The position numbers were made by a program, and so were the translations under genes. Positions 1 to 64,000 of a stretch of DNA of 64,000 bases are shown here, in pieces (within the stretch, counting starts at the first letter, position 1; each line of letters opens with the position of its first letter). Source of the stretch: Vibrio echinoideorum (GTDB lineage Bacteria > Pseudomonadota > Gammaproteobacteria > Enterobacterales > Vibrionaceae); contig NZ_AP025483.1 of NCBI RefSeq assembly GCF_024347455.1, positions 3,224,001-3,288,000 on the forward strand. Reading direction: 5' to 3'. The notes beneath the pieces were generated by a model. The model was not told where the DNA came from. It did no database searches and worked only from the letters and a program-made list of their open reading frames with translations.

Positions 1-103
1 GACCACTAACCAAACGTAAGCTTGCTTGGTTGCCCCAATTAGCTCCTTCAACAGGGTCTAAATCGAGTGGACGTGGGTTAAATGGTGTATTCAGTAGTTC
101 CAT
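1..103 (-). CDS. Capsid-like protein, N-terminal 34 codons only (possible double-jelly-roll major capsid)
   Basis: An open frame starts at ATG 103-101 and leaves the window. Its first residues begin MELLNTPFNPRP. A later stretch, GNQASLRLVSG, resembles the start of the PM2 major capsid protein P2 as I remember it (a G-N-x-x-S-hydrophobic-basic-L pattern before the first beta strand). It sits just downstream of the packaging ATPase and a small membrane protein, where a capsid gene would be expected. The gap to the preceding gene is only 3 nt, so the two are probably translationally coupled. Only 34 codons are visible, so the identification is an inference from position plus a weak motif match. 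Confidence 0.45.
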   Translation of the reverse strand, partial: MELLNTPFNPRPLDLDPVEGANWGNQASLRLVSG

Positions 104-106
104 AAT

Positions 107-235
107 TTAAAACCACCCCGAATTACCATTGATTTGCTCTTTGAGAGGCTTGAGCGCGCCTACATTGTTGATTACCGCTAATGCCAACAGCACTAAGACG
201 ACTGTGATTAGCATGGCTTTATGACTTGCTTTCAT
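107..235 (-). CDS. Small single-pass membrane protein of the prophage (42 aa)
   Basis: The 42-codon frame starts at ATG 235-233 after a good ribosome-binding site (AGGGGA, 3 nt upstream). A short basic N-terminus (MKASHK) is followed by one hydrophobic segment at about residues 8-26 and a polar C-terminal tail ending in GWF. Its stop lies 3 nt before the capsid-like start. Tailless phages with an inner membrane carry many such tiny membrane proteins in the virion, so a structural role is plausible, but no specific family is recognised. Confidence 0.6.
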   Translation of the reverse strand: MKASHKAMLITVVLVLLALAVINNVGALKPLKEQINGNSGWF

Positions 236-312
236 GGTTTCCCCTGTTTCACAACGTTGGAAAGTTTTTAAGAGTCATTATCAAATCAGACAACCGAAGC
301 AAGGTCATGAGG

Positions 313-352
313 TTTCAACCTATAGGTAGAACTTTTAACCTATAGGTTGAAA
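313..352. promoter_or_regulatory. Twin palindromic operator-like site (two ACCTATAGGT cores in a 15-bp inverted repeat)
   Basis: TTTCAACCTATAGGT at 313-327 is the exact reverse complement of 338-352, with a 10-nt spacer. Each arm contains the self-palindrome ACCTATAGGT, so the site can be read as two dyads 20 nt apart as well as one long hairpin. It lies in the only sizeable non-coding gap of the late region, upstream of the small membrane protein and capsid-like genes. That suits a promoter/operator or a processing hairpin. There is no T-run, so a simple terminator is unlikely. Confidence 0.55.
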
Positions 353-374
353 TGAGAGAGGCATCACGAAGGGT

Positions 375-1124
375 TTAACGGTAATTGCGAGATAGGAGCT
401 TCCCACTTTCACAGTTCAGAGCACCACGCTCTATGTTGCCAATCCCATCACGAACAATTAGGTATTCCGCGATCGCCTTGCCGATAAGACGTTTATTAAC
501 CTTGGCACTTTTAAGATCAGCAACTTCGTTTGAGTGAATGCCTTTTTGTTTGGCAACCCAATCCGCATCCACGCCAGAGTTCACCGCACCCAACCACCAA
601 ACCGAAGATTGATTAGTCACGGTTTTAGGTACTTCTTGCCCACGCTGAAAGATGGTGTGCACCACATGACCAAACTGACGGCCGCCACGTAAAAGCTCAC
701 CTGTTTTCCCTTCTAGCTTTCCAGAGGTTTCCGCGCAACTTGCGAGTTCTTCAATCACCACATTCAGCTTAGTTTTATGACCATCCCCCAACGCCCAAGC
801 AATCGCGCTAAAAGCTTCAAGTTCTGACATGCATGCTCCTTGGGGCGGGACATAGGCAAGCTTAAACGAACAGCCAACACGACGACCATGCACTGCCGCT
901 TTGATAAACTTGGCAAGGTCATCAAAGCCATGACACATCTGGCCGTGAAACTTTTGCCCCGCATAATTTCGGTACGGGTCAAAGAACAGGACTTGTCCTT
1001 TTTTGGGTACTAGCCCCATGAATTTCACGGCACTGGTTTTTCCGCTACCCGTACCACCTAAATAAACGGTGTGCTCAGCATCATGAGAGGGATTAGAGTT
1101 AATCGGATTTACGATTAGCGACAT
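375..1124 (-). CDS. Phage DNA-packaging ATPase (FtsK/HerA superfamily, PM2 P9-like)
   Basis: The protein has 249 residues. Walker A is GGTGSGKTS at 23-31. A Walker B-like VVIEE lies at 122-126, with the acidic pair typical of HerA/FtsK packaging ATPases. The conserved block GRQFGH...QRGQEVPKT at about 148-168 corresponds to the sensor/arginine region. These proteins pump genomic DNA into the preformed capsid of tailless membrane-containing phages. Inovirus Zot proteins also carry an N-terminal P-loop, but they have a C-terminal TM anchor that is absent here. It overlaps the upstream gene by 26 nt, implying coupling. Family assignment is good; the exact PM2 P9 relation is inferred. Confidence 0.72.
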   Translation of the reverse strand: MSLIVNPINSNPSHDAEHTVYLGGTGSGKTSAVKFMGLVPKKGQVLFFDPYRNYAGQKFHGQMCHGFDDLAKFIKAAVHGRRVGCSFKLAYVPPQGACMSELEAFSAIAWALGDGHKTKLNVVIEELASCAETSGKLEGKTGELLRGGRQFGHVVHTIFQRGQEVPKTVTNQSSVWWLGAVNSGVDADWVAKQKGIHSNEVADLKSAKVNKRLIGKAIAEYLIVRDGIGNIERGALNCESGKLLSRNYR

Positions 1125-1536
1125 GCTTCGCCTCCTCTTCTTTCTGCATTTCTAATGCGGTGATTTGTTTCTTAGAAGCCCACCACAAACCTAAAATCGC
1201 CAAGGTGAGCGTCATCAAGTTCATGTAATCACCACAATGTTCAAGCAATGCGCCACCGTATTGTTTAGCAACAGGTCGAGCTGCATTGATAACGCTTTGT
1301 TTAGCGCGATCATCAAACTCAAAATCAATGTCTTTCATAATAGACACGGCTTGCTCAACAACCACTAACCCCGTTGTAACCAACGCATCCAATGCTTCAC
1401 TAACATCGACTTCGGGCTCTTGTTCAGTGCTGCCACTCGGTTGGTTTTCGGTTGAAGCGCTCGATTGCAGCTCCGCAACGTACATATCAAGCTCAGCAAG
1501 GTTGTCAGCACTCATTTCAACGGTTGATTCATCCAT
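1099..1536 (-). CDS. Prophage membrane protein of unknown function (145 aa)
   Basis: I do not recognise a family. The N-terminal third is acidic and rich in Ser, Glu and Thr. An amphipathic region follows, and one hydrophobic segment lies at about 105-120 (LMTLTLAILGLWWA). After that comes a short charged tail rich in Lys and Glu that probably stays in the cytoplasm. The frame overlaps the ATPase start by 26 nt and the previous gene's stop by 8 nt, so it is embedded in the late phage operon. A virion membrane or assembly protein is the natural guess. Confidence 0.62.
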   Translation of the reverse strand: MDESTVEMSADNLAELDMYVAELQSSASTENQPSGSTEQEPEVDVSEALDALVTTGLVVVEQAVSIMKDIDFEFDDRAKQSVINAARPVAKQYGGALLEHCGDYMNLMTLTLAILGLWWASKKQITALEMQKEEEAKHVANRKSD

Positions 1537-2038
1537 TGGCGTTACCCTTCTGCGTTGATTTTGGCGTTGCCAATAAACGTTTAATGGTGAAGAGCAACAC
1601 GAGAATCAAACCCAAACATGCTCCAACCTTGAGCAATTGCGGTTTAAGGCTTGGTTTTGGTGGTTGCACTTCGTCTTGGATTTCTTCGGTTGGGAGCGCT
1701 TGGTCTACCGTAGTCATTTCAGTTGAATCGGTATTGGTTTGCACTTCAATGACCGTTGGCTCATCTTCGGTTAGCTCAAGCTCAACGACTTCGTTTAGCA
1801 CTGGCAGCTGAGCCACCGACTCTTGCATGTGCTCACTGCAATAATCACTCACCGTTTTACTCATTGAACTATTACCGCAGCTCGGACACTTGTAATAAAG
1901 CAATCCAAGGTTGCGCCCGTTCTTAACGGTTTCGCCTGTATCAATCAGTTTGCCCTCGCCCACCATGTGAACGGTTGACGCTCGACTGCACACGGGGCAA
2001 GACACATAGCCCCGTGTTGGATTCGGTGTTTTACTCAT
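1529..2038 (-). CDS. Zinc-ribbon plus single-TM prophage protein
   Basis: The chosen start (ATG 2038) overlaps the upstream stop in an ATGAGTAA arrangement; an in-frame ATG 18 nt further up is possible. Two CxxC pairs (SCPVCS and KCPSCG, near residues 14/17 and 51/54) form a zinc ribbon. A long acidic Thr/Glu/Pro-rich linker comes next, and a C-terminal hydrophobic segment of about 18 residues precedes a basic tail. PM2 encodes small zinc-finger transcription factors next to its Rep gene. This protein occupies a similar place, but its membrane anchor is unlike a simple activator. Function unknown. Confidence 0.6.
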   Translation of the reverse strand: MSKTPNPTRGYVSCPVCSRASTVHMVGEGKLIDTGETVKNGRNLGLLYYKCPSCGNSSMSKTVSDYCSEHMQESVAQLPVLNEVVELELTEDEPTVIEVQTNTDSTEMTTVDQALPTEEIQDEVQPPKPSLKPQLLKVGACLGLILVLLFTIKRLLATPKSTQKGNANG

Positions 2039-2339
2039 CGGTTTGCACCTCTTCAATCACATTACCCATCTGCTTTTGAAGCTGCTTTTTACGCTCTGAA
2101 CGAATGATGCGATTGGCTTTAGCGACAAGCTTTGCTTTGTCTACCAATTGGGGGTCAAGGCCAAGCTCAGTTAAAGGGTTGGCATTTCCCATCAAAAGTT
2201 TAGGGGCAAGCGTTAGTAGGTCACTTGGTGAGAGGTCTTTAACTTTATCGAAGGCGATTTCAAGCTCTTGCTCCAATCCATCAATAGTATCTAGGCGTTT
2301 TAGCTCTGCTTGGCATTCTTCTTTAGAAAGTGTGTTCAT
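2031..2339 (-). CDS. Small helical prophage protein (102 aa), unknown function
   Basis: The start at ATG 2339 is favoured over one 18 nt upstream because AGAGGAA sits 5 nt before it. The protein is charged and predicted mostly helical. An N-terminal Leu/Glu/Lys-rich segment could form a coiled coil, and the basic C-terminal stretch is RSERKKQLQKQ. No Cys pairs, TM segment or enzyme motif is visible. It lies 64 nt downstream of the Rep gene and overlaps the next gene, so it belongs to the same leftward unit. A regulatory or DNA-binding role is possible but not shown. Confidence 0.55.
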   Translation of the reverse strand: MNTLSKEECQAELKRLDTIDGLEQELEIAFDKVKDLSPSDLLTLAPKLLMGNANPLTELGLDPQLVDKAKLVAKANRIIRSERKKQLQKQMGNVIEEVQTDE

Positions 2340-2403
2340 AGTGTTCCTCTGTCTCACGACGTTGTTTAGTGTTTAGCCCCTGATTCACATCGTTGGCAAT
2401 GGT

Positions 2404-4233
2404 TTAATACACAATCAGACGATTGTTTTTGAAACTGATATTCGTGTATTTATCTATTTGAACTTTTGCCCCCCGCATTAGCGGTGAGATTAGACATTGG
2501 ACTCCCTCCACGCTCCATCCGGTCACGCGTTGAAGATGTTCAACTAAGGGAGAGTTACAGTTATTTTCAGTGCTCCAAGGTGAGACGCTCCGCGCCTCTT
2601 GAAGACGCTTCACGTCTTTTTTCTTAACGAGCGAATAGCACTCGCTAGACGTTTCGATAAGACGACCGAGCCAAAAAAAGCCGATCACCTTTTTGGTTGT
2701 TTCACCGTATTGGTTTTGTTTTGATTGGTAGGCCACTTTTGCACTATCAGCCAATTGGCAGAACAGCGACCACTTCGAAGAATCTGCCGCTTGGCGCAGC
2801 TCTTCGAGCTTTGGGTCTATCATGGTCTGTTCCGGTTTTGCCCTGCGTAGATTTCGCCAAAGGGAAACTGGCTTACCACCAAATTGCTGAAACTGACGGA
2901 TTCGGTGAGTGGAAGCCCAAGCACGTGCACGATAGGCAGATTCCTCCCCCTCATTTTCTGGCATGTGCTTACCGTTAATGTTCTTCGAGACGTATTTAGC
3001 AATGTAGGCAGTCGCCCCGCCTTTTTTAGGGTCAGCTTCTTTCACATCAAAACGAGGTGAAATATCAGAACCTAGTTCGTGCTTATCCTCAGAGATAGCG
3101 CACAATTTTAAGGTTTCGATAATGAAGTCTTTGTCGTCAGGCGAACAAAACAGAAAGTAGTGAGCATGACTGGTCGCGTCTTTGTGTGGTTCAGCCACTC
3201 GAAAACCAAAATAATGAATCTCTTCTTTCGCTAGCAGTGCTCGACCTAACGCCCATTGCTGCATGAGAACTTGGTGGCCGTCTTTGATACTCGCACCATT
3301 CCACTTTTTAGAGACTCGGTGGTATTTACTCGGCAACGTCCAAGTAATAAAGAGCGCGGTATAACCTAAGTCTTGAGCCAACTCTTCAAAGCCACGAGAT
3401 CGCACCATCATTTCAATACGACGGTTTTCTGGATTCACAGTCGTTCGCTTGACCACATCCTCAAGATTGAAAGAGTCGCCTGTCTCGTTATTCATTACTG
3501 CCATAGTTTCAAGGAACGCTTTAGCGTCACGCTGTTTCTGTTTCCAGTTGGCAAATGACAACGCACTGATCACCGGTGACTGATGCTTTCCCTCACCAAC
3601 TCGCTCAAGCGTGATTTGTGAATACTCAATGTATTGTGCTCGGAGGTGTAACAAGCGTCCCTCAATCCAAGATTCAGATTGCATCTTGAGTACGGCTACC
3701 TGTAGGTCTTGTTCTAACTCTTCCGGTTTCTTATCGCGTTTTTTAAGGTTCACTTGTGGCGCGTTAACATGAATCGTTTTTAGTTCAGCTTCCTGCAATT
3801 GGTAAACATGCTCTATCGCATCTAAAAAGCTTTTGAATACTTCGGGTTGGCTTTCTTCGGTAAGCAGTAACGCGCACTTATCAGCGAACTTTTTTGCTAG
3901 TTCACTAACGGCATCATCACGCATCAAAATATCGTGGCTTAAAGGTTGAGTTCGGCTCTTAGCGCGACTATCAACAAACGGGAATTTATCTTCAATGAAG
4001 TGCGCTCTTTTCAGCCCAAATTTAACGGCATCTTCTGCCGCTAGTATCAGATTTTCTTTGGTCGGGTTTTGGCGTTGTTTACGCTTGGCTATTTTGCGCT
4101 TCACATCGTTACGCACGATTTTAGGCAAGCGAGGAAAGAAGCGTTTAGTGAACGCAGAGTAACGAGTGAGTTCCCCTGCGTCACTTTTCGCTTCCATGTT
4201 AGCAAGTGCGGCTATCATCGCTTGTTCGTTCAT
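2404..4233 (-). CDS. HUH rolling-circle replication initiation protein (phage GPA / PM2 P12-like)
   Basis: The start is ATG 4233, which shares a base with the preceding stop (TAATG), giving 609 residues; an upstream in-frame ATG at 4263 is less likely. Motif 1 is FITWTLPSKYH (about 295-305). The metal-binding HUH is HAH at 356-358. Motif 3 is YIAKYVSK (410-417), where Tyr410 and Tyr414 are the pair used by superfamily-I initiators such as phiX174 A, P2 A and PM2 P12. The protein nicks the origin and joins DNA ends during rolling-circle replication. The size matches PM2 P12 (about 630 aa). The N-terminal 280 residues are highly charged and family-specific. Confidence 0.78.
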   Translation of the reverse strand: MNEQAMIAALANMEAKSDAGELTRYSAFTKRFFPRLPKIVRNDVKRKIAKRKQRQNPTKENLILAAEDAVKFGLKRAHFIEDKFPFVDSRAKSRTQPLSHDILMRDDAVSELAKKFADKCALLLTEESQPEVFKSFLDAIEHVYQLQEAELKTIHVNAPQVNLKKRDKKPEELEQDLQVAVLKMQSESWIEGRLLHLRAQYIEYSQITLERVGEGKHQSPVISALSFANWKQKQRDAKAFLETMAVMNNETGDSFNLEDVVKRTTVNPENRRIEMMVRSRGFEELAQDLGYTALFITWTLPSKYHRVSKKWNGASIKDGHQVLMQQWALGRALLAKEEIHYFGFRVAEPHKDATSHAHYFLFCSPDDKDFIIETLKLCAISEDKHELGSDISPRFDVKEADPKKGGATAYIAKYVSKNINGKHMPENEGEESAYRARAWASTHRIRQFQQFGGKPVSLWRNLRRAKPEQTMIDPKLEELRQAADSSKWSLFCQLADSAKVAYQSKQNQYGETTKKVIGFFWLGRLIETSSECYSLVKKKDVKRLQEARSVSPWSTENNCNSPLVEHLQRVTGWSVEGVQCLISPLMRGAKVQIDKYTNISFKNNRLIVY

Positions 4234-4427
4234 TACAGCCCCGTACACGAATGATTTGTGCAAACGTAATTCATCGGTCTAGCTTTGCGCTTTGAACGCT
4301 TCGATAAACCATGTTTTTCACGTAACTGCTCTATCAAATGAATAGAGCGTTCGCGTAGTTCCGGTTTTGGGTCAACCATGCCAAGCATATCGGGACAAGG
4401 TAAGTGGATCGGGTCAGATACGGTCAT
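4233..4427 (-). CDS. Small prophage protein upstream of Rep (64 aa)
   Basis: The family is unknown. Its stop overlaps the Rep start (TAATG), so it is probably translated and coupled to Rep. The middle is basic (KHGLSKRSKRKARP) and the C-terminus has two Cys (YVCTNHSC), which could be a nucleic-acid contact or a partial zinc site. It may adjust Rep expression or act at the origin. Confidence 0.5.
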   Translation of the reverse strand: MTVSDPIHLPCPDMLGMVDPKPELRERSIHLIEQLREKHGLSKRSKRKARPMNYVCTNHSCTGL

Positions 4428-4436
4428 AACGAACCT

Positions 4437-4667
4437 CTAAGCAAAGTTTCGAACGGCAACGACTAGTCCCGTTTCACGGAAATGCTCTAGCCTTAATCGC
4501 ATTGGAAACTTGTCACTCTTTAACTCGGCCTCGTACGCAGCAAAATAAACAGTCGAGTAATAGGGATATTTCTGGCCAAGACTAAAAGCTGTATAAGCCG
4601 ACGCTTTCCCTCTGATAACTAACCGTAAACTTTTGAAGTCTTGTTTGAGTTGGTTGGTATTTTTCAT
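4437..4667 (-). CDS. Small prophage early protein (76 aa), unknown
   Basis: The frame lies 9 nt from its neighbours on both sides, within the early leftward operon between the PrtN-like gene and the 64-aa gene. The protein is basic, with several aromatic residues (YPYYSTVYFAAYEAEL) and no TM segment or metal motif. GGGGG-type Shine-Dalgarno bases (complement of CCCCCC at 4671-4676) precede the ATG. No function can be assigned. Confidence 0.5.
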   Translation of the reverse strand: MKNTNQLKQDFKSLRLVIRGKASAYTAFSLGQKYPYYSTVYFAAYEAELKSDKFPMRLRLEHFRETGLVVAVRNFA

Positions 4668-4676
4668 AAGCCCCCC

Positions 4677-4931
4677 TTAAAGATTCACTGATTGCCATTC
4701 GGTTTTAGCTTGCTCATATCGCTTGTCGATATAGGCAGCTAAATCATCAATTTTGATTAAGGTCGGGCTACGCTCTGAATCGCGCAACTTAAAGGTAGGG
4801 ACGGGAAAGTCACAAGCTTTCGCTCGTTGCTCTGCCGTTTTAGGTGTGATGCCAAAAAATTCTTGGCTAACTTGCTTCAGTTCGACCGTAGGGCTCTCAA
4901 AACGCGCAAGTAATGCAAAGTTTGTGTTCAT
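4677..4931 (-). CDS. Pyocin activator PrtN-like protein (84 aa)
   Basis: The pattern MNTxFxLLARF..., a central Gln-Glu-Phe-Phe-Gly-hydrophobic block and a C-terminal KIDDLAAYIDKRYEQA helix matches the PrtN family. In Pseudomonas, PrtN switches on pyocin genes once the PrtR repressor is removed; small family members also act as excisionase-like DNA-bending proteins. It is the first gene of the leftward early operon and diverges from the S24 repressor at 5065, the same geometry as prtN/prtR. I infer it activates the replication and late genes. Confidence 0.68.
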   Translation of the reverse strand: MNTNFALLARFESPTVELKQVSQEFFGITPKTAEQRAKACDFPVPTFKLRDSERSPTLIKIDDLAAYIDKRYEQAKTEWQSVNL

Positions 4932-5064
4932 AAGTTCTCCATGTAGTACACTTAAAACAACTCAAGGTGATTCGAATGTACATCCATAGCGTCAACGATG
5001 CACATTTGATGATACTAACATCAGAAAAACACAAAACAACATCATTTATACATCGGAGTACATC
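4932..5064. promoter_or_regulatory. Divergent lysogeny-switch control region with GTACATC-type repeats
   Basis: This 133-bp region separates the PrtN-like and repressor genes. It contains GATGTAC/GTACATC elements near 4940, 4977-4984 and 5056-5062, and a dyad TGATG-N7-CATCA at 5007-5023. These are candidate operators for the S24 repressor, one of them next to the repressor's own start. The A/T-rich stretch 5024-5050 probably holds the repressor promoter. Exact -10/-35 boxes are not assigned. Confidence 0.5.
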
Positions 5065-5673
5065 ATGAACAAGTCAATTGATGAACAAATTGATGATTTA
5101 AAAGCACTTACCAATACGGCAAAAAACGTAGATTTAGCAAAGGCTTTGGGCATAGCTCCAAGGTCAATTCAGAACTGGAGAGCACGAGAAAATATCCCTA
5201 AAGATATTTTTCTAAAAGCGAGACAAACATCACAAAACCCACTTTCTGAGTTATCTGGGATGGTAGAGTTGACTTATTACGATGTAGAAGCGAGTGCTGG
5301 TCATGGTTCATTAATTGAAGTCGAAACCTCAACCGAAATGAGTTTCGCAGAGCGATACCTTCGCGATGAGCTCCATGTAAACCCAAGTGAAGTTTTTTTG
5401 ATGAGAGCAAAAGGCGATTCGATGTACCCAACGTTAAAAGATGGCTCTTTAATGATGGTGAAACGTCTAAATGACTTTAGTGGTGATGGCGTATATGTAT
5501 TTCGAGTCAATGGCCAAGTTATGGTGAAACGTCTGCAGTTTCAGCCAGCTAAGATTATTTTTAAGAGCGACAACTTTCAGTTTTACGACCCATGGGAACT
5601 AACGCATAAAGAAGTGGGATCGACAGACTTCGAGATCTTAGGACAAGCAATTTGGGGCGGAGGGAAATTATAG
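5065..5673 (+). CDS. CI/LexA-type self-cleaving phage repressor (S24 peptidase)
   Basis: The protein has 202 residues. An N-terminal helix-turn-helix (about 19-45, NVDLAKALGIAPRSIQNWRA) is followed by a linker and a C-terminal S24 domain. The predicted cleavage bond is Ala78-Gly79 (VEASAGHG). The catalytic Ser119 lies in AKGDSMYP and the Lys155 base in QVMVKRL. Activated RecA stimulates such proteins to cut themselves, releasing their operators. All required residues are present, so SOS induction of this prophage is expected. It is transcribed away from the PrtN-like gene across the shared operator region. Confidence 0.85.
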   Translation: MNKSIDEQIDDLKALTNTAKNVDLAKALGIAPRSIQNWRARENIPKDIFLKARQTSQNPLSELSGMVELTYYDVEASAGHGSLIEVETSTEMSFAERYLRDELHVNPSEVFLMRAKGDSMYPTLKDGSLMMVKRLNDFSGDGVYVFRVNGQVMVKRLQFQPAKIIFKSDNFQFYDPWELTHKEVGSTDFEILGQAIWGGGKL

Positions 5674-5708
5674 CCCTATGAACTTTGGAACTTAGTGGTA
5701 CTAGGGCT
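5672..5708 (+). terminator. Weak hairpin after the repressor gene
   Basis: AGCCCTA at 5672-5678 pairs with TAGGGCT at 5702-5708, overlapping the stop codon. The loop is long and no T-run follows, so it is only a possible termination or stability element between two convergent genes. Confidence 0.3.
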
Positions 5709-5731
5709 TGTGGTAAACGAAATTTAAAATG

Positions 5732-6349
5732 TTATGACCAAAAATGAAGATCTTTCTTGGCTATATTTTTTTCTAACTGCGTTGAATACAGAAACTTATC
5801 TAATGCAACACACGTATCGTAAGAAAGAATTGTCACAACCTTAGTTTCGCTCATGTTTTTATGTTGAGGTTTACTATCACTTTCCAGAATATCGGTCAAA
5901 AGAAGCCACACGGCATACCAAGTCGTAGAAATTACTAAATGTTCTGCATTTATAGCCCTAAGAAGATCCTGCTGACTTTTAAGCTTGTTGTTATCAGAAA
6001 AAGCTAACTCTTTTTTGAACCACTCATGCAGAACAACACCATCTTCTGCGGTTGTTTGATGTAGGTAAGTATCTAATCGAGTGAGCAAAAAATTCAAATC
6101 TTCTCTCTGTTGGTTAACTTCAATCACCTTCTCAGAATGGTCCTGCTGTCGCACTAAGACATACAACGTTAATCCAACAGCCATAGGGCTGTAAATGCCA
6201 GATAGGTAACCTCCAAGAGCTCCCCAATCTGCATTTTTTTCCCACAAACCAAACTGAAATTTGTAAGCATAGATAGCGATAGGCCCTAATATCATTAGAG
6301 CAAAGAACAAAACGGTTGGCAGACCAAATTTTTCAATTAGCTTAGACAT
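5732..6349 (-). CDS. Two-TM membrane protein resembling putative phage abortive-infection (AbiC-like) proteins
   Basis: The protein has 205 residues. TM1 is at about 10-29. A short exterior loop with WGALGGYLSGIYSP leads into TM2 at about 52-66, and a cytoplasmic coiled-coil region (70-95) and a helical C-terminal domain follow. The W-x-x-L-G-x-[YF]-[LI]-[SG]-G-[ILF]-x-x-P loop plus two-TM layout is what I recall from the Pfam 'putative phage abortive infection protein' family; similar two-TM proteins serve as retron effectors. It is a single gene with its own RBS (AAAGGAG), convergent with the repressor and AT-rich relative to the backbone, as prophage cargo often is. The defence role is an inference. 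Confidence 0.55.
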   Translation of the reverse strand: MSKLIEKFGLPTVLFFALMILGPIAIYAYKFQFGLWEKNADWGALGGYLSGIYSPMAVGLTLYVLVRQQDHSEKVIEVNQQREDLNFLLTRLDTYLHQTTAEDGVVLHEWFKKELAFSDNNKLKSQQDLLRAINAEHLVISTTWYAVWLLLTDILESDSKPQHKNMSETKVVTILSYDTCVALDKFLYSTQLEKNIAKKDLHFWS

Positions 6350-6931
6350 ATATATATACTCCTTTTATAAAGGGGGTTTATATACTGTTCATCATTTTTG
6401 GTAAAGAACGCAGGTTATGTAACTAGACTTATATACACTTTTATCGAAAACTGAAGTAATTGACCGATTTAGAATACTGCATGTAGTGATGTGAAATTCA
6501 GGTAATATGTTTATAGGTTCCCTATAGTCCCCCTCAAACTCGCACAGCCCTTGCTAAGGCTGATTAATCAATCCAATCGAGCATTGGAGCGACAGACAAC
6601 CTACATGAATGTGTCATGGCAAAGTACCCTAGTAGCGAGTCAAAAAAATATGCTGGAACACCCAGCAAAAGCAAGGTCAGCTATTGTAAATGCTATGCCC
6701 GGTTTGTGCTATATGAACTTTACCTCACATTTTTTATTTAAACCTATTCACCAAACCTCTAATTCAGCCTCACTAATCAGTTATGCCTTGAGTCACACTG
6801 TCATTTTGAGTTACCTTGTCTTATTCAAAGTCGTGGGTCACAATACGCTCTGTACCTGACTTTAATAGAAATCATTGGCTCCCAAAACGTAGTAACCTAT
6901 AAATAAGGTTTGAATAGGGATGTCCGATTGA
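6350..6931. other. Intergenic region between prophage cargo gene and zur
   Basis: The first part (6350-6400) must contain the promoter of the leftward two-TM gene, including a TATAAA-rich stretch and a short CCTTT/AAAGG hairpin over its RBS. Further right is a small stem at 6651-6667 (TGCTGG...CCAGCA). A 102-codon frame at 6551-6859 has no RBS or family signature and is not accepted. The host junction of the prophage should lie here, but no att repeat can be defined from one side. Confidence 0.4.
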
Positions 6932-7390
6932 ATGGTGAAAAATTTGGACCACACATTAATAGAGCAAGTTGAAGGGATATGCGCATCTCGAGGCGTTAGA
7001 TTAACACCTCAGAGAAAGCGAGTGTTTGAGCTCATTTTCTCTAATAAAAAAGCCTCTAGTGCTTATGAATTGTTAGAGCAATTGAAAGTCAGTGAACCAC
7101 AAGCCAAGCCTCCGACAGTATATCGCGCTTTGGATTTCTTGTTGGAACAAGGTTTCATTCACCGAGTTGAATCAACCAATAGCTTTATATGCTGCTGTTC
7201 TTGCAATGCCAATAAACATTTCTCCCAACTACTGATCTGCGATAAATGTGGCACGGTGGTAGAATTACAAGACGATGCGCTTGTCACTCTACTCGCTAGT
7301 AACGCTGAGAAGCATGGCTTTAAATTGACTAATCAAGTCATTGAGTCGCATGGCATTTGCCAAACTTGCTCCTCCGATATGAAAGAATAA
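6932..7390 (+). CDS. zur: Zinc uptake regulator Zur (Fur family)
   Basis: This 152-residue repressor senses zinc and shuts off zinc uptake genes when zinc is ample. The winged-helix core has the family TPQR (25-28) and PPTVYRALDFL (60-70) recognition helix. The dimerisation domain has the structural zinc cysteines CDKC (103/106) and CQTC (143/146). A Cys-rich FICCCSCNANKHF stretch replaces the His-rich sensor loop of Fur, which separates Zur from Fur. The start is the first ATG of the frame. It is followed 17 nt later by cheX. Confidence 0.9.
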   Translation: MVKNLDHTLIEQVEGICASRGVRLTPQRKRVFELIFSNKKASSAYELLEQLKVSEPQAKPPTVYRALDFLLEQGFIHRVESTNSFICCCSCNANKHFSQLLICDKCGTVVELQDDALVTLLASNAEKHGFKLTNQVIESHGICQTCSSDMKE

Positions 7391-7407
7391 GATTATAGAA
7401 GAACATT

Positions 7408-7869
7408 ATGCGCGCTGAATTTGTAAACCCGTTTTTAGCTTCTTTGATGAACGTATTAAAAACGATGGCTTCTCTAGAATTAAAGCCACAAAAACCAAGA
7501 GTTAAGAAAGATGAAATCGCTCGTGGTGATGTATCAGGCCTAATTGGCATGGTTGGTACACAATCTCGTGGTTCAATGTCGATCACCTTCGATGAAGGTC
7601 TCGCTCTTGAAATCATGGAAAACATGCTAGGTGAACGACCAAACGGCTTGAACGAAGAAGTGACCGATATGGTCGGTGAAATTACCAACATGGTTACTGG
7701 CGGTGCAAAACGTATTCTTGCGGAAAGCGGCTTTGACTTCGATATGGCAACGCCAATCGTCGTATCAGGCAAAGGCCACACCATTCGTCATAAGTGTGAA
7801 GGTGCTATTATCATTATGCCTTTCACATCTCAGTGGGGTAATGCCTTCATCGAGATCTGTTTCGAATAA
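7408..7869 (+). CDS. cheX: Chemotaxis phosphatase CheX
   Basis: The 153-residue protein carries the CheC/CheX/FliY signature E-x-x-N: Glu91 and Asn94 in GEITNMVTGGAK. These residues dephosphorylate CheY-P. Like other CheX proteins, and unlike CheC, it has one active site, in a conserved helix. The hydrophobic beta-strand ending IIIMPF and the C-terminal FIEICFE are also typical. It lies just downstream of zur on the same strand, so the two may be co-transcribed although their roles are unrelated. A strong terminator follows. Confidence 0.85.
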   Translation: MRAEFVNPFLASLMNVLKTMASLELKPQKPRVKKDEIARGDVSGLIGMVGTQSRGSMSITFDEGLALEIMENMLGERPNGLNEEVTDMVGEITNMVTGGAKRILAESGFDFDMATPIVVSGKGHTIRHKCEGAIIIMPFTSQWGNAFIEICFE

Positions 7870-7930
7870 AACGACTTACTGATATATAGAGTATTCGCTA
7901 CAATCTAGAAGCGGTAACTAAAATATTAAG

Positions 7931-7960
7931 AAGGCTGACACACGTGCGTCAGCCTTTTTT
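7931..7960 (+). terminator. Rho-independent terminator after cheX
   Basis: AAGGCTGAC pairs with GTCAGCCTT around an 8-nt loop and is followed by T6. It ends the zur-cheX unit. Confidence 0.85.
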
Positions 7961-7984
7961 ATTGCCGTAAAATCGACGGATATA

Positions 7985-8017
7985 AAAAACGCCAACCTTT
8001 CGGGTTGGCGTTTTTAT
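7985..8017. terminator. Bidirectional terminator between cheX and pgi
   Basis: AAAACGCCAACC and GGTTGGCGTTTTT form a 12-bp GC-rich stem with a TTTC loop. A-rich and T-rich flanks allow use from both strands. On minus it ends pgi. Confidence 0.85.
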
Positions 8018-8056
8018 TATTTATTACTGTTTTTACTCTGTACTACTCAAACAGTC

Positions 8057-9709
8057 TTAAGCTTTCAACGCTTTAAATGCATTGATAAGACCGTTAGTTG
8101 AGCTGTCGTGAGAGGTCACTTGAGCATCGTCAGCAAGCTCTGGAAGAATTTGGTTTGCTAGTTGCTTACCAAGCTCTACACCCCATTGGTCAAAGCTGAA
8201 GATGTTCCAGATAACGCCTTGAACAAAAATCTTGTGCTCGTACATCGCGATTAGGTTACCTAAAGAGCGAGGAGTCATTTGCTTAACAAGAATTGAGTTC
8301 GTTGGACGGTTGCCTTCAAATACTTTGAAAGGAGCAAGTTCAGCTGCTTCTTCTGCTGTTTTGCCTGCCGCTAGGAATTCAGCTTCTACTGTCTCTTTTG
8401 TCTTACCGAAAGCAAGTGCTTCAGTTTGAGCAAAGAAGTTAGACATTAGCTTCTGGTGATGATCAGATGCAGGGTTGTGGCTGATAGCAGGAGCAATAAA
8501 GTCTGATGGGATCAGCTTAGTGCCTTGGTGAATCAGTTGGTAGAAAGCGTGCTGGCCGTTTGTACCTGGTTCACCCCAGATGATAGGACCTGTTTGGTAT
8601 TCTACTGGGTTGCCTTCACGGTCAACAAACTTACCGTTTGATTCCATGTTACCTTGCTGGAAGTAAGCAGCAAAACGGTGCATGTATTGATCGTAAGGTA
8701 GAATCGCTTCTGACTCAGCGCCATGGAAGTTGTTGTACCAAACACCAATAAGAGCAAGAATCACTGGAATGTTGCTTTCAAACTCAGTTGAAGCAAAGTG
8801 GTTATCCATCTCGTGTGCGCCATCTAGTAGCTCAGCGAAGTTATCGAAGCCGATAGAAAGAGAGATAGAAAGGCCGATTGCAGACCATAGTGAGTAACGA
8901 CCACCAACCCAGTCCCAGAATTCGAACATGTTGTCAGTATCAATACCAAACTCAGCAACTGAAGTTGCGTTAGTTGATAGTGCTGCGAAGTGTTTAGCAA
9001 CGTGTGCACTATCACCCGCTTCAGCCAAGAACCAATCACGTGCAGAGTGTGCATTCGTCATTGTTTCTTGAGTTGTGAATGTTTTAGAAGCAACCAAGAA
9101 CAGAGTTGTCTCTGGGTTCAGCGGCTTTAACGTCTCAACGATGTGAGTACCATCAACGTTAGAAACGAAGTGCATGTTTAGGCGAGTTTTGTATGGTGTT
9201 AGTGCTTCAGTCACCATGTATGGGCCAAGGTCCGAACCGCCGATACCGATATTTACAACATCAGTGATCTGTTTACCTGTGTAACCTTTCCACTCACCAG
9301 AAACGATGCGGTGCGTGAACAGTTCCATTTTTGCTAGTACTGCGTTCACTGCTGGCATTACGTCTTTGCCATCAACCATTACTGGGTTGTCGCTACGGTT
9401 ACGTAGAGCAGTGTGAAGTACTGAACGACCTTCAGTCTTGTTGATTGCATCACCGCCGAACATTGCTTCGATTGCAGACTTAACTTCAGTCTCGTTCGCA
9501 AGAGCGAATAAGTGCTGCATCGTTTCAGCATCGATAAGGTTCTTAGAGTAATCCACTAAGATGTCAGAACCGAAACGAGTAGAAAAGCTCTCGAAACGCT
9601 TTGCATCTTGAGCAAACAGCTCTTTCATATCCATATCTTGAGCAGACTCAAAATGTGCAGTTAGAGCTTTCCACGCTTGTGTTTGCGTTGGGTTGATATT
9701 TTTCAACAT
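8057..9709 (-). CDS. pgi: Glucose-6-phosphate isomerase
   Basis: The enzyme interconverts glucose-6-phosphate and fructose-6-phosphate in cytosolic glycolysis and gluconeogenesis. The 550-residue length equals that of the enteric enzyme. Family signatures are present: [26 protein letters not shown] around the catalytic Glu, [12 protein letters not shown] with the ring-opening His, and [10 protein letters not shown] with the active-site Lys. It is a single-gene unit with terminators on its 3' side. Confidence 0.97.
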
Positions 9710-10034
9710 GGTATCTATCCCGATATTACTGTAGGTTTTATTCTAAACGTCACTAGGGTGATGAATAGAACCCCCGATTAGGCGAAAGTTTATATTTTTC
9801 TGTGACGATAAAACGCATCACCACTGAAAGATTCTTTGTAATTTATTTTCACGACGTATTATGCCGTATATGAAGAGCTGTACCTTGAGATAAATCAGAA
9901 ATCGATTTCCTGATAGAAAAATCGGTACTTACTCTAGCTCTAACATAATTAAATGTGAGCGATAGCGTATAAATTCAAGTTCAAAAGATAGCGTTAAACT
10001 GCTTTTTTTCCAAATACATTATAAGGGATGGCGT
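9710..10034. promoter_or_regulatory. Divergent pgi / yjbQ promoter region
   Basis: This 325-bp gap separates two genes transcribed away from each other, so it must hold both promoters. A near-perfect dyad ATCAG-AAATCGATTTC-CTGAT lies at 9894-9914 and could be an operator. The yjbQ RBS is AAGGGATGG just before its ATG. No RNA structure or small gene is evident. Confidence 0.45.
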
Positions 10035-10454
10035 ATGTGGATTCAGAAGACTATACACCTCAATGCACGAAAGCGGGGATTTCATCTCATTACTGATGAA
10101 ATTGAACAACAGTTAAACGATATGAACTCTCTCTCTGTTGGTTTATTACATCTTTTCATACAACACACTTCTGCTAGCCTAACACTCAACGAAAATGCCG
10201 ACCCAACCGTTCGTACTGATATGGAATCACACTTTAACAAGTTCGTACCCGAGCGAGCGGCTTATTACAGACATACTTATGAGGGTGATGATGACATGCC
10301 AGCTCATATTAAAGCATCGACACTTGGCAGTTGTGTGACAATTCCAATAACCAACGGGCGTTTAGCTTTAGGAACATGGCAGGGCATATACTTGGGTGAG
10401 CACCGAGATTGCGGAGGAAGCCGCACTGTGATCGCCACGATTCAAGGTGAATAA
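10035..10454 (+). CDS. yjbQ: YjbQ family protein (UPF0047; secondary thiamine-phosphate synthase type)
   Basis: The 139-residue protein has the signature blocks of the family: [15 protein letters not shown] (about 46-60), [13 protein letters not shown] (with the DMPxH metal-site motif) and [13 protein letters not shown] near the C-terminus. E. coli YjbQ has a weak thiamine-phosphate synthase activity, but its physiological role remains unsettled. The length is as expected. The ATG is preceded by AAGGGATGG. It is monocistronic and convergent with the outer-membrane protein gene. Confidence 0.85.
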
Positions 10455-10473
10455 ACAGTTAAGCTAATTCGAA

Positions 10474-10506
10474 CAAAAAAGAGTGACGCAAATGCAGTCA
10501 CCCTTT
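10474..10506 (-). terminator. Terminator of the D15-type outer-membrane protein gene
   Basis: On the minus strand GGGTGAC...GTCACTC forms a stem (one G-T pair) followed by T6. The plus-strand tail is weaker, but it may also serve yjbQ. Confidence 0.7.
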
Positions 10507-10548
10507 AAGAATACAATGTGGATTCACTTTCAACTGAAGCAGTGAAAT

Positions 10549-11757
10549 CTAGAAAGGCTGGTTTATCATGACCCTAAAGGTCCCTTCATCACCGCCTCGA
10601 GCTAACTCAGCACGAACGACAATACCTTCCACTTGAAAACGAACAGCGCCACCTAAGCTCCATTTCATATCAGTGTGCAATTCTTTGATATCGTACTCAT
10701 CAGCCACTCGCCCTATTTCGGCGAACGCGACCCATTGCCACCAAGGCAAGTCATAGTAGTTAATCAAAGGAATATCGCCGAGTGGTTGCCAATCTGGAAG
10801 CACTCGGTATTCAGCGGAGTAATGCACCGCTGAACGGCCATGGTAGCGACCGCCGGTATAACCGCGAAGACGATACAAACCACCGAGTCGAGCTTGTTCT
10901 GTTTCCGGTGGACGAGCACAATCTTGTCCTGAGCAGTTATCCCACGTAGGTGTATCGGCTGTATAGAAATCGAAAGCCACGACTTGTTGGTCGAACAAGT
11001 CCCCTAAAGGACCTAAAGCGAAGTACTGACTATTTTGGAATGTCCATTTCAGCCACAAGTCGTCATTGGACCAACTTTCAGCACCAGTAGTGAACTCAAG
11101 ATTGGTATGAGACCCTTTGGTTGGATTACGTGTGCTATCACGGTTATCCCAATCAAACGCCAAGCTAAAGCCTGTCGCCTCTTCCGTGTTGTTTAACCCT
11201 TCTAGCTCACGAGCGGTATAAAAAGGCGTGAAGATAATAGAGCTGACGCCCGACTCGACTGGCGAAGCAAAGCTCACATCTTTGATTGGTTGAAAAGCCC
11301 CTAACAAGCCATGGTCTGCAACATTGCCCCAAGGCAGCAGATACTTAAATTCAAACTGGTAGTTCTGCTCTAAGCCATCGGCAATGGTTTTGTCATCAAT
11401 TGATGAATCATTGTCACCTTGAGAGCCAATGTAATAAGGATTGTCATTGAAACGTGCTTGGTACATCTGTGTACTAAACAGAACACTCTCAGACAATGCA
11501 TAATTAAAGGCTGATAAAAACCCGACATAACTGTCTTTGTCTGAATACAACGCCATCCCAAACAGAGCAGCCTGAGGTTGCCAAACACCCTTTGCGACAC
11601 CAGCAACCCCAACGGTGTTACCCATGGTTTCAGTACTGAAATAGAAAGGAACGAAGGCTGAATCTTTTTCTTCACTCAGAGCAGAAGAGGAAAAGCTGAC
11701 ACCGAGCAGTGCCATGACTGACGTTAACCAATGTCGAGAGGCTCTCTTGAACATCAT
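10549..11757 (-). CDS. BamA/D15-family outer-membrane beta-barrel protein without POTRA domains
   Basis: The 402-residue protein has an N-terminal signal peptide (about 1-28, ending SSSALS). The C-terminal half shows the Omp85 barrel pattern: RDSTRNPTKG (a typical repeat after the first strands), the conserved lid-loop motif RLRGYTGG with its VRGF-type Arg, and a terminal aromatic residue (NQPF) for barrel assembly. At 402 residues there is no room for POTRA repeats, so it is a 'surface antigen D15-like' barrel of unknown cargo. It lies 20 nt downstream of alr and could be co-transcribed with dnaB-alr. Confidence 0.78.
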   Translation of the reverse strand: MMFKRASRHWLTSVMALLGVSFSSSALSEEKDSAFVPFYFSTETMGNTVGVAGVAKGVWQPQAALFGMALYSDKDSYVGFLSAFNYALSESVLFSTQMYQARFNDNPYYIGSQGDNDSSIDDKTIADGLEQNYQFEFKYLLPWGNVADHGLLGAFQPIKDVSFASPVESGVSSIIFTPFYTARELEGLNNTEEATGFSLAFDWDNRDSTRNPTKGSHTNLEFTTGAESWSNDDLWLKWTFQNSQYFALGPLGDLFDQQVVAFDFYTADTPTWDNCSGQDCARPPETEQARLGGLYRLRGYTGGRYHGRSAVHYSAEYRVLPDWQPLGDIPLINYYDLPWWQWVAFAEIGRVADEYDIKELHTDMKWSLGGAVRFQVEGIVVRAELARGGDEGTFRVMINQPF

Positions 11758-11777
11758 TTAGTTTACAAGATCCATAA

Positions 11778-12863
11778 CTACTTCACATACTCCATCGCAA
11801 CACGCGAAGTCAGCTTAGTGACTAACTCGTAAGCGATAGTGCCGATATGTTCCGCGACTTCTTCTGAAGGTAAATCTTTACCCCACAGAGTCGCCCCATC
11901 ACCCACTTGATCCACGGCATCAGGGCCGAGATCAACCGTGAGCATGTCCATTGATACTCGACCTGCAATCGGTACTATTCTACCGTTAACAAGTACAGGC
12001 GTGCCATTTGGTGCGGTGCGCGGGTAGCCATCTCCGTAACCAATAGCAATAACACCAACCTTGGTGTCACGTTTACTGGTCCAGTTTCCACCATAACCCA
12101 CACTTTCACCCGCTTTAACATCACGAACCGCAATCAGGTGAGATGTCAGAGTCATTACAGGCAAAAAACCGAGCTCTTGAGCCGACTTATCAGCAAATGG
12201 AGAAACACCGTAAGAGATGATTCCAGGGCGCACCCAATCAAGATGACTATCCGGCCAAGCGAGTAACCCAGCAGAAGCAGCAAGTGAACGTTCACCTTCG
12301 CAACCATCCGTTAGAGATAAAAAAAGTTCAGTCTGTTCAACTGTTGTGGTTCTATCTAACTCGTCAGCACATCCAAAATGGCTCATGTAGCGCAATGGCT
12401 TTGCCACATTTGGGCATTGATGCAAACGCTCTACAAAATTTTGGTATTGCTCCGGGCGAACACCTAAGCGGTGCATGCCACTGTCGACCTTTAGCCATAC
12501 CACAACAGGCGTTTCCAAATCAGCATTCTCTAGTGAGCTCAATTGCTCTTCGCAATGCACAACGGTTTGGATGTTATTAGTCACCAATATGGGTAAATCG
12601 CCCGAAGAGTAAAAACCTTCTAACAATAATATCGGCTTAACGATTCCACCAGCACGCAGTTGTAACGCTTCTTCAATACGCGCCACACCAAAAGCATCTG
12701 AGCTTTTAGAATGTTTAGCGATATGCAGTAAACCGTGTCCGTAGCCGTTGGCTTTCACTACAGACATGACCTTGCACTGAGGAGCCTTCAACTTTATTTG
12801 GTTCAGGTTATGTTCGAGCGCGTTTAAATCAATGCTCGCCGCCGCAGCTTTCATGTAAGTCAT
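11778..12863 (-). CDS. alr: Alanine racemase
   Basis: The enzyme converts L- to D-alanine for peptidoglycan. The PLP lysine is in SVVKANGYGHG (Lys37 from the first ATG), and the catalytic tyrosine region is SVGYGGNW. The 361-residue length is normal. Two close starts (ATG 12863 or ATG 12854) are possible; the second gives the usual MKAAAASIDL beginning. It follows dnaB by 6 nt, the dnaB-alr pairing conserved in gammaproteobacteria. Confidence 0.96.
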   Translation of the reverse strand: MTYMKAAAASIDLNALEHNLNQIKLKAPQCKVMSVVKANGYGHGLLHIAKHSKSSDAFGVARIEEALQLRAGGIVKPILLLEGFYSSGDLPILVTNNIQTVVHCEEQLSSLENADLETPVVVWLKVDSGMHRLGVRPEQYQNFVERLHQCPNVAKPLRYMSHFGCADELDRTTTVEQTELFLSLTDGCEGERSLAASAGLLAWPDSHLDWVRPGIISYGVSPFADKSAQELGFLPVMTLTSHLIAVRDVKAGESVGYGGNWTSKRDTKVGVIAIGYGDGYPRTAPNGTPVLVNGRIVPIAGRVSMDMLTVDLGPDAVDQVGDGATLWGKDLPSEEVAEHIGTIAYELVTKLTSRVAMEYVK

Positions 12864-12869
12864 TAACGA

Positions 12870-14276
12870 TTACTCATCATCAAATGCAGGGCCTGCATAG
12901 TTATCAAATCGGGAGTGTTGCCCTTGGAATGTCAAACGAACAGAACCGATAGGACCGTTACGCTGCTTACCAAGGATAATCTCAGCAATGCCTTTCAATG
13001 AACTATCTGGGTTATAAACCTCATCACGATAGATAAACATGATTAAGTCGGCATCTTGCTCGATAGAACCTGATTCACGCAAATCCGAGTTTACTGGGCG
13101 CTTATCTGCACGTTGCTCTAGGGAACGGTTAAGCTGAGAAAGTGCAACAACCGGAACATTCAACTCTTTCGCAAGGGCTTTTAGGGAACGAGAAATTTCG
13201 GCAATCTCTAAGGTACGGTTTTCAGACAATGAAGGTACACGCATTAATTGAAGGTAATCTATCATTATCATAGAGATACCATCATGCTCACGAGCGATAC
13301 GTCGAGCACGCGAACGAACCTCTGTTGGTGTTAGACCCGAGCTATCATCGATATACATATTCTTCTTATCCATAAGAATACCCATACTCGATGAAATACG
13401 CGCCCAATCTTCATCGTCTAATTGACCGGTACGAATCTTGGTTTGGTCTACGCGAGAAAGTGACGCTAACATACGCATCATCAGCTGTTCAGCTGGCATC
13501 TCTAGCGAGAAAATCAGAACGGGCTTATCTTGTTTCATCGCCGCGTTTTCACACAAGTTCATCGCAAAGGTGGTTTTACCCATCGATGGACGCGCAGCAA
13601 CAATGATTAAGTCAGAACCCTGTAGGCCTGCCGTCTTCTTGTTAAGGTCGTTAAAGCCAGTATCGACACCAGTAACACCATCTTGTGGCGATTTATATAG
13701 GATCTCGATACGTTCCAGAGTCTTCTCTAGAATGCTATCAACATTTTGGGGACCTTCGTTTTCACTTGCTCGACCTTCTGCAATCGCAAAGACCTTACTC
13801 TCAGCCAGATCCACCAACTCTTCTGATGTACGCCCTTGAGGGTCATAACCAGAATCGGCAATCTCATTCGCAACACCAATCAGGCTACGAACCAATGCAC
13901 GCTGTGCCACGATATCCGCGTAAGCGTTAATATTCGCCGCACTTGGGGTATTTTTAGCAAGGTCGGCAAGGTAGGCAAAGCCGCCAACTTCTTCGAGCTG
14001 CTCACGCAACTCTAAATGTTCAGAGAGTGTAATAAGATCCAGAGGAGCACTTTCTTCCAGAATGTCTTTTACCGCTTCGAAGATCAGACGGTGAGGGCGA
14101 CTGTAAAAGTCCTTACTCACGACTTTTTCTGAAACCGTATCCCAGCGTTCGTTGTCCAGCAACAAACCGCCGATAACAGATTGCTCAGCTTCTAATGAAT
14201 GTGGCGGGACCTTGATGGCGTCCACCTGATCGTTGGCTGATTTCTGACTTCTGGTATCCACTATGACTACACTCAA
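12870..14276 (-). CDS. dnaB: Replicative DNA helicase DnaB
   Basis: The hexameric 5'-3' helicase of the replisome. The 468-residue protein has the N-terminal DnaB domain (about 23-125), a linker, and a RecA-like C-terminal domain. Walker A is ARPSMGKTT (228-236) and the Walker B region is MIMIDYLQLM. A later LRESGSIEQDADLI motif is also typical. No intein interrupts it. It is first in the dnaB-alr pair and diverges from the DUF481 gene. Confidence 0.97.
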   Translation of the reverse strand: MSVVIVDTRSQKSANDQVDAIKVPPHSLEAEQSVIGGLLLDNERWDTVSEKVVSKDFYSRPHRLIFEAVKDILEESAPLDLITLSEHLELREQLEEVGGFAYLADLAKNTPSAANINAYADIVAQRALVRSLIGVANEIADSGYDPQGRTSEELVDLAESKVFAIAEGRASENEGPQNVDSILEKTLERIEILYKSPQDGVTGVDTGFNDLNKKTAGLQGSDLIIVAARPSMGKTTFAMNLCENAAMKQDKPVLIFSLEMPAEQLMMRMLASLSRVDQTKIRTGQLDDEDWARISSSMGILMDKKNMYIDDSSGLTPTEVRSRARRIAREHDGISMIMIDYLQLMRVPSLSENRTLEIAEISRSLKALAKELNVPVVALSQLNRSLEQRADKRPVNSDLRESGSIEQDADLIMFIYRDEVYNPDSSLKGIAEIILGKQRNGPIGSVRLTFQGQHSRFDNYAGPAFDDE

Positions 14277-14436
14277 TAACTAATAATGATCGTTCATTAT
14301 ACCCAAGAACATTCATTTGTAATGCAATCCTCGGGGATTGTTTTATTCTTCAGTAAGAATTTACCTATTGCTGACGGAATTAACCAAGGGTAGCATTACG
14401 ATCCTTCCATTCATTCACTGTATAACTGAGGTATGC

Positions 14437-15336
14437 GTGTCCAAATTATTGGCTCTGAGCACTGGTCTTCTAAGCTCTGGTCTTCTAAGCACCAGCCTTC
14501 TGAGCTCTCCGTTGGCCTTAGCTGATGATGATGCTAAAGCCTCTGTCGATGCAATCCTCGACTCTATAGTAGTTTCAGAACCTACTGTTGAGCCGATCGT
14601 CGTTGCACCGACACCTGAAAAAGATATGGATATCGCACCAAGTGATACGAGTGACACAGAGCTGCCGAACCCACTCAAGACGGAAGTCGAATTTGGGTAT
14701 CAGTCGCATACTGGTAATTCTGATTCACGATCGCTAAATGCCCGCCTAAACGGTGAGTATACGGCTGGCCGTCATAGAACCAGTGGCGAATGGAAATACT
14801 ACAACCTCTACAAAGATGGCGAAGAAGATAAAAGGCAATCGACTTACTCGGCTCAGAGTGACTATAAGTTAAGCCCTAAAACCTACCTTTATGGCAGCTT
14901 TAAAGGTGTCGATTCACGATACAGCGCTTACTTTAAAGACTACACAATCTCTAGTGGTTTGGGTTATCAGTTCTCGAACACTGAAGAGTTTGTGTTGGAA
15001 GTCGAAGTCGGACCGGGTTTTCGTTACCAAGAACCTAATCTCGATGAATTGGACGACGATGACATCATCTTCCCAGAGATTGTTGAAGAGGCGATTTTCC
15101 GTGGCAATGTGAATACATCATGGCAGGTGTTGAAGAATTTGCAGCTCAAGGCAGATGTAACGTTAGTGTCTGGCCACAGTAACCTGAAATTTGATACTGA
15201 ATTAGAAGCCATCAACGATATCACCGACAATATCGCACTGAAGATCGCTCACTCTCGTCAATACCATGACAAAGTACCTAGCGGGTTAAGCAAAGAAGAC
15301 TCAGTACTGTCGATTAACCTGCTCTTTCAGTTCTAA
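14437..15336 (+). CDS. DUF481 (YdiY-like) outer-membrane protein
   Basis: The start is GTG 14437, with GAGG 5 nt upstream; upstream in-frame codons would add a non-signal extension. The 299-residue protein begins with a signal peptide (about 1-27, ending PLALA). A Pro/Thr/Asp-rich linker (about 40-80) follows, then a DUF481 beta-barrel domain with alternating strands (FGYQSHTGNSDSRSLNARL) and a terminal LLFQF. E. coli YdiY is acid/salt induced; its function is unknown. An internal duplication makes the signal peptide repeat GLLSS/SLLSS, and the stop codon lies inside an 18-nt tandem repeat. Confidence 0.82.
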   Translation: MSKLLALSTGLLSSGLLSTSLLSSPLALADDDAKASVDAILDSIVVSEPTVEPIVVAPTPEKDMDIAPSDTSDTELPNPLKTEVEFGYQSHTGNSDSRSLNARLNGEYTAGRHRTSGEWKYYNLYKDGEEDKRQSTYSAQSDYKLSPKTYLYGSFKGVDSRYSAYFKDYTISSGLGYQFSNTEEFVLEVEVGPGFRYQEPNLDELDDDDIIFPEIVEEAIFRGNVNTSWQVLKNLQLKADVTLVSGHSNLKFDTELEAINDITDNIALKIAHSRQYHDKVPSGLSKEDSVLSINLLFQF

Positions 15337-15420
15337 TCTCAAGAACTATTCTAATCTCAAGAGCAGTTCTAGTCTCAAGAACTATTCTAATCTTAACGCC
15401 ACTTCTAACCTTGAGAACGG
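15331..15420. repeat. Five 18-nt tandem repeats spanning the stop codon of the DUF481 gene
   Basis: Units begin with TTCTA at 15331, 15349, 15367, 15385 and 15403. The first three are nearly identical (TTCTAATCTCAAGAACTA type) and the last two have diverged. The first unit contains the final Phe codon and the TAA stop, so each copy also repeats an in-frame stop. Confidence 0.9.
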
Positions 15421-15504
15421 CCTGTTCAGCAATAAGAGCTTATGGCTCACTGTAAGCTTTTTACCTACAGTAGCCTTTCCTTGTGCTTTCCTATATTTCA
15501 GGCA

Positions 15505-15534
15505 TAAAAAAACACCAGCCGAAGCTGGTGTTTA
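15505..15534 (-). terminator. Terminator of the rpsF-rpsR-rplI operon
   Basis: AAACACCAGC at 15510-15519 pairs with 15524-15533 around a short CGAA-type loop. On the minus strand it is followed by a seven-T run. Confidence 0.88.
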
Positions 15535-15571
15535 AAACTTTCAAAAGAAAGAATTCGTCTTGGTACTGAAA

Positions 15572-16024
15572 TTACTCAGCAGCAACGATAGTGATTTTCG
15601 CAGTAGCAAAAACTTCAGAGTGAAGTTGGATGCTTACTTCGAATTCACCAAGGTTACGTAGAGCGCCTTCAGGTAGGCGTACTTCGCTCTTAACTACTGC
15701 AACACCTGCCGCTGTAATAGCGTCAGCGATGTCACGAGTACCGATAGAACCGAATAGCTTGCCTTCGTCACCAGCTTTAGAAGCGATTGTAACGCCTTCT
15801 AGAGTGTTAACGCTCTCAGCACGAGCTTCAGAAGCAGCTAGTTGCTCAGCAACTTTAGCTTCTAGTTCAGCACGGCGAGTTTCGAACATAGCAACGTTGT
15901 CTTTAGTTGCCATAACTACTTTACCCTGTGGGATAAGGAAGTTACGAGCGTAACCAGATTTAACGTTTACTTGGTCGCCAAGGCCACCTAGGTTACCGAT
16001 TTTATCAAGTAGAATAACTTGCAT
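15572..16024 (-). CDS. rplI: Ribosomal protein bL9
   Basis: The 150-residue two-domain protein of the large subunit begins [17 protein letters not shown], the universal bL9 start. The [16 protein letters not shown] block of the N-terminal domain follows, then the long connecting helix and a C-terminal domain with [12 protein letters not shown]. It reduces frameshifting and ribosome slippage. It is last in the operon, 38 nt after rpsR. Confidence 0.98.
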
Positions 16025-16062
16025 TATCTTAGTCCTCTTAAACTATTGTTAACTATTACCGA

Positions 16063-16293
<231 letters not shown>

Positions 16294-16422
16294 CTATCTC
16301 CTGATCTAAATTTAATAATGCGGTATTCACACGAACTTATAAATAAGCTTAAGCAAATGCTTGTAGTGGAAATACCTAAACGAGTTGAATAATATTTAAT
16401 GACCTAAAAGGCCAAAAAAGAA

Positions 16423-16836
16423 TTACTCAGCAGCAGCTTCTGGCTTAGCTTCTTCTTCACGACGTGGTGCACGTTCTTCACGGTCATCACGACGAGGAGC
16501 ACGCTCTGCACGCTCTTCTTTTTGCTTAAGCATGATAGATTGCTCAGTCACAGCGCCTTTAGTGCGCATGATCATGTTACGTAGAACTGCATCGTTAAAA
16601 CGGAAAGCAGTTTCTAGCTCGTCCATCACTTCTTGGCCAGCTTCAACGTTCATAAGAACGTAGTGAGCTTTGTGAAGTTTATTGATTGGGTAAGCCATTT
16701 GACGGCGGCCCCAGTCTTCTAGACGGTGGATAGTACCACCAGCTTCAGTGATTGAACCAGTGTAACGCTCGATCATGCCAGCAACTTGCTCGCTTTGATC
16801 AGGGTGAACCATGAATACGATTTCATAATGACGCAT
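16423..16836 (-). CDS. rpsF: Ribosomal protein bS6
   Basis: The 137-residue small-subunit protein starts [18 protein letters not shown], with the conserved [20 protein letters not shown] centre. The C-terminus after about residue 105 is an Arg/Glu-rich tail ([13 protein letters not shown]) ending in Glu and Ala. In E. coli RimK adds glutamates to this end, and the tail here is a similar substrate. It is the first gene of the operon and is preceded by a structured leader and a strong promoter. Confidence 0.97.
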
Positions 16837-16860
16837 TTGGTTGCTCCTTACGGATTATTA

Positions 16861-16919
16861 GCTTCCACGAAAGGCTCGGTCGTCCAAGGGAAGCAAGGAA
16901 CTAAAGAAAAATGACCGAG
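16861..16919 (-). promoter_or_regulatory. rpsF 5' leader structure (candidate S6:S18 autoregulatory motif)
   Basis: In the transcript, CTCGGTC (complement of 16913-16919) can pair with GACCGAG (complement of 16875-16881). Alternatively GCTTCC and GGAAGC (16889-16894 with 16861-16866) enclose the sequence GGACGACCGAGCC. An S6:S18 complex is known to bind a CCG-containing bulge in rpsF leaders of many bacteria and repress the operon. The position and the ACCGAG core fit, but the fold was assigned by eye. Confidence 0.5.
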
Positions 16920-16936
16920 TTTTAAGGACGGCAAAT

Positions 16937-16963
16937 ATTATAGAAAGAACCCGGTATTGGCAA
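16937..16963 (-). promoter_or_regulatory. Sigma-70 promoter of the rpsF operon
   Basis: On the minus strand TTGCCA (16958-16963) and TATAAT (16937-16942) are separated by 15 nt; a shifted CTTGCC gives 16. The start would fall near 16930, giving a leader of about 90 nt that contains the structure above. Confidence 0.65.
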
Positions 16964-17044
16964 GCGGTATTTGGCTAATAATGAAACAGTTTTTCTTTCG
17001 CCATCTAGCCATCTGATAAACCAATCGATTCCGTCCTAACAGCC

Positions 17045-17079
17045 TAAAAAGAAACGCCCACCAGCGAGTAGTGAGCGTT
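17045..17079 (-). terminator. Terminator of the rnr-rlmB unit
   Basis: AACGCTCAC pairs with GTGGGCGTT (9 bp, one G-T) around a 9-nt loop, followed by TCTTTTT on the minus strand. Confidence 0.75.
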
Positions 17080-17194
17080 AATAAATTCATAGACTTAAAG
17101 TCGTTTAACTCTTTATGTAGCAAGTATCTCTAAACAACATAGACAAGCATAACTAAACCAAGCGTGACTTAGTCAAATGTTGCTGAACCTAGCA

Positions 17195-17935
17195 TTACTG
17201 AGCTAAACGCTGTCTTACTGCTTCGAACAGGCAGATACCCGACGCCACAGAAACATTCAGGCTCGACACACTACCTGACATTGGAATCTTAATAAGGTCA
17301 TCGCAAGTTTCACGCGTTAAACGACGCATACCGTCACCTTCAGCACCCATCACAACAGCAAGCGGGCCAGTTAGCTTCGCTTGGTAGATATCATGCGTCG
17401 CTTCACCTGCCGTACCCACGAACCATACACCCTGCTCTTGCAGTGCGCGCATTGTGCGGGCTAGGTTGGTTACACGTACTAGAGGAACGGTTTCAGCCGC
17501 GCCACACGCTACCTTGCTTACCGTTGCCGTTAGCGGCGAAGAGCGGTCTTTAGGCACGATAACAGCCGCCACACCTGCAGCATCCGCATTACGTAAGCAA
17601 GCACCTAAGTTATGAGGGTCTGTTACGCCGTCTAGAACCAACAATAAAGGCTGTTCATGCTTAGCTAGGATATCATCTAGGTGTGTTTCATTAAGCTGCT
17701 TAGCAGGCTTTACCTTAGCAATAAGACCTTGGTGATTCGCACCTTGTGCTTTTTCATCAAGCGGCTTACGGCCCATTTGTTGGATCGACACACCAAACTG
17801 TTGTAGCTGATTCAATAGCGGAAGCAGGCGATCATCTTGGCGGCCTTTCAGTACATATGCTTCTATAAAGCGCGCTGGATCTTTTTCTAGTACGGCTTTC
17901 ACCGCGTGAATACCGTAAATAAATTCGTTACTCAT
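17195..17935 (-). CDS. rlmB: 23S rRNA Gm2251 2'-O-methyltransferase
   Basis: The SpoU-family (SPOUT) enzyme of 246 residues. An N-terminal substrate-binding domain begins [16 protein letters not shown]. The knotted domain has motif 1 ([14 protein letters not shown]), motif 2 (VMGAEGDGM) and motif 3 ([15 protein letters not shown]), the SAM pocket. It methylates G2251 in the P-loop of 23S rRNA. It lies about 155 nt downstream of rnr, the same order as in E. coli. Confidence 0.96.
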
Positions 17936-18091
17936 TGTCTCAAATTACTCTTATTGCTCAGAGATGAATGACATCAATACCGACACATCCACCTCTGTGT
18001 TGTTTAGTTCGAGAGCATGCGTTTCCGCCTGATACCCTCGCATTAAATTAGTCAGACGTTAAGTCTTGCTCGTCCTTATAAGCCTTAAAAA

Positions 18092-20590
18092 TTAAGACTT
18101 ATCAGCTTTTGGCTTACGGCTTGCTGCGCGCTTTTTTTTAGCTCGAGCTTTAGCGGCACCTGTTTTATTCGCTGACTTCTTCTTAGTTGGACTTTCACTA
18201 CTTCCGTCTGGTCGCTTAGTGGGTTCAATCAAAGCCTTCGCAGGTACACCTGGCTTGTTACTCTTCACCGCTGAACGCTTCTTGCTTTTCGCTTTATTCA
18301 TCGCTTCGGCTGCACGCTTCTTGGCAGTTTTACCTTTACCACGAGGCTGACGATCAGTGTCTTCCATGTCAAAATCAATTTGGCGAGTTTCTAGGTTAAC
18401 CGCAGAAACCTTCACTTTAACCGAATCACCCAAACGGTAAATATTACCTGAGCTTTCACCCACTAGGCGCTGACCAATAGCATCAAACTGGTAGTAATCA
18501 TTCGCTAGCGCTGAGATGTGTACCAAGCCGTCAATGTGCAGTTCAGTCAAACGAACAAAGAAGCCGAAACCAGTAACGTTAGCAATTACGCCATCCATCA
18601 CTTCACCAACATGGTCTTGCATGTATTCACATTTCAGCCAGTCGTTCACTTCACGTGTTGCGTCATCAGCACGACGCTCAGTCATTGAACACTGCTCGCC
18701 GTAGAAGTCCATATCATCGAAAGTGTAGTGGTAACCACCCGTTGGCGTCCAACGTTCGCTGTTACGGCCTTCTTCTTTCGCAATAAGGTACTTAATCGCA
18801 CGGTGCAAAAGCAAGTCAGGGTAACGGCGAATCGGCGAGGTAAAGTGAGCATAGCGCTTAAGAGCTAGACCAAAGTGACCCGCGTTATCCGCGTTGTATA
18901 CCGCTTGCTTCATTGAGCGCAGCAACATGGTTTGGATTAACTCACGATCTTCTCGCTCGTTAATTTGTTTCATCAGCTGTGCATAGTCGACTGGTGATGG
19001 CGAAAGGCCCCCTTCCAGCGTTAAACCTAGCTCACTAAGGAAACTCTTAAAGCCCGTTAAACGCTCTTCGCCCGGAGTATCGTGAACACGGTACAGTGCC
19101 GGTTCTTTCGCTTTTTCTACGTAAGACGCCGATGCAATGTTCGCAAGAATCATACATTCTTCGATGATCTTGTGTGCATCGTTACGAATTACGGGTTCAA
19201 TACGGTCAATCTTACGATCCGCATTGAAGATAAATTTCGTTTCAACGGTTTCAAATTCAATCGCACCACGTTCGTCACGCGTTTTCTTAAGTACCTTGTA
19301 CATCTTATGAAGTTCTTCAAGATGTGGTACTTCAGGCTCGTAACGCTCACGAAGTTCTTCATTGCCATCTAAGATCGCGCCGACTTTGTTGTAAGTAAGA
19401 CGAGCATGAGAGTTCATTACCGCTTCGTAGTGCTTGTAACCCGACAGTTTACCTTTGTCTGAGATAGTCATCTCACACACCATACATAAACGGTCTACTT
19501 GAGGGTTCAATGAACACAGGCCATTAGAAAGTACTTCAGGCAGCATTGGGACAACTTGCGATGGGAAATATACCGAGTTACCACGGTTAATCGCTTCTTT
19601 GTCTAGCGCAGTGTCTGGGCGAACGTAATAACTTACGTCAGCAATCGCTACCCAAAGACGCCAGCCGCCGCCTTTCTTCGCTTCACAGTAAACCGCATCA
19701 TCGAAGTCACGTGCATCTTCGCCATCAATCGTAACTAATGGCAGTTTACGTAGATCAACACGCCCTTCTTTTGCTTCTTCAGGAACATGCTCGCCTAGGT
19801 TTACGATTTGCTTATCAACCGCTTCAGGCCACTCTTGTGGGATCTGGTGAGTACGGATCGCGATCTGCGTTTCCATACCCGGAGCCATGTTCTCACCGAG
19901 AACTTCGGTCACTTTGCCCATCATGTTACGAGAACGACCACCGCGATCCGTAATTTCAATCACAACCACATTACCCATTCGAGCACCGCCTTTATGCTCA
20001 GTTGGGATCTGAATGTCATGACTAATACGTGAATCATCGGCAACCACATAAGAATGGCCGTATTCTAGGAAGAAGCGACCAACAAGTGGTGTTTTACGCT
20101 CTTCAAGAACACGTACTAAGCGCCCTTCACGACGGCCACGCTTACTGTTTTCAGTAGGCTGAGCCAATACATAGTCACCGTGCATGATGGTTTTCATCTG
20201 GTGATGCGGCAACACGATATCGTTATCTTTACCAACACTGCCGTCTGGGCGAACCCAGCCATGACCGTCTTTATGACCAATCACATAGCCTTTAATCAGT
20301 TCCATCTTCTCCGGCAATGCGTAGCACTGACGACGAGTAAAGATTAGCTGTCCATCACGCTCCATTGCACGTAAACGACGACGCAAGCCTTCATATTGTT
20401 CCTCTCCAGCAAGACCCAAAGCTTCAAATAGATCGTTACGGTTCATCGGAATATTCGCTTCTGTTAGAAACGAAATAATGAACTCTCTGCTTGGTACTGG
20501 ATTTTCGTAGTTTTTAGACTCTCGGTCTGCAAAGGGATCAATAGTGGTTGTAGCTGTCGTGTTTTCTGACATCGGTGTATTTTTTGACAT
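18092..20590 (-). CDS. rnr: Ribonuclease R
   Basis: This 3'-5' exoribonuclease degrades structured RNA and defective rRNA. In its 832 residues the order is an N-terminal winged helix (about 25-95), cold-shock domains, and an RNB catalytic domain with [13 protein letters not shown] (Asp cluster binding Mg). A later S1 domain contains [18 protein letters not shown], and a Lys/Arg/Ala-rich tail of about 85 residues ends the protein. The long basic tail is typical of RNase R and distinguishes it from RNase II. The start ATG 20590 gives MSKNTP; a second ATG 18 nt in is possible. Confidence 0.96.
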
Positions 20591-20620
20591 AGGCGGGCCT
20601 GCTTAAGCAAGGAATGTATA

Positions 20621-20649
20621 TACCCCTAGTATATCTGATGCTAGGGGTA
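20621..20649. promoter_or_regulatory. Perfect 9-bp inverted repeat upstream of rnr
   Basis: TACCCCTAG at 20621-20629 and CTAGGGGTA at 20641-20649 flank an 11-nt loop, 31 nt before the rnr start. No T-run follows, so an operator or a 5'-UTR hairpin for rnr is more likely than a terminator. Confidence 0.5.
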
Positions 20650-20765
20650 AGCTACAGATATGCTTTGGAAAAGCCTCAAATAACCTCAGATTGATACATC
20701 TCTTCATTTTGTGAAACATCACTTCATAGCCATTGTCTCTCATCAAAATTTTGAGCAAACGATAA

Positions 20766-20781
20766 AACAAACGTTTGCGCC
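20766..20781. promoter_or_regulatory. PurR-box-like palindrome upstream of the exported amidohydrolase
   Basis: The core CAAACGTTTG is a perfect palindrome followed by CGC, so the right half matches the enteric PurR box (ACGCAAACGTTTGCGT) and the left half only partly. It lies 57 nt before the gene for a predicted deaminase of adenosine-type compounds, which makes purine control plausible. Confidence 0.4.
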
Positions 20782-20838
20782 ATGAATGAAATACACTATT
20801 ATCCTGACACTTTACCAACTCCTGTTCTGAGTATTGAT

Positions 20839-22248
20839 ATGAAACTAAAACGCACCCTATTGGCTTCAGCAATGGCAAGTCTCGCTCTATTTCCATTCGC
20901 GAGTTCTGCGATGGAAAAAGCCGACCTAATGATTACCGATGCGATGGTTCTAACGATGAACCAAGACAAAACGGTATATGAAAGCGGCACTGTTGTTGTG
21001 AAAGACAACAAAATCATTGCTGTCGGCGATGCATCATTAGAGAAGCAATACCAAGCCAAGCAAGTGTTAGACGTGGATGGTGATATCGTGATGCCAGGTC
21101 TCATCAATACTCATACTCACGTATCAATGACCGTGTTTCGCTCGTTAGCCGATGATGTGCCTGATCGCCTTCACCGTTACATCTTCCCATTAGAGAAGAA
21201 GTTAGTGTCACGAGACATGGTACGCATTGGCGCTAACCTAGGTAACGTCGAAATGGTTAAAGGCGGTGTAACCACTTACGCCGACATGTACTACTTCGAA
21301 GATGAAGTGGCGAAAACTGTCGACAAGATCGGTATGCGTGCTATCCTCGGCGAAACAGTGATTAAGTTCCCAGTCGCTGATGCGGCTAATGCTGAAGAAG
21401 GCATTAAATACGCGTTAAACTTCATTGAAGAATACAAAGATCATCCACGCATCACCCCAGCGTTTGCACCACATGCGCCTTACACCAATACCACAGAGAT
21501 TCTGCAGAAGATCTCAAAGCTGTCTCTAGAATTAGATGTGCCTGTGATGATTCACCTTGCAGAATCACACCGTGAAGCAGAAAAAATCGCAGAGCGTTCA
21601 GACGGATTATCGCCAGTTCAATACATGGACAGCATTGGTGCACTCAATAAAAACTTGGTGGGTGCACACATGATCCTCGTTGACGATCATGATATCGAAC
21701 TGGTGAAAAAATCGGATATGGGTGTGGCTCACAACATGAGTGCTAACATCAAGTCAGCAAAAGGCGTATCACCGGCGCTTAAGATGTATAACGAGAACGT
21801 ACGTATCGGTTTAGGTACCGATGGGCCAATGTCAGGTAATACACTGAGCACCATCGATGAGTTCAACCAAGTCGCTAAAGTACATAAGCTAGTTAATAAA
21901 GATCGCGCCGCGATGCCTCCGATCAAAGTGATCGACATGGCAACAATGGGCGCAGCAAAAGCGCTGCACATGGAAGATAAGATCGGTTCTCTTGAGGACG
22001 GCAAACTCGCTGACATCATAGTGATCGATACTAAAGCGCCAAACATGGTTCCGGTCTACAACCCATACTCGGCATTAGTTTACTCAGCTAACGCGGGTAA
22101 CGTTCGCCATACGATCGTTGATGGTAAAATCATCATGCAAGACCGCGACATGCTAACGGTCGATGAAGATAAGATTCGCCAAGAAGCACTCGATTTCACT
22201 AAAGTCGTTCGTAAGACGGTGATTGAATCTGGTGAAGTTGTTCAATAA
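20839..22248 (+). CDS. Exported amidohydrolase of the S-adenosylhomocysteine/5'-methylthioadenosine deaminase type
   Basis: The start is ATG 20839, giving MKLKRTLLASAMASLALFPFAS as signal peptide (469 aa in total); the 19 upstream codons would bury it. Metal-site motifs of the deaminase-like amidohydrolases are all present: NTHTHVSM (His92, His94), HAPYTNT, a HLAES His and TDGPMSG with the catalytic Asp. Relatives in the cytoplasm deaminate SAH, MTA or adenosine to inosine forms. A periplasmic version would salvage extracellular nucleosides. It is monocistronic with a PurR-like site upstream and a terminator downstream. The exact substrate is uncertain. Confidence 0.82.
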   Translation: MKLKRTLLASAMASLALFPFASSAMEKADLMITDAMVLTMNQDKTVYESGTVVVKDNKIIAVGDASLEKQYQAKQVLDVDGDIVMPGLINTHTHVSMTVFRSLADDVPDRLHRYIFPLEKKLVSRDMVRIGANLGNVEMVKGGVTTYADMYYFEDEVAKTVDKIGMRAILGETVIKFPVADAANAEEGIKYALNFIEEYKDHPRITPAFAPHAPYTNTTEILQKISKLSLELDVPVMIHLAESHREAEKIAERSDGLSPVQYMDSIGALNKNLVGAHMILVDDHDIELVKKSDMGVAHNMSANIKSAKGVSPALKMYNENVRIGLGTDGPMSGNTLSTIDEFNQVAKVHKLVNKDRAAMPPIKVIDMATMGAAKALHMEDKIGSLEDGKLADIIVIDTKAPNMVPVYNPYSALVYSANAGNVRHTIVDGKIIMQDRDMLTVDEDKIRQEALDFTKVVRKTVIESGEVVQ

Positions 22249-22285
22249 CGCCACCGAGTAAGATAAACGGTTTACCGTTAAGATC

Positions 22286-22326
22286 AAAAAAGGCCTCATA
22301 GGTATTTACCTACGAGGCCTTTTTAA
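22286..22326 (+). terminator. Terminator of the amidohydrolase gene
   Basis: A long stem, AAAAAGGCCTC-TAGGTA / TACCTA-GAGGCCTTTTT, with a short TTT loop. It is symmetrical enough to act also for motX on minus. Confidence 0.85.
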
Positions 22327-22402
22327 TACGATATCTTTCTATATCAAGATAGATGGCTAACGAGTGCAGTCGTTCACCATCAACCTTAATTAATATTCGT
22401 AA

Positions 22403-23038
22403 TTACCAGAACACATCTCGACGTTTTGCTCGCGCGATAATGTTGTCTGGCATTCTCTGTTCTAAACCGCTTCTAAGCACAGTGATACGTTTATGCTGTC
22501 TTTGGTCAGCCGTCACCGAATTATACAACCAGCGATAAGCATCTTCATAATCTAGCGGGCTACCGTAATCTCGCAACAACAACTCAGCTAAGTGAATACT
22601 CGCACTTAGATTTCCCATAGACGCCGCTTCACGTAAATACGGAATCGCGCGCTCTTTGTCTTGTTGAACCAAAGTGCCTCGGGAGTAATAACGACCTAAC
22701 TGCTCTAATGCAGCGGGTAGACCTTGATGCGCTGCGTTTTCCATATAGTAAAGACCAAGCTCTACATCTTGTGGAACACATACACCCCACGCCAACATAT
22801 CACCGTATAAAAACTCATAAGAAGGCAAGCTAATACGCGTTGCACGCGCAACGATATCTTCCACTAGCTGGCACTTATCCGCCTTTACACGCTCAAGATG
22901 TTGATTATTTTCAATTAACTTAATCAGCTCAGCTTCTGTATAGATTGGAACTGGGTCTCCCACTTCAGCCAAATTTGCATGACTCAAGGGTGAGCTCAGC
23001 GCCATTATCAATGAAGCTGCCACAATTCGTAGCTTCAT
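22403..23038 (-). CDS. motX: Sodium-driven flagellar motor protein MotX
   Basis: The start ATG 23038 leaves a clean signal peptide (MKLRIVAASLIMALSSPLSHA); an ATG 12 nt upstream is possible. The 211-residue mature-length protein is built from Sel1-like helical repeats (GLYYMENAAHQGLPAALEQLGRYY, then AIPYLREAASMGNLSASIHLAELL). It has Cys pairs near residues 56 and 87. With MotY it forms the periplasmic T-ring that docks PomA/PomB stators of the polar flagellum in Vibrio. The length matches known MotX proteins, and a sigma-28 promoter precedes it. Confidence 0.9.
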   Translation of the reverse strand: MKLRIVAASLIMALSSPLSHANLAEVGDPVPIYTEAELIKLIENNQHLERVKADKCQLVEDIVARATRISLPSYEFLYGDMLAWGVCVPQDVELGLYYMENAAHQGLPAALEQLGRYYSRGTLVQQDKERAIPYLREAASMGNLSASIHLAELLLRDYGSPLDYEDAYRWLYNSVTADQRQHKRITVLRSGLEQRMPDNIIARAKRRDVFW

Positions 23039-23135
23039 ACCTGCACTCAATTATCTGTCGCTAAAGTTATCTATTTCTTATTGGCTACCGAGGTAAACGT
23101 CAAAAATAGGGTGAACTTCACTTTCCATGATATCT

Positions 23136-23162
23136 GTATCGGCAACAACCTTGACGGCTTTA
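23136..23162 (-). promoter_or_regulatory. motX: Sigma-28 (FliA) promoter of motX
   Basis: On the minus strand TAAA (23159-23162), a 15-nt spacer and GCCGATAC (23136-23143) match the flagellar consensus TAAA-N15-GCCGATAA with one change. It lies about 98 nt upstream of the motX start, as expected for a late flagellar gene. Confidence 0.8.
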
Positions 23163-23250
23163 GACAAAACTTGCCGCTAATGGGCAATATTTTGCCTGAT
23201 GACGTTTAAAAGATCATCACCCAAAGCTTAAGCTCTATATTGCAGGCATT

Positions 23251-23280
23251 AAAAAGCCGACTTAATAAAGTCGGCTTTTA
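23251..23280 (-). terminator. Terminator of purA
   Basis: AAAAGCCGACTT and AAGTCGGCTTTT form a 12-bp stem with an AATA loop; the T-run on the minus strand serves purA. The remainder of the 314-nt motX-purA gap (23039-23352) holds the motX promoter and nothing else recognised. Confidence 0.85.
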
Positions 23281-23352
23281 GAAAACTATTTCATTATCAG
23301 AGCACTTTAATTACCACAGCACGGCTAGTGCCTGGTAATCACTCAGCGGGCA

Positions 23353-24690
<1,338 letters not shown>

Positions 24691-24841
24691 TTAAAAATGG
24701 ATTCTAGCACCGAATCACACTTCTTGCAGTCACTTTTTGTTCATAATCGACAAGGCTGTTCAAAAACAAATCAGTGAGAACTCAGGGCGGAACCGTAAAG
24801 ATACTGATATCATTGTATTTTTATAAATATAGGGCAGTGTC

Positions 24842-25030
24842 ATGTCTCATTCAATTTGGCTCGCAATTGGGCTTGTTCTTATCGTAGAGGGGCTTGGTCC
24901 CTTGATTGCACCAAACGGTTGGAGAAACATGGTTGCCCAGCTCAGCCAACAACCAGACTCTCAACTGCGCCGTATTGGCGGCTGTCTTGTTGTTGCTGGA
25001 GCGGTTATCGCTTTCATGACCCACAGCTAA
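24842..25030 (+). CDS. yjeT: YjeT/DUF2065 inner-membrane protein (62 aa)
   Basis: A tiny two-TM protein. Hydrophobic segments are at about 4-24 and 42-59, joined by a loop with PNGWRNMVAQLSQQP, then the family motif LRRIGGCLVVAGAVI. In E. coli it also sits between hflC and purA, supporting orthology. Function is unknown, although the neighbouring HflKC complex suggests a membrane role. Confidence 0.85.
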   Translation: MSHSIWLAIGLVLIVEGLGPLIAPNGWRNMVAQLSQQPDSQLRRIGGCLVVAGAVIAFMTHS

Positions 25031-25087
25031 TCTTCCTTCTAGAAACCTACTCATTATTTCCGAAACCTTGCCGGTACAAGTAAGAGG

Positions 25088-25133
25088 TTTACGCACTCAC
25101 TATACCGATGATTTACGCACTCACTATACCGAT
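25088..25133. repeat. Two tandem 24-nt direct repeats in the yjeT-hflC gap
   Basis: TTTACGCACTCACTATACCGAT occurs at 25088 and again at 25112, separated by GA. No dyad, stop context or RNA fold is obvious. Confidence 0.9.
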
Positions 25134-25196
25134 TGCGACTCACGCATGAGCCTAACGCTCAAGGGGCCACCTGTCATGTAAAGGCATCGCAAGTCA

Positions 25197-25262
25197 TCGT
25201 TAACAGCAGCATAGGTGCTCGGCAGCAGCGTAGATAATCGGTAACAGCAGTATAGGTCCTCG
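25197..25262. repeat. Imperfect AACAGCAG-containing tandem repeats
   Basis: Two longer copies (TCGTTAACAGCAGCATAGGT and TCGGTAACAGCAGTATAGGT) flank a degenerate middle copy. Together with the 24-nt repeats they account for most of the 434-nt gap 25031-25464, which carries no gene. Confidence 0.7.
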
Positions 25263-25379
25263 GGGGTAACAACATGGTTAATCAACAGAAGCGCCAAGCA
25301 AGCAAGTCAACTAACCAGCTAATCAACTAACAAGATAGGCTGATAAAAAGTGAAGCGACCAAAATAAACCGCCAGAAAA

Positions 25380-25408
25380 CAAAAAGGCTCCCATCAGGGA
25401 GCCTTTTG
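25380..25408. terminator. Terminator of the hfq-hflXKC superoperon
   Basis: AAAAGGCTCCC and GGGAGCCTTTT form an 11-bp stem with an ATCA loop, with A/T runs on both sides. On minus it ends hflC. Confidence 0.88.
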
Positions 25409-25464
25409 ATTTTTAACGTACTTTGTTATCTAAACTAGAGTCAGCTTTTGAATAACAAATTAGC

Positions 25465-26445
25465 TTATTTTGCTGCTGGTACACCGCTTGATTGATTCAT
25501 GTATCGGAAGAAGTCTGTCTTCGGATCCAATACTAGAATATCGCTCTTATCGCTAAATGATGTCTCATAAGCTTGCAGTGAACGCATAAAGCCATAGAAC
25601 TCAGGATCTTTGCTGTACACATCAGAGTAGATCTTCGCCGCTTCTGCATCAGCATCACCACGAGTCACTCGAGCAGTACGGTCAGCTTCAGCAAGAACAG
25701 TCGCTACTTCTAGCTCAGCTTGAGCACGGATAACTTCTGCTTTCTCACGACCTTGAGAACGGTGTCTACGAGCAACCGATTCACGCTCTGCACGCATACG
25801 GCGGTAGATAGATTCACTGATTTCGTCAGGAAGGTTAATCTTCTTCATTCGGAAATCAACAACTTCAACACCCAAATCAGCCATCGCACTTTCTGCCGTT
25901 CCAGACAAAACGTTCGCCATAACTTTATCTCGTTCACCATCAATCTCTAGTGCTTCTTTAGCGGCTTCAGTTGTTACTTCTTCGCTATCAACACTATCAG
26001 GTAATACGTCTTTGTTACGCGGGCCTGAAACGATTTGCTTGATCTCGCGAGAACCAATTTCAGAACGAAGAACATCTGTCACTTTACGCTCAAGAAGTGC
26101 TTCTGCCGTCAGGATATTGCCGCCGCCCGTACTCAGATAAAAACGTCCAAAATCAGCAATACGCCATTTTGCGTAAGTATCAATTAGAACGTCTTTTTTC
26201 TCTGATGTTACGAAACGGTCTGAACGACCATCCATCGTTTGAATACGCGCATCAAGTACTTTAACGCGATCAAACAGCGGCATCTTAAAGTGTAGGCCTG
26301 GTTCATAGATTCGTGATACGCCGTTGTCATCGAGAACTCGACCAAAACGAATTACCATGCCACGTTCGCCTTCTTGAATCACAAATAGTGACATCAATAG
26401 AAGGGCAATCGTCACAACTAAAACAGGGATCATTAACTTACGCAT
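25465..26445 (-). CDS. hflC: HflC, subunit of the HflKC membrane complex
   Basis: A 326-residue SPFH/prohibitin-family protein with one N-terminal TM (about 5-20) and the typical VIQEGERGMVIRFGRV start of the SPFH domain. A long charged coiled coil (EKAEVIRAQAELE) and a C-terminal tail follow. HflK and HflC form a large periplasmic cage that encloses FtsH and controls its proteolysis. It lies 2 nt after hflK. Confidence 0.96.
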   Translation of the reverse strand: MRKLMIPVLVVTIALLLMSLFVIQEGERGMVIRFGRVLDDNGVSRIYEPGLHFKMPLFDRVKVLDARIQTMDGRSDRFVTSEKKDVLIDTYAKWRIADFGRFYLSTGGGNILTAEALLERKVTDVLRSEIGSREIKQIVSGPRNKDVLPDSVDSEEVTTEAAKEALEIDGERDKVMANVLSGTAESAMADLGVEVVDFRMKKINLPDEISESIYRRMRAERESVARRHRSQGREKAEVIRAQAELEVATVLAEADRTARVTRGDADAEAAKIYSDVYSKDPEFYGFMRSLQAYETSFSDKSDILVLDPKTDFFRYMNQSSGVPAAK

Positions 26446-26447
26446 TA

Positions 26448-27650
26448 TTAGTATCTCCCTTGACGTGAACTGTCTGAACGAGTTGTAGAGCTAGACTTTG
26501 GATCCGCTTGAGTTTCTAACTCAATTTGATCGTAAGTTGATGGAGCTTTTGTCGAGCGTTTACCCGATTGGTCTCCACCTTGAGCGCCTAGCTTATCAAT
26601 TGGTAGGTACAACAAGTTACCACTTGATTCTGAATCAATCAGAACTTTAGATGTGCTTGAGTACACTTTTTCCATTGTATCTAGGTACATACGGTTACGT
26701 GTTACTTCAGGAGCAGCTTGGTATTCAGGTAAAAGTTTCTCGAATTGAGCAACCTGACCCAAAGCACCATTAACAATACGCTCAGAATAACCTACCGCTT
26801 CTTTCTTCAAACGCTCAGCTCGACCTGTTGCTTTTGGAATAATATCATTACGGTAAGCTTCAGCTTCACGTTCGAAACGCTCTTCATCCTCACGAGCTGC
26901 GATAGCATCATCAAATGCATCTTTCACTTGCTCAGGTGGACGCGCTGATTGGAAGTTCACGTCAACAATAAGAATACCCATATCGTAGCTATCAATAATA
27001 CGATTCAGCTCTTCTTGAGTGCTTTGACGAATCTGCTGACGACCACTTGTTAGGATACTATCCATTAGTGAGTCACCAATTACCGCACGAAGCGCAGAAT
27101 CGGTTGCTTGGCGTAAACTGTCGTCCGCGTCCGTTACACGATACAAGTACTTGTACGGGTCAGAAACACGGTATTGAACACCCATTTCAACGGTCACAAC
27201 GTTTTCATCTTTCGTTAGCATCGTGCCAGAAGCACGTAGAGAACGAATCGCTTGAACGTTGACCAGTTGCTCATCTTTGATTTCATCGATGAAGCGTGGG
27301 TGCCAGTTAAGGCCAGGTTCTTCGATACGGTCGAATTGACCCAGTCGAAGTACAACGGCTCTTTCTGCTTCGCCAACGGTGTAGAAACCAGCGAAGAACC
27401 AGATAGCAATCGCAATGACAGCAATGACACCAAAGCCAATCGCACCGCCACCACCAATAGATGGCCCTTTACCGTTGCCACCTTTTTTACCAAACTTGCC
27501 ACCTAACTTTTGACTTAGTTTACTAAACACTTCGTCTAAGTCTGGCGGTCCTTGATCTCGGCCGCCGCGATTATTATTCTTACCCCAAGGGTCGTTATCG
27601 CGGCCGTTATTATCGCCGTTGTTGTTATTTCCAGGCTCATTCCACGCCAT
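26448..27650 (-). CDS. hflK: HflK, subunit of the HflKC membrane complex
   Basis: The 400-residue partner of HflC has a cytoplasmic N-terminus rich in Asn, Gly and Asp (NNNNGDNNGRDND), then GGNGKGPS and a TM at about 72-92. The SPFH domain starts VGEAERAVVLRLGQF and ends in a coiled coil. The C-terminus is rich in Ser and Thr. The low-complexity N-terminus is usual for HflK. Gene order hflX-hflK-hflC is conserved. Confidence 0.96.
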   Translation of the reverse strand: MAWNEPGNNNNGDNNGRDNDPWGKNNNRGGRDQGPPDLDEVFSKLSQKLGGKFGKKGGNGKGPSIGGGGAIGFGVIAVIAIAIWFFAGFYTVGEAERAVVLRLGQFDRIEEPGLNWHPRFIDEIKDEQLVNVQAIRSLRASGTMLTKDENVVTVEMGVQYRVSDPYKYLYRVTDADDSLRQATDSALRAVIGDSLMDSILTSGRQQIRQSTQEELNRIIDSYDMGILIVDVNFQSARPPEQVKDAFDDAIAAREDEERFEREAEAYRNDIIPKATGRAERLKKEAVGYSERIVNGALGQVAQFEKLLPEYQAAPEVTRNRMYLDTMEKVYSSTSKVLIDSESSGNLLYLPIDKLGAQGGDQSGKRSTKAPSTYDQIELETQADPKSSSTTRSDSSRQGRY

Positions 27651-27677
27651 TAGAAAGCTCCATCATTTGATATGACG

Positions 27678-28985
27678 TTATACTGTAGCAGTCTCTTTGG
27701 TAACGATAAAGTCACCTAAGAGCGCCCCTTCTCTTTTTTCAAGTTTAGACCAATCTATTTGTTGCATTCGGATATCTATCAACAAGTTACCATTTTCATC
27801 ATACTCTTCCTGTTGAATACATTTCATCTGGAAAAATAAACTACGAACACGGCCTTGATGTTTATGTGGAATACACAAACGGAATTGAACCATTTGACTT
27901 GCTAAACGCTCGGTTAAAGCTTCAAACAACAGTTCAATACCTACTCCTTCCATTGCAGAAACCCAAACAGCGCGTGGAGCGCCCTCTTCGTATCTTTCAA
28001 TTCGAGGTTTTTGGTCTTCCATGCAGTCAATTTTATTCATGACTACAAGGGTTGGCACTTCATGAGCATCGATTTCTTCTAATACATCATGAACAGCCTG
28101 AATATTCTCACGAAAGCGGTCATCACTGGCATCAACAACATGTAACAAAATGTCAGCTTCTTGCGTCTCTTGTAACGTTGCCTTAAATGCAGCGACCAAA
28201 TCGTGTGGTAGATGACGGATAAAACCTACGGTATCTGCGAGAATTGCAGGCCCTACATCTGCCAAATCAATCTTACGTAGTGTTGGGTCTAGGGTTGCAA
28301 ACAGTTGGTCTGCAGCATAAACACCCGCACTGGTAATGCGATTGAAAAGTGTTGATTTCCCTGCGTTGGTATAACCAACCAAAGAAATAGTTGGGATTTC
28401 AGCTCGATTTCGAGCACGTCGTCCTTGTTCACGTTGCTTAGCCACTTTCGCTAAACGACGCAGTATTGCCTTTATACGGTCACGCAACAAACGGCGATCG
28501 GTTTCCAGTTGAGTTTCACCTGGACCACGAAGACCAATACCACCTTTCTGCCTTTCAAGGTGAGTCCAACCACGAATCAGTCGAGTAGAGATATGACGAA
28601 GCTGAGCGAGCTCAACTTGTAGCTTACCTTCGTGAGTTCGTGCACGCTGTGCAAAGATATCTAAGATCAAACCCGTGCGATCAATCACACGACATTTACA
28701 CAACTGTTCGAGATTTCGCTCTTGGGCAGGAGAGAGAGAGTGGTTAAACACCACGATTTCAGCCCCAGTCAGCTGAACGGCTTGAGCGATTTCTTGGGCT
28801 TTACCTTCTCCAACGTAGTATTTAGGGAGCGGGGATTGGCGGCTACCAGTAATCACTTGTAGCGTTTCTACCCCTGCTGAGGAGACCAGCATTTCACATT
28901 CGCTTAGGTCTTCCCATTCTCCCTCTTGCGTGAAGTTGATATGAACAAGTACGGCTCGCTCGCCGGATTCATAACGGTCAAACAA
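27678..28985 (-). CDS. hflX: Ribosome-splitting GTPase HflX
   Basis: The 435-residue protein has an N-terminal nucleotide-binding HflX domain (GSRQSPLPKYYVGEGKAQE...FNHSLSPAQERNLE), a helical linker with GLRGPGETQLE, then a G domain. The G motifs are GYTNAGKST (G1), DTVGF (G3) and NKID (G4). It rescues stalled ribosomes by splitting subunits and antagonises HflKC in lysis control. It is downstream of hfq by 44 nt. Confidence 0.96.
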   Translation of the reverse strand: MFDRYESGERAVLVHINFTQEGEWEDLSECEMLVSSAGVETLQVITGSRQSPLPKYYVGEGKAQEIAQAVQLTGAEIVVFNHSLSPAQERNLEQLCKCRVIDRTGLILDIFAQRARTHEGKLQVELAQLRHISTRLIRGWTHLERQKGGIGLRGPGETQLETDRRLLRDRIKAILRRLAKVAKQREQGRRARNRAEIPTISLVGYTNAGKSTLFNRITSAGVYAADQLFATLDPTLRKIDLADVGPAILADTVGFIRHLPHDLVAAFKATLQETQEADILLHVVDASDDRFRENIQAVHDVLEEIDAHEVPTLVVMNKIDCMEDQKPRIERYEEGAPRAVWVSAMEGVGIELLFEALTERLASQMVQFRLCIPHKHQGRVRSLFFQMKCIQQEEYDENGNLLIDIRMQQIDWSKLEKREGALLGDFIVTKETATV

Positions 28986-29029
28986 GCAACCAACTCCTTA
29001 TTACAGCGTGTGCTGTATTTGTTGAACGA

Positions 29030-29326
<297 letters not shown>

Positions 29327-29382
29327 TTATTTAGCTAGCGGTGCACAAAAAGGTGCGGCCTTTGCCTCTGAGCTAAATGAAT

Positions 29383-29438
29383 AAAAAAACTCCGTTGTTA
29401 TTGAAAGGCTGTGATTTTTTAAAAGCCTCAATAACGGA
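29383..29438 (-). terminator. Intrinsic terminator between miaA and hfq
   Basis: On minus, TCCGTTATTGAGGCT pairs with AGCC-TCAATAACAACGGA (bulged stem), followed directly by T7. Read-through, attenuation or a separate hfq promoter in 29297-29382 is therefore needed to express hfq. Confidence 0.75.
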
Positions 29439-29489
29439 TCCTTTCCAGAGTATATTCACGCAAAAGCGATCACATTATACACAGCAATA

Positions 29490-30422
29490 CTAATCAGATG
29501 CTATTGCATCTGAAAGAGTTTCTAACGCTTGATCAATGTTTTCGCTATCTAACCAAGTTAAATCATCCCAACTGCGCAACCAGGTGATTTGTCGCTTGGC
29601 CAACTGACGAGTTGCACAGACACCACGGAAAACCGCTTCGTCCAAATCACAATTCCCGTCTAAATAATCCCACATCTGCCTATAACCGACGCATCGGATC
29701 GATGGTAGCTCCGGGTGAAGATCTTCTCTGGCGTGTAACGCCTTCATTTCCTCTTCAAAACCCGCCTCAATCATCTTCTCGAAACGCAGTTCAATACGGC
29801 GATGGAGTTCAGTCCTTTCCTTGGGAGCTATAGCAAATTGTTTTACACGAAATGGCAGGCTATCGCCTTTCGTTTGAGTTAGCTCAGTTAATGTTTTACC
29901 CGAAATTCGATAAACTTCCAATGCCCTTGAAAGCCTTTGTGGATCATTTGGGTGTATTCTTTCAGCGGATACGGGATCTATCTCTCTTAATTGATCATGC
30001 AGAGCCTGCCAACCTTGTTCGATAGATTCTGCTTCAATCTGCTGACGAATCTCTTTATCTGCCGCGGGTAGTGGCGATAAACCTTCCAGCAATGCCTTGT
30101 AGTACAGCATTGTGCCACCAACAAGTAGCGGGATTTTGCCTTCCGCTACAATCTTATTCATTTCATTGATCGCATCACGACGAAAATCTGCCGCAGAATA
30201 CGCTTCGCTTGGATCCAGAATATCAATCAAGCGATGAGGCGCGAGCGCGAGCTCTTCCGCGTCTGGTTTAGCGGTGCCAATATCCATGTCTTTGTAGATC
30301 AATGCCGAATCCACACTGATGATTTCTACTGGGTATTTCTGGCGTAAGCGGATAGCTAAATCTGTTTTTCCTGATGCCGTTGGGCCCATTAAAAACAACG
30401 CTAAAGGTAATTTTTCAGTCAT
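29490..30422 (-). CDS. miaA: tRNA dimethylallyltransferase MiaA
   Basis: The enzyme adds the dimethylallyl group to A37 of UNN-reading tRNAs, the precursor of ms2i6A. The 310-residue protein has the P-loop [15 protein letters not shown] at about 12-26, the substrate-loop [17 protein letters not shown] and [11 protein letters not shown]. The insertion domain contains [13 protein letters not shown]. It lies between mutL and hfq, the conserved order. Confidence 0.97.
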
Positions 30423-30518
30423 GATATTTTGTATTTGTTTCTCTGTTAGAGCGCTTTATAAAAAGGGCTTTGTGTCGCGACGTATTCAGCTAAAAAGACA
30501 AATGCCATCGCGAAAAAG

Positions 30519-32762
30519 TTAAACCGTAAACGCGGCTATGGTCGCTGAAAAGTCGATAGGATTGACAAACTCTGGATCATCTAATGGAAGTAGACCATGC
30601 CAAAGCTGTTCAAGTTCCCCAACTAGTTGAACCGCTTCAGATAAAGTGTAGTCGCTTTTTACTTGTGCCGTTTGAATCCCGATCCAGTTGACCAATGATG
30701 GCAACATATCGTTAAAAACAGTATCTGCGTGATTATCGACAATCTGAGCGTTTAATGAAGCCGCGTAAGATAACAGATCTGGGATCAAAATTTGTAAGTT
30801 TTGCTGCCTCAAAGGAGAAGGCACGCCCATCACCATTACCGCTTCACTGTTTCGCGCCTTAAGCTCAATCCCCAATAACGCCAGTGTTTGGCTCAACGCC
30901 TTAGCAACCTCGACAAGTTCACTGCCAAGCTTAATCGATAAAGGCACCAATAACGGTTGGCTTTTTAACGCCCCTTCTCGAGTATCAAGTTGGCCAATCA
31001 CACGTAGCAATTCCGCTTTGGCTAGAGACAGCAATACGCTGCCGTTTTTGTTTCCCATTACCAAATATTGGCGTTCCACTACCGAGACAGCTTTGCCTAA
31101 GTCCGTCACAGGTGCTCTTGGCTTTGAATGAACAGGATTCTGTTGAGCGGGCTTAGCTTCTATATTTTCTCTATTTTCTCTGGTTCCTACTGGTGCCACA
31201 TGCTCTTGAGGAGATGATGGAGCTACAACTTGATCATCAAAATCTGGCGTTTTCAGAAGCTCTTTGTAGGCTTTCACTTCTCGCTTAGAGGGTGCGGGGT
31301 CACCATGATGCTGATGTGGCTCTTTCTCTTTTTTAGGTTCAGGTCGAGACTCGATCCACTCTTGGCGAGGAGAACCCGTAAAACTGGTGTCGCGAGCCGA
31401 CGAGCCTTGATTCGATAACGAACCAAGCCTCGATGAAGAACCTCGGCTAGACGATGAACCTCGGTTGGCTGTTGAGCTATAGTGTTGTCCACCATCATTA
31501 ACGCCGTATTGAGGCTGATCATTCGCTTGTTCAGACTCAGCCTTTCTTGGGTATGAAGGCGTTTGATCAATAGCATGTCGCGCCCTTTCAGATGGAGGGC
31601 TTTGATCAAATGCTGGGTTTTGATCTGAATAAGCAGGGACAGCGCTTTCTTGCGTAGGGTAACTCGTCGCATCACTAGATTCAGGAATTGCATTATCTTG
31701 CTGATAATTCGTTGCTTCTGATTGATGAAACGCAGACTGCTTGATTGGTACCGCATTAATCTGTTTGCTTTGGGCGAGTCCATCACTCAATGCCTGATAA
31801 ATGAAATCATGCACAAGGCGAGCTTGGTGGAAACGCACTTCATGTTTTGCAGGGTGAACATTCACATCCACCTGATGCGGGTCTAATTCAATAAACAGTA
31901 CATAAGTTGCGAATTGGTCTGGACGTAGGCTGGTTTCGTAGCTTTGTCTGATCGCGTGATTGATCAATTTATCGCGCATCATACGACCATTTACATAGCA
32001 GTATTGCAGATCGCTTTGTTGCCTTGCCCCTTCTGGCGTGGTGATCCAGCCATGAAGTTTCAAACCTTGATGCTCCAGCTCAATCTTAAGCATATGGCGA
32101 ACAAAGGCATTACCACACACCGCTGCGATACGCTTTTCAGCTTGAACGTCTGTTTTAGCCGCGCGGTACTGACGAATCATCTTGCCGTTGTGACGAAGAT
32201 TAATCGTCACATCAAAGCGGCTTAACGCAATTCGCTTAAGCAATTCATCGATGTGCGTAAATTCGGTTTTCTCGGTGCGTAAGAACTTACGTCTTGCTGG
32301 TGTGTTGAAGAACAGATCCAATACCTCTACCGAGGTGCCAATTGGATGCGCGGCAGGCTGCAGTTTCACCTGCATATCACGACCTTCACTGTGCGCTGCC
32401 CAAGCTTGATCTTGAGTGGCAGGACGAGAGGTCATGGTTAAACGCGCGACTGAGCTGATACTCGCCAACGCCTCACCACGGAAACCAAGGCTGACGATCG
32501 CCTCAAGGTCATCCAGTGTATGAATCTTAGAGGTCGCATGACGGCTTAATGCCAAAGCAAGTTCATCTTTAACGATGCCCTTACCGTTGTCACGAACACG
32601 AATCATCTTGGCGCCACCTTTCTCGATATCGATATCGATACGTGTGGCACCTGAATCCAAACTGTTCTCAACCAACTCTTTCACAACAGAAGCGGGTCTT
32701 TCTACCACTTCACCTGCTGCGATTTGGTTCGCTAACCGAGCTGGCAGTATTTTGATCGTCAT
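30519..32762 (-). CDS. mutL: DNA mismatch repair protein MutL
   Basis: The 747-residue ATPase links MutS recognition to MutH nicking. The N-terminal GHKL ATPase has the conserved [20 protein letters not shown] and RDNGKGI, and the [10 protein letters not shown] loop. A linker from about residue 340 to 550 is unusually long and rich in Ser, Gln, Pro and Arg. The C-terminal dimerisation domain has no DQHA(X)2E(X)4E endonuclease motif, as expected for a MutH-using species. It is about 130 residues longer than E. coli MutL because of the linker. Confidence 0.96.
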
Positions 32763-32813
32763 ATGTATAGTTACCTTACTGCCATTAATGGAAACATGTC
32801 TTCGTTAAAAAGA

Positions 32814-34523
32814 TTACTTGTGCGGAATAATCAACACCTGCCCGACAGCTAGGCCATCAGATCGTAGATTATTTGCTTTACGGATAGAATCAACGCTCAC
32901 ACCGTACTTAGAGGCAATCTTCCCAAGATAATCACCTCTTGCGACTTTGTGCTTTCGCAAAGGCAATGCTTTGACATCGTGGGTGACTCGGAGCTTCTGC
33001 CCGACTCTAAGCGTATCACTGCGTAGATTATTCTCTCGTTTAATCGCAGCAACCGTAACATCGTATTTTTTAGCGATGCCTCCAAGGTACTCACCTGACT
33101 TAACCACATGCGTCACCGTTTTACGGTTTGTTGTGGTCGAGGTTTGCGAACCTGAACTTGGAACCTTCAAAGTTTGACCTATTGCTAAGCTCGTCGACTT
33201 CAAGCCATTTAACTTCACTAGCGCTTGTGTAGATGTCCCATACTTCTTAGCAATCACAGACAACGATTCACCACGCTTCACTTTATGCTGACCAGTAGAG
33301 TTAGACGGCACTGTCGCGTTTGAAAGAATAATCCCTTCTGGTGGGTTCGCTTTCAAATACTTAACAACCGCTTTAGTCACAGCACGAGCAAGCTTATCTT
33401 GATGCGAACGTTGGAAAAGAAGCTTTTCTTCAGTCGGGTTCGAGATAAAGCCAGTCTCTACTAATACCGATGGAATCTGTGGTGAACGTAATACGGCCAA
33501 ACTGGTATTGATTGGTTTACTGTTATGAAGCTTAGCAACCTTACCCATCTCAGACAGAATCGTTGTTGCCAGTTTATAGCCCTCTTTTTGAGAGTGGCTA
33601 AACTGCAGATCAAGCAGCGTTTGGTTTACGTTCTTATCATCAGTATTGCCAGTGAAAGCCGCACCGCTACCACCCAGCAATTCTGATTGTTTCTCTTTAT
33701 TCTCAATCCAGCGAGAAATCTCAGTATTCGCTCGTCGAGTATTCAACACAAATACCGAACCACCTCTTGGTTGAGGCGTTGTAAAGGCATCGGCGTGAAT
33801 AGAAATAAACAAGTGCGCCTCATTTTCACGAGCGATCGCAACACGTCGGTTAAGGTTTACAAAGTAGTCTGCATTACGCGTTAAGCGTGTCTTGATACCC
33901 GGAACGGCATTCAACTGTGCAGCAAGCTTGCGAGAGATACTCAGCGTCGCATTCTTCTCATATTTACGAGAAGGACCAATCGAGCCTGGGTCTTCACCAC
34001 CATGGCCAGGATCAATCACAATAAGAACATCTCGCTGGCGCTTCACTTGGTTAATGTTCTTACTTACCGTTGGCTTGCTCGGCGTCGATGTTCCTTTGCT
34101 TGCCGCACCATGAGGGAAGTCAATCACCAGACGATGACCGTACTGACCTCCCGGTGTTGGGTTGAGTTTAAACAAATCGGCTTTAGAGGATTTCTTTAAC
34201 TCGAAAACTAAGCGAAAAGTATTTTTGTCCGGTGGAGAGCTCTTACGAACTTTCGTCAGAACAGGGCTATCCTTCACCACAACAGGTAACTGGGTCGCAA
34301 GGCCGGTATGTTTCAAATCGACAACTAAGCGACTCGGGCTACTCAAAGTGAAATAGCTAAAGTCGGCTTCGGATTTAAGATCGATAACCACACGAGTTTC
34401 TTCAGGTGAAGGCCAAACCCTCAACCCTTTCAGTGAGTTCGCAGAAACAAGTGAAGAAAACAATAAAGAGAAAACAGTAGCTACCATTGCTACTGTTGAA
34501 AAAAGGCGTCTAGAAATCAACAT
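32814..34523 (-). CDS. amiB: N-acetylmuramoyl-L-alanine amidase AmiB with three C-terminal LysM repeats
   Basis: The 569-residue periplasmic zinc amidase cleaves septal peptidoglycan. It begins with a signal peptide (about 1-28). An AMIN domain (about 30-125) comes next. The Amidase_3 domain has [12 protein letters not shown] (zinc His) at about 168-180 and a later [11 protein letters not shown]. Three LysM repeats follow (about 415-457, 470-511 and 524-567), each with the GDYLG/GESLS turn and GQ-x-L strands. E. coli AmiB lacks LysM. It overlaps tsaE by 7 nt. Confidence 0.94.
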
Positions 34524-34981
34524 AACTCCAACTGACTGAGTAAGCGCTGTCCGTATTCACTATTAGCGGTTAAAGAAACAATACGGTGATCGTCTTGGTA
34601 ACGAATATCAATGTCCAAATCCGCTTCTGGTAGCATCCCATAACCTTTTTCAGGCCATTCAACCAAACAGATAGCGTCCGGAGTAAAGTAATCACGAATT
34701 CCCATGAACTCTAACTCTTCAGGGTCGGCTAGGCGATAAAGATCAAAGTGATACACCTGCCAATCTGCAAGTTGATAAGGTTCAACTAGAGTATACGTTG
34801 GGCTCTTTACATTTCCTTGATGGCCAAGTGCTTTTACAAAGCCACGACTGAACGTCGTTTTGCCTGCGCCAAGATCACCATGCAGATAAATAGTCGTCTG
34901 CTGTGAGCAAAGATTAGAAAGCTCCGTTCCTAATTGAATCGTTGCTTGTTCATCTTTCAAAGTAAATTGTTTCGTGCTCAT
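34517..34981 (-). CDS. tsaE: tRNA threonylcarbamoyladenosine biosynthesis ATPase TsaE
   Basis: The start ATG 34981 gives [12 protein letters not shown] and a 154-residue protein of normal length; the longer upstream frame adds a Cys/Tyr-rich leader without RBS. The P-loop is [14 protein letters not shown]. Later motifs are SPTYTLV, HFDLYRL and VEWPEKG, the TsaE triad. With TsaB and TsaD it makes t6A37 in ANN-decoding tRNAs. It heads the tsaE-amiB-mutL group; nnrE, found upstream in E. coli, is absent. Confidence 0.95.
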
Positions 34982-35228
34982 GAATACGTTCTCTAAAAAT
35001 CGATCGTTGACTATATAAAAATCAAAAGAACAAGAATAGTAAACCGTGATGCTTTTGGGAGACAAGCACTCAAGTGTAAGTTCTATGAAAAATACTGCTC
35101 AAAACACGTCTGTTCTGGTCAATACCACTAAGATCCGTTAAGATCCGCCCCCATTTTTGCCGAACCTAATTTTAATTAGCCTTATCTCTAATTGTAAAAC
35201 AGAGAAAATAAGAATTAAGAATGAAGCC

Positions 35229-36371
35229 ATGAATCTAGACCATCTTGCTGAAAAAATTAAAATCTGGGGAAAAGAGCTAGGCTTTCAAAAAGTTGGCATC
35301 TGTGATGTCGATTTAAGTGAACACGAAGCCCCTCTTCAAACATGGCTAGATGCTGGCAATCACGGCGAAATGGATTGGATGGCACGACATGGCATGATGC
35401 GAGCTCGCCCTAATGAGCTTCATCCTGGTACCATTCGAGTGATCAGCGCCCGAATGAACTACCTACCACCAGAAGCTCAGTTTGCCTCTAACCTAAGCGA
35501 TACCACTCAAGGCTATATCAGCCGTTATTCTTTAGGCCGCGATTATCACAAATTGTTCCGTAACCAGTTGAAAAAGCTGGGACAAAGAATTGAGAAAGAA
35601 GTCGAAGGTTTAGACTCGCGTCCTTTCGTGGATTCAGCGCCTATTTTAGAAAGACCGCTTGCTCAAAAAGCAGGGCTTGGATGGACAGGAAAACATTCGC
35701 TAATTTTAGATAAAGACGCGGGGTCTTGGTTCTTCCTAGGAGAACTGCTCGTTAACATCCCTCTCCCAGTAGATACGCCAAGTATCGATGAGTGCGGGAA
35801 ATGTACCGCATGTATCACTTCTTGCCCAACGGGTGCCATTATTGCTGATGGCGTAGTGGATGCTCGCAAGTGTATCTCTTACCTCACCATTGAATACGAT
35901 GGCGTCATACCTGAAGAGTATAGAGACGCAATTGGTAACCGTATCTACGGTTGTGATGACTGCCAGTTAGTTTGCCCGTGGAATCGCCATGCCGAACTCA
36001 CAGAGCAAAAAGACTTTCATCGCAGAGAAGATTTTCAAGAAGCCGATCTGGTTTCACTTTCAAGTTGGGACGAAGCAACCTTCCTGAAGAAAATGGAAGG
36101 CTCAGCAATAAGACGCATCGGCCACACCCAGTGGTTGCGCAATATCTTTGTTGCTATGGGCAATGCGCCATTTCAACAACGTATTGTTGAAACACTGGAA
36201 TCTCATCAAGGCAAAAACGACATGTTGGATGTGCATATTGAGTGGGCTTTGGAAAAACAACTACAGCAGTTGCCGAATGCCAGTAGCATCCAAGAAGGCA
36301 AGAATAAAGTCTCCACCAAAAAGCACAGACTTATCCGTATCGTGGAAAAAGGACTACCGAGAGACGCCTAG
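35229..36371 (+). CDS. queG: Epoxyqueuosine reductase QueG
   Basis: The start ATG 35229 gives MNLDHLAEKI (380 aa); the longer frame lacks an RBS. The enzyme uses cobalamin and two 4Fe-4S clusters to complete queuosine in tRNA. Cluster motifs are CGKCTACITSCPTGA and, after the linker, CDDCQLVCPWN. An N-terminal domain contains the substrate region and FVDSAPILERPLA. A C-terminal HEAT-like region ends the protein. It diverges from tsaE. Confidence 0.96.
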   Translation: MNLDHLAEKIKIWGKELGFQKVGICDVDLSEHEAPLQTWLDAGNHGEMDWMARHGMMRARPNELHPGTIRVISARMNYLPPEAQFASNLSDTTQGYISRYSLGRDYHKLFRNQLKKLGQRIEKEVEGLDSRPFVDSAPILERPLAQKAGLGWTGKHSLILDKDAGSWFFLGELLVNIPLPVDTPSIDECGKCTACITSCPTGAIIADGVVDARKCISYLTIEYDGVIPEEYRDAIGNRIYGCDDCQLVCPWNRHAELTEQKDFHRREDFQEADLVSLSSWDEATFLKKMEGSAIRRIGHTQWLRNIFVAMGNAPFQQRIVETLESHQGKNDMLDVHIEWALEKQLQQLPNASSIQEGKNKVSTKKHRLIRIVEKGLPRDA

Positions 36372-37003
36372 CCTTTAGGTACCAACGATTGGCGGACTAA
36401 CGGACACCAACAGTCCAAGATTTAAGACAACTCGTTGCACATAATTTTAGAACAATGTTTGACCTTGTTCTCAATTTTAACAATGTGGAAAAAATTCAGA
36501 TCTCTCGTAAACTTCCGACACCCTCACAAAGTTAAACACAGTAGCGATAAATGATTAAGATCAAAAAACAATAAGTTAACGATCTTTTGTCAAATTCAAG
36601 ATGAGTAGTCAACTTGATAAAAAACAACAAGTTACGATCGCCTCAATTCAGCTAATATATTGAAAACAAGAAAGATCTTTTAGAGATATGTAAAGAATTA
36701 AGCCTGAAATAACTTTATCAACCAAGTTATCCACATCCGACTTATTGTGGATAAGTCTGTTTATAGATGTGAAAAACCTCAAGTATCTGCTTCAGAGACC
36801 TGATGTTTACTAGCATTCCAGTTGCTAAGAAAAATTTAAGACAAAAAAATATCCACCATGATGGAGGATTATTTGCTTTTTGGGGGGATTATGCTTCGCA
36901 GCATTAAAGAAAGAGCGTGACCTTTAAGGTCGCCTTTAAACTCTGTGATCTAAAGAAAAACACGGTGGTTTAAAGAATCTTAATAGCTTTTTAAGAAGAA
37001 AGC
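36372..37003. promoter_or_regulatory. datA-like AT-rich region with paired DnaA boxes
   Basis: The region carries no gene. Two perfect DnaA boxes face each other: TTATCCACA at 36727-36735 and TGTGGATAA at 36746-36754, with a 10-nt spacer. Two more match the TTWTNCACA consensus in reverse (36484-36492, TGTGGAAAA; 36768-36776, TGTGAAAAA), and 36532-36540 has one mismatch. TATCAA (36716) and TTGATA (36614) are IHF-like cores, and several GATC sites occur. It lies between queG and the Gly-tRNA array, where I recall E. coli having datA, its DnaA-titrating and DnaA-ATP-hydrolysing site. A regulatory role is inferred from both facts. Confidence 0.6.
36843..36869 (-). terminator. Terminator of the tRNA array
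   Basis: ATCC-CCA and TGG-GGAT form a stem with one T-T mismatch (36851-36869), followed on minus by T7. It ends the long tRNA transcript before the DnaA-box region. Confidence 0.75.
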
Positions 37004-37079
37004 TGGAGCGATACATCGGGTTCGAACCGATGACCTCAACCTTGGCAAGGTTGCGCTCTACCAACTGAGCTAGTATCGC
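37004..37079 (-). tRNA. tRNA-Gly(GCC), copy 1 (promoter-distal)
   Basis: The 76-nt gene encodes CCA. The anticodon arm is CAACC-TTGCCAA-GGTTG and the T arm has GGTTCGAACCC. The acceptor is GCGATAC/GTATCGC. The D loop has AGTTGG, shared only with the promoter-proximal copy. Confidence 0.97.
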
Positions 37080-37156
37080 ATTAGTTAACCGTTAATCCTG
37101 TCTGCTAAGAAGCTAAGTGCTTACTGCAAGGCAGTGACCAACGTGTAACTGTAATG

Positions 37157-37233
<77 letters not shown>

Positions 37234-37293
37234 TCCGGATGCATTGTTTAAGACAATGAGTCTATTTCCCAACATCAATCCTAAGAAAGAAAT

Positions 37294-37369
37294 TGGAGCG
37301 ATACATCGGGTTCGAACCGATGACCTCAACCTTGGCAAGGTTGCGCTCTACCAGCTGAGCTAGTATCGC
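37294..37369 (-). tRNA. tRNA-Gly(GCC), copy 2
   Basis: The same gene as copy 1 except AGCTGG in the D loop. Confidence 0.97.
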
Positions 37370-37465
37370 TTAGTTAACCGTTAAACTTGTCTGCTAGAAG
37401 CTAGGTTATTACGACAATAAACTAGGTTCTTACTGCAAAGAAGCTATCAACGTTTAGCTGTAATG

Positions 37466-37542
<77 letters not shown>

Positions 37543-37602
37543 TCCGGATGCATTGTTTAAGTCAATGAGTCTATTTCCCAACATCAATCCTAAGAAAGAA
37601 AT

Positions 37603-37678
37603 TGGAGCGATACATCGGGTTCGAACCGATGACCTCAACCTTGGCAAGGTTGCGCTCTACCAGCTGAGCTAGTATCGC
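37603..37678 (-). tRNA. tRNA-Gly(GCC), copy 3
   Basis: AGCTGG form of the D loop; otherwise identical to the other copies. Confidence 0.97.
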
Positions 37679-37754
37679 TTAGTTAACCGTTAATCCTGTC
37701 TGCTAAGAAGCTAAGTGCTTACTGCAAGGCAGTGACCAACGTGTAACTGTAATG

Positions 37755-37831
<77 letters not shown>

Positions 37832-37891
37832 TCCGGATGCATTGTTTAAGACAATGAGTCTATTTCCCAACATCAATCCTAAGAAAGAAAT

Positions 37892-37967
37892 TGGAGCGAT
37901 ACATCGGGTTCGAACCGATGACCTCAACCTTGGCAAGGTTGCGCTCTACCAGCTGAGCTAGTATCGC
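37892..37967 (-). tRNA. tRNA-Gly(GCC), copy 4
   Basis: AGCTGG form; identical body. Confidence 0.97.
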
Positions 37968-38042
37968 TTAGTTAACCGTTAAACTTGTCTGCTAGAAACT
38001 AAGTTCTTACTGCAAAGAAGCTATCAACGTTTAGCTGTAATG

Positions 38043-38119
<77 letters not shown>

Positions 38120-38179
38120 TCCGGATGCATTGTTTAAGTCAATGAGTCTATTTCCCAACATCAATCCTAAGAAAGAAAT

Positions 38180-38255
38180 TGGAGCGATACATCGGGTTCG
38201 AACCGATGACCTCAACCTTGGCAAGGTTGCGCTCTACCAGCTGAGCTAGTATCGC
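38180..38255 (-). tRNA. tRNA-Gly(GCC), copy 5
   Basis: AGCTGG form; identical body. Confidence 0.97.
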
Positions 38256-38330
38256 TTAGTTAACCGTTAAACTTGTCTGCTAGAAGCTAAGTGCTTACTG
38301 CAAAGAAGCTATCAACGTTTAGCTGTAATG

Positions 38331-38407
<77 letters not shown>

Positions 38408-38467
38408 TCCGGATGCATTGTTTAAGTCAATGAGTCTATTTCCCAACATCAATCCTAAGAAAGAAAT

Positions 38468-38543
38468 TGGAGCGATACATCGGGTTCGAACCGATGACCT
38501 CAACCTTGGCAAGGTTGCGCTCTACCAGCTGAGCTAGTATCGC
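38468..38543 (-). tRNA. tRNA-Gly(GCC), copy 6
   Basis: AGCTGG form; identical body. Confidence 0.97.
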
Positions 38544-38618
38544 TTAGTTAACCGTTAAACTTGTCTGCTAGAAACTAAGTTCTTACTGCAAAGAAGCTAT
38601 CAACGTTTAGCTGTAATG

Positions 38619-38695
<77 letters not shown>

Positions 38696-38755
38696 TCCGG
38701 ATGCATTGTTTAAGTCAATGAGTCTATTTCCCAACATCAATCCTAAGAAAGAAAT

Positions 38756-38831
38756 TGGAGCGATACATCGGGTTCGAACCGATGACCTCAACCTTGGCAA
38801 GGTTGCGCTCTACCAGCTGAGCTAGTATCGC
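38756..38831 (-). tRNA. tRNA-Gly(GCC), copy 7
   Basis: AGCTGG form; identical body. Confidence 0.97.
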
Positions 38832-38906
38832 TTAGTTAACCGTTAAACTTGTCTGCTAGAAACTAAGTTCTTACTGCAAAGAAGCTATCAACGTTTAGCT
38901 GTAATG

Positions 38907-38983
<77 letters not shown>

Positions 38984-39043
38984 TCCGGATGCATTGTTTA
39001 AGACAATGAGTCTATTTCCCAACATCAATCCTAAGAAAGAAAT

Positions 39044-39119
39044 TGGAGCGATACATCGGGTTCGAACCGATGACCTCAACCTTGGCAAGGTTGCGCTCTA
39101 CCAGCTGAGCTAGTATCGC
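39044..39119 (-). tRNA. tRNA-Gly(GCC), copy 8
   Basis: AGCTGG form; identical body. Followed by the same long type B spacer as copy 2. Confidence 0.97.
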
Positions 39120-39215
39120 TTAGTTAACCGTTAAACTTGTCTGCTAGAAGCTAGGTTATTACGACAATAAACTAGGTTCTTACTGCAAAGAAGCTATCAA
39201 CGTTTAGCTGTAATG

Positions 39216-39292
<77 letters not shown>

Positions 39293-39369
39293 TCCGGATG
39301 TTTCTTTTTTACGTCATAAACGCTTAAGTCAATGACTCTATTTCCCAACATCAATCCTAAGAAAGAAAT

Positions 39370-39445
39370 TGGAGCGATACATCGGGTTCGAACCGATGAC
39401 CTCAACCTTGGCAAGGTTGCGCTCTACCAACTGAGCTAGTATCGC
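39370..39445 (-). tRNA. tRNA-Gly(GCC), copy 9 (promoter-proximal)
   Basis: First gene of the transcript. The D loop is AGTTGG as in copy 1, so the two terminal copies share a variant that the seven internal copies lack. Confidence 0.97.
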
Positions 39446-39479
39446 AATCTGAAACGTCTTTCGTCGTTCAGGGCTGCGA

Positions 39480-39507
39480 ATTATAAGAGCATTTTTTTGT
39501 GATGCAA
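39480..39507 (-). promoter_or_regulatory. Promoter of the tRNA array
   Basis: On minus, TTGCAT (39502-39507), a 16-nt spacer and a perfect TATAAT (39480-39485) are followed by a GC-rich TCGCAGCCC discriminator, the hallmark of growth-rate and stringent control. It lies about 35 nt upstream of the first tRNA. No other promoter of this quality is seen within the array. Confidence 0.8.
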
Positions 39508-39624
39508 GTCCTTAATGCAAAAATCAGTAAGTTTTTACTCAACTGCTGAAAAAGCACACAAATTTGCAAAAAAAACAACTCTTATGTCCCTGAAAAGTTA
39601 GACAAACGTGATCATTTGATCAGA

Positions 39625-40170
39625 TTAAATGTTAATAATCGTTTTTCGGTAGTACTGCAGCTCAGCGATCGACTCTCGAATATCATCCAATGCAAGATGA
39701 CTTCCCGACTTTGAAAAACCATCTAGGATTTCAGGTTTCCAACGGCGAGTAAGCTCTTTCAGAGTACTAACATCAACATAACGGTAATGGAAATACTCTT
39801 CCAATTCTGGCATGTGTTTGTATAAGAAACGACGGTCTTGGCCAATGCTGTTGCCGCAAATAGGCGATTTACCTTTTGGTACCCACTTCTCAAGAAACTC
39901 AATCGTTTGTTGAATTGCGTCCTGCTCTGAAACAGTGCTTTCTTGAATTCGCTTCACTAAACCGCTGCCAGTATGAGTTGTCGTGCACCACTCATCCATC
40001 TTGTCCAGTTCACTCTGAGGCTGGTGAATGGCCAAAACAGGCCCTTCAGCCAGGATGTTGAGCTCACTATCTGTAACGATAGAAGCAATTTCAATAATTT
40101 TATGAGTTTCAGGATCAAGTCCGGTCATCTCTAGATCAACCCAAATAAGGTTCTGATCGCTAAAGGACAT
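39625..40170 (-). CDS. orn: Oligoribonuclease
   Basis: The 181-residue DEDDh 3'-5' exonuclease degrades di- to pentanucleotides, including pGpG from c-di-GMP. Exo I is [18 protein letters not shown] (Asp, Glu), Exo II is [20 protein letters not shown], and Exo III includes [11 protein letters not shown] with the catalytic His. It is monocistronic and diverges from rsgA. The function links to the diguanylate cyclase pathway in general but not to this locus specifically. Confidence 0.97.
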
Positions 40171-40319
40171 AAGGCGTCGCCTATTTGTTTATGTATAAAA
40201 GAGGTACTATACCCAAATAACTATACTCAAACTAGCTTTAGGGCCATCGAAATCAGTGGTACCAACAACATCCCGTTTGAGTCCTCAATCATCAAGTTAG
40301 ATGTGTTAAGTGAAAAATT

Positions 40320-41375
40320 GTGGCTAAAAAAAAGAAGTTAACCAAAGGTCAGGTACGTCGCGTACGTAGCAACCAGAACAAGCGACTCAAGAAAGAAGAT
40401 TCTATCCAGTGGGATGAGAACATGCTTGGCGGAACAAAGAGTGGGCTCGTTATTACACGCTTTGGCCAACATGTCGATATCGAAGATCTTGAAACCAACG
40501 AAGTTCACCGTTGTAACTTACGCCGTAGTATCGAAACGTTAGTTTCCGGAGACAAAGTCATTTGGCGCGCAGGACTTGAATCAATGGCTGGCATTTCTGG
40601 TGTTGTAGAAGCTGTTGAACCTAGAACGTCAATGCTAACTCGCCCTGATTACTACGACGGCCTAAAACCGGTTGCTGCTAACGTTGACCAAATGGTTATC
40701 GTATCTGCTGTACTGCCGGAGCTATCACTTAATATCATCGACCGCTACTTAATTGCCTCTGAAACCGTCAACATCGCACCACTTGTGGTTCTCAATAAAG
40801 TCGACCTACTCACTGAACAGCAAATTGCGGAATACCGCGAAACGCTGAAAATATACGAGAAAATCGGCTATAAAGTGATGTTCGTGAGTAAAGAGTCTGG
40901 CTACGGCATCAAAGAGTTGGAAGCCGAACTGAAAGATCGTATCAACATTTTCGTTGGTCAATCTGGCGTGGGTAAATCCAGCGTAGTGAATGCACTAATG
41001 CCAACATTAGACATTGAAGAAGGCGCCGTTTCTGAAAACTCAGGACTGGGTCAACACACGACGACTGCGGCGCGTTTGTATCACTTCCCTTCTGGTGGTG
41101 ATCTTATCGATTCCCCAGGGGTACGTGAATTCGGCCTATGGCATTTAGAACCCGATGAAGTCACTGATGCTTTCATTGAATTCAAGCCATACCTAGGTGG
41201 TTGTAAATTCCGTGACTGTAAACACAATGACGACCCAGGATGCCTTCTGCGTGAAGCCGTTGAAGACGGTAGAATTAGCCGCTTACGTTTTGCTAGCTAC
41301 CATCGCATTATTGAAACAATGGCTGACAACAAAGATAACCGTCAGTACTCACGAAGCAAGAAAGCCGATCTCTAA
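40320..41375 (+). CDS. rsgA: Ribosome small-subunit GTPase RsgA
   Basis: The start is GTG 40320, giving [18 protein letters not shown]. The 351-residue circularly permuted GTPase helps late 30S maturation. An OB-fold domain is followed by G motifs in permuted order: NKVDLL (G4), GQSGVGKSS (G1), then DSPGV (G3). The C-terminal zinc knuckle is [16 protein letters not shown]. The Lys-rich N-terminus binds rRNA. It lies 125 nt before psd, the E. coli arrangement. Confidence 0.96.
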
Positions 41376-41500
41376 TCGCGTTTTTGTGAACAAATGTGTG
41401 CATTTACTGACAATTGGCGCGAATTTAAGTAACATCTCGCGCCCTAAACCGTCATCGACAGATTTAATTGAAAAACAATTAGCATTGGAAAATTAATACA

Positions 41501-42412
41501 ATGGATAAGATTAAAGTTGGATTGCAGTACTGGATCCCACAGCATGGGCTGACTCGTTTAGTTGGTAAACTGGCATCTGCTAAAGCGGGCGGCTTAACGA
41601 CAGCGATCATCAACTGGTTCATCAAGCAATACAAAGTGAACATGGATGAAGCTCTGCATAGCGATCCAAAACACTTTAAAACATTCAATGAATTCTTCGT
41701 ACGTGAATTGAAAGAAGGCATGCGCCCTGTAGCTGATGGTGAATCTGTGATTGTTCACCCTGCAGATGCACGCGTAAGTCAGTTTGGCCCAATTACTGAC
41801 GGTCAACTGATTCAAGCTAAAAACCATAACTACTCAGCGCGTGAGCTATTGGGTGGTGATGCTGCTCTAGCGGATGAATTTAAAGACGGCGAATTCGCAA
41901 CGCTTTACTTGTCGCCAAGTGATTACCATCGCGTGCACATGCCATGTGACGGCACACTGCGTCAGATGATCTACGTTCCGGGTGACCTTTTCTCAGTTAA
42001 CCCGTTAACGGCAGAGAACGTTCCAAACCTATTTGCACGTAACGAGCGTGTGGTTTGTATCTTTGATACTGAGTTTGGCCCAATGGCACAAGTGCTGGTT
42101 GGCGCAACTATCGTTGGCAGCATCGAGCAAGTATGGGCTGGCACCATCACACCACCTCGTGGCAACTCGGTTTACAAATGGGATTACCCTGCACAAGGTG
42201 ATACAGCCGTCGTCTTGAAGAAAGGCGAAGAGATGGGTCGCTTTAAGCTTGGTTCAACGGTTATCAACCTGTTTGCTAAAGATGCAATCAAGTTTGACGA
42301 AACGATGCAAAATGGTGAGAAAACCGTTCTTGGTACACCTTTCGCGCACATTGTGGGTAAAGAAGCTGAGACTGAAGCTGTTGATTCAGCAGAGAACACT
42401 GACCAAGCTTAA
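41501..42412 (+). CDS. psd: Phosphatidylserine decarboxylase proenzyme
   Basis: The enzyme makes phosphatidylethanolamine at the inner membrane. The 303-residue protein has the self-cleavage motif LGST at about 250-253; cutting between Gly and Ser generates the pyruvoyl group. Earlier conserved blocks are [24 protein letters not shown] and NERVV. The extra acidic tail after the beta/alpha core ([16 protein letters not shown]) is common in Vibrio. Confidence 0.96.
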
Positions 42413-42470
42413 CGATCTGAGTTAACTTGTCGATATTACTTGTCAATTCAAGTTCACTCATAGACATATT

Positions 42471-42522
42471 AAAGGCGCGTTACTTTTTCTATTTCTATAT
42501 CAGAGAAGAACGCGCCTTTTTC
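42471..42522 (+). terminator. Terminator of rsgA-psd
   Basis: AAAGGCGCGTT at 42471-42481 pairs with AACGCGCCTTT at 42509-42519 around a 27-nt loop, followed by TTT. The rest of the 320-nt gap to 42733 is AT-rich and must contain the transporter promoter; nothing else is identified. Confidence 0.75.
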
Positions 42523-42732
42523 TTATCTATTTCGAGATATTTCCCTTTAAGATTTCAACCAATCTAACTACCGACAACCTTGCTCCCAACGAGCAGTACG
42601 TCGAATTACCAAGAAGAAATATTGACCAGAAACAAAACAGTTGCTGAAATCTCAAACAACTTTTCGATTTTACAACTCGCCTCCAAGTACCAAACATCCA
42701 GATAACTTACTCTATTTCAAGATATTTTATTC

Positions 42733-44163
42733 ATGGGGTCTTTGTACATGCCTAAACTCAATGTTGGCGTTCTGGTCAAGCTGTTGATTTGTTTTGCGAT
42801 TCCCTTGGGCGTGTTATTCATGCCGATAGATTCAATCCCAATCGATGATCTCACGCTGATTCAACACCGCTTGTTGGCAATATTCTTGTTGGCCGCTCTA
42901 CTGTGGGTGCTTGAACCCGTTCCGGTATTCGCCACTTCCATTTTGATCATTGCGCTTGAACTGGTGATGATTTCCGACAAAGGTCTACACCTATTTAGAA
43001 ACCCACCAGCAGGACACGATCTCGGTGATTTAATCAAATATACCGACATATTCGGTGCATTTTCGTCACCAATCATCATCCTCTTCATGGGTGGTTTCGC
43101 TCTCGCGATATCGGCATCTAAGTACGAACTCGACAACAACTTAGCACGAGTGCTGCTTAAGCCATTCGGCACCGAACCGCGCTTCATTATGCTCGGCTTA
43201 ATGCTGATCACCGCCGTGTTCTCAATGTTCATGTCAAATACCGCAACAACGGTAATGATGCTCGCGCTGCTAGGCCCAATCGTGGCGTCAGCACCAAAAG
43301 GCGACATGGGGATTAAAGCGCTCGTGTTGTGTATTCCAATTGCGGCCAACACCGGTGGTATCGCGACACCAATCGGCACACCGCCCAATGCCATCGCACT
43401 GCAATACCTGACGGGTGAGAACAGTATCGATTTCCTTAGCTGGATGATGATGGGTTTACCCTTTGTGATCATCCAACTCACCATCGCTTGGTTCCTTCTT
43501 CAGAAATTTTTTCCTTCCAAGCAAAAAAACATGGTGCTCAAGCTCGATGGGCAATTTAGAAAAAGCTGGCGTGCGATCGTTGTGTACGTCACTTTTGCCG
43601 CGACTATCTTGCTATGGATGACCACCAAACTGCATGGCATGAACACTTATGTGGTCTCTATCATTCCACTGGCTGTCTTTACCCTAACGGGCATCATGGG
43701 CAAAGAAGAACTTAAGCTAATTAACTGGGATGTATTGTGGTTGGTGGCCGGTGGTATCGCGATTGGCATTGGGCTTGATAAAACGGGTTTAGCTGCAGCA
43801 CTGGCACACGCGATTGACTATGAATCGCTCTCCCCGACGTCCGTGGTGCTTACTTTGTCGATCATATGCTGGCTGATGGCTAACTTTATGTCGAATACTG
43901 CCACCGCTAACTTATTGATGCCAATTGCCGCGGCTATTGGTGCTTCGATGGAAAGTTTAATCGCTATTGGCGGCTTGCAAGGCTTGTTAGTTGTCGTCGC
44001 CTTCTCGGCTTCATTGGGTATGATCCTTCCGGTTTCCACACCACCGAACTCGCTGGCTTACTCGACAGGGCTCATTGAGAGTAAAGACATGGCTAAGATG
44101 GGGCTCATCTTAGGTATTGTCGGCTTATTAATGGTCTACCTCGCACTGTTTATTATCACCTAG
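42733..44163 (+). CDS. DASS-family sodium-dependent anion/dicarboxylate symporter
   Basis: The 476-residue membrane protein has about 11 TM helices and the two inverted SNT motifs of the family (FMSNTATTVMM and FMSNTATANLLM). These form the Na+ and carboxylate site, as in the V. cholerae INDY homologue. A GTPPNAIAL loop follows the first and a STPPNSLAYSTG loop the second. Substrates of relatives are succinate, fumarate, malate or sulfate; which one applies here is not shown. The first ATG gives MGSLYMPKLN; the second (42748) is nearer the hydrophobic core. Confidence 0.88.
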   Translation: MGSLYMPKLNVGVLVKLLICFAIPLGVLFMPIDSIPIDDLTLIQHRLLAIFLLAALLWVLEPVPVFATSILIIALELVMISDKGLHLFRNPPAGHDLGDLIKYTDIFGAFSSPIIILFMGGFALAISASKYELDNNLARVLLKPFGTEPRFIMLGLMLITAVFSMFMSNTATTVMMLALLGPIVASAPKGDMGIKALVLCIPIAANTGGIATPIGTPPNAIALQYLTGENSIDFLSWMMMGLPFVIIQLTIAWFLLQKFFPSKQKNMVLKLDGQFRKSWRAIVVYVTFAATILLWMTTKLHGMNTYVVSIIPLAVFTLTGIMGKEELKLINWDVLWLVAGGIAIGIGLDKTGLAAALAHAIDYESLSPTSVVLTLSIICWLMANFMSNTATANLLMPIAAAIGASMESLIAIGGLQGLLVVVAFSASLGMILPVSTPPNSLAYSTGLIESKDMAKMGLILGIVGLLMVYLALFIIT

Positions 44164-44186
44164 CACGTCAATTCCTCGTTACAACT

Positions 44187-44220
44187 CTCCAGATAGCAAT
44201 CATAATTTCGCTAACTGGAG
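44187..44220 (+). terminator. Hairpin downstream of the transporter gene
   Basis: CTCCAG-TAGC pairs with GCTA-CTGGAG, each with a one-base mismatch. The tail GGTTTAT is a poor T-run, so termination is tentative. The stretch 44221-44426 is AT-rich without features. Confidence 0.4.
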
Positions 44221-44426
44221 GGTTTATCAAGCTGTAAGCGACAAGATAAAATCGATAATAATTAACACCTTAGTAACAGCCTATTGTGATTCCACTTCAC
44301 TGTTTAGTAAAAACAATCATATATATATTTAAATTATGATTTTAGACACGTTTCGCATTTTAAATATGACGACACTAGACACCTATCAGAGACACATCAG
44401 TTCACCATCAAGTACGTCACTGTCAT

Positions 44427-44695
44427 TAGGGCGTATTGACCTTTCGATCTGATTTTTGCAGTGAATTGCTGGGTATTTCGACAAGGCAGAGGTTTTGATG
44501 TGTAGTTAGCCTACAAGAGAAGCCGATGACGTAGCAGAAATGACCAGCAAACGCTGCCCGAAGGGTTCGGCTAAAAGCGCTTTACTCTTTGTTGAGGGGG
44601 ATTTGCTTAAAATGACTAGGCTACTTCCCCCCTCGCCGCGATTAAAACGCTTTTATCTCGAAAAAAATTGAACCACGAAAGGTCAACACGCCCTA
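44427..44695. mobile_element. MITE-like non-autonomous element with TA duplication
   Basis: The left end GGGCGTATTGACCTTTCG (44429-44446) matches the reverse complement of the right end at 44676-44693 in 17 of 18 positions. Both ends are bounded by TA, the usual target duplication of Tc1/IS630-like transposases. The 265-bp interior has no protein-coding frame, but it contains several hairpin-forming stretches (for example CTGCCCGAAGGGTTCGG) and the polypurine block GAGGGGGAT with its pyrimidine counterpart. Its right end is 30 nt from the start codon of the next gene. I infer it was moved in trans by a related transposase. Confidence 0.72.
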
Positions 44696-44724
44696 GGTTT
44701 TTGTCTAATAGAGAGGAATAGACC

Positions 44725-46605
44725 TTGAGACATACCATTAAGTTTAAAATTCAGATCGCCATTGCGGTCATTATTGCCGTCGTAAGTGGCGCTCAAGCTT
44801 GGATATCGGTTACTCAACTCAATCAAGAGACTGAAGTAGCGATCAACCAAGAAATGAAAAATGTTAGCGTTGGCACGACGAATTACATTGCCGATTGGCT
44901 CTCAATCCGCAGCGATATGATGCTTGCTAATGAATCTACGATTTCAAATAATAGTAACTCTGACCGCGAGTTATTGATCACCAAGCAAGCCGGACAATTC
45001 CTGTCTGTATATGCAGGGTTCAGCGATGGCACTATCGCTTATGGCGACAAAGGTGAAGATTGGCCAGCAGGCTACGACCCGCGCACTCGCCCTTGGTATA
45101 AAGATGCCAACGCGACATCAGACCTCATCATTACCGAACCTTATCAAGACTTTGACGGCAGCATCGTCATCAGTTTTGCTAAAGCATTCAACGGTGAAAA
45201 ACAGGGCGTTCTCGCGGCGGACTTAACCGTAACCAGCATTATAGATACCGTACTCAATGTAAAACTCGAGAACGATGGTTTTGCGTTTTTAGTGGATGGT
45301 AACAACAACATCGTTGCCTACAGTGATGAAGCCTTGAGTCAAAAACCACTGACCAGTTTGAACCCAGAGCTAACAACCAACAAGGTGTCACAGCTGCTCC
45401 AAGACCAAATGATCACCACTCTCACTTGGCCTGGTCAAGGCGATAAGCTGGTCTACATTGCCAATGTACCGAACACCGATTGGTCGTTAGGTATTGTTAT
45501 CGATAAGGAAATGGCGTTTTCTGCAGTCTCCGATGCCATTCAATTCATCGCTCTGACTTCTTTGATTTTGTACATCGTCATTTCAATTGCGAGCACAATG
45601 GTCATCAACCGTCTACTTTCCCCATTACAAACATTGTCTGAAGCGTTAACTCAACTCGCTCAAGGCAGAGGCGACCTCACCCAACGCATTGATATCACAC
45701 GTATGGATGAGATTGGAAAACTTGCCGAGCTTGTGAACCAGTTCTTAAGCCAGATGCAAAGCATGCTGAAAGGCGTAATAGAGCACAGCCATGATCTCAA
45801 CAACCATGCAGAGAAAGCCAATCAACTGGCGACCCAATCTTCGATTAGCGTTGAGAATCAACAAAACGATATCAACCAAATTGCGACCGCGATTCATGAG
45901 ATGTCGGCCACCGCAGCCGAAGTGGCTAGCCATGCCGAATTAACCGCATCCGCTTCTCAGGCATCCGCTACCGCTTGTAACGAAGGCCAAGAAGTTATCC
46001 AACAAAACCGAGATGCGATTACTGGCCTCGCAACTCAAGTTGAAGACGCCGCCAATGTTATTCGTGAATTAGAGAGTAACGCGCAAAGCATCAACCAGAT
46101 CCTATCCACCATTCAAGGCATTGCCGAACAGACCAACCTGTTGGCATTGAATGCGGCGATTGAAGCCGCTCGAGCGGGTGAACAAGGTCGTGGGTTTGCC
46201 GTTGTGGCTGATGAGGTCCGAGTGCTAAGTCAGAGAACTCATGGCTCAACGGAAGAAATCCGCGTGATGATTGATACGCTACAGAAGAATACCGAACATG
46301 CCGTTCAAAGCATGACCACCAGCACTCAACTGGCCGAAAACAGTGTTGGCTTCGCCGAGCAAGCCCATGGCAGCCTCACTAAAATCACGCTAGCGATCAC
46401 TGAAATCAACGACATGGCGCTGCAAATCGCGAGTGCCGCAGAAGAACAGCGCGCCGTAAGCGAAGACATCAGCCGCAATACGCAAGGGATCAAAGATGCC
46501 TCTGACGATCTAGCACAACAAGCGGAAAGCAGTCGCAATAGCTCAAATGAAATGAGCAGCGCTGCAGAGTCAATGCGCCAAGACGTAGAGCGCTTTAAGG
46601 TATAG
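44725..46605 (+). CDS. Methyl-accepting chemotaxis protein with dCache sensor
   Basis: The start is TTG 44725, with GAGAGGA upstream, giving MRHTIKFKIQIAIAV. The 626-residue protein has TM1 at about 9-29 and a periplasmic dCache domain (about 35-270) with DPRTRPWYKDA, the ligand-binding signature. TM2 at about 272-295, HAMP (296-350) and the signalling helices follow. The conserved hairpin is NAAIEAARAGEQGRGFAVVA. Transmembrane sensing of amino-acid-like ligands is typical of this fold; the ligand is unknown. There is no C-terminal CheR-binding pentapeptide. A MITE ends 30 nt before the start. Confidence 0.92.
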   Translation: MRHTIKFKIQIAIAVIIAVVSGAQAWISVTQLNQETEVAINQEMKNVSVGTTNYIADWLSIRSDMMLANESTISNNSNSDRELLITKQAGQFLSVYAGFSDGTIAYGDKGEDWPAGYDPRTRPWYKDANATSDLIITEPYQDFDGSIVISFAKAFNGEKQGVLAADLTVTSIIDTVLNVKLENDGFAFLVDGNNNIVAYSDEALSQKPLTSLNPELTTNKVSQLLQDQMITTLTWPGQGDKLVYIANVPNTDWSLGIVIDKEMAFSAVSDAIQFIALTSLILYIVISIASTMVINRLLSPLQTLSEALTQLAQGRGDLTQRIDITRMDEIGKLAELVNQFLSQMQSMLKGVIEHSHDLNNHAEKANQLATQSSISVENQQNDINQIATAIHEMSATAAEVASHAELTASASQASATACNEGQEVIQQNRDAITGLATQVEDAANVIRELESNAQSINQILSTIQGIAEQTNLLALNAAIEAARAGEQGRGFAVVADEVRVLSQRTHGSTEEIRVMIDTLQKNTEHAVQSMTTSTQLAENSVGFAEQAHGSLTKITLAITEINDMALQIASAAEEQRAVSEDISRNTQGIKDASDDLAQQAESSRNSSNEMSSAAESMRQDVERFKV

Positions 46606-46767
46606 CGCCGCCTCAAGCAAAGTAAGTTGAGCCACACCAGCAAGCGACAGCTGACATAAACTAATCACTGAAACAAAGTCGTTCTTTCATAAGAATCACT
46701 TTGTTCTCAGTTCGGTTTGATGCATATTGATGAGCTAATTTATCCCAGACACAAGGATGTTATTCAG

Positions 46768-47655
46768 ATGGGATTCGAATGGTTAGCTCTAGCTGCCGCT
46801 TTTCTTTGGGCGATTGCGAGCCTAATGTCAGTAAAGCCTGCTCAACACTTAGGTTCTTTCGCCTATAGCCGCTGGCGAATGGGTTGTACCGCGATCATCT
46901 TATCAAGCATGGCTTGGTTTACTGGCGGTTGGTCAAGTGTGGAAGCTGACTTAGTCACGCCGATGATGCTGTCGGGTCTAATTGGCATTTTCATTGGTGA
47001 TACGGCCCTATTTGCCTGTTTGAACCGCATGGGTCCACGCCAAGCGGGTTTGCTGTTCTCTTGTCACGCCGTGTTCTCGGCCATTCTCGGTTACTTCCTG
47101 TTTAGCGAAAGCATGACTTCGGTGGAGCTTATTGGCTCGGCGTTGGTGTTTAGTGGTGTATTAACCGCGATATTCTTTGGTCGTCGTGGACAAGCGAACA
47201 ACCAACTCGAAACCATTAAGGGCACGGTGTGGATTGGTGTTGCGTTGGGAATCACCGCCGCGATCTGCCAAGCATTGGGCGGCATTATTGCCAAACCCGT
47301 GATGCAAACTAGCATTGACCCAATAGCCGCCTCTGCCATTCGAATGATCACCGCCTTTGTTGCTCACTCACTTTTTCGTTTAACGGGCGCCAAACTTTCG
47401 CGCGCGATCAATCCAATGAATAAACAGATATTCGCAATTACCGCGGTTAACGGGTTTTTGGCAATGGCTGTAGGAATGACGCTGATCTTGTATGCGCTGC
47501 AGGAAGGCAATGTCGGCATGGTCGCTCTGTTATCTTCGACCACGCCCATCATGTTGTTACCGATACTCTGGTTGTACACCAAGCAGAGACCAAATGCCTA
47601 CGCTTGGTTCGGCGCCATTGTTGCCGTAGTGGGTACCGGTATCTTGGTCAGCTAG
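46768..47655 (+). CDS. EamA-family (DMT) transporter
   Basis: The start ATG 46768 (MGFEWLALAAAFLWAIASLM) begins directly in TM1; the upstream frame lacks membrane character. The 295-residue protein has two five-TM EamA halves, each starting with an FLWAI/ALGGI-type helix. The second half starts at about residue 150 with the GTVWIGVALGITAAICQALGG block. Relatives export metabolites or amino acids; no substrate can be assigned. The C-terminal GTGILVS and stop are copied in tandem downstream. Confidence 0.85.
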   Translation: MGFEWLALAAAFLWAIASLMSVKPAQHLGSFAYSRWRMGCTAIILSSMAWFTGGWSSVEADLVTPMMLSGLIGIFIGDTALFACLNRMGPRQAGLLFSCHAVFSAILGYFLFSESMTSVELIGSALVFSGVLTAIFFGRRGQANNQLETIKGTVWIGVALGITAAICQALGGIIAKPVMQTSIDPIAASAIRMITAFVAHSLFRLTGAKLSRAINPMNKQIFAITAVNGFLAMAVGMTLILYALQEGNVGMVALLSSTTPIMLLPILWLYTKQRPNAYAWFGAIVAVVGTGILVS

Positions 47656-47707
47656 TGGCACTGGTATTCTGGTCAACTAGTGGGTACAGGTATTTTGGTC
47701 AGATAGT
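47631..47707. repeat. Three 25-26-nt tandem repeats across the end of the EamA gene
   Basis: Copies at 47631-47656, 47657-47681 and 47682-47707 share the pattern GG-AC-GGTAT-T-GGTCA-TAGT. The first copy includes the last codons and the TAG stop. Confidence 0.88.
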
Positions 47708-47807
47708 TAAGCTGATTAGAAGCGGATTGAAAGCTGAGAGTAAATGGTTAACCGTTAATAGCTAAGGACTACTAACTCTCAGTAAAAACAAAAGCAAAAG
47801 CAAAAAA

Positions 47808-48779
47808 CTAAGAACGCGGGAACGGGAAAGCCGTCACGTCATCGATATGGTCGTAGCCCAAAGCCAGCATGATCAGCCTGTCGATGCCTAATGCAACACC
47901 GGCACAGTCTGGTAAGCCTGCTTTTAACGCCTCAATTAAGTGATGGTCAATCGGTTGAGGCGATAAGCCCATCTCAATACGTTTGGCATTATCACTTTCA
48001 AAGCGCTGAAGTTGTTCTTGTGGTTTATCGAGTTCATGGAAGCCGTTGGCCAACTCGATTCCTTTGAAATACACCTCAAAGCGATCCGCTACCCTAGCAT
48101 CATTAGGGTTGATCTTAGCTAACGCTGCTTGCGATGCTGGGAAATCATAAACAAAGGCAGGAACGTCTTGGCCTATTTTCGCTTCAACGCCAATACTGAA
48201 AAGAAGCTGCAATAGCGTATCGCGGTCTTGTTCTGGATCTGCAATATCACTGAGTCCAAGTGGTGCAGCCGCTTGCTTCAACGTATCCATCGAATCTTCC
48301 AACGGACAAACACCCAACACATCAATAAAGGCTTGTTGATACGTCATTCTTTCTGCAGTGCCTGACTTCAGTATCTGTTGCAACAACACGTCCATTTCGT
48401 CCATCAAGTCATGATGATCAAAACCAACGCGATACCACTCCAACATAGTGAACTCAGGGTTGTGATAACGGCCATTTTCTTCGTTACGGAAAGACTTACA
48501 AATTTGGTAGATACAGCCACTGCCCGCCGCTAACAGTCGTTTCATATGAAACTCTGGGCTCGTCATAAAGAACAGTGGCTGGCCGTGCGCATAACCCGGC
48601 CCTACGAATTCAGTTTTGAACGTATGCAAATGCACATCCGTCACCGTGGCGTGACTCATCGCTGGCGTATCCACTTCCATCACGTTTCGTTCTGTAAAGA
48701 ACTGGCGAATTTGATTAAGGATATCAGCACGTTGCTTTAACTGCTTAATGGTTGCGGCAGGCTGCCATGTGGAGTGCAT
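47808..48779 (-). CDS. epmA: EF-P--(R)-beta-lysine ligase EpmA
   Basis: The start ATG 48779 gives [14 protein letters not shown] (323 aa); the 18-nt extension to 48797 is less likely. The class II lysyl-tRNA-synthetase-like enzyme lacks an anticodon domain. Motif 2 contains KSFRNEE, and motif 3 [11 protein letters not shown] near the C-terminus. It attaches (R)-beta-lysine to EF-P Lys34. It diverges from the frd operon; efp and epmB lie just beyond frdD. Confidence 0.95.
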
Positions 48780-49263
48780 TGTTAGGTTCCATATCACTGA
48801 GTTCTAGGTGACGAAAATTACCACCTTTCATCTCTTTTGTAAGCTTCTATCTTTCTCTTAATGAAAGCAGAATGTAGATTTTATGAAGCCAGAAAATTAC
48901 GTTCTACAATACATTTACTAATATTTGACCATAACCCATATTGATAACAAAAATCATACTCAACAAGCCGTTAACACGTGTCTTGTGGGGGAATGGTTAT
49001 CAACAATTCATTGCCGTGATTGCAGTCACATAACCTATAATTTCTATGCCCCCATATGCATTACCGACCTAAAAACCCAAATACATCAACTTTTCAAATA
49101 CCTTCCTCTCGTACACTGAACCTACCACTTAAGGCTTAGGGGTGAGAAACGGTTGCTGCCGTTTATTGCTCTCAATAAGTAAGTACTGCCAATTAGTAAG
49201 TACTACCAATAAGCTTTTTTATAATAACAAGCGGAATACTCCGCATCACACTGGAGAATAACT
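48780..49263. promoter_or_regulatory. epmA / frdA divergent control region
   Basis: A good CRP-type dyad CGTGA-TTGCAG-TCACA lies at 49015-49030. Two direct repeats, AGTAAGTACTRCCAAT (49178-49193 and 49195-49210), are spaced 17 nt apart and precede a TATAAT at 49220-49225, a likely -10 for frdA. A 5-bp hairpin (GCGGA...TCCGC, 49231-49244) sits in the predicted leader. A 64-codon frame at 48925-49119 has no support as a gene. No clear FNR site (TTGAT-N4-ATCAA) was found. Confidence 0.55.
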
Positions 49264-51087
49264 GTGAAGACAATTACCACAGATATCGCAGTCATCGGCG
49301 CAGGCGGCGCTGGTCTTCGTACAGCTATCGCTGCGGCTGAAGCTAATCCTGAATTGGAAGTAGCACTGATTTCTAAAGTTTACCCAATGCGTTCGCACAC
49401 GGTAGCAGCAGAAGGCGGTTCAGCAGCAGTAATTAAAGACGAAGATAGCCTAGATAACCACTTCAACGATACTGTTGGCGGTGGCGACTGGCTATGTGAA
49501 CAGGATGTTGTTGAATACTTTGTTGAAAACTCGACTCGCGAAATGATCCAAATGGAACAATGGGGCTGCCCATGGAGTCGTAAAGAAAACGGTGAAGTAA
49601 ACGTACGCCGATTCGGCGGTATGAAAGTAGAGAGAACGTGGTTCGCAGCGGATAAAACCGGCTTCCACATGCTTCATACTCTGTTCCAGACTTCGATGAA
49701 GTACGACACAATCAAACGATTTGATGAGTACTTTGTGGTGGATTTGATCGTTGAAGATGGCGAAGTACAAGGCCTAATCGCGATTCATATGTCTGAAGGT
49801 GAGCTTGTTACGATCAAAGCGAAATCTGTTGTATTAGCAACGGGTGGCGCAGGTCGTGTTTACCACTGCAATACCAACGGCGGCATCGTAACTGGCGACG
49901 GTATGGCAATGGCTTATCGCCACGGTGTTCCACTGCGTGATATGGAGTTCGTTCAATACCACCCAACAGGCCTACCGGGTACTGGCATCTTGATGACTGA
50001 AGGTTGTCGTGGTGAAGGCGGTATCATCGTCAACAAGAACGGCTACCGTTACCTGCAAGATTACGGCATGGGCCCTGAAACTCCAGTGGGCGAGCCGAAA
50101 AACAAATACATGGAACTGGGTCCTCGTGACAAAGTTTCTCAAGCATTCTGGCACGAGCAGCAGAAAGGCAACACTATCAAGCACCCGCTTGGTGATGTCG
50201 TACACCTTGACCTTCGCCACCTTGGTGAAGAGTATCTGCAAGAGCGTCTTCCGTTCATCTGTGAGCTTGCAAAAGCGTACGTAAACGTTGACCCAGCAAA
50301 AGAGCCAATCCCAATTCGCCCTACCGTTCACTACACCATGGGTGGTATTGAAACTAACGGTACGTGTGAAACTCGCATTAAAGGCCTATTCGCCGTTGGT
50401 GAATGTGCTTCAGTTGGCCTACACGGTGCAAACCGCCTAGGTTCTAACTCTCTGGCTGAGTTTGTAGTATTTGGCCGCGTAGCCGGTGAACAAGCCGTAA
50501 AACGTGCAGCTGAATTCAAAGGCTGGAATGAAGAAGCTATCACTAAGCAAATTAAAGCGGTTGAAGATCGCATCGCAGGTATCTTGGCTCAAGAAGGCGA
50601 TGAGAACTGGGCTGATATCCGTACTGAAATGGGTCACACCATGGAAGCGGGTTGTGGTATCTACCGTCAAGAAGACTTGATGCAAGAAACCATCGACAAA
50701 ATCACTGAACTGAAAGCACGCTACAAGAAGATCAGCATTAAAGACAAAGGCAAAGTGTTCAACACTGACCTACTTTACGCTATCGAAGTGGGCTACGGTC
50801 TTGAAGTTGCTGAAGCAATGGTTCACTCAGCGATTCTTCGTAAAGAATCTCGCGGTGCACACCAACGTCTAGACGACAACTGCACAGAACGTGACGATGT
50901 GAACTACCTGAAACACTCTCTATCTTTCTACAACGAAGATGCAGCACCAACTATCGACTACAGCGGCGTTAAGATTACTAAATCTCAACCTAAAGCTCGT
51001 CTATACGGTGAAGCAGCTGAGAAAGCCGCTGCTGCTGAAAAAGCGGCAGAAGAGAATGCTAAGAAGAGCGAAGAGGAGCAAGCATAA
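49264..51087 (+). CDS. frdA: Fumarate reductase flavoprotein subunit FrdA
   Basis: The start is GTG 49264, with GGAG upstream. The 607-residue subunit binds FAD covalently through His45 ([10 protein letters not shown]) and reduces fumarate to succinate in anaerobic respiration. The Rossmann GAGGAGLRT is at the N-terminus. [19 protein letters not shown] and, later, [11 protein letters not shown] and [13 protein letters not shown] are typical. The C-terminus is a low-complexity Ala/Glu/Lys tail. It is first in frdABCD and overlaps frdB by one base (TAATG). Confidence 0.97.
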
Positions 51088-51851
51088 TGTCAGCGAATCG
51101 AATCCAAAAAATTGAAATCCTGCGTTATGACCCTGAGCACGATGCAGAACCTCACTTTCAAACCTTTGAAGTTCCGTTTGATGAAACCATGTCAGTACTT
51201 GATGCGATTGGTTACATCAAAGATAACCTAGATAAAGACCTGTCTTACCGTTGGTCTTGTCGTATGGCGATTTGTGGTTCTTGCGGCATCATGGTTGATG
51301 GCGTGCCAAAACTGGCATGTAAAAGCTTCTTACGTGACTACCCGAATGGCTTCAAGATTGAGCCTTTGGCTAACTTCCCAATCGAGAAAGATTTGATTGT
51401 CGACATGACGCCGTTCATCGAGCGCCTTGAAGCAATCAAACCTTACATCATTGGTAACGACCGCAAGCCAGAAGACGGCACTAACATCCAAACTCCAGAG
51501 CAAATGGCGAAGTACAAACAGTTCGCTGGCTGCATCAACTGTGGTTTGTGTTACGCAGCGTGTCCTCAGTTTGGTCTAAACCCTGAGTTCATCGGCCCTG
51601 CGGCACTTGCTCTTGCTCACCGCTACAACCTAGATAGCCGTGACAATGGTAAAGCTGAACGTATGAAGCTTATCAATGGCGACAATGGCGCTTGGGGCTG
51701 TACGTTTGTAGGTTACTGTTCTGACGTTTGTCCGAAGAAAGTAGACCCAGCGGCTGCAGTAAACCAAGGTAAAGTTGAGTCTTCAATGGACTTCGTTATC
51801 TCGATGTTCAAACCTGATGGCGAACCGGTTAAAGCGACGGAGGAAGCGTAA
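51087..51851 (+). CDS. frdB: Fumarate reductase iron-sulfur subunit FrdB
   Basis: The 254-residue subunit carries a 2Fe-2S cluster ([14 protein letters not shown]...LAC), a 4Fe-4S cluster ([11 protein letters not shown]) and a 3Fe-4S site ([17 protein letters not shown]). They pass electrons from menaquinol to FrdA. Its stop is 1 nt before frdC. Confidence 0.97.
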
Positions 51852-51852
51852 T

Positions 51853-52236
51853 ATGAGCAATCGTAAACCTTATGTTCGTGAAATGAAGAGAACGTGGTGG
51901 AGCAACCATCCGTTCTACCGTTTCTACATGCTACGTGAAGCGACTGTACTGCCTTTGATTCTGTTCACTCTGTTCCTAACCTTCGGTTTGGGTTCGCTAG
52001 TGAAAGGGCCTGAAGCGTGGGAAGGTTGGTTGAGCTTTATGGCTAACCCTGTCGTTGTTGGTATCAACATCGTGGCACTGCTAGGCAGCTTACTGCACGC
52101 TCAGACCTTCTTCAGCATGATGCCTCAAGTAATGCCAATCCGCCTTAAAGGCAAATTGGTAGATAAAAGAATCATCGTACTGACCCAGTGGGCAGCGGTG
52201 GCATTTATTTCTTTAATCGTTCTCATGGTGGTGTAA
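51853..52236 (+). CDS. frdC: Fumarate reductase membrane anchor FrdC
   Basis: The start is ATG 51853, giving MSNRKPYVREMKRTWW (127 aa). Three TM helices anchor the complex and form the quinone site with FrdD. The motif RTWWSNHPFYRFYMLREAT is the conserved N-terminal segment. It is followed 12 nt later by frdD. Confidence 0.95.
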   Translation: MSNRKPYVREMKRTWWSNHPFYRFYMLREATVLPLILFTLFLTFGLGSLVKGPEAWEGWLSFMANPVVVGINIVALLGSLLHAQTFFSMMPQVMPIRLKGKLVDKRIIVLTQWAAVAFISLIVLMVV

Positions 52237-52248
52237 GGAGCTTTCGTT

Positions 52249-52635
52249 ATGAACACAAATTACAAAATGAAACCTGTTAACCACGATCCTAAGCGCTCTG
52301 ATGAACCAATCTGGTGGGGCCTATTCGGCGCTGGCGGTACTTGGTTCGCGATGATCACTCCGATCACGATTCTAGTGCTGGGTATCTTAGTGCCTATGGG
52401 CATTATCGATGCAGATGCAATGAGCTACGAGCGTGTTTCTGAATTCGCCACCAGCATTATCGGTGCTCTATTCATCATCGGTACGCTAGCATTGCCAATG
52501 TGGCACGCAATGCACCGTCTTCACCACGGCATGCACGACCTTAAGTTCCACGTCGGCGTTGCAGGTAAAGTGGGCTGTTACTTCGTTGCAGGCCTAATCA
52601 GCGCGTTGTCTGTTATCTTCATCTTTATGATCTAA
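52249..52635 (+). CDS. frdD: Fumarate reductase membrane anchor FrdD
   Basis: The 128-residue subunit has three TM helices; the conserved [16 protein letters not shown] block precedes TM1 and [15 protein letters not shown] lies between TM2 and TM3. It is last in the operon and ends before a strong terminator. Confidence 0.95.
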
Positions 52636-52700
52636 CAGTTAAGAGCAGATGCGGGATTCGAGTAATCGAGATTCGAAGAGCTTAAAAGCAGAAAAGCGAA

Positions 52701-52732
52701 AGCAGAGCTAGGTTATCCAGCTCTGCTTTTTT
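52701..52732 (+). terminator. Terminator of frdABCD
   Basis: AGCAGAGCT and AGCTCTGCT form a 9-bp stem with a 9-nt loop and T6. Confidence 0.88.
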
Positions 52733-52843
52733 ATTGCTTGTCGAATCTCTTATCCTCTAACTCGCTCTTGCTCTTCAAGCTCTTCGTATCCCGCATCTCG
52801 TTTACGCGCATCTGCCCTTCTGCTTTTCCTGATCGCCAGATAC

Positions 52844-52872
52844 AAAAAAGGCCGCTCATAAGCGACCTTTTC
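52844..52872 (-). terminator. Terminator of efp
   Basis: AAAAGG-CGCT pairs with AGCG-CCTTTT with one mismatch. The minus-strand T-run serves efp. Confidence 0.75.
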
Positions 52873-52913
52873 TATTTCACTGAGCCACCCTAAACAAGGT
52901 GGACACAATCAAA

Positions 52914-53480
52914 TTACTTCACACGACCAACGTATTCGCCAGTACGAGTATCAACTTTAACAACTTCACCGATAGCGATGAATAGAGGTACACGAACGAC
53001 CGCGCCTGTTGCTAGAGTCGCAGGTTTACCACCAGTACCTTGTGTATCGCCTTTCAGGCCAGGATCAGTTTCAGTTACTGGGATCTCAACAAAGTTTGGC
53101 GGAGTAACAGTGATAGGGTTATCATTCCACAACGTTAGAGTACAAACGTCATTTTCAACTAACCATTTTGCTGAATCAGCGACTGCTTTTACGTCTGCTG
53201 CGATTTGCTCAAATGTTTCGTTGTTCATGAAGTGGTAGAATTCGCCATCGTTGTATAGGTAGCCTAATTCAACGTCAACAACATCTGCAAGCTCGAAGCT
53301 TTCGCCTGACTTGAATGTTTTCTCTAACACTTTGCCTGACAGCAGTTTACGAAGTTTTACACGGTTAAACGCTTGGCCTTTACCTGGCTTAACGTATTCA
53401 TTGTCGATAATTGCGCAAGGCTCATTATCTAACATGAATTTTAAACCGCCTTTGAATTCATTGGTGCTTACTGACGCCAT
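52914..53480 (-). CDS. efp: Elongation factor P
   Basis: The start ATG 53480 ([17 protein letters not shown]) gives 188 residues, matching E. coli; an upstream in-frame ATG would add five residues. EF-P relieves ribosome stalling at poly-proline. The loop VKPGKGQAF places the modified Lys at position 34. Three beta domains end in [10 protein letters not shown]. It is divergent from epmB, whose product makes the beta-lysine used here. Confidence 0.97.
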
Positions 53481-53513
53481 GATTTTCTCTTCCACATCTT
53501 TGAGTTAATTTCA

Positions 53514-54536
53514 ATGCCGCATATCATAACCCGAAAAGTCGAATCTGTTGAGCAAAACTGGCTCAAACAACTATCGAATGCGATCTCTGACCCGTCAAAA
53601 CTGCTTGAGGCATTGGAAATAGACCCAACACCGTGGCAAGCAGGCTTCGCTGCTCGTGAATTATTTGCACTTAGGGTACCCCTTAGCTTTGTCGAACGAA
53701 TGGAAAAAGGCAACCCACACGACCCTCTATTGCGTCAGGTGTTACCACTCAACGAAGAGTTCGAGGTTCATCAAGGCTATTCAGCCGATCCACTAGAAGA
53801 GCAAGAAAACGCGATCCCAGGGTTGCTGCACAAATATAAAAATCGTGCACTGATGATTGTAAAAGGAGGCTGCGCGATTAACTGCCGTTACTGCTTCCGC
53901 CGTCACTTCCCTTATCAAGATAACAAGGGATCGAAGTCTGTTTGGCAAACCAGCCTCGACTATGTAGCCCAACATCCCGAGATAAACGAAGTTATCTTAT
54001 CCGGTGGCGACCCGTTGATGGCAAAGGACAGTGAACTCGAATGGCTGATCAATGCCATCGAACAGATCCCGCATGTGAAAACCGTTCGAATTCATAGCCG
54101 ATTACCGGTTGTAATCCCAGTTCGAGTGACGGATGAACTGTGCCAACTGTTAGCTCAAACTCGCCTCAATGTAGTGATGGTCAGCCATATTAATCATGCC
54201 AACGAGATTAACTTAGAACTCAAGCAAGCCTTTCATAAGCTTAAGCAAAGTGGGGCCACTCTACTCAATCAAGGAGTGATGCTAAAAGGTATAAATAACA
54301 GCGCTAACTCATTGAAAGAATTAAGCGAAAAGCTATTCGACGCCGGTGTTTTACCTTACTATATGCATGTACTTGATAAAGTTCAGGGCGCCGCTCATTT
54401 CTATATTTCTGATGAAGAAGCCAAGCGTCACTTTAAGGGATTAATCTCTGAGGTTTCTGGCTACCTCGTACCTAAGTTAACTCGTGAAATTGGCGGACGC
54501 AGCAGCAAGACGCCACTCGATCTACATATTGAATAA
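53514..54536 (+). CDS. epmB: EF-P-lysine 2,3-aminomutase EpmB
   Basis: The 340-residue radical SAM enzyme converts L-lysine to (R)-beta-lysine. The cluster motif is GCAINCRYCFRRHFPY (CxxxCxxC). Other motifs are LSGGDPLMAKD and the PLP-binding VPLxxR-like region. It lies 18 nt beyond the efp mRNA start on the opposite strand. Confidence 0.95.
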   Translation: MPHIITRKVESVEQNWLKQLSNAISDPSKLLEALEIDPTPWQAGFAARELFALRVPLSFVERMEKGNPHDPLLRQVLPLNEEFEVHQGYSADPLEEQENAIPGLLHKYKNRALMIVKGGCAINCRYCFRRHFPYQDNKGSKSVWQTSLDYVAQHPEINEVILSGGDPLMAKDSELEWLINAIEQIPHVKTVRIHSRLPVVIPVRVTDELCQLLAQTRLNVVMVSHINHANEINLELKQAFHKLKQSGATLLNQGVMLKGINNSANSLKELSEKLFDAGVLPYYMHVLDKVQGAAHFYISDEEAKRHFKGLISEVSGYLVPKLTREIGGRSSKTPLDLHIE

Positions 54537-54549
54537 AGAAGTCGTATCA

Positions 54550-55080
54550 ATGAACCCCAATGCCTTACCCGCTCGCTCACAATCACAGACTCAACAGAAA
54601 GGCTTCACCATTATCGAACTGGTTGTGGTGATCGTGATTCTAGGCATTATTTCAGTGACTGCGGCGTCGAAATTTCTCAATCTACAGAGTGATGCTCGAA
54701 TTTCAGCCCTTCAAGGTTTGAGAGGCGGTATGCAAAGTGCTGCTGACATGGTTTACCCGATTGCAATTCAGCAAGGTTTAGAAAAGTTAAGCGCTGCTAA
54801 AATTACAATCGAAGGTGACAACATAGAACTTGCATATGGGTACCCAGCGGCAGACTCAGCAAATGCTTGGAGTCTGTTGATTGAAAGTACTTTCGCAGAT
54901 TCCATATTTAATGCGAATGATCCTGCTGAATGGTATTTCCATAATACTTCTAAAGAAATACCATGGATTCGTTTCATGACCAAAAGTAAGAAGAAATCTT
55001 CGGAAGACTGCTTCTTACTTTACAACGAAGCAACCTCTTCCTCTGCACCTAGCTTTGAATTAACGACAAACGGCTGCTAG
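54550..55080 (+). CDS. Type IV pilin-like (MSHA/prepilin-type) protein
   Basis: The start ATG 54550 gives MNPNALPARSQSQTQQKGFTIIEL, a long leader ending in the prepilin peptidase site QKG|FTIIEL with Glu5. A hydrophobic spine VVVIVILGIISVTAASKFL follows (176 aa). The C-terminal globular part contains GYPAADSANAW and a C-terminal Cys pair (DCFL, NGC) for the D-loop. It is an isolated pilin-like gene outside a pilus operon and overlaps epmB's downstream context by 14 nt. A minor pilin or orphan MSHA-type pilin is likely. Confidence 0.82.
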   Translation: MNPNALPARSQSQTQQKGFTIIELVVVIVILGIISVTAASKFLNLQSDARISALQGLRGGMQSAADMVYPIAIQQGLEKLSAAKITIEGDNIELAYGYPAADSANAWSLLIESTFADSIFNANDPAEWYFHNTSKEIPWIRFMTKSKKKSSEDCFLLYNEATSSSAPSFELTTNGC

Positions 55081-55185
55081 CTTTTAAGTCACCTCTATCA
55101 GTCGTTAAGACAAAAATTTTTTGTTCGATCGTCCGGTCTATTATTAGCATACTCGGCTCTATTCTAAATTTTTAGGAGGGGTGAT

Positions 55186-55674
55186 ATGTCACAATTTATA
55201 GAACAAACTCTCAACCTTGCCCCCTTTAGCTGGGCAGGCCTCGCTGCATGCATGTTATGTGGTTCTTTAATCGGAATAGAAAGGCAAATACGCGGTAAAC
55301 CCGTCGGAATCCGAACATCGATTCTGATCATCAGTGGTACCTATTTCTTTCTCACCATGGCGATTAGCCTATCTCCTAACACGCTCGATCAGGCCCGTGT
55401 ACTTGGTCAGATCATTACGGGGGTTGGATTCCTTGGTGCAGGGGTCATGATGACATTGGATGGCAAGATTCATGGCGTGACTTCAGCAGCGATTATCTGG
55501 GTACTCGCTGCATTAGGGATGATGATTGCCTTAGGGCACCTTTCTCAGTCTGTCATCATCACGCTAATGGCGCTGGTTATCCTGCTTGGTGTCGATAAAG
55601 TGGAAAACAGCTTCCAGAGCCTGCGTCGTGGTGTGCATCAGAAGTGGATGAGAAAAGGCCGCGTGAAGAAGTAA
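55186..55674 (+). CDS. MgtC/SapB-family membrane protein
   Basis: The 162-residue protein is preceded by a very strong RBS (TAGGAGGGG). The first cytoplasmic motif GIERQIRGKPVGIRT, the ITGVGFLGAGVM helix and the acidic VDKVENS end match the MgtC core of four TM helices. Some relatives aid growth at low magnesium or inhibit the F-ATPase; the short form here lacks the C-terminal ACT-like domain. Function unassigned. Confidence 0.85.
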   Translation: MSQFIEQTLNLAPFSWAGLAACMLCGSLIGIERQIRGKPVGIRTSILIISGTYFFLTMAISLSPNTLDQARVLGQIITGVGFLGAGVMMTLDGKIHGVTSAAIIWVLAALGMMIALGHLSQSVIITLMALVILLGVDKVENSFQSLRRGVHQKWMRKGRVKK

Positions 55675-55702
55675 CCTCAACCTGAAACAGACATTAAAAA
55701 GA

Positions 55703-55724
55703 CCTAGTCACACGACTAGGCCTT
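55703..55724. terminator. Bidirectional terminator
   Basis: CCTAGTC and GACTAGG form the stem with an ACAC loop and A/T-rich ends. It ends the MgtC-type gene on plus and the split diguanylate cyclase on minus. Confidence 0.75.
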
Positions 55725-55739
55725 TGTGTATCCAACTAA

Positions 55740-56345
55740 TTAATACACCTGAATACACACCTGGTTCTTACCAGCAGCCTTGGCCTTATAGAGCTGCTCA
55801 TCAGACGAACGAATACTCTGGTTTTCCCACAAGTGCCCGACACTGTCGAACTTATACAGAGAGTAGAGCGTCGCGCCACCAGACACTGAGATATTCACCT
55901 TGTCACCTGTTGGGCATCGATAACTCTGTAGGCTAATGTCGTTTTGAATTCGTTCAAAGATCGATGAAAGCAGCTCTGAGGATTCACCCGTGATCGCGAC
56001 AACAAACTCTTCACCACCAAACCGTGCCACGATATCTTGCTGCCTAACGCTGTTCAGCATCAACTGAGCAACATGGCAAATCACCTCGTCCCCCGTTTTG
56101 TGGCCATACTGATCATTAACCACTTTGAAATCATCGATATCAAACACGCCAACACCAATAATCGGCTGTTCATCCTGAGCCAGTAATCGAGCTTCAAAGC
56201 CACGTCGATTCAGTAAGCCCGTTAATGGATCGCGCATTGCTAGGTCATTCAAACGCTGGTGTTCTTGTCTTGTATAAAAACGCCATAGCCATAAAACCGA
56301 GAGCAAATACAAAACCAACAGTATCGAAAGCTGAATCTTCTCCAT
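55740..56345 (-). pseudogene. Diguanylate cyclase, C-terminal (TM + GGDEF) fragment split by IS21 element
   Basis: This holds the second TM helix (SILLVLYLLSVLWLW) and a complete GGDEF domain: DPLTGLLNRRGF, DIDDFKVVNDQYGH, RxxD inhibitory site RQQD, and the catalytic GGEEF. All residues for c-di-GMP synthesis are intact. The fragment lies directly behind the insertion and shares the target duplication CTCCAT with the N-terminal part. Frame arithmetic joins it to the upstream part without a shift. An ATG within the duplication could start a cytoplasmic GGDEF protein if a promoter reads out of the IS. Confidence 0.9.
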
Positions 56346-56575
56346 TGCATATTTCGGAGCATTCCGATCAGTCATTTCGGGATTATCCGATCACCCATTT
56401 CGGTTTAAACCGATCACTGATTCCGCGATTATCCGATCACTTTTAGTCAAACTCCGAAATCGGTGATCGGAATAGCGAAAACCGCGATCGTAATGGCCGA
56501 AATCCTTCCTTTTTCTCTTTTAAATCAATAGCTCGCTATTCTTTACTTCTTAAACAAGAAGGAAAGGAAGCGACA

Positions 56576-58108
56576 ATGGCCAAAAAGAGAACTCCAATGA
56601 ACAAAATCAAAGAGGTATTACGCCTTAAATACGACTGCGGTCTCTCAAATCGTGGTATCGCTTCTTGCCTTAAACTCGGCCCGTCCACCGTATCAGAACT
56701 CCTTACTCGCTTTAAACAAAGCCAACTTGGTTGGCCTCTACCCGACAGTTGCAGCGATGCAGATCTCACACAGACGCTGTATCACGGCAAGAAAGTCAGT
56801 CGAGATAAAGTTATGCCAGACTTCACTCAATACGCAGTCGAACTCAGGCGTAAAGGTATGACAAAGATGCTGCTCTGGCAGGAGTATCATGAGCAATATC
56901 AAGAGCAAGCTTACGCTTACACTCAGTTCTGCGAGCACTTCACTCGTTGGTTCAAAACCCAAAAACGCAGCATGCGCCAGCTTCATGTTGCAGGTGATAA
57001 ACTGTTTATCGATTACTGTGGGCCTCGGCTTCAGGTGGTCAACCCTGACACAGGCGAAGTGCGCGAAGCGGAGGTGTTCGTCGCGACTTTAGGCGCGTCC
57101 AATTACACTTATGTTGAAGCCTTCCCCAGCCAAGGGAAGCCCTACTGGTTAGAGGCGCATGCGAATGCGTTCGAACACTTCGGTGGCGTACCACAACTCT
57201 TAGTTCCCGATAACCTACGCAGCGCAGTCACCAAAGCCAATCGTTATGAGCCGAGACTGAACGACAGCTATCAAAAGCTGGCTAATCACTATCAAACAGC
57301 CGTGATGCCTGCTCGCCCCTACAAACCGAAAGACAAAGCCAAGGCAGAGAATGCCGTGCTCCTAGTAGAACGCTGGATCATGATGCGGTTGCGACACCAA
57401 GCCTTCCACACTTTTAAAGAGTTGAATCTCGCCATCCGTGAACTCATGAATGAGTTAAATCAGCGTGAGATGAAACAGTATGGCGCCAGCCGCCAAGCGC
57501 TGTTCGATAAACTCGACAAACCTGCATTAAAGCCACTGCCTAGGCAGCGTTACCTGTATACCGAAACTAAACGAGCCAAAGTTGGCCCTGACTATCACAT
57601 CGAATATCGCCGTCATTACTACTCGGTTCCCCATCAACTTGTTGGTCACCATGTCGAGTTGGAAGCCTCTAATCGCCTGGTGCAGATCTACCATCAAGGT
57701 AACTTGGTGGCCCAGCATCCACGTAGCCAAAGAGAGCGAGGAAACAGCACCCAACCAGAGCACATGCCAAGCAACCATCAACATCAGAAGTGGTCGCCAG
57801 GGCGCTTGCTTAGCTGGGGAGCCAATATCGGCCCAGCCACACGAGAAGTCGTCAATAAGATGCTGAACTCCAAGCCTCATCCAGAGCAGTCTTATCGTTC
57901 CTGCCTTGGCTTGCTCAGCCTCAGTAAAACCTATGGCGAATCGCGCCTAGAGCAAGCCTGTAAAGATGCGCTGATGCTGACAAAATCCAATTACACCTTC
58001 ATCAGCAATTTGTTGAAAAACAATCGTGAAGGACAACTGAGTAAAGACAACACGAGTACGCCAAATCTTGTTCATAGCAATGTTCGTGGCCCGAACAGTT
58101 ATCACTAG
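56576..58108 (+). CDS. istA: IS21-family transposase IstA
   Basis: The 510-residue DDE transposase has an N-terminal helix-turn-helix (NKIKEVLRLKYDCGLSNRGIASCLKLG) and the catalytic triad in FIDYCG, LVPDNLRSAV and KDKAKAENAVLL. A C-terminal region rich in basic residues follows. It needs IstB for target selection. No frameshift or stop is seen. Confidence 0.95.
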   Translation: MAKKRTPMNKIKEVLRLKYDCGLSNRGIASCLKLGPSTVSELLTRFKQSQLGWPLPDSCSDADLTQTLYHGKKVSRDKVMPDFTQYAVELRRKGMTKMLLWQEYHEQYQEQAYAYTQFCEHFTRWFKTQKRSMRQLHVAGDKLFIDYCGPRLQVVNPDTGEVREAEVFVATLGASNYTYVEAFPSQGKPYWLEAHANAFEHFGGVPQLLVPDNLRSAVTKANRYEPRLNDSYQKLANHYQTAVMPARPYKPKDKAKAENAVLLVERWIMMRLRHQAFHTFKELNLAIRELMNELNQREMKQYGASRQALFDKLDKPALKPLPRQRYLYTETKRAKVGPDYHIEYRRHYYSVPHQLVGHHVELEASNRLVQIYHQGNLVAQHPRSQRERGNSTQPEHMPSNHQHQKWSPGRLLSWGANIGPATREVVNKMLNSKPHPEQSYRSCLGLLSLSKTYGESRLEQACKDALMLTKSNYTFISNLLKNNREGQLSKDNTSTPNLVHSNVRGPNSYH

Positions 58109-58118
58109 GAGAAAGGAT

Positions 58119-58859
58119 ATGAATGCACTGAACGACCAACTCAAAACCCTACGCTTGAGCCATGTAGCGAAAGCATTAGAGCAGCAGCAAGAGCAACTGA
58201 CCACCTACGCAGAACTGGACTTCGAGGAAAGGCTAAGCCTACTTCTGGAAAGCGAGATCTTGAATCGCAATCAGAGCAAAATCCAACGCTTAAAACGACA
58301 AGCCAAGCTGAGAGTAGATGCGCAGCCGAGCCAACTCATCTATAAGGAGGGACGAAACCTCAATCGTAAACAGATGAGCGAACTTCTGACGGGCAGTTAT
58401 CTATACAAACACCAGAACATCTTGGTTACAGGCCCAACAGGCGCAGGCAAAACGTATCTTGCCTGCGCACTGGCAACCAGCGCCTGTGACCAACAACAAA
58501 CGGTTAAGTACTACCGATTAACTCGCTTGCTTGACGACCTGACCGCTGGTCGTCTGGATGGTAGCTATCAAAAGCAACTCCAATCGCTGGCTAAGAAAAC
58601 CTTACTGATCCTCGACGACTGGGGGATGGAAAAACTCACTCAAGAGCATGCGGGTCACTTATTAGAAGTGCTGGAAGAGCGTTATCAAAACAGCAGCACA
58701 ATCGTCATCAGCCAGTTACCTGTAAGGGAGTGGTACAACATGATCGGCAACGCCACCGTCGCGGACGCGCTAATGGATCGGTTAGTACACAATAGTCATA
58801 GAATAGAACTGGGAGGTGAGTCAATGAGAAAACTGGCGCAATCCGATCACTTAGAGTAA
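58119..58859 (+). CDS. istB: IS21-family helper ATPase IstB
   Basis: The start ATG 58119, after AGGAGAAAGGAT, gives MNALNDQLKTLR (246 aa). Walker A is VTGPTGAGKTYLACAL, Walker B LLILDDWGM. DnaC/IstB proteins regulate transposase assembly on target DNA. It lies 10 nt behind istA. Confidence 0.95.
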   Translation: MNALNDQLKTLRLSHVAKALEQQQEQLTTYAELDFEERLSLLLESEILNRNQSKIQRLKRQAKLRVDAQPSQLIYKEGRNLNRKQMSELLTGSYLYKHQNILVTGPTGAGKTYLACALATSACDQQQTVKYYRLTRLLDDLTAGRLDGSYQKQLQSLAKKTLLILDDWGMEKLTQEHAGHLLEVLEERYQNSSTIVISQLPVREWYNMIGNATVADALMDRLVHNSHRIELGGESMRKLAQSDHLE

Positions 58860-58938
58860 AAATAAGAAGAGAGAAAAACGGTAGGATCAGGTGATCGGAA
58901 TAAACCGAAACGAGCGATCGCAATCACCGAAATACGCA

Positions 58939-59817
58939 CTCCATCGCCAATACATGCAGAAAGTGCTCGATCTTATCTTCTTCAATACTCAGATATAACT
59001 GGGTGTTAATGTCATCAACATAGAGAGGCTTGGAGTAGGTAAAGTCCATAAAACCGTACTTGTTTGCGCCTCGAGTACTGGTGACTTTATAACCATGGGT
59101 AGGGTTCGATACGAGGTTAGAGACATAGCCATCGACACCCAATACCCCTTTAAACTCGCCATTAACGTAGATCCCTTTGGTTAAGGTCACCACTTTCTTA
59201 CCTGTTAAGTAATCATCGTATTGACCGGTATACACTACCTGATCTTGGCCTTGAGCTAAGCCAAAGCGAATCGTATTAATCCAATATGGTCGGCTATTTA
59301 CGACAGAGTCAAACGTATCGCCTTTCATATATTGGGCAATATCGGAGGGGGAAGAGATAATAAACTTCTCTTTCGAAATGAAGTAAATCGCAGAGATGGT
59401 CTCTATGGTATTGGCAAAATAAGCCATGGTCGGCGCGATAAACAGGCGCTTCCCCGCCTCGGTATAAAGGTCCGATTTCGGGTCGCACATCTCGCGAGGG
59501 CCAGAGAACATAAAGTCAAAGCGAGGGGCATGTTGCTCTTCACTGGTGAAATAGCACGTTTCATCTTCGATCTTTTTCTCATGCGAGAATACGTAGGTGT
59601 CACCATGCAGTGGGTAGAGCGCAGTGATGTTGTACTCAAGCGCATTAATGATCTGTGTGAGCTCCGCTAAAGAGCGTGTCACGCCTTGGTTTTCGATTCC
59701 ATACTGTTTATCTGATTCTTCCGCTGAATCAACGAGCAACAAGCTCAAAACTACTAAAAAACTGGCGGTTAGACTTAAAAAAGCCTTTTTAAAATCGACG
59801 GTATGGGGATTAATCAA
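58939..59817 (-). pseudogene. Diguanylate cyclase, N-terminal (TM + dCache-type sensor) fragment split by IS21 element
   Basis: The fragment has TM1 at about 12-29 and a periplasmic sensor of some 260 residues. The sensor contains features of Cache domains: VNSRPYWINTIRFG, VTLTKGIYVNGEFKGVLGVDGYV, and the DVD-like acidic sites. It has 293 codons before the target duplication. Together with the downstream 199 codons it restores a 492-residue TM-dCache-TM-GGDEF protein without frameshift. As is, only a membrane sensor without cyclase can be made, ending after four IS-derived residues (CVFR). Confidence 0.9.
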
Positions 59818-59949
59818 AGCATATAAATCATCGTTGGGAATTTATCGCACATTGTACTTATAAGTAAAAATACTGCAATAGCAAATATAAAACAGAATGC
59901 TTATTGGATGGTTGGAGAAGTTTATCGTAGACGTAGAATTGAATATAAT

Positions 59950-59975
59950 AACGCCTAAACAAGGGTTTAGGCGTT
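59950..59975. terminator. Hairpin downstream of the VC2662-like gene
   Basis: AACGCCTAAAC and GTTTAGGCGTT form an 11-bp perfect stem with an AAGG loop, without a strong T-run on either side. Confidence 0.5.
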
Positions 59976-60079
59976 GATATACTTAGTCTTTAATCGCGTA
60001 TGCGCTAACTAAAAGCAATGCGCTAATTAAAAAGCTAATACGCTAAGCCAATAGTAGAACCAAAGGCTAAACGACCGCT

Positions 60080-60637
60080 TTATTTAGCAAAGTTTACAAT
60101 CGGGAAGCACGGGAAGAAACCGTTATCAGCACAGTTGATCAGACCAATCTGTACGCCTTCGATTTTGTTGGTTTTGTTGAAGATACCAACCTGAACCGTC
60201 GACACTTCTGAAAGGTTCGCCGCACCCACATCAACCATAGTGTTGCCTTCTGAGTAGTTGACGAAGCTCACGTTCGCGCCTTTCACATCATTAGTGATGT
60301 TCACAGCACCTAGGTTAAGACCCGTTGTTTTTCCTGGGTTCCAGTTGAATATACCCAAAGAAGCACCGGTCATTTCTTGGTTTACTTTATGCGCACCAAA
60401 AATACCCAGGTTCACACCCGTCGTGGTTTGTGTTTCTGACATACCCACAACCGCAAGATCGACACCTTTAACGTCGTTCACTTGTCCGTGAAGCAAAGCC
60501 AAGCGCACACCGCCAACCGCATCTGAATCCGGAGCATTGAAGCCGTTGATCGTTGAAAACATAACAGGCGAAGAAGCAAATGCCGCCGGTGCCATTACTG
60601 CTGCAGACACAGCAAGTACTGAAAGTAATTTTTTCAT
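60080..60637 (-). CDS. Secreted repeat protein of the VC2662 type
   Basis: The 185-residue protein has a signal peptide (MKKLLSVLAVSAAVMAPAAFA). The mature part is a series of about six repeats with the pattern G-x-[NSD]-[LIV]-[GS]-[IFV]-[FV/N]-x-, such as GVNLGIFGA, GASLGIFNW, GLNLGAVNI, GANVSFVNY, VDVGAANL, VQVGIFNKT, GVQIGLINC. Such repeats may fold into a beta-solenoid. A neighbour of groEL in V. cholerae (VC2662) has the same repeats as I recall. Function unknown; the C-terminal Cys pair may form a disulfide. Confidence 0.7.
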   Translation of the reverse strand: MKKLLSVLAVSAAVMAPAAFASSPVMFSTINGFNAPDSDAVGGVRLALLHGQVNDVKGVDLAVVGMSETQTTTGVNLGIFGAHKVNQEMTGASLGIFNWNPGKTTGLNLGAVNITNDVKGANVSFVNYSEGNTMVDVGAANLSEVSTVQVGIFNKTNKIEGVQIGLINCADNGFFPCFPIVNFAK

Positions 60638-60720
60638 TGGGGAGTCTCCACTGACTTATTGTTGACTTGATTAATCCATTTTCAATCAAGCATTTATTAT
60701 CCTGTATTCAACAGCTATCC

Positions 60721-60855
60721 ATGTTAGATCAATGTCATAACTGTACTGTTGAATATAAGACGCAAAATCATAAAGAGCAATGGTTAAGAGCAGCTAACTC
60801 TTTAGTCACTCAACAAATCCAGCAGCATCTCTGGCTTGAGATGGCTTGCTTCTGA
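60721..60855 (+). CDS. Possible small protein (44 aa), weakly supported
   Basis: The frame encodes MLDQCHNCTVEYKTQNHKEQ..., with a CHNC pair, a basic helix and an end in WLEMACF. It lies between convergent units with no convincing RBS. The Cys-x-x-Cys may be chance. Recorded because nothing else occupies 60638-60886. Confidence 0.25.
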   Translation: MLDQCHNCTVEYKTQNHKEQWLRAANSLVTQQIQQHLWLEMACF

Positions 60856-60886
60856 TCTACCTGACACCCACCCAAAAATCTATTTT

Positions 60887-61621
60887 TTATAACATCTTAG
60901 ATAAAAACTGCTTTAATCTTGAGTTAGTCGGGTTATCGAAGAAGCTCTTCGGATTGTCAGAGACGAGTAATTCACCATTTTCCATGAACAACACTCGGTC
61001 TGCGACCTCTTTGGCAAACCCCATTTCGTGAGTCACGACAACCATCGTCATCCCATCTTTCGCGAGATCTTTCATCACATCCAACACTTCACCGACCATT
61101 TCAGGATCAAGAGCCGAGGTAGGCTCATCAAACAACATGATGCTTGGTTTCATCGCTAGCGCTCGAGCGATGGCAACACGCTGTTGTTGACCACCAGACA
61201 AATGATTGGGGTAATTATCCATTCGGTTCGACAAGCCAACTTTATGAAGAATTGATTTTGCTTCCCTTTCAACCTCTTCCAATTTACGGTTAGAAACCTT
61301 GAGTGGAGCTAACATTACATTTCCCAAAGCGGTCTTGTGAGGGAAAAGGTTAAACCCTTGGAAAACCATACCTACATCTTCACGCAATTTGTTGATGTTC
61401 GTAGATTTTGCATACATATCTACGCTGTCAACAATAATAGAACCACTGTTGATCGTTTCAAGTTGGTTGAGCGCTCTAAGAAATGTGGATTTGCCCGAAC
61501 CCGACGGCCCTACAATGACAATCACCTCACCTTTTTCAACTTGTACGGAAACATCTTTCAACGCATGACAGCCATTTGGATAAATCTTATTAACTTTTGT
61601 TGCTTCAATTATGTGTTCCAT
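60887..61621 (-). CDS. Polar amino-acid ABC transporter ATP-binding protein
   Basis: The 244-residue ATPase has GPSGSGKST (Walker A), LSGGQQQR (signature), [12 protein letters not shown] (Walker B) and the later VVVTHEM His. It belongs to the HisP/GlnQ/ArtP group. It follows the permease by 17 nt, in the order SBP-permease-ATPase. Histidine, arginine, glutamine or cystine are possible substrates. Confidence 0.92.
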
Positions 61622-61638
61622 GAGCTATAAATCCCTAA

Positions 61639-62604
61639 TTAGTCGCTAGCGGCCAGTTTCTTCTCAAGTGTTTGAATCGCCCATGAAAGCCCACTGGTTA
61701 AAATTAAATACAGCGCAGCCACCGTGAACCACACTTCGAATGGTGCAAAGCTACCACTGACGACTTCACGACCTGCTTTGGTCAAATCAGTAATTGAGAT
61801 AACAGAGACAAGAGAAGAATCTTTAATCAAATTAATGAACTGCCCAGCCAAAGGAGGTAAGGTTTGTTTAAAAGCTTGCGGCAAGATAACGTATATCATC
61901 GCTTTCGGGTAACTCATTCCTAGAGAGCGCGCTGCTTCCATTTGTCCTTTTGGAATCGATTGAATACCCGAACGAACAATCTCAGCAACATAAGCCGCCG
62001 TAAATATCGAAAGTGCAATCACACCCGCGGTAAAGCGCTCTAAATCTAGAACGGTACCGATGAAAAAATAAACAATAAAAATTTGGACCAACAGCGGCGT
62101 ACCGCGAATGATCTCAATATAAACGATAGATAATTTTTTAACGGCAGGGTTAGCCGAAATACGCATCAGGCCGATAATAAGACCTAATACCAAAGCGATA
62201 ATAAGTGACCAGAACGAGATATTAATCGTAGTGATAACACCATCAAGCAATGGGCCCTTTCGCCATTCTTTTATGGTTGCCAGGGTATCCCCTTCAAAGA
62301 TCAGATCGCCTTCATAAACCTCGATAGATTGATAGGCCCTGAGATCGACAACCACATCACCACTTAAGCTCTCTAATACAAGATGATTGTTTTCCGACAT
62401 GACAATACTACCATCTTCGGGGGCGGTAATAGTAGACGCAGCATCCGTCGCAATATATGGAATCACCCTCTCCCAGTTCCAGTTGTAATCAATTTGCTTA
62501 CCTGATAGATAAACGAGTCCGCAGGTTGATAGTAAAATAAGAACGAGAATGCCGTTCCAAAATAGAGAGTTATTATTATTTGGCATAGTTTTCTGATAAT
62601 TCAT
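61639..62604 (-). CDS. Polar amino-acid ABC permease with N-terminal periplasmic insert
   Basis: The 321-residue permease is longer than GlnP/HisM (220-240 aa). TM1 (about 14-32) is followed by a periplasmic segment of about 95 residues. That segment contains a barrel-sandwich-like pattern (APEDGSIV...VYEGDLIFEGDTLATI), reminiscent of biotinyl/lipoyl-type domains. The canonical permease then starts near 130 with the EIIRGTPLLVQIFIVYF loop and ends in the PPLAGQFINLIKDSSLV region. The insert could dock the binding protein. The fold is an inference. Confidence 0.85.
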   Translation of the reverse strand: MNYQKTMPNNNNSLFWNGILVLILLSTCGLVYLSGKQIDYNWNWERVIPYIATDAASTITAPEDGSIVMSENNHLVLESLSGDVVVDLRAYQSIEVYEGDLIFEGDTLATIKEWRKGPLLDGVITTINISFWSLIIALVLGLIIGLMRISANPAVKKLSIVYIEIIRGTPLLVQIFIVYFFIGTVLDLERFTAGVIALSIFTAAYVAEIVRSGIQSIPKGQMEAARSLGMSYPKAMIYVILPQAFKQTLPPLAGQFINLIKDSSLVSVISITDLTKAGREVVSGSFAPFEVWFTVAALYLILTSGLSWAIQTLEKKLAASD

Positions 62605-62911
62605 TTAGATAACGGTTAACACCATTAAGCACAGTAAGTAAGTGAGCAGAGATAACGTAAGAAAAAAGCTTGAGAACAAGACGGATCTTTCCAACGAACG
62701 ATTCAATAAGTAGTCATTCTACAATCGAAAATTCTAACAAAATTGTTGAGAGTGTCGAGTGTGTTAACAAGCTAAGATGACCATTCATTGGCTACGAGGA
62801 GTATCAATACAAATGCAAGATCGGTAAGACAACTTAGACCTGGATCTTTCAAAAATATGAAAAATCCAGGAGCCGTAGCTAAATAAAGTGGCCCTTACCG
62901 AGACAATATTA
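62605..62911. promoter_or_regulatory. Structured intergenic region between the binding-protein and permease genes
   Basis: An outer stem TCGGTAAG/CTTACCGA (62821-62828 with 62894-62901) encloses an inner hairpin CCTGGAT-CTTTC...GAAA-ATCCAGG (62839-62870). The nested structure lies directly after the binding-protein stop (62912), as is common for stabilising or attenuating elements that raise binding-protein levels over membrane subunits. The remainder (62605-62820) is AT-rich without features. Confidence 0.55.
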
Positions 62912-63697
62912 TTAGATTTGTTTTAGCCATTTATCGTCGTTAAACCACTTATTGTAAATGCGGTCATACGTACCATCACCCTTAATTTGGCGCAGGTAGT
63001 TATTCAAGAAATTGAGAGTATCAGGGTTGCCTTGAGGAACAGCCCAACCTAGGGGCTCATAAGTGAAAGGTTTAGCTAGGTGAACTAATTGCCCTTTATT
63101 CTCAGCATTATAAATAGAGTTGTAAGGCAAGTCATAGATAAAGGCATCTACCTTGCCGTTAGTCACTTCTAGAACCGCCTCGGATTGCGTTTCATATAAG
63201 TTTACTTTTGCTTTTGGTAGGTAGCGCTTGATCGCTTGCTCACCCGTTGTACCCAGCTTAGTTGCAACAACAAAATCAGGGTTGTTCAGGTCACGGTAAC
63301 TTGCGACCTTGCCTTCGTATTTGGTTTGCATAAGTATGGATTGACCAATCACCACATAAGGGTCTGCGAAGTTAACCTGAATGTTACGCATTGGCGTGAT
63401 AGTCATACCACCCATTATCACATGACACTTGCCTGTTAGAAGCGTCGGAATAATACCATCCCAAGCCGTGTTTACCGGTACATATTTAACGCCCATTGCT
63501 CGCGCCATCTGTTTACCTAAGTCAACATCAAAGCCAACGTATTGACCATTTTTCGCCGTCATTTCAAATGGCATATAACCCGAATCGAAACAGACTTTTA
63601 GCTCTCCGCTATCTTTAATGTCATCTAAGATTGGATCAGCAAAAGCTGGAGCAGAAGCAGCAAACGTCAGTGCAACAGCACACAATAACTTTTTCAT
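62912..63697 (-). CDS. Periplasmic polar amino-acid binding protein
   Basis: The 261-residue protein has a signal peptide (MKKLLCAVALTFAASAPAFA). The SBP family 3 fold follows: YMPFEMTAKNGQYVGFDVDLG, the ligand loop TAWDGIIPTLLTGKCHVIMGGMTITPMR, and a C-terminal helix. Conserved Arg and Asp of the amino-acid site are present (TPMRNIQVNFADPYVVIGQ). It is the first gene of the ABC operon. The substrate within the arginine/glutamine/histidine/cystine group is open. Confidence 0.9.
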   Translation of the reverse strand: MKKLLCAVALTFAASAPAFADPILDDIKDSGELKVCFDSGYMPFEMTAKNGQYVGFDVDLGKQMARAMGVKYVPVNTAWDGIIPTLLTGKCHVIMGGMTITPMRNIQVNFADPYVVIGQSILMQTKYEGKVASYRDLNNPDFVVATKLGTTGEQAIKRYLPKAKVNLYETQSEAVLEVTNGKVDAFIYDLPYNSIYNAENKGQLVHLAKPFTYEPLGWAVPQGNPDTLNFLNNYLRQIKGDGTYDRIYNKWFNDDKWLKQI

Positions 63698-63862
63698 AGA
63701 TATTCCCTTATCAATATTGAAAATTTCTTATACACGATCAAATAAAAAAAAACCATATTTACTTGTATCAAGGGAAACTTATAGTGAGCTGTCTCGTCCT
63801 AGAGCCACCAGTAACATTTTGGAGAGCCAATCAGAGAAAAGTTGCGGTAGACGATAAACATC

Positions 63863-63899
63863 AAAAAGCCCGGTAAACACTACATTTACCGGGCTTTTC
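63863..63899 (-). terminator. Terminator of groL
   Basis: A 14-bp perfect stem (AAAAGCCCGGTAAA / TTTACCGGGCTTTT) with a 7-nt loop lies 33 nt after the groL stop. Confidence 0.9.
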
Positions 63900-63931
63900 A
63901 GACTTTATAGGAGCAAGTCAGGGGATGATTT

Positions 63932-64000
63932 TTACATCATGCCGCCCATACCACCCATACCGCCCATGCCACCCATATCAGGCATTGCAGGGCCAGAATC
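63932..64000 (-). CDS. groL: Chaperonin GroEL, C-terminal 22 residues only
   Basis: The minus-strand frame ending at 63932 encodes DSGPAMPDMGGMGGMGG-type repeats ending GGMM, the flexible Gly-Gly-Met tail of GroEL that fills the cavity floor. The rest of the gene lies outside the window. The neighbourhood (epmB, efp, groL) is that of the main housekeeping groESL copy, as in E. coli. Confidence 0.92.
   Translation of the reverse strand, partial: DSGPAMPDMGGMGGMGGMGGMM

What the first reader, a model, noticed from the sequence alone, without database searches (positions are those of the whole stretch)
36484..36776. datA-like DnaA-binding site next to the Gly-tRNA array
Two perfect, inverted consensus DnaA boxes (36727-36735 and 36746-36754, 10 nt apart) plus at least two further consensus matches lie in a 630-nt AT-rich, gene-free region rich in GATC and with IHF-like cores. 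The position, between queG and the Gly-tRNA operon, is where E. coli keeps datA (about 94.7 min), and the surrounding gene order is the same. If real, this is a DnaA-titrating or DnaA-ATP-hydrolysing locus in a two-chromosome genus.
Basis: partly seen in the sequence, partly recalled or inferred. Interest (0 to 1): 0.78.

Follow-up and report, generated by a model that had tools for sequence, protein, structure and literature searches.

The report
Vibrio counterpart of E. coli datA
A short gene-free stretch next to a glycine-tRNA cluster carries a strongly conserved set of DnaA-protein and IHF-protein sites that matches, in place and in order, the E. coli datA switch which helps turn off chromosome replication, but with an added mirror-image half that E. 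coli lacks.

Summary
Two exact, convergent DnaA boxes (36727-36735, 36746-36754; 10 bp apart) lie in the 632-bp queG/tRNA-Gly gap. They belong to a module (36484-36766) found once per genome in 181 of 196 genus genomes. Of the 15 misses, 12 have a readable locus, and all 12 keep the pair with small changes. In 45 loci chosen by queG alone, the best-conserved 9-mers are the DnaA boxes.

It is the Vibrionaceae orthologue of datA: same locus; same order and orientation of box 7, box 2, IHF site and box 3; and the shared word ACAGA(C/G)TTATCCACA, in 38 of 38 Enterobacterales sites and, with box variants allowed, 44 of 45 Vibrionaceae sites. DnaA residues required for DDAH, IHF and SeqA are encoded.

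It is not a copy of E. coli datA. It adds a second weak-strong box pair facing box 2, a weak inverted box beside box 3, wider spacing, and in most loci a GATC pair 22 bp apart (35 of 45). I infer DnaA-ATP hydrolysis; titration alone is the main rival. Binding and activity are untested. No report of a Vibrio datA appeared in the open papers searched; the founding datA papers were not held.

The parts
36484..36766 (.). whole conserved module, 283 bp (datA-like; E. coli box 7 to box 3 is 183 bp)
36484..36492 (-). box 3-like DnaA box, TTTTCCACA
   Evidence: TTTTCCACA in 40 of 45 queG-anchored loci, TTGTCCACA in 4, one broken
36532..36540 (+). weak DnaA box TTAAACACA, opposite orientation to box 3
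   Evidence: TTANNCACA in 44 of 45 loci, one TTAATAACA
36551..36564 (.). conserved block ATGAYNNRGATCAA, function unknown
   Evidence: in 35 of 45 loci; absent from 8 Photobacterium loci, the Enterovibrio locus and L033
36559..36584 (.). pair of GATC (Dam) sites 22 bp apart (36559 and 36581)
   Evidence: GATC pair 20-24 bp apart in 35 of 45 loci, shuffle mean 0.385, max 3
36674..36677 (.). third conserved GATC
   Evidence: GATC at 52 or 53 bp before the plus box in 32 of 45 loci
36622..36634 (+). IHF-binding-site candidate AAACAACAAGTTA (8 of 9 to WATCAANNNNTTR)
   Evidence: 32 of 45 loci have at least 8 of 9 at this place and strand, 12 perfect; other bands mean 0.95, max 9
36715..36723 (+). 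weak DnaA box TTATCAACC, 12 bp start-to-start before the strong plus box
   Evidence: among the five best-conserved non-overlapping 9-mers in the gap
36727..36735 (+). strong DnaA box TTATCCACA, mirror box facing box 2; no counterpart in E. coli datA
   Evidence: TTATCCACA in 37 and TTACCCACA in 8 of 45 loci; gap to box 2 is 10 bp in 39 and 9 bp in 6
36746..36754 (-). strong DnaA box TTATCCACA, counterpart of E. coli datA box 2
   Evidence: TTATCCACA in 32 of 45 loci, one substitution in the other 13; ACAGA-N-box word in 44 of 45 with box variants allowed
36758..36766 (-). weak box CTATAAACA, counterpart of E. coli datA box 7 (TTGTAAACA), 3 bp from box 2
   Evidence: NNNTNNACA in 39 of 45 loci
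37004..39445 (-). tRNA array (9 Gly-GCC, 8 Met-CAT, alternating) whose transcription points at the module
35232..36371 (+). queG, convergent neighbour (from the ATG at 35232)
   Evidence: 63% identical to E. coli QueG over 383 aligned positions; relatives

Best explanation
The site is the Vibrionaceae orthologue of datA, a non-coding replication-control element. Shown by sequence: a conserved array of six DnaA boxes (three near-consensus, three weak) around one fixed IHF-type site, at the datA locus, 331 kb (9.2% of chromosome 1) from oriC. Inferred: after the fork duplicates the site, IHF binds and bends it; this brings ATP-DnaA on the tandem weak-strong pair (box 7-box 2) against DnaA on box 3; the Arg-finger/sensor-2 contacts trigger ATP hydrolysis and release initiation-inactive ADP-DnaA (DDAH). 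The facing weak-strong pair would nucleate a second, opposite ATP-DnaA subcomplex that shares the IHF bend. Read-through from the tRNA array would displace IHF, as reported for E. coli. The GATC pair would let Dam/SeqA mark newly replicated copies.
For: One copy per genome in 181 of 196 genus genomes, 0 in the reversed-pattern control. Of the 15 misses, 13 had queG; one ran off its contig and all 12 readable loci keep the pair, 11 of them with the box 3-like site as well. 23 of 23 sampled members of the window's family and 0 of 272 other order members. Box-blind alignment of 45 loci puts the DnaA boxes on top. IHF-type site at a fixed place. Box 7/box 2 word shared with 38 of 38 Enterobacterales sites. 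E. coli box 7-to-box 3 length from sequence is 183 bp, equal to the published minimal datA (PMC5742627, passages). DnaA residues R281, R285, L290, R334 conserved; DNA-binding domain IV 91 of 94 identical to E. coli. IhfA and IhfB over NCBIfam cut-offs. A 1.1-Mb reduced genome keeps the module beside its tRNA-Met/Gly genes although no queG is found beside it; its IHF-type site is a perfect match.
Against: No binding, occupancy or ATPase data. Spacing differs from E. coli (box 2-IHF 111 versus 56 bp; IHF-box 3 129 versus 84), and E. coli work says that spacing and orientation matter (PMC5742627 and PMC10380432, passages). Strong boxes in both orientations are not a feature of E. coli datA. The window's own IHF core has one mismatch and is not significant alone; 13 of 45 loci have only 7 of 9 there. 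The box 7-like site is weak and fails NNNTNNACA in 6 of 45 loci. The other reduced genome (1.0 Mb, G026) has neither queG nor the module.
Confidence: 0.7

Rival explanations
1. Pure titration site: the boxes only sequester DnaA near oriC; no catalytic complex forms because spacing and orientation differ from E. coli.
For: Different spacing and a convergent strong pair; datA was first described as a DnaA-binding locus (PMC5742627, passages).
Against: A fixed IHF-type site and conserved weak boxes between and beside the strong ones are more than titration needs; six boxes are few against the 38 exact boxes of the genome and its unlisted near-consensus ones.
Confidence: 0.2
2. Transcription roadblock: DnaA and IHF stop transcripts of the tRNA array (or queG) in the convergent gap.
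For: Position after a large tRNA array; in E. coli box 2 and IHF at datA attenuate read-through (PMC10950094, Discussion).
Against: The reduced genome keeps the module although no queG was found beside it, though its tRNAs remain; box number and geometry exceed what a roadblock needs. Not exclusive with datA function.
Confidence: 0.07
3. A third DARS (DnaA-reactivating) site, because the strong boxes face each other as boxes I and II of DARS do.
For: Convergent strong pair; head-to-head contact is described as a prominent feature of DARS (PMC5742627, passages).
Against: E. coli DARS1 and DARS2 and the window genome's own C1:2278258 pair have a 5-bp gap followed by TGTGGATAACCA or TGTGGATAACAT; here the gap is 9-10 bp and the flank is TGTGGATAA(C/G)TCTGT. 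The genome has a separate DARS1-type core and a DARS2-type cluster.
Confidence: 0.02
4. Chance cluster of DnaA-box-like words in AT-rich DNA.
For: None found.
Confidence: 0.01

Closest known systems
datA of Escherichia coli (DDAH locus, 94.7 min)
   Same: Locus between queG and the tRNA-Gly(GCC) genes; about 10% of the chromosome from oriC; order and orientation box 7, box 2, IHF site, box 3; word ACAGA(C/G)TTATCCACA; box 7 to box 2 12 bp start to start.
   Different: Extra facing weak-strong box pair 10 bp from box 2; extra weak box inside box 3 instead of box 4 outside it; 283 bp instead of 183 bp; GATC pair 22 bp apart in most loci; tRNA array far larger and mixed with Met tRNAs.
DARS1/DARS2 (DnaA-reactivating sequences)
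   Same: Convergent DnaA boxes; DARS2 also uses IHF.
   Different: Gap 5 bp, other flanks, other loci; the same genome holds separate DARS-type sites.
oriC, left and right DnaA-oligomerisation halves
   Same: Opposite-orientation box sets and an IHF site.
   Different: No unwinding element examined or claimed; not beside mnmG and mioC, where the genome's own DnaA-box cluster lies.
DnaA-box clusters of Bacillus subtilis and Streptomyces described as datA analogues (named in PMC5742627, passages, and PMC10950094, Discussion)
   Same: Non-oriC DnaA-box clusters said to restrain initiation.
   Different: Not compared here by sequence.

Membership tests
datA (orthologous locus) | lies between queG and the tRNA-Gly operon | tested here: met
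datA (orthologous locus) | strong box 2 preceded at 12 bp by weak box 7 in the same orientation, with the shared flank word | tested here: met
   38 of 38 Enterobacterales sites with an exact box 2 (10 of 48 non-Vibrionaceae loci had none) and 44 of 45 Vibrionaceae sites
[quoted passage not shown]
   conserved IHF-type core at a fixed place; binding itself not tested; a second, less conserved IHF-like core exists in some loci, the window included
datA (orthologous locus) | box 3 beyond the IHF site, same orientation as boxes 7 and 2 | tested here: met
datA (orthologous locus) | near oriC, so duplicated early | tested here: met
   331 kb, 9.2% of chromosome 1; E. coli about 467 kb, 10.1%
DDAH element with the E. 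coli geometry | E. coli spacing of box 2, IHF site and box 3 | tested here: not met
   111 and 129 bp here versus 56 and 84 bp
DDAH element with the E. coli geometry | all essential boxes in one orientation | tested here: inconclusive
   the 7-2-3 set has one orientation, but an opposite strong box is conserved as TTAYCCACA in 45 of 45 loci; which boxes are essential is unknown
DDAH element (activity) | IHF-dependent hydrolysis of DnaA-bound ATP | not testable with these tools
   needs purified proteins; the DnaA residues required in E. coli are present
DARS | convergent boxes I/II at 5 bp with the DARS flank | tested here: not met
oriC | location beside mnmG and mioC | tested here: not met
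   the DnaA-box cluster between mnmG and mioC is elsewhere; mnmG named from its translation by eye, mioC also by a weak tblastn match

The most novel reading that the evidence does not exclude
Vibrionaceae carry a two-sided datA: two mirror-image ATP-DnaA platforms face each other across 10 bp and share one IHF bend, and in vibrios a conserved Dam-site pair puts IHF/DnaA loading under SeqA control, so that DnaA inactivation on chromosome 1 is tied to passage of the replication fork in a two-chromosome cell. E. coli datA would then be a one-sided form of an older or parallel design.
Probability: 0.3. Interest if true: 0.75.

Novelty: new variant of a known kind. Interest (0 to 1): 0.6.

Why it matters
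The datA biochemistry cited in the papers I saw is from E. coli. For Vibrio cholerae, the model for two-chromosome replication, the passages I read mention DARS-like sites and use datA only as an analogy for RctB sites on chromosome 2 (PMC3937223, PMC6090056, PMC8682772). A precisely placed chromosome 1 datA orthologue gives a specific deletion to make and a second natural geometry against which to test how box orientation, spacing and IHF bending produce DnaA-ATP hydrolysis. The conserved GATC pair is a testable link between datA and Dam/SeqA; in E. coli the factor that times IHF binding at datA is stated to be unknown (PMC10950094, Discussion).

Tried and rejected
Chance cluster: rejected by genome counts and conservation. 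DARS: rejected by gap, flank and locus. oriC: rejected by locus. Box at 36768: rejected as part of the module, not conserved.

Conservation ranking was first computed on loci selected by the box pattern itself (76 loci, 74 distinct). That is circular, so I repeated it on 45 loci chosen by queG and use only the latter. Of these 45, 12 came from genomes that had failed the box pattern, which biases the set against my reading. Dropped: L145 (contig ends 95 bp after queG) and L158 (second fragment of the queG of L157). Windows at 36376-36405 also rank in that list, but in columns where most rows are gaps.

IHF consensus in the window alone is not significant; only its fixed place across loci is. 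The terminator scan found none between 36300 and 37010, and the RNA fold of 36838-36925 (-) is no better than shuffles (z -0.55), so I claim no terminator for the tRNA array. Promoter scan: one site against 1.8 expected. Helical-phase matching of the E. coli and Vibrio spacings gave nothing clear (hand arithmetic).

Full report
Observation. The 632-bp gap between queG (ends 36371) and the tRNA array (starts 37004) holds exact DnaA boxes at 36727-36735 (+) and 36746-36754 (-), 10 bp apart. The genome (5.74 Mb, 4 contigs) has 38 exact boxes, no more than the reversed word (39), and only two close convergent pairs, where about 0.001 is expected. In 148 genus genomes, 144 have at least one such pair and, by my count of the table, 117 have exactly two.

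Conservation. I built the composite pattern TGTGGANAA-N220..250-TTAYCCACA-N9..10-TGTGSATAA from the first named relatives. It occurs once in 181 of 196 genus genomes and never in the reversed control. Of the 15 misses, 13 had queG. One of these ran off its contig. All 12 readable ones keep the convergent pair: in 11 the minus-strand strong box has one substitution (TTACCCACA or TTATCCACT), and in one (L157) both strong boxes are intact but the box 3-like site is broken. The two genomes without queG are a 1.0-Mb reduced genome and a 79%-complete assembly. Of the 181 hits, 30 loci were returned; 29 of these 30 have queG on one side and 28 of 30 have a tRNA on the other within the DNA held. At order level the module is in 23 of 23 sampled members of the window's family (21 of its genus, 2 of another) and in 0 of 272 other genomes.

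Box-blind footprint. To avoid selecting on the boxes, I aligned the 500 bp after queG from 45 loci chosen by queG: the window, 32 named Vibrionaceae, and 12 of the pattern misses. The best non-overlapping 9-mers were 36484 (TGTGGAAAA), 36727 (TTATCCACA), 36752 (end of box 2 plus TCTGT), 36532 (TTAAACACA) and 36715 (TTATCAACC). All are DnaA boxes or their flank. Weaker blocks follow at 36619 (IHF core), 36553, 36672 and 36576; the mean over the aligned stretch is 0.88 of 2.32 bits. The gap between the strong boxes is 10 bp in 39 loci and 9 bp in 6.

IHF site. A core matching WATCAANNNNTTR in at least 8 of 9 positions sits 103-111 bp before the plus-strand box, on the same strand, in 32 of 45 loci (12 perfect); the other 13 score 7. 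The other bands average 0.95 loci and reach 9 at most. In the window it is 36622-36634, 8 of 9. Alone it would not be significant. E. coli datA has a perfect core in the corresponding orientation (L001 4310-4322).

Orthology with datA. In E. coli MG1655 the order psd, rsgA, orn, glyV-X-Y, datA, queG is that of the window (tblastn of the E. coli proteins). E. coli box 7 (TTGTAAACA, by my assignment) to box 3 (TTATTCACA) spans 183 bp, the published minimal datA (PMC5742627, passages), which supports that assignment. The window's minus strand shows the same series: weak box CTATAAACA, 3 bp, TTATCCACA, IHF-type core, TTTTCCACA. The word ACAGA(C/G)TTATCCACA is in 38 of 38 Enterobacterales loci that have an exact box 2 (10 of the 48 non-Vibrionaceae loci have none and were left out) and, with box variants allowed, in 44 of 45 Vibrionaceae loci. 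Those 10 are the Shewanella, Pseudoalteromonas, Psychromonas and Bowmanella loci; they show no such array after queG.

What differs. (a) A second weak-strong pair (TTATCAACC, 3 bp, TTATCCACA) faces box 2, so the core reads as two mirror-image weak-strong modules 10 bp apart. (b) A weak box TTAANCACA lies 39 bp inside box 3, in the opposite orientation. (c) Box 2 to IHF core is 111 bp and IHF core to box 3 is 129 bp, against 56 and 84 bp in E. coli. (d) GATC is over-represented between box 3 and the pair (3.0 per 235 bp against 0.64 expected, 0 of 200 shuffle sets as high). A GATC pair 20-24 bp apart, mostly 22, is in 35 of 45 loci; it is missing from the 8 Photobacterium loci, the Enterovibrio locus and one Vibrio locus, L010. 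The 38 Enterobacterales loci average 1.1 GATC.

Setting. A DnaA-box cluster rich in GATC, taken as oriC, lies at C1:3591.5-3592.0 kb between ORFs that I read as mnmG and mioC (mioC also by a weak tblastn match). The module is at C1:3260484-3260766, about 331 kb or 9.2% of chromosome 1 away; E. coli datA is about 467 kb or 10.1% away. DnaA keeps R281, R285, L290 and R334, which DDAH needs in E. coli (PMC5742627, passages), and its domain IV is 91 of 94 identical. IhfA and IhfB pass NCBIfam cut-offs and SeqA is present. A DARS1-type core (C1:2278258) and a DARS2-type cluster between rppH and mutH (C1:2932066) are separate loci. This fits the statements that DARS-like sites exist in V. cholerae (PMC6090056, passages; PMC8682772, one passage).

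An instructive case is a 1.1-Mb reduced genome of the same genus (G125). No queG was found beside the module, yet it keeps the whole module next to tRNA-Met and tRNA-Gly, between orn and tsaE, with a perfect IHF core 105 bp before the plus box. Another reduced genome (1.0 Mb, G026) has neither queG nor the module but keeps a DARS1-type pair.

Mechanism. Shown: a conserved array of DnaA boxes with one fixed IHF-type site at the datA locus. Inferred: IHF bending brings DnaA on box 7/2 against DnaA on box 3 and stimulates ATP hydrolysis, as in E. coli. The added mirror module would seed a second ATP-DnaA subcomplex of opposite polarity, as the two halves of oriC do (PMC5742627, passages). Read-through from the tRNA array would strip IHF, as reported for E. 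coli (PMC10950094: abstract, passages and Discussion). Dam/SeqA would mark new copies. The last three steps are hypotheses. Titration without catalysis is the main rival, because the E. coli spacing is not met and strong boxes point both ways.

Literature. Searches (open-licence PMC library only) listed no paper whose title or abstract start describes datA in Vibrio. I saw passages of 13 papers, and also the abstract and Discussion of one of them (PMC10950094). In those passages PMC3937223 and PMC6090056 use datA only as a comparison for RctB sites on chromosome 2, and PMC6727663 says only that some bacteria may have datA-like sequences near oriC. The 2013 and 2017 papers that define datA activity are not held, so an earlier mention cannot be excluded.

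Verdict. Homology is about as firm as sequence can make it; activity is untested.

Noticed in passing
37004-39445: 17-gene alternating array of 9 tRNA-Gly(GCC) and 8 tRNA-Met(CAT) genes, against three tRNA-Gly genes at this place in E. coli.
   Followed up: no
37154-39113 (plus strand): Seven near-identical 69-aa ORFs (MWLREPDLNRRPSGYEPDELPNC...) lie antisense to the tRNA genes; they look like translation artefacts of tRNA DNA.
   Followed up: no
36551-36564: Conserved block ATGAYNNRGATCAA (35 of 45 loci) with no assigned binder; it includes the first GATC of the 22-bp pair.
   Followed up: partly
L110/L188, own genome C1:2278258-2278280: DARS1-type core: convergent exact DnaA boxes with a 5-bp gap and the flank TGTGGATAACCA; a 5-bp-gap pair recurs in most genomes whose places are listed. 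No uvrB was noticed by eye in the 5.5 kb fetched, unlike the E. coli DARS1 locus.
   Followed up: partly
L187, own genome C1:2932066-2932194: DnaA-box cluster between rppH and mutH, with convergent exact boxes 120 bp apart start to start (119 bp in E. coli DARS2): a DARS2 counterpart.
   Followed up: partly
L189 (G125:C10:53000-60000): 1.1-Mb reduced genome of the same genus keeps the datA-like module although queG was not found beside it; G026 (1.0 Mb) has neither.
   Followed up: partly
35065-35232: nnr, which lies between queG and tsaE in E. coli, has no match in the window.
   Followed up: partly
16834-16916: Rfam RpsF leader match (RF02893, 39.6 bits against a cut-off of 37) on the minus strand.
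   Followed up: no
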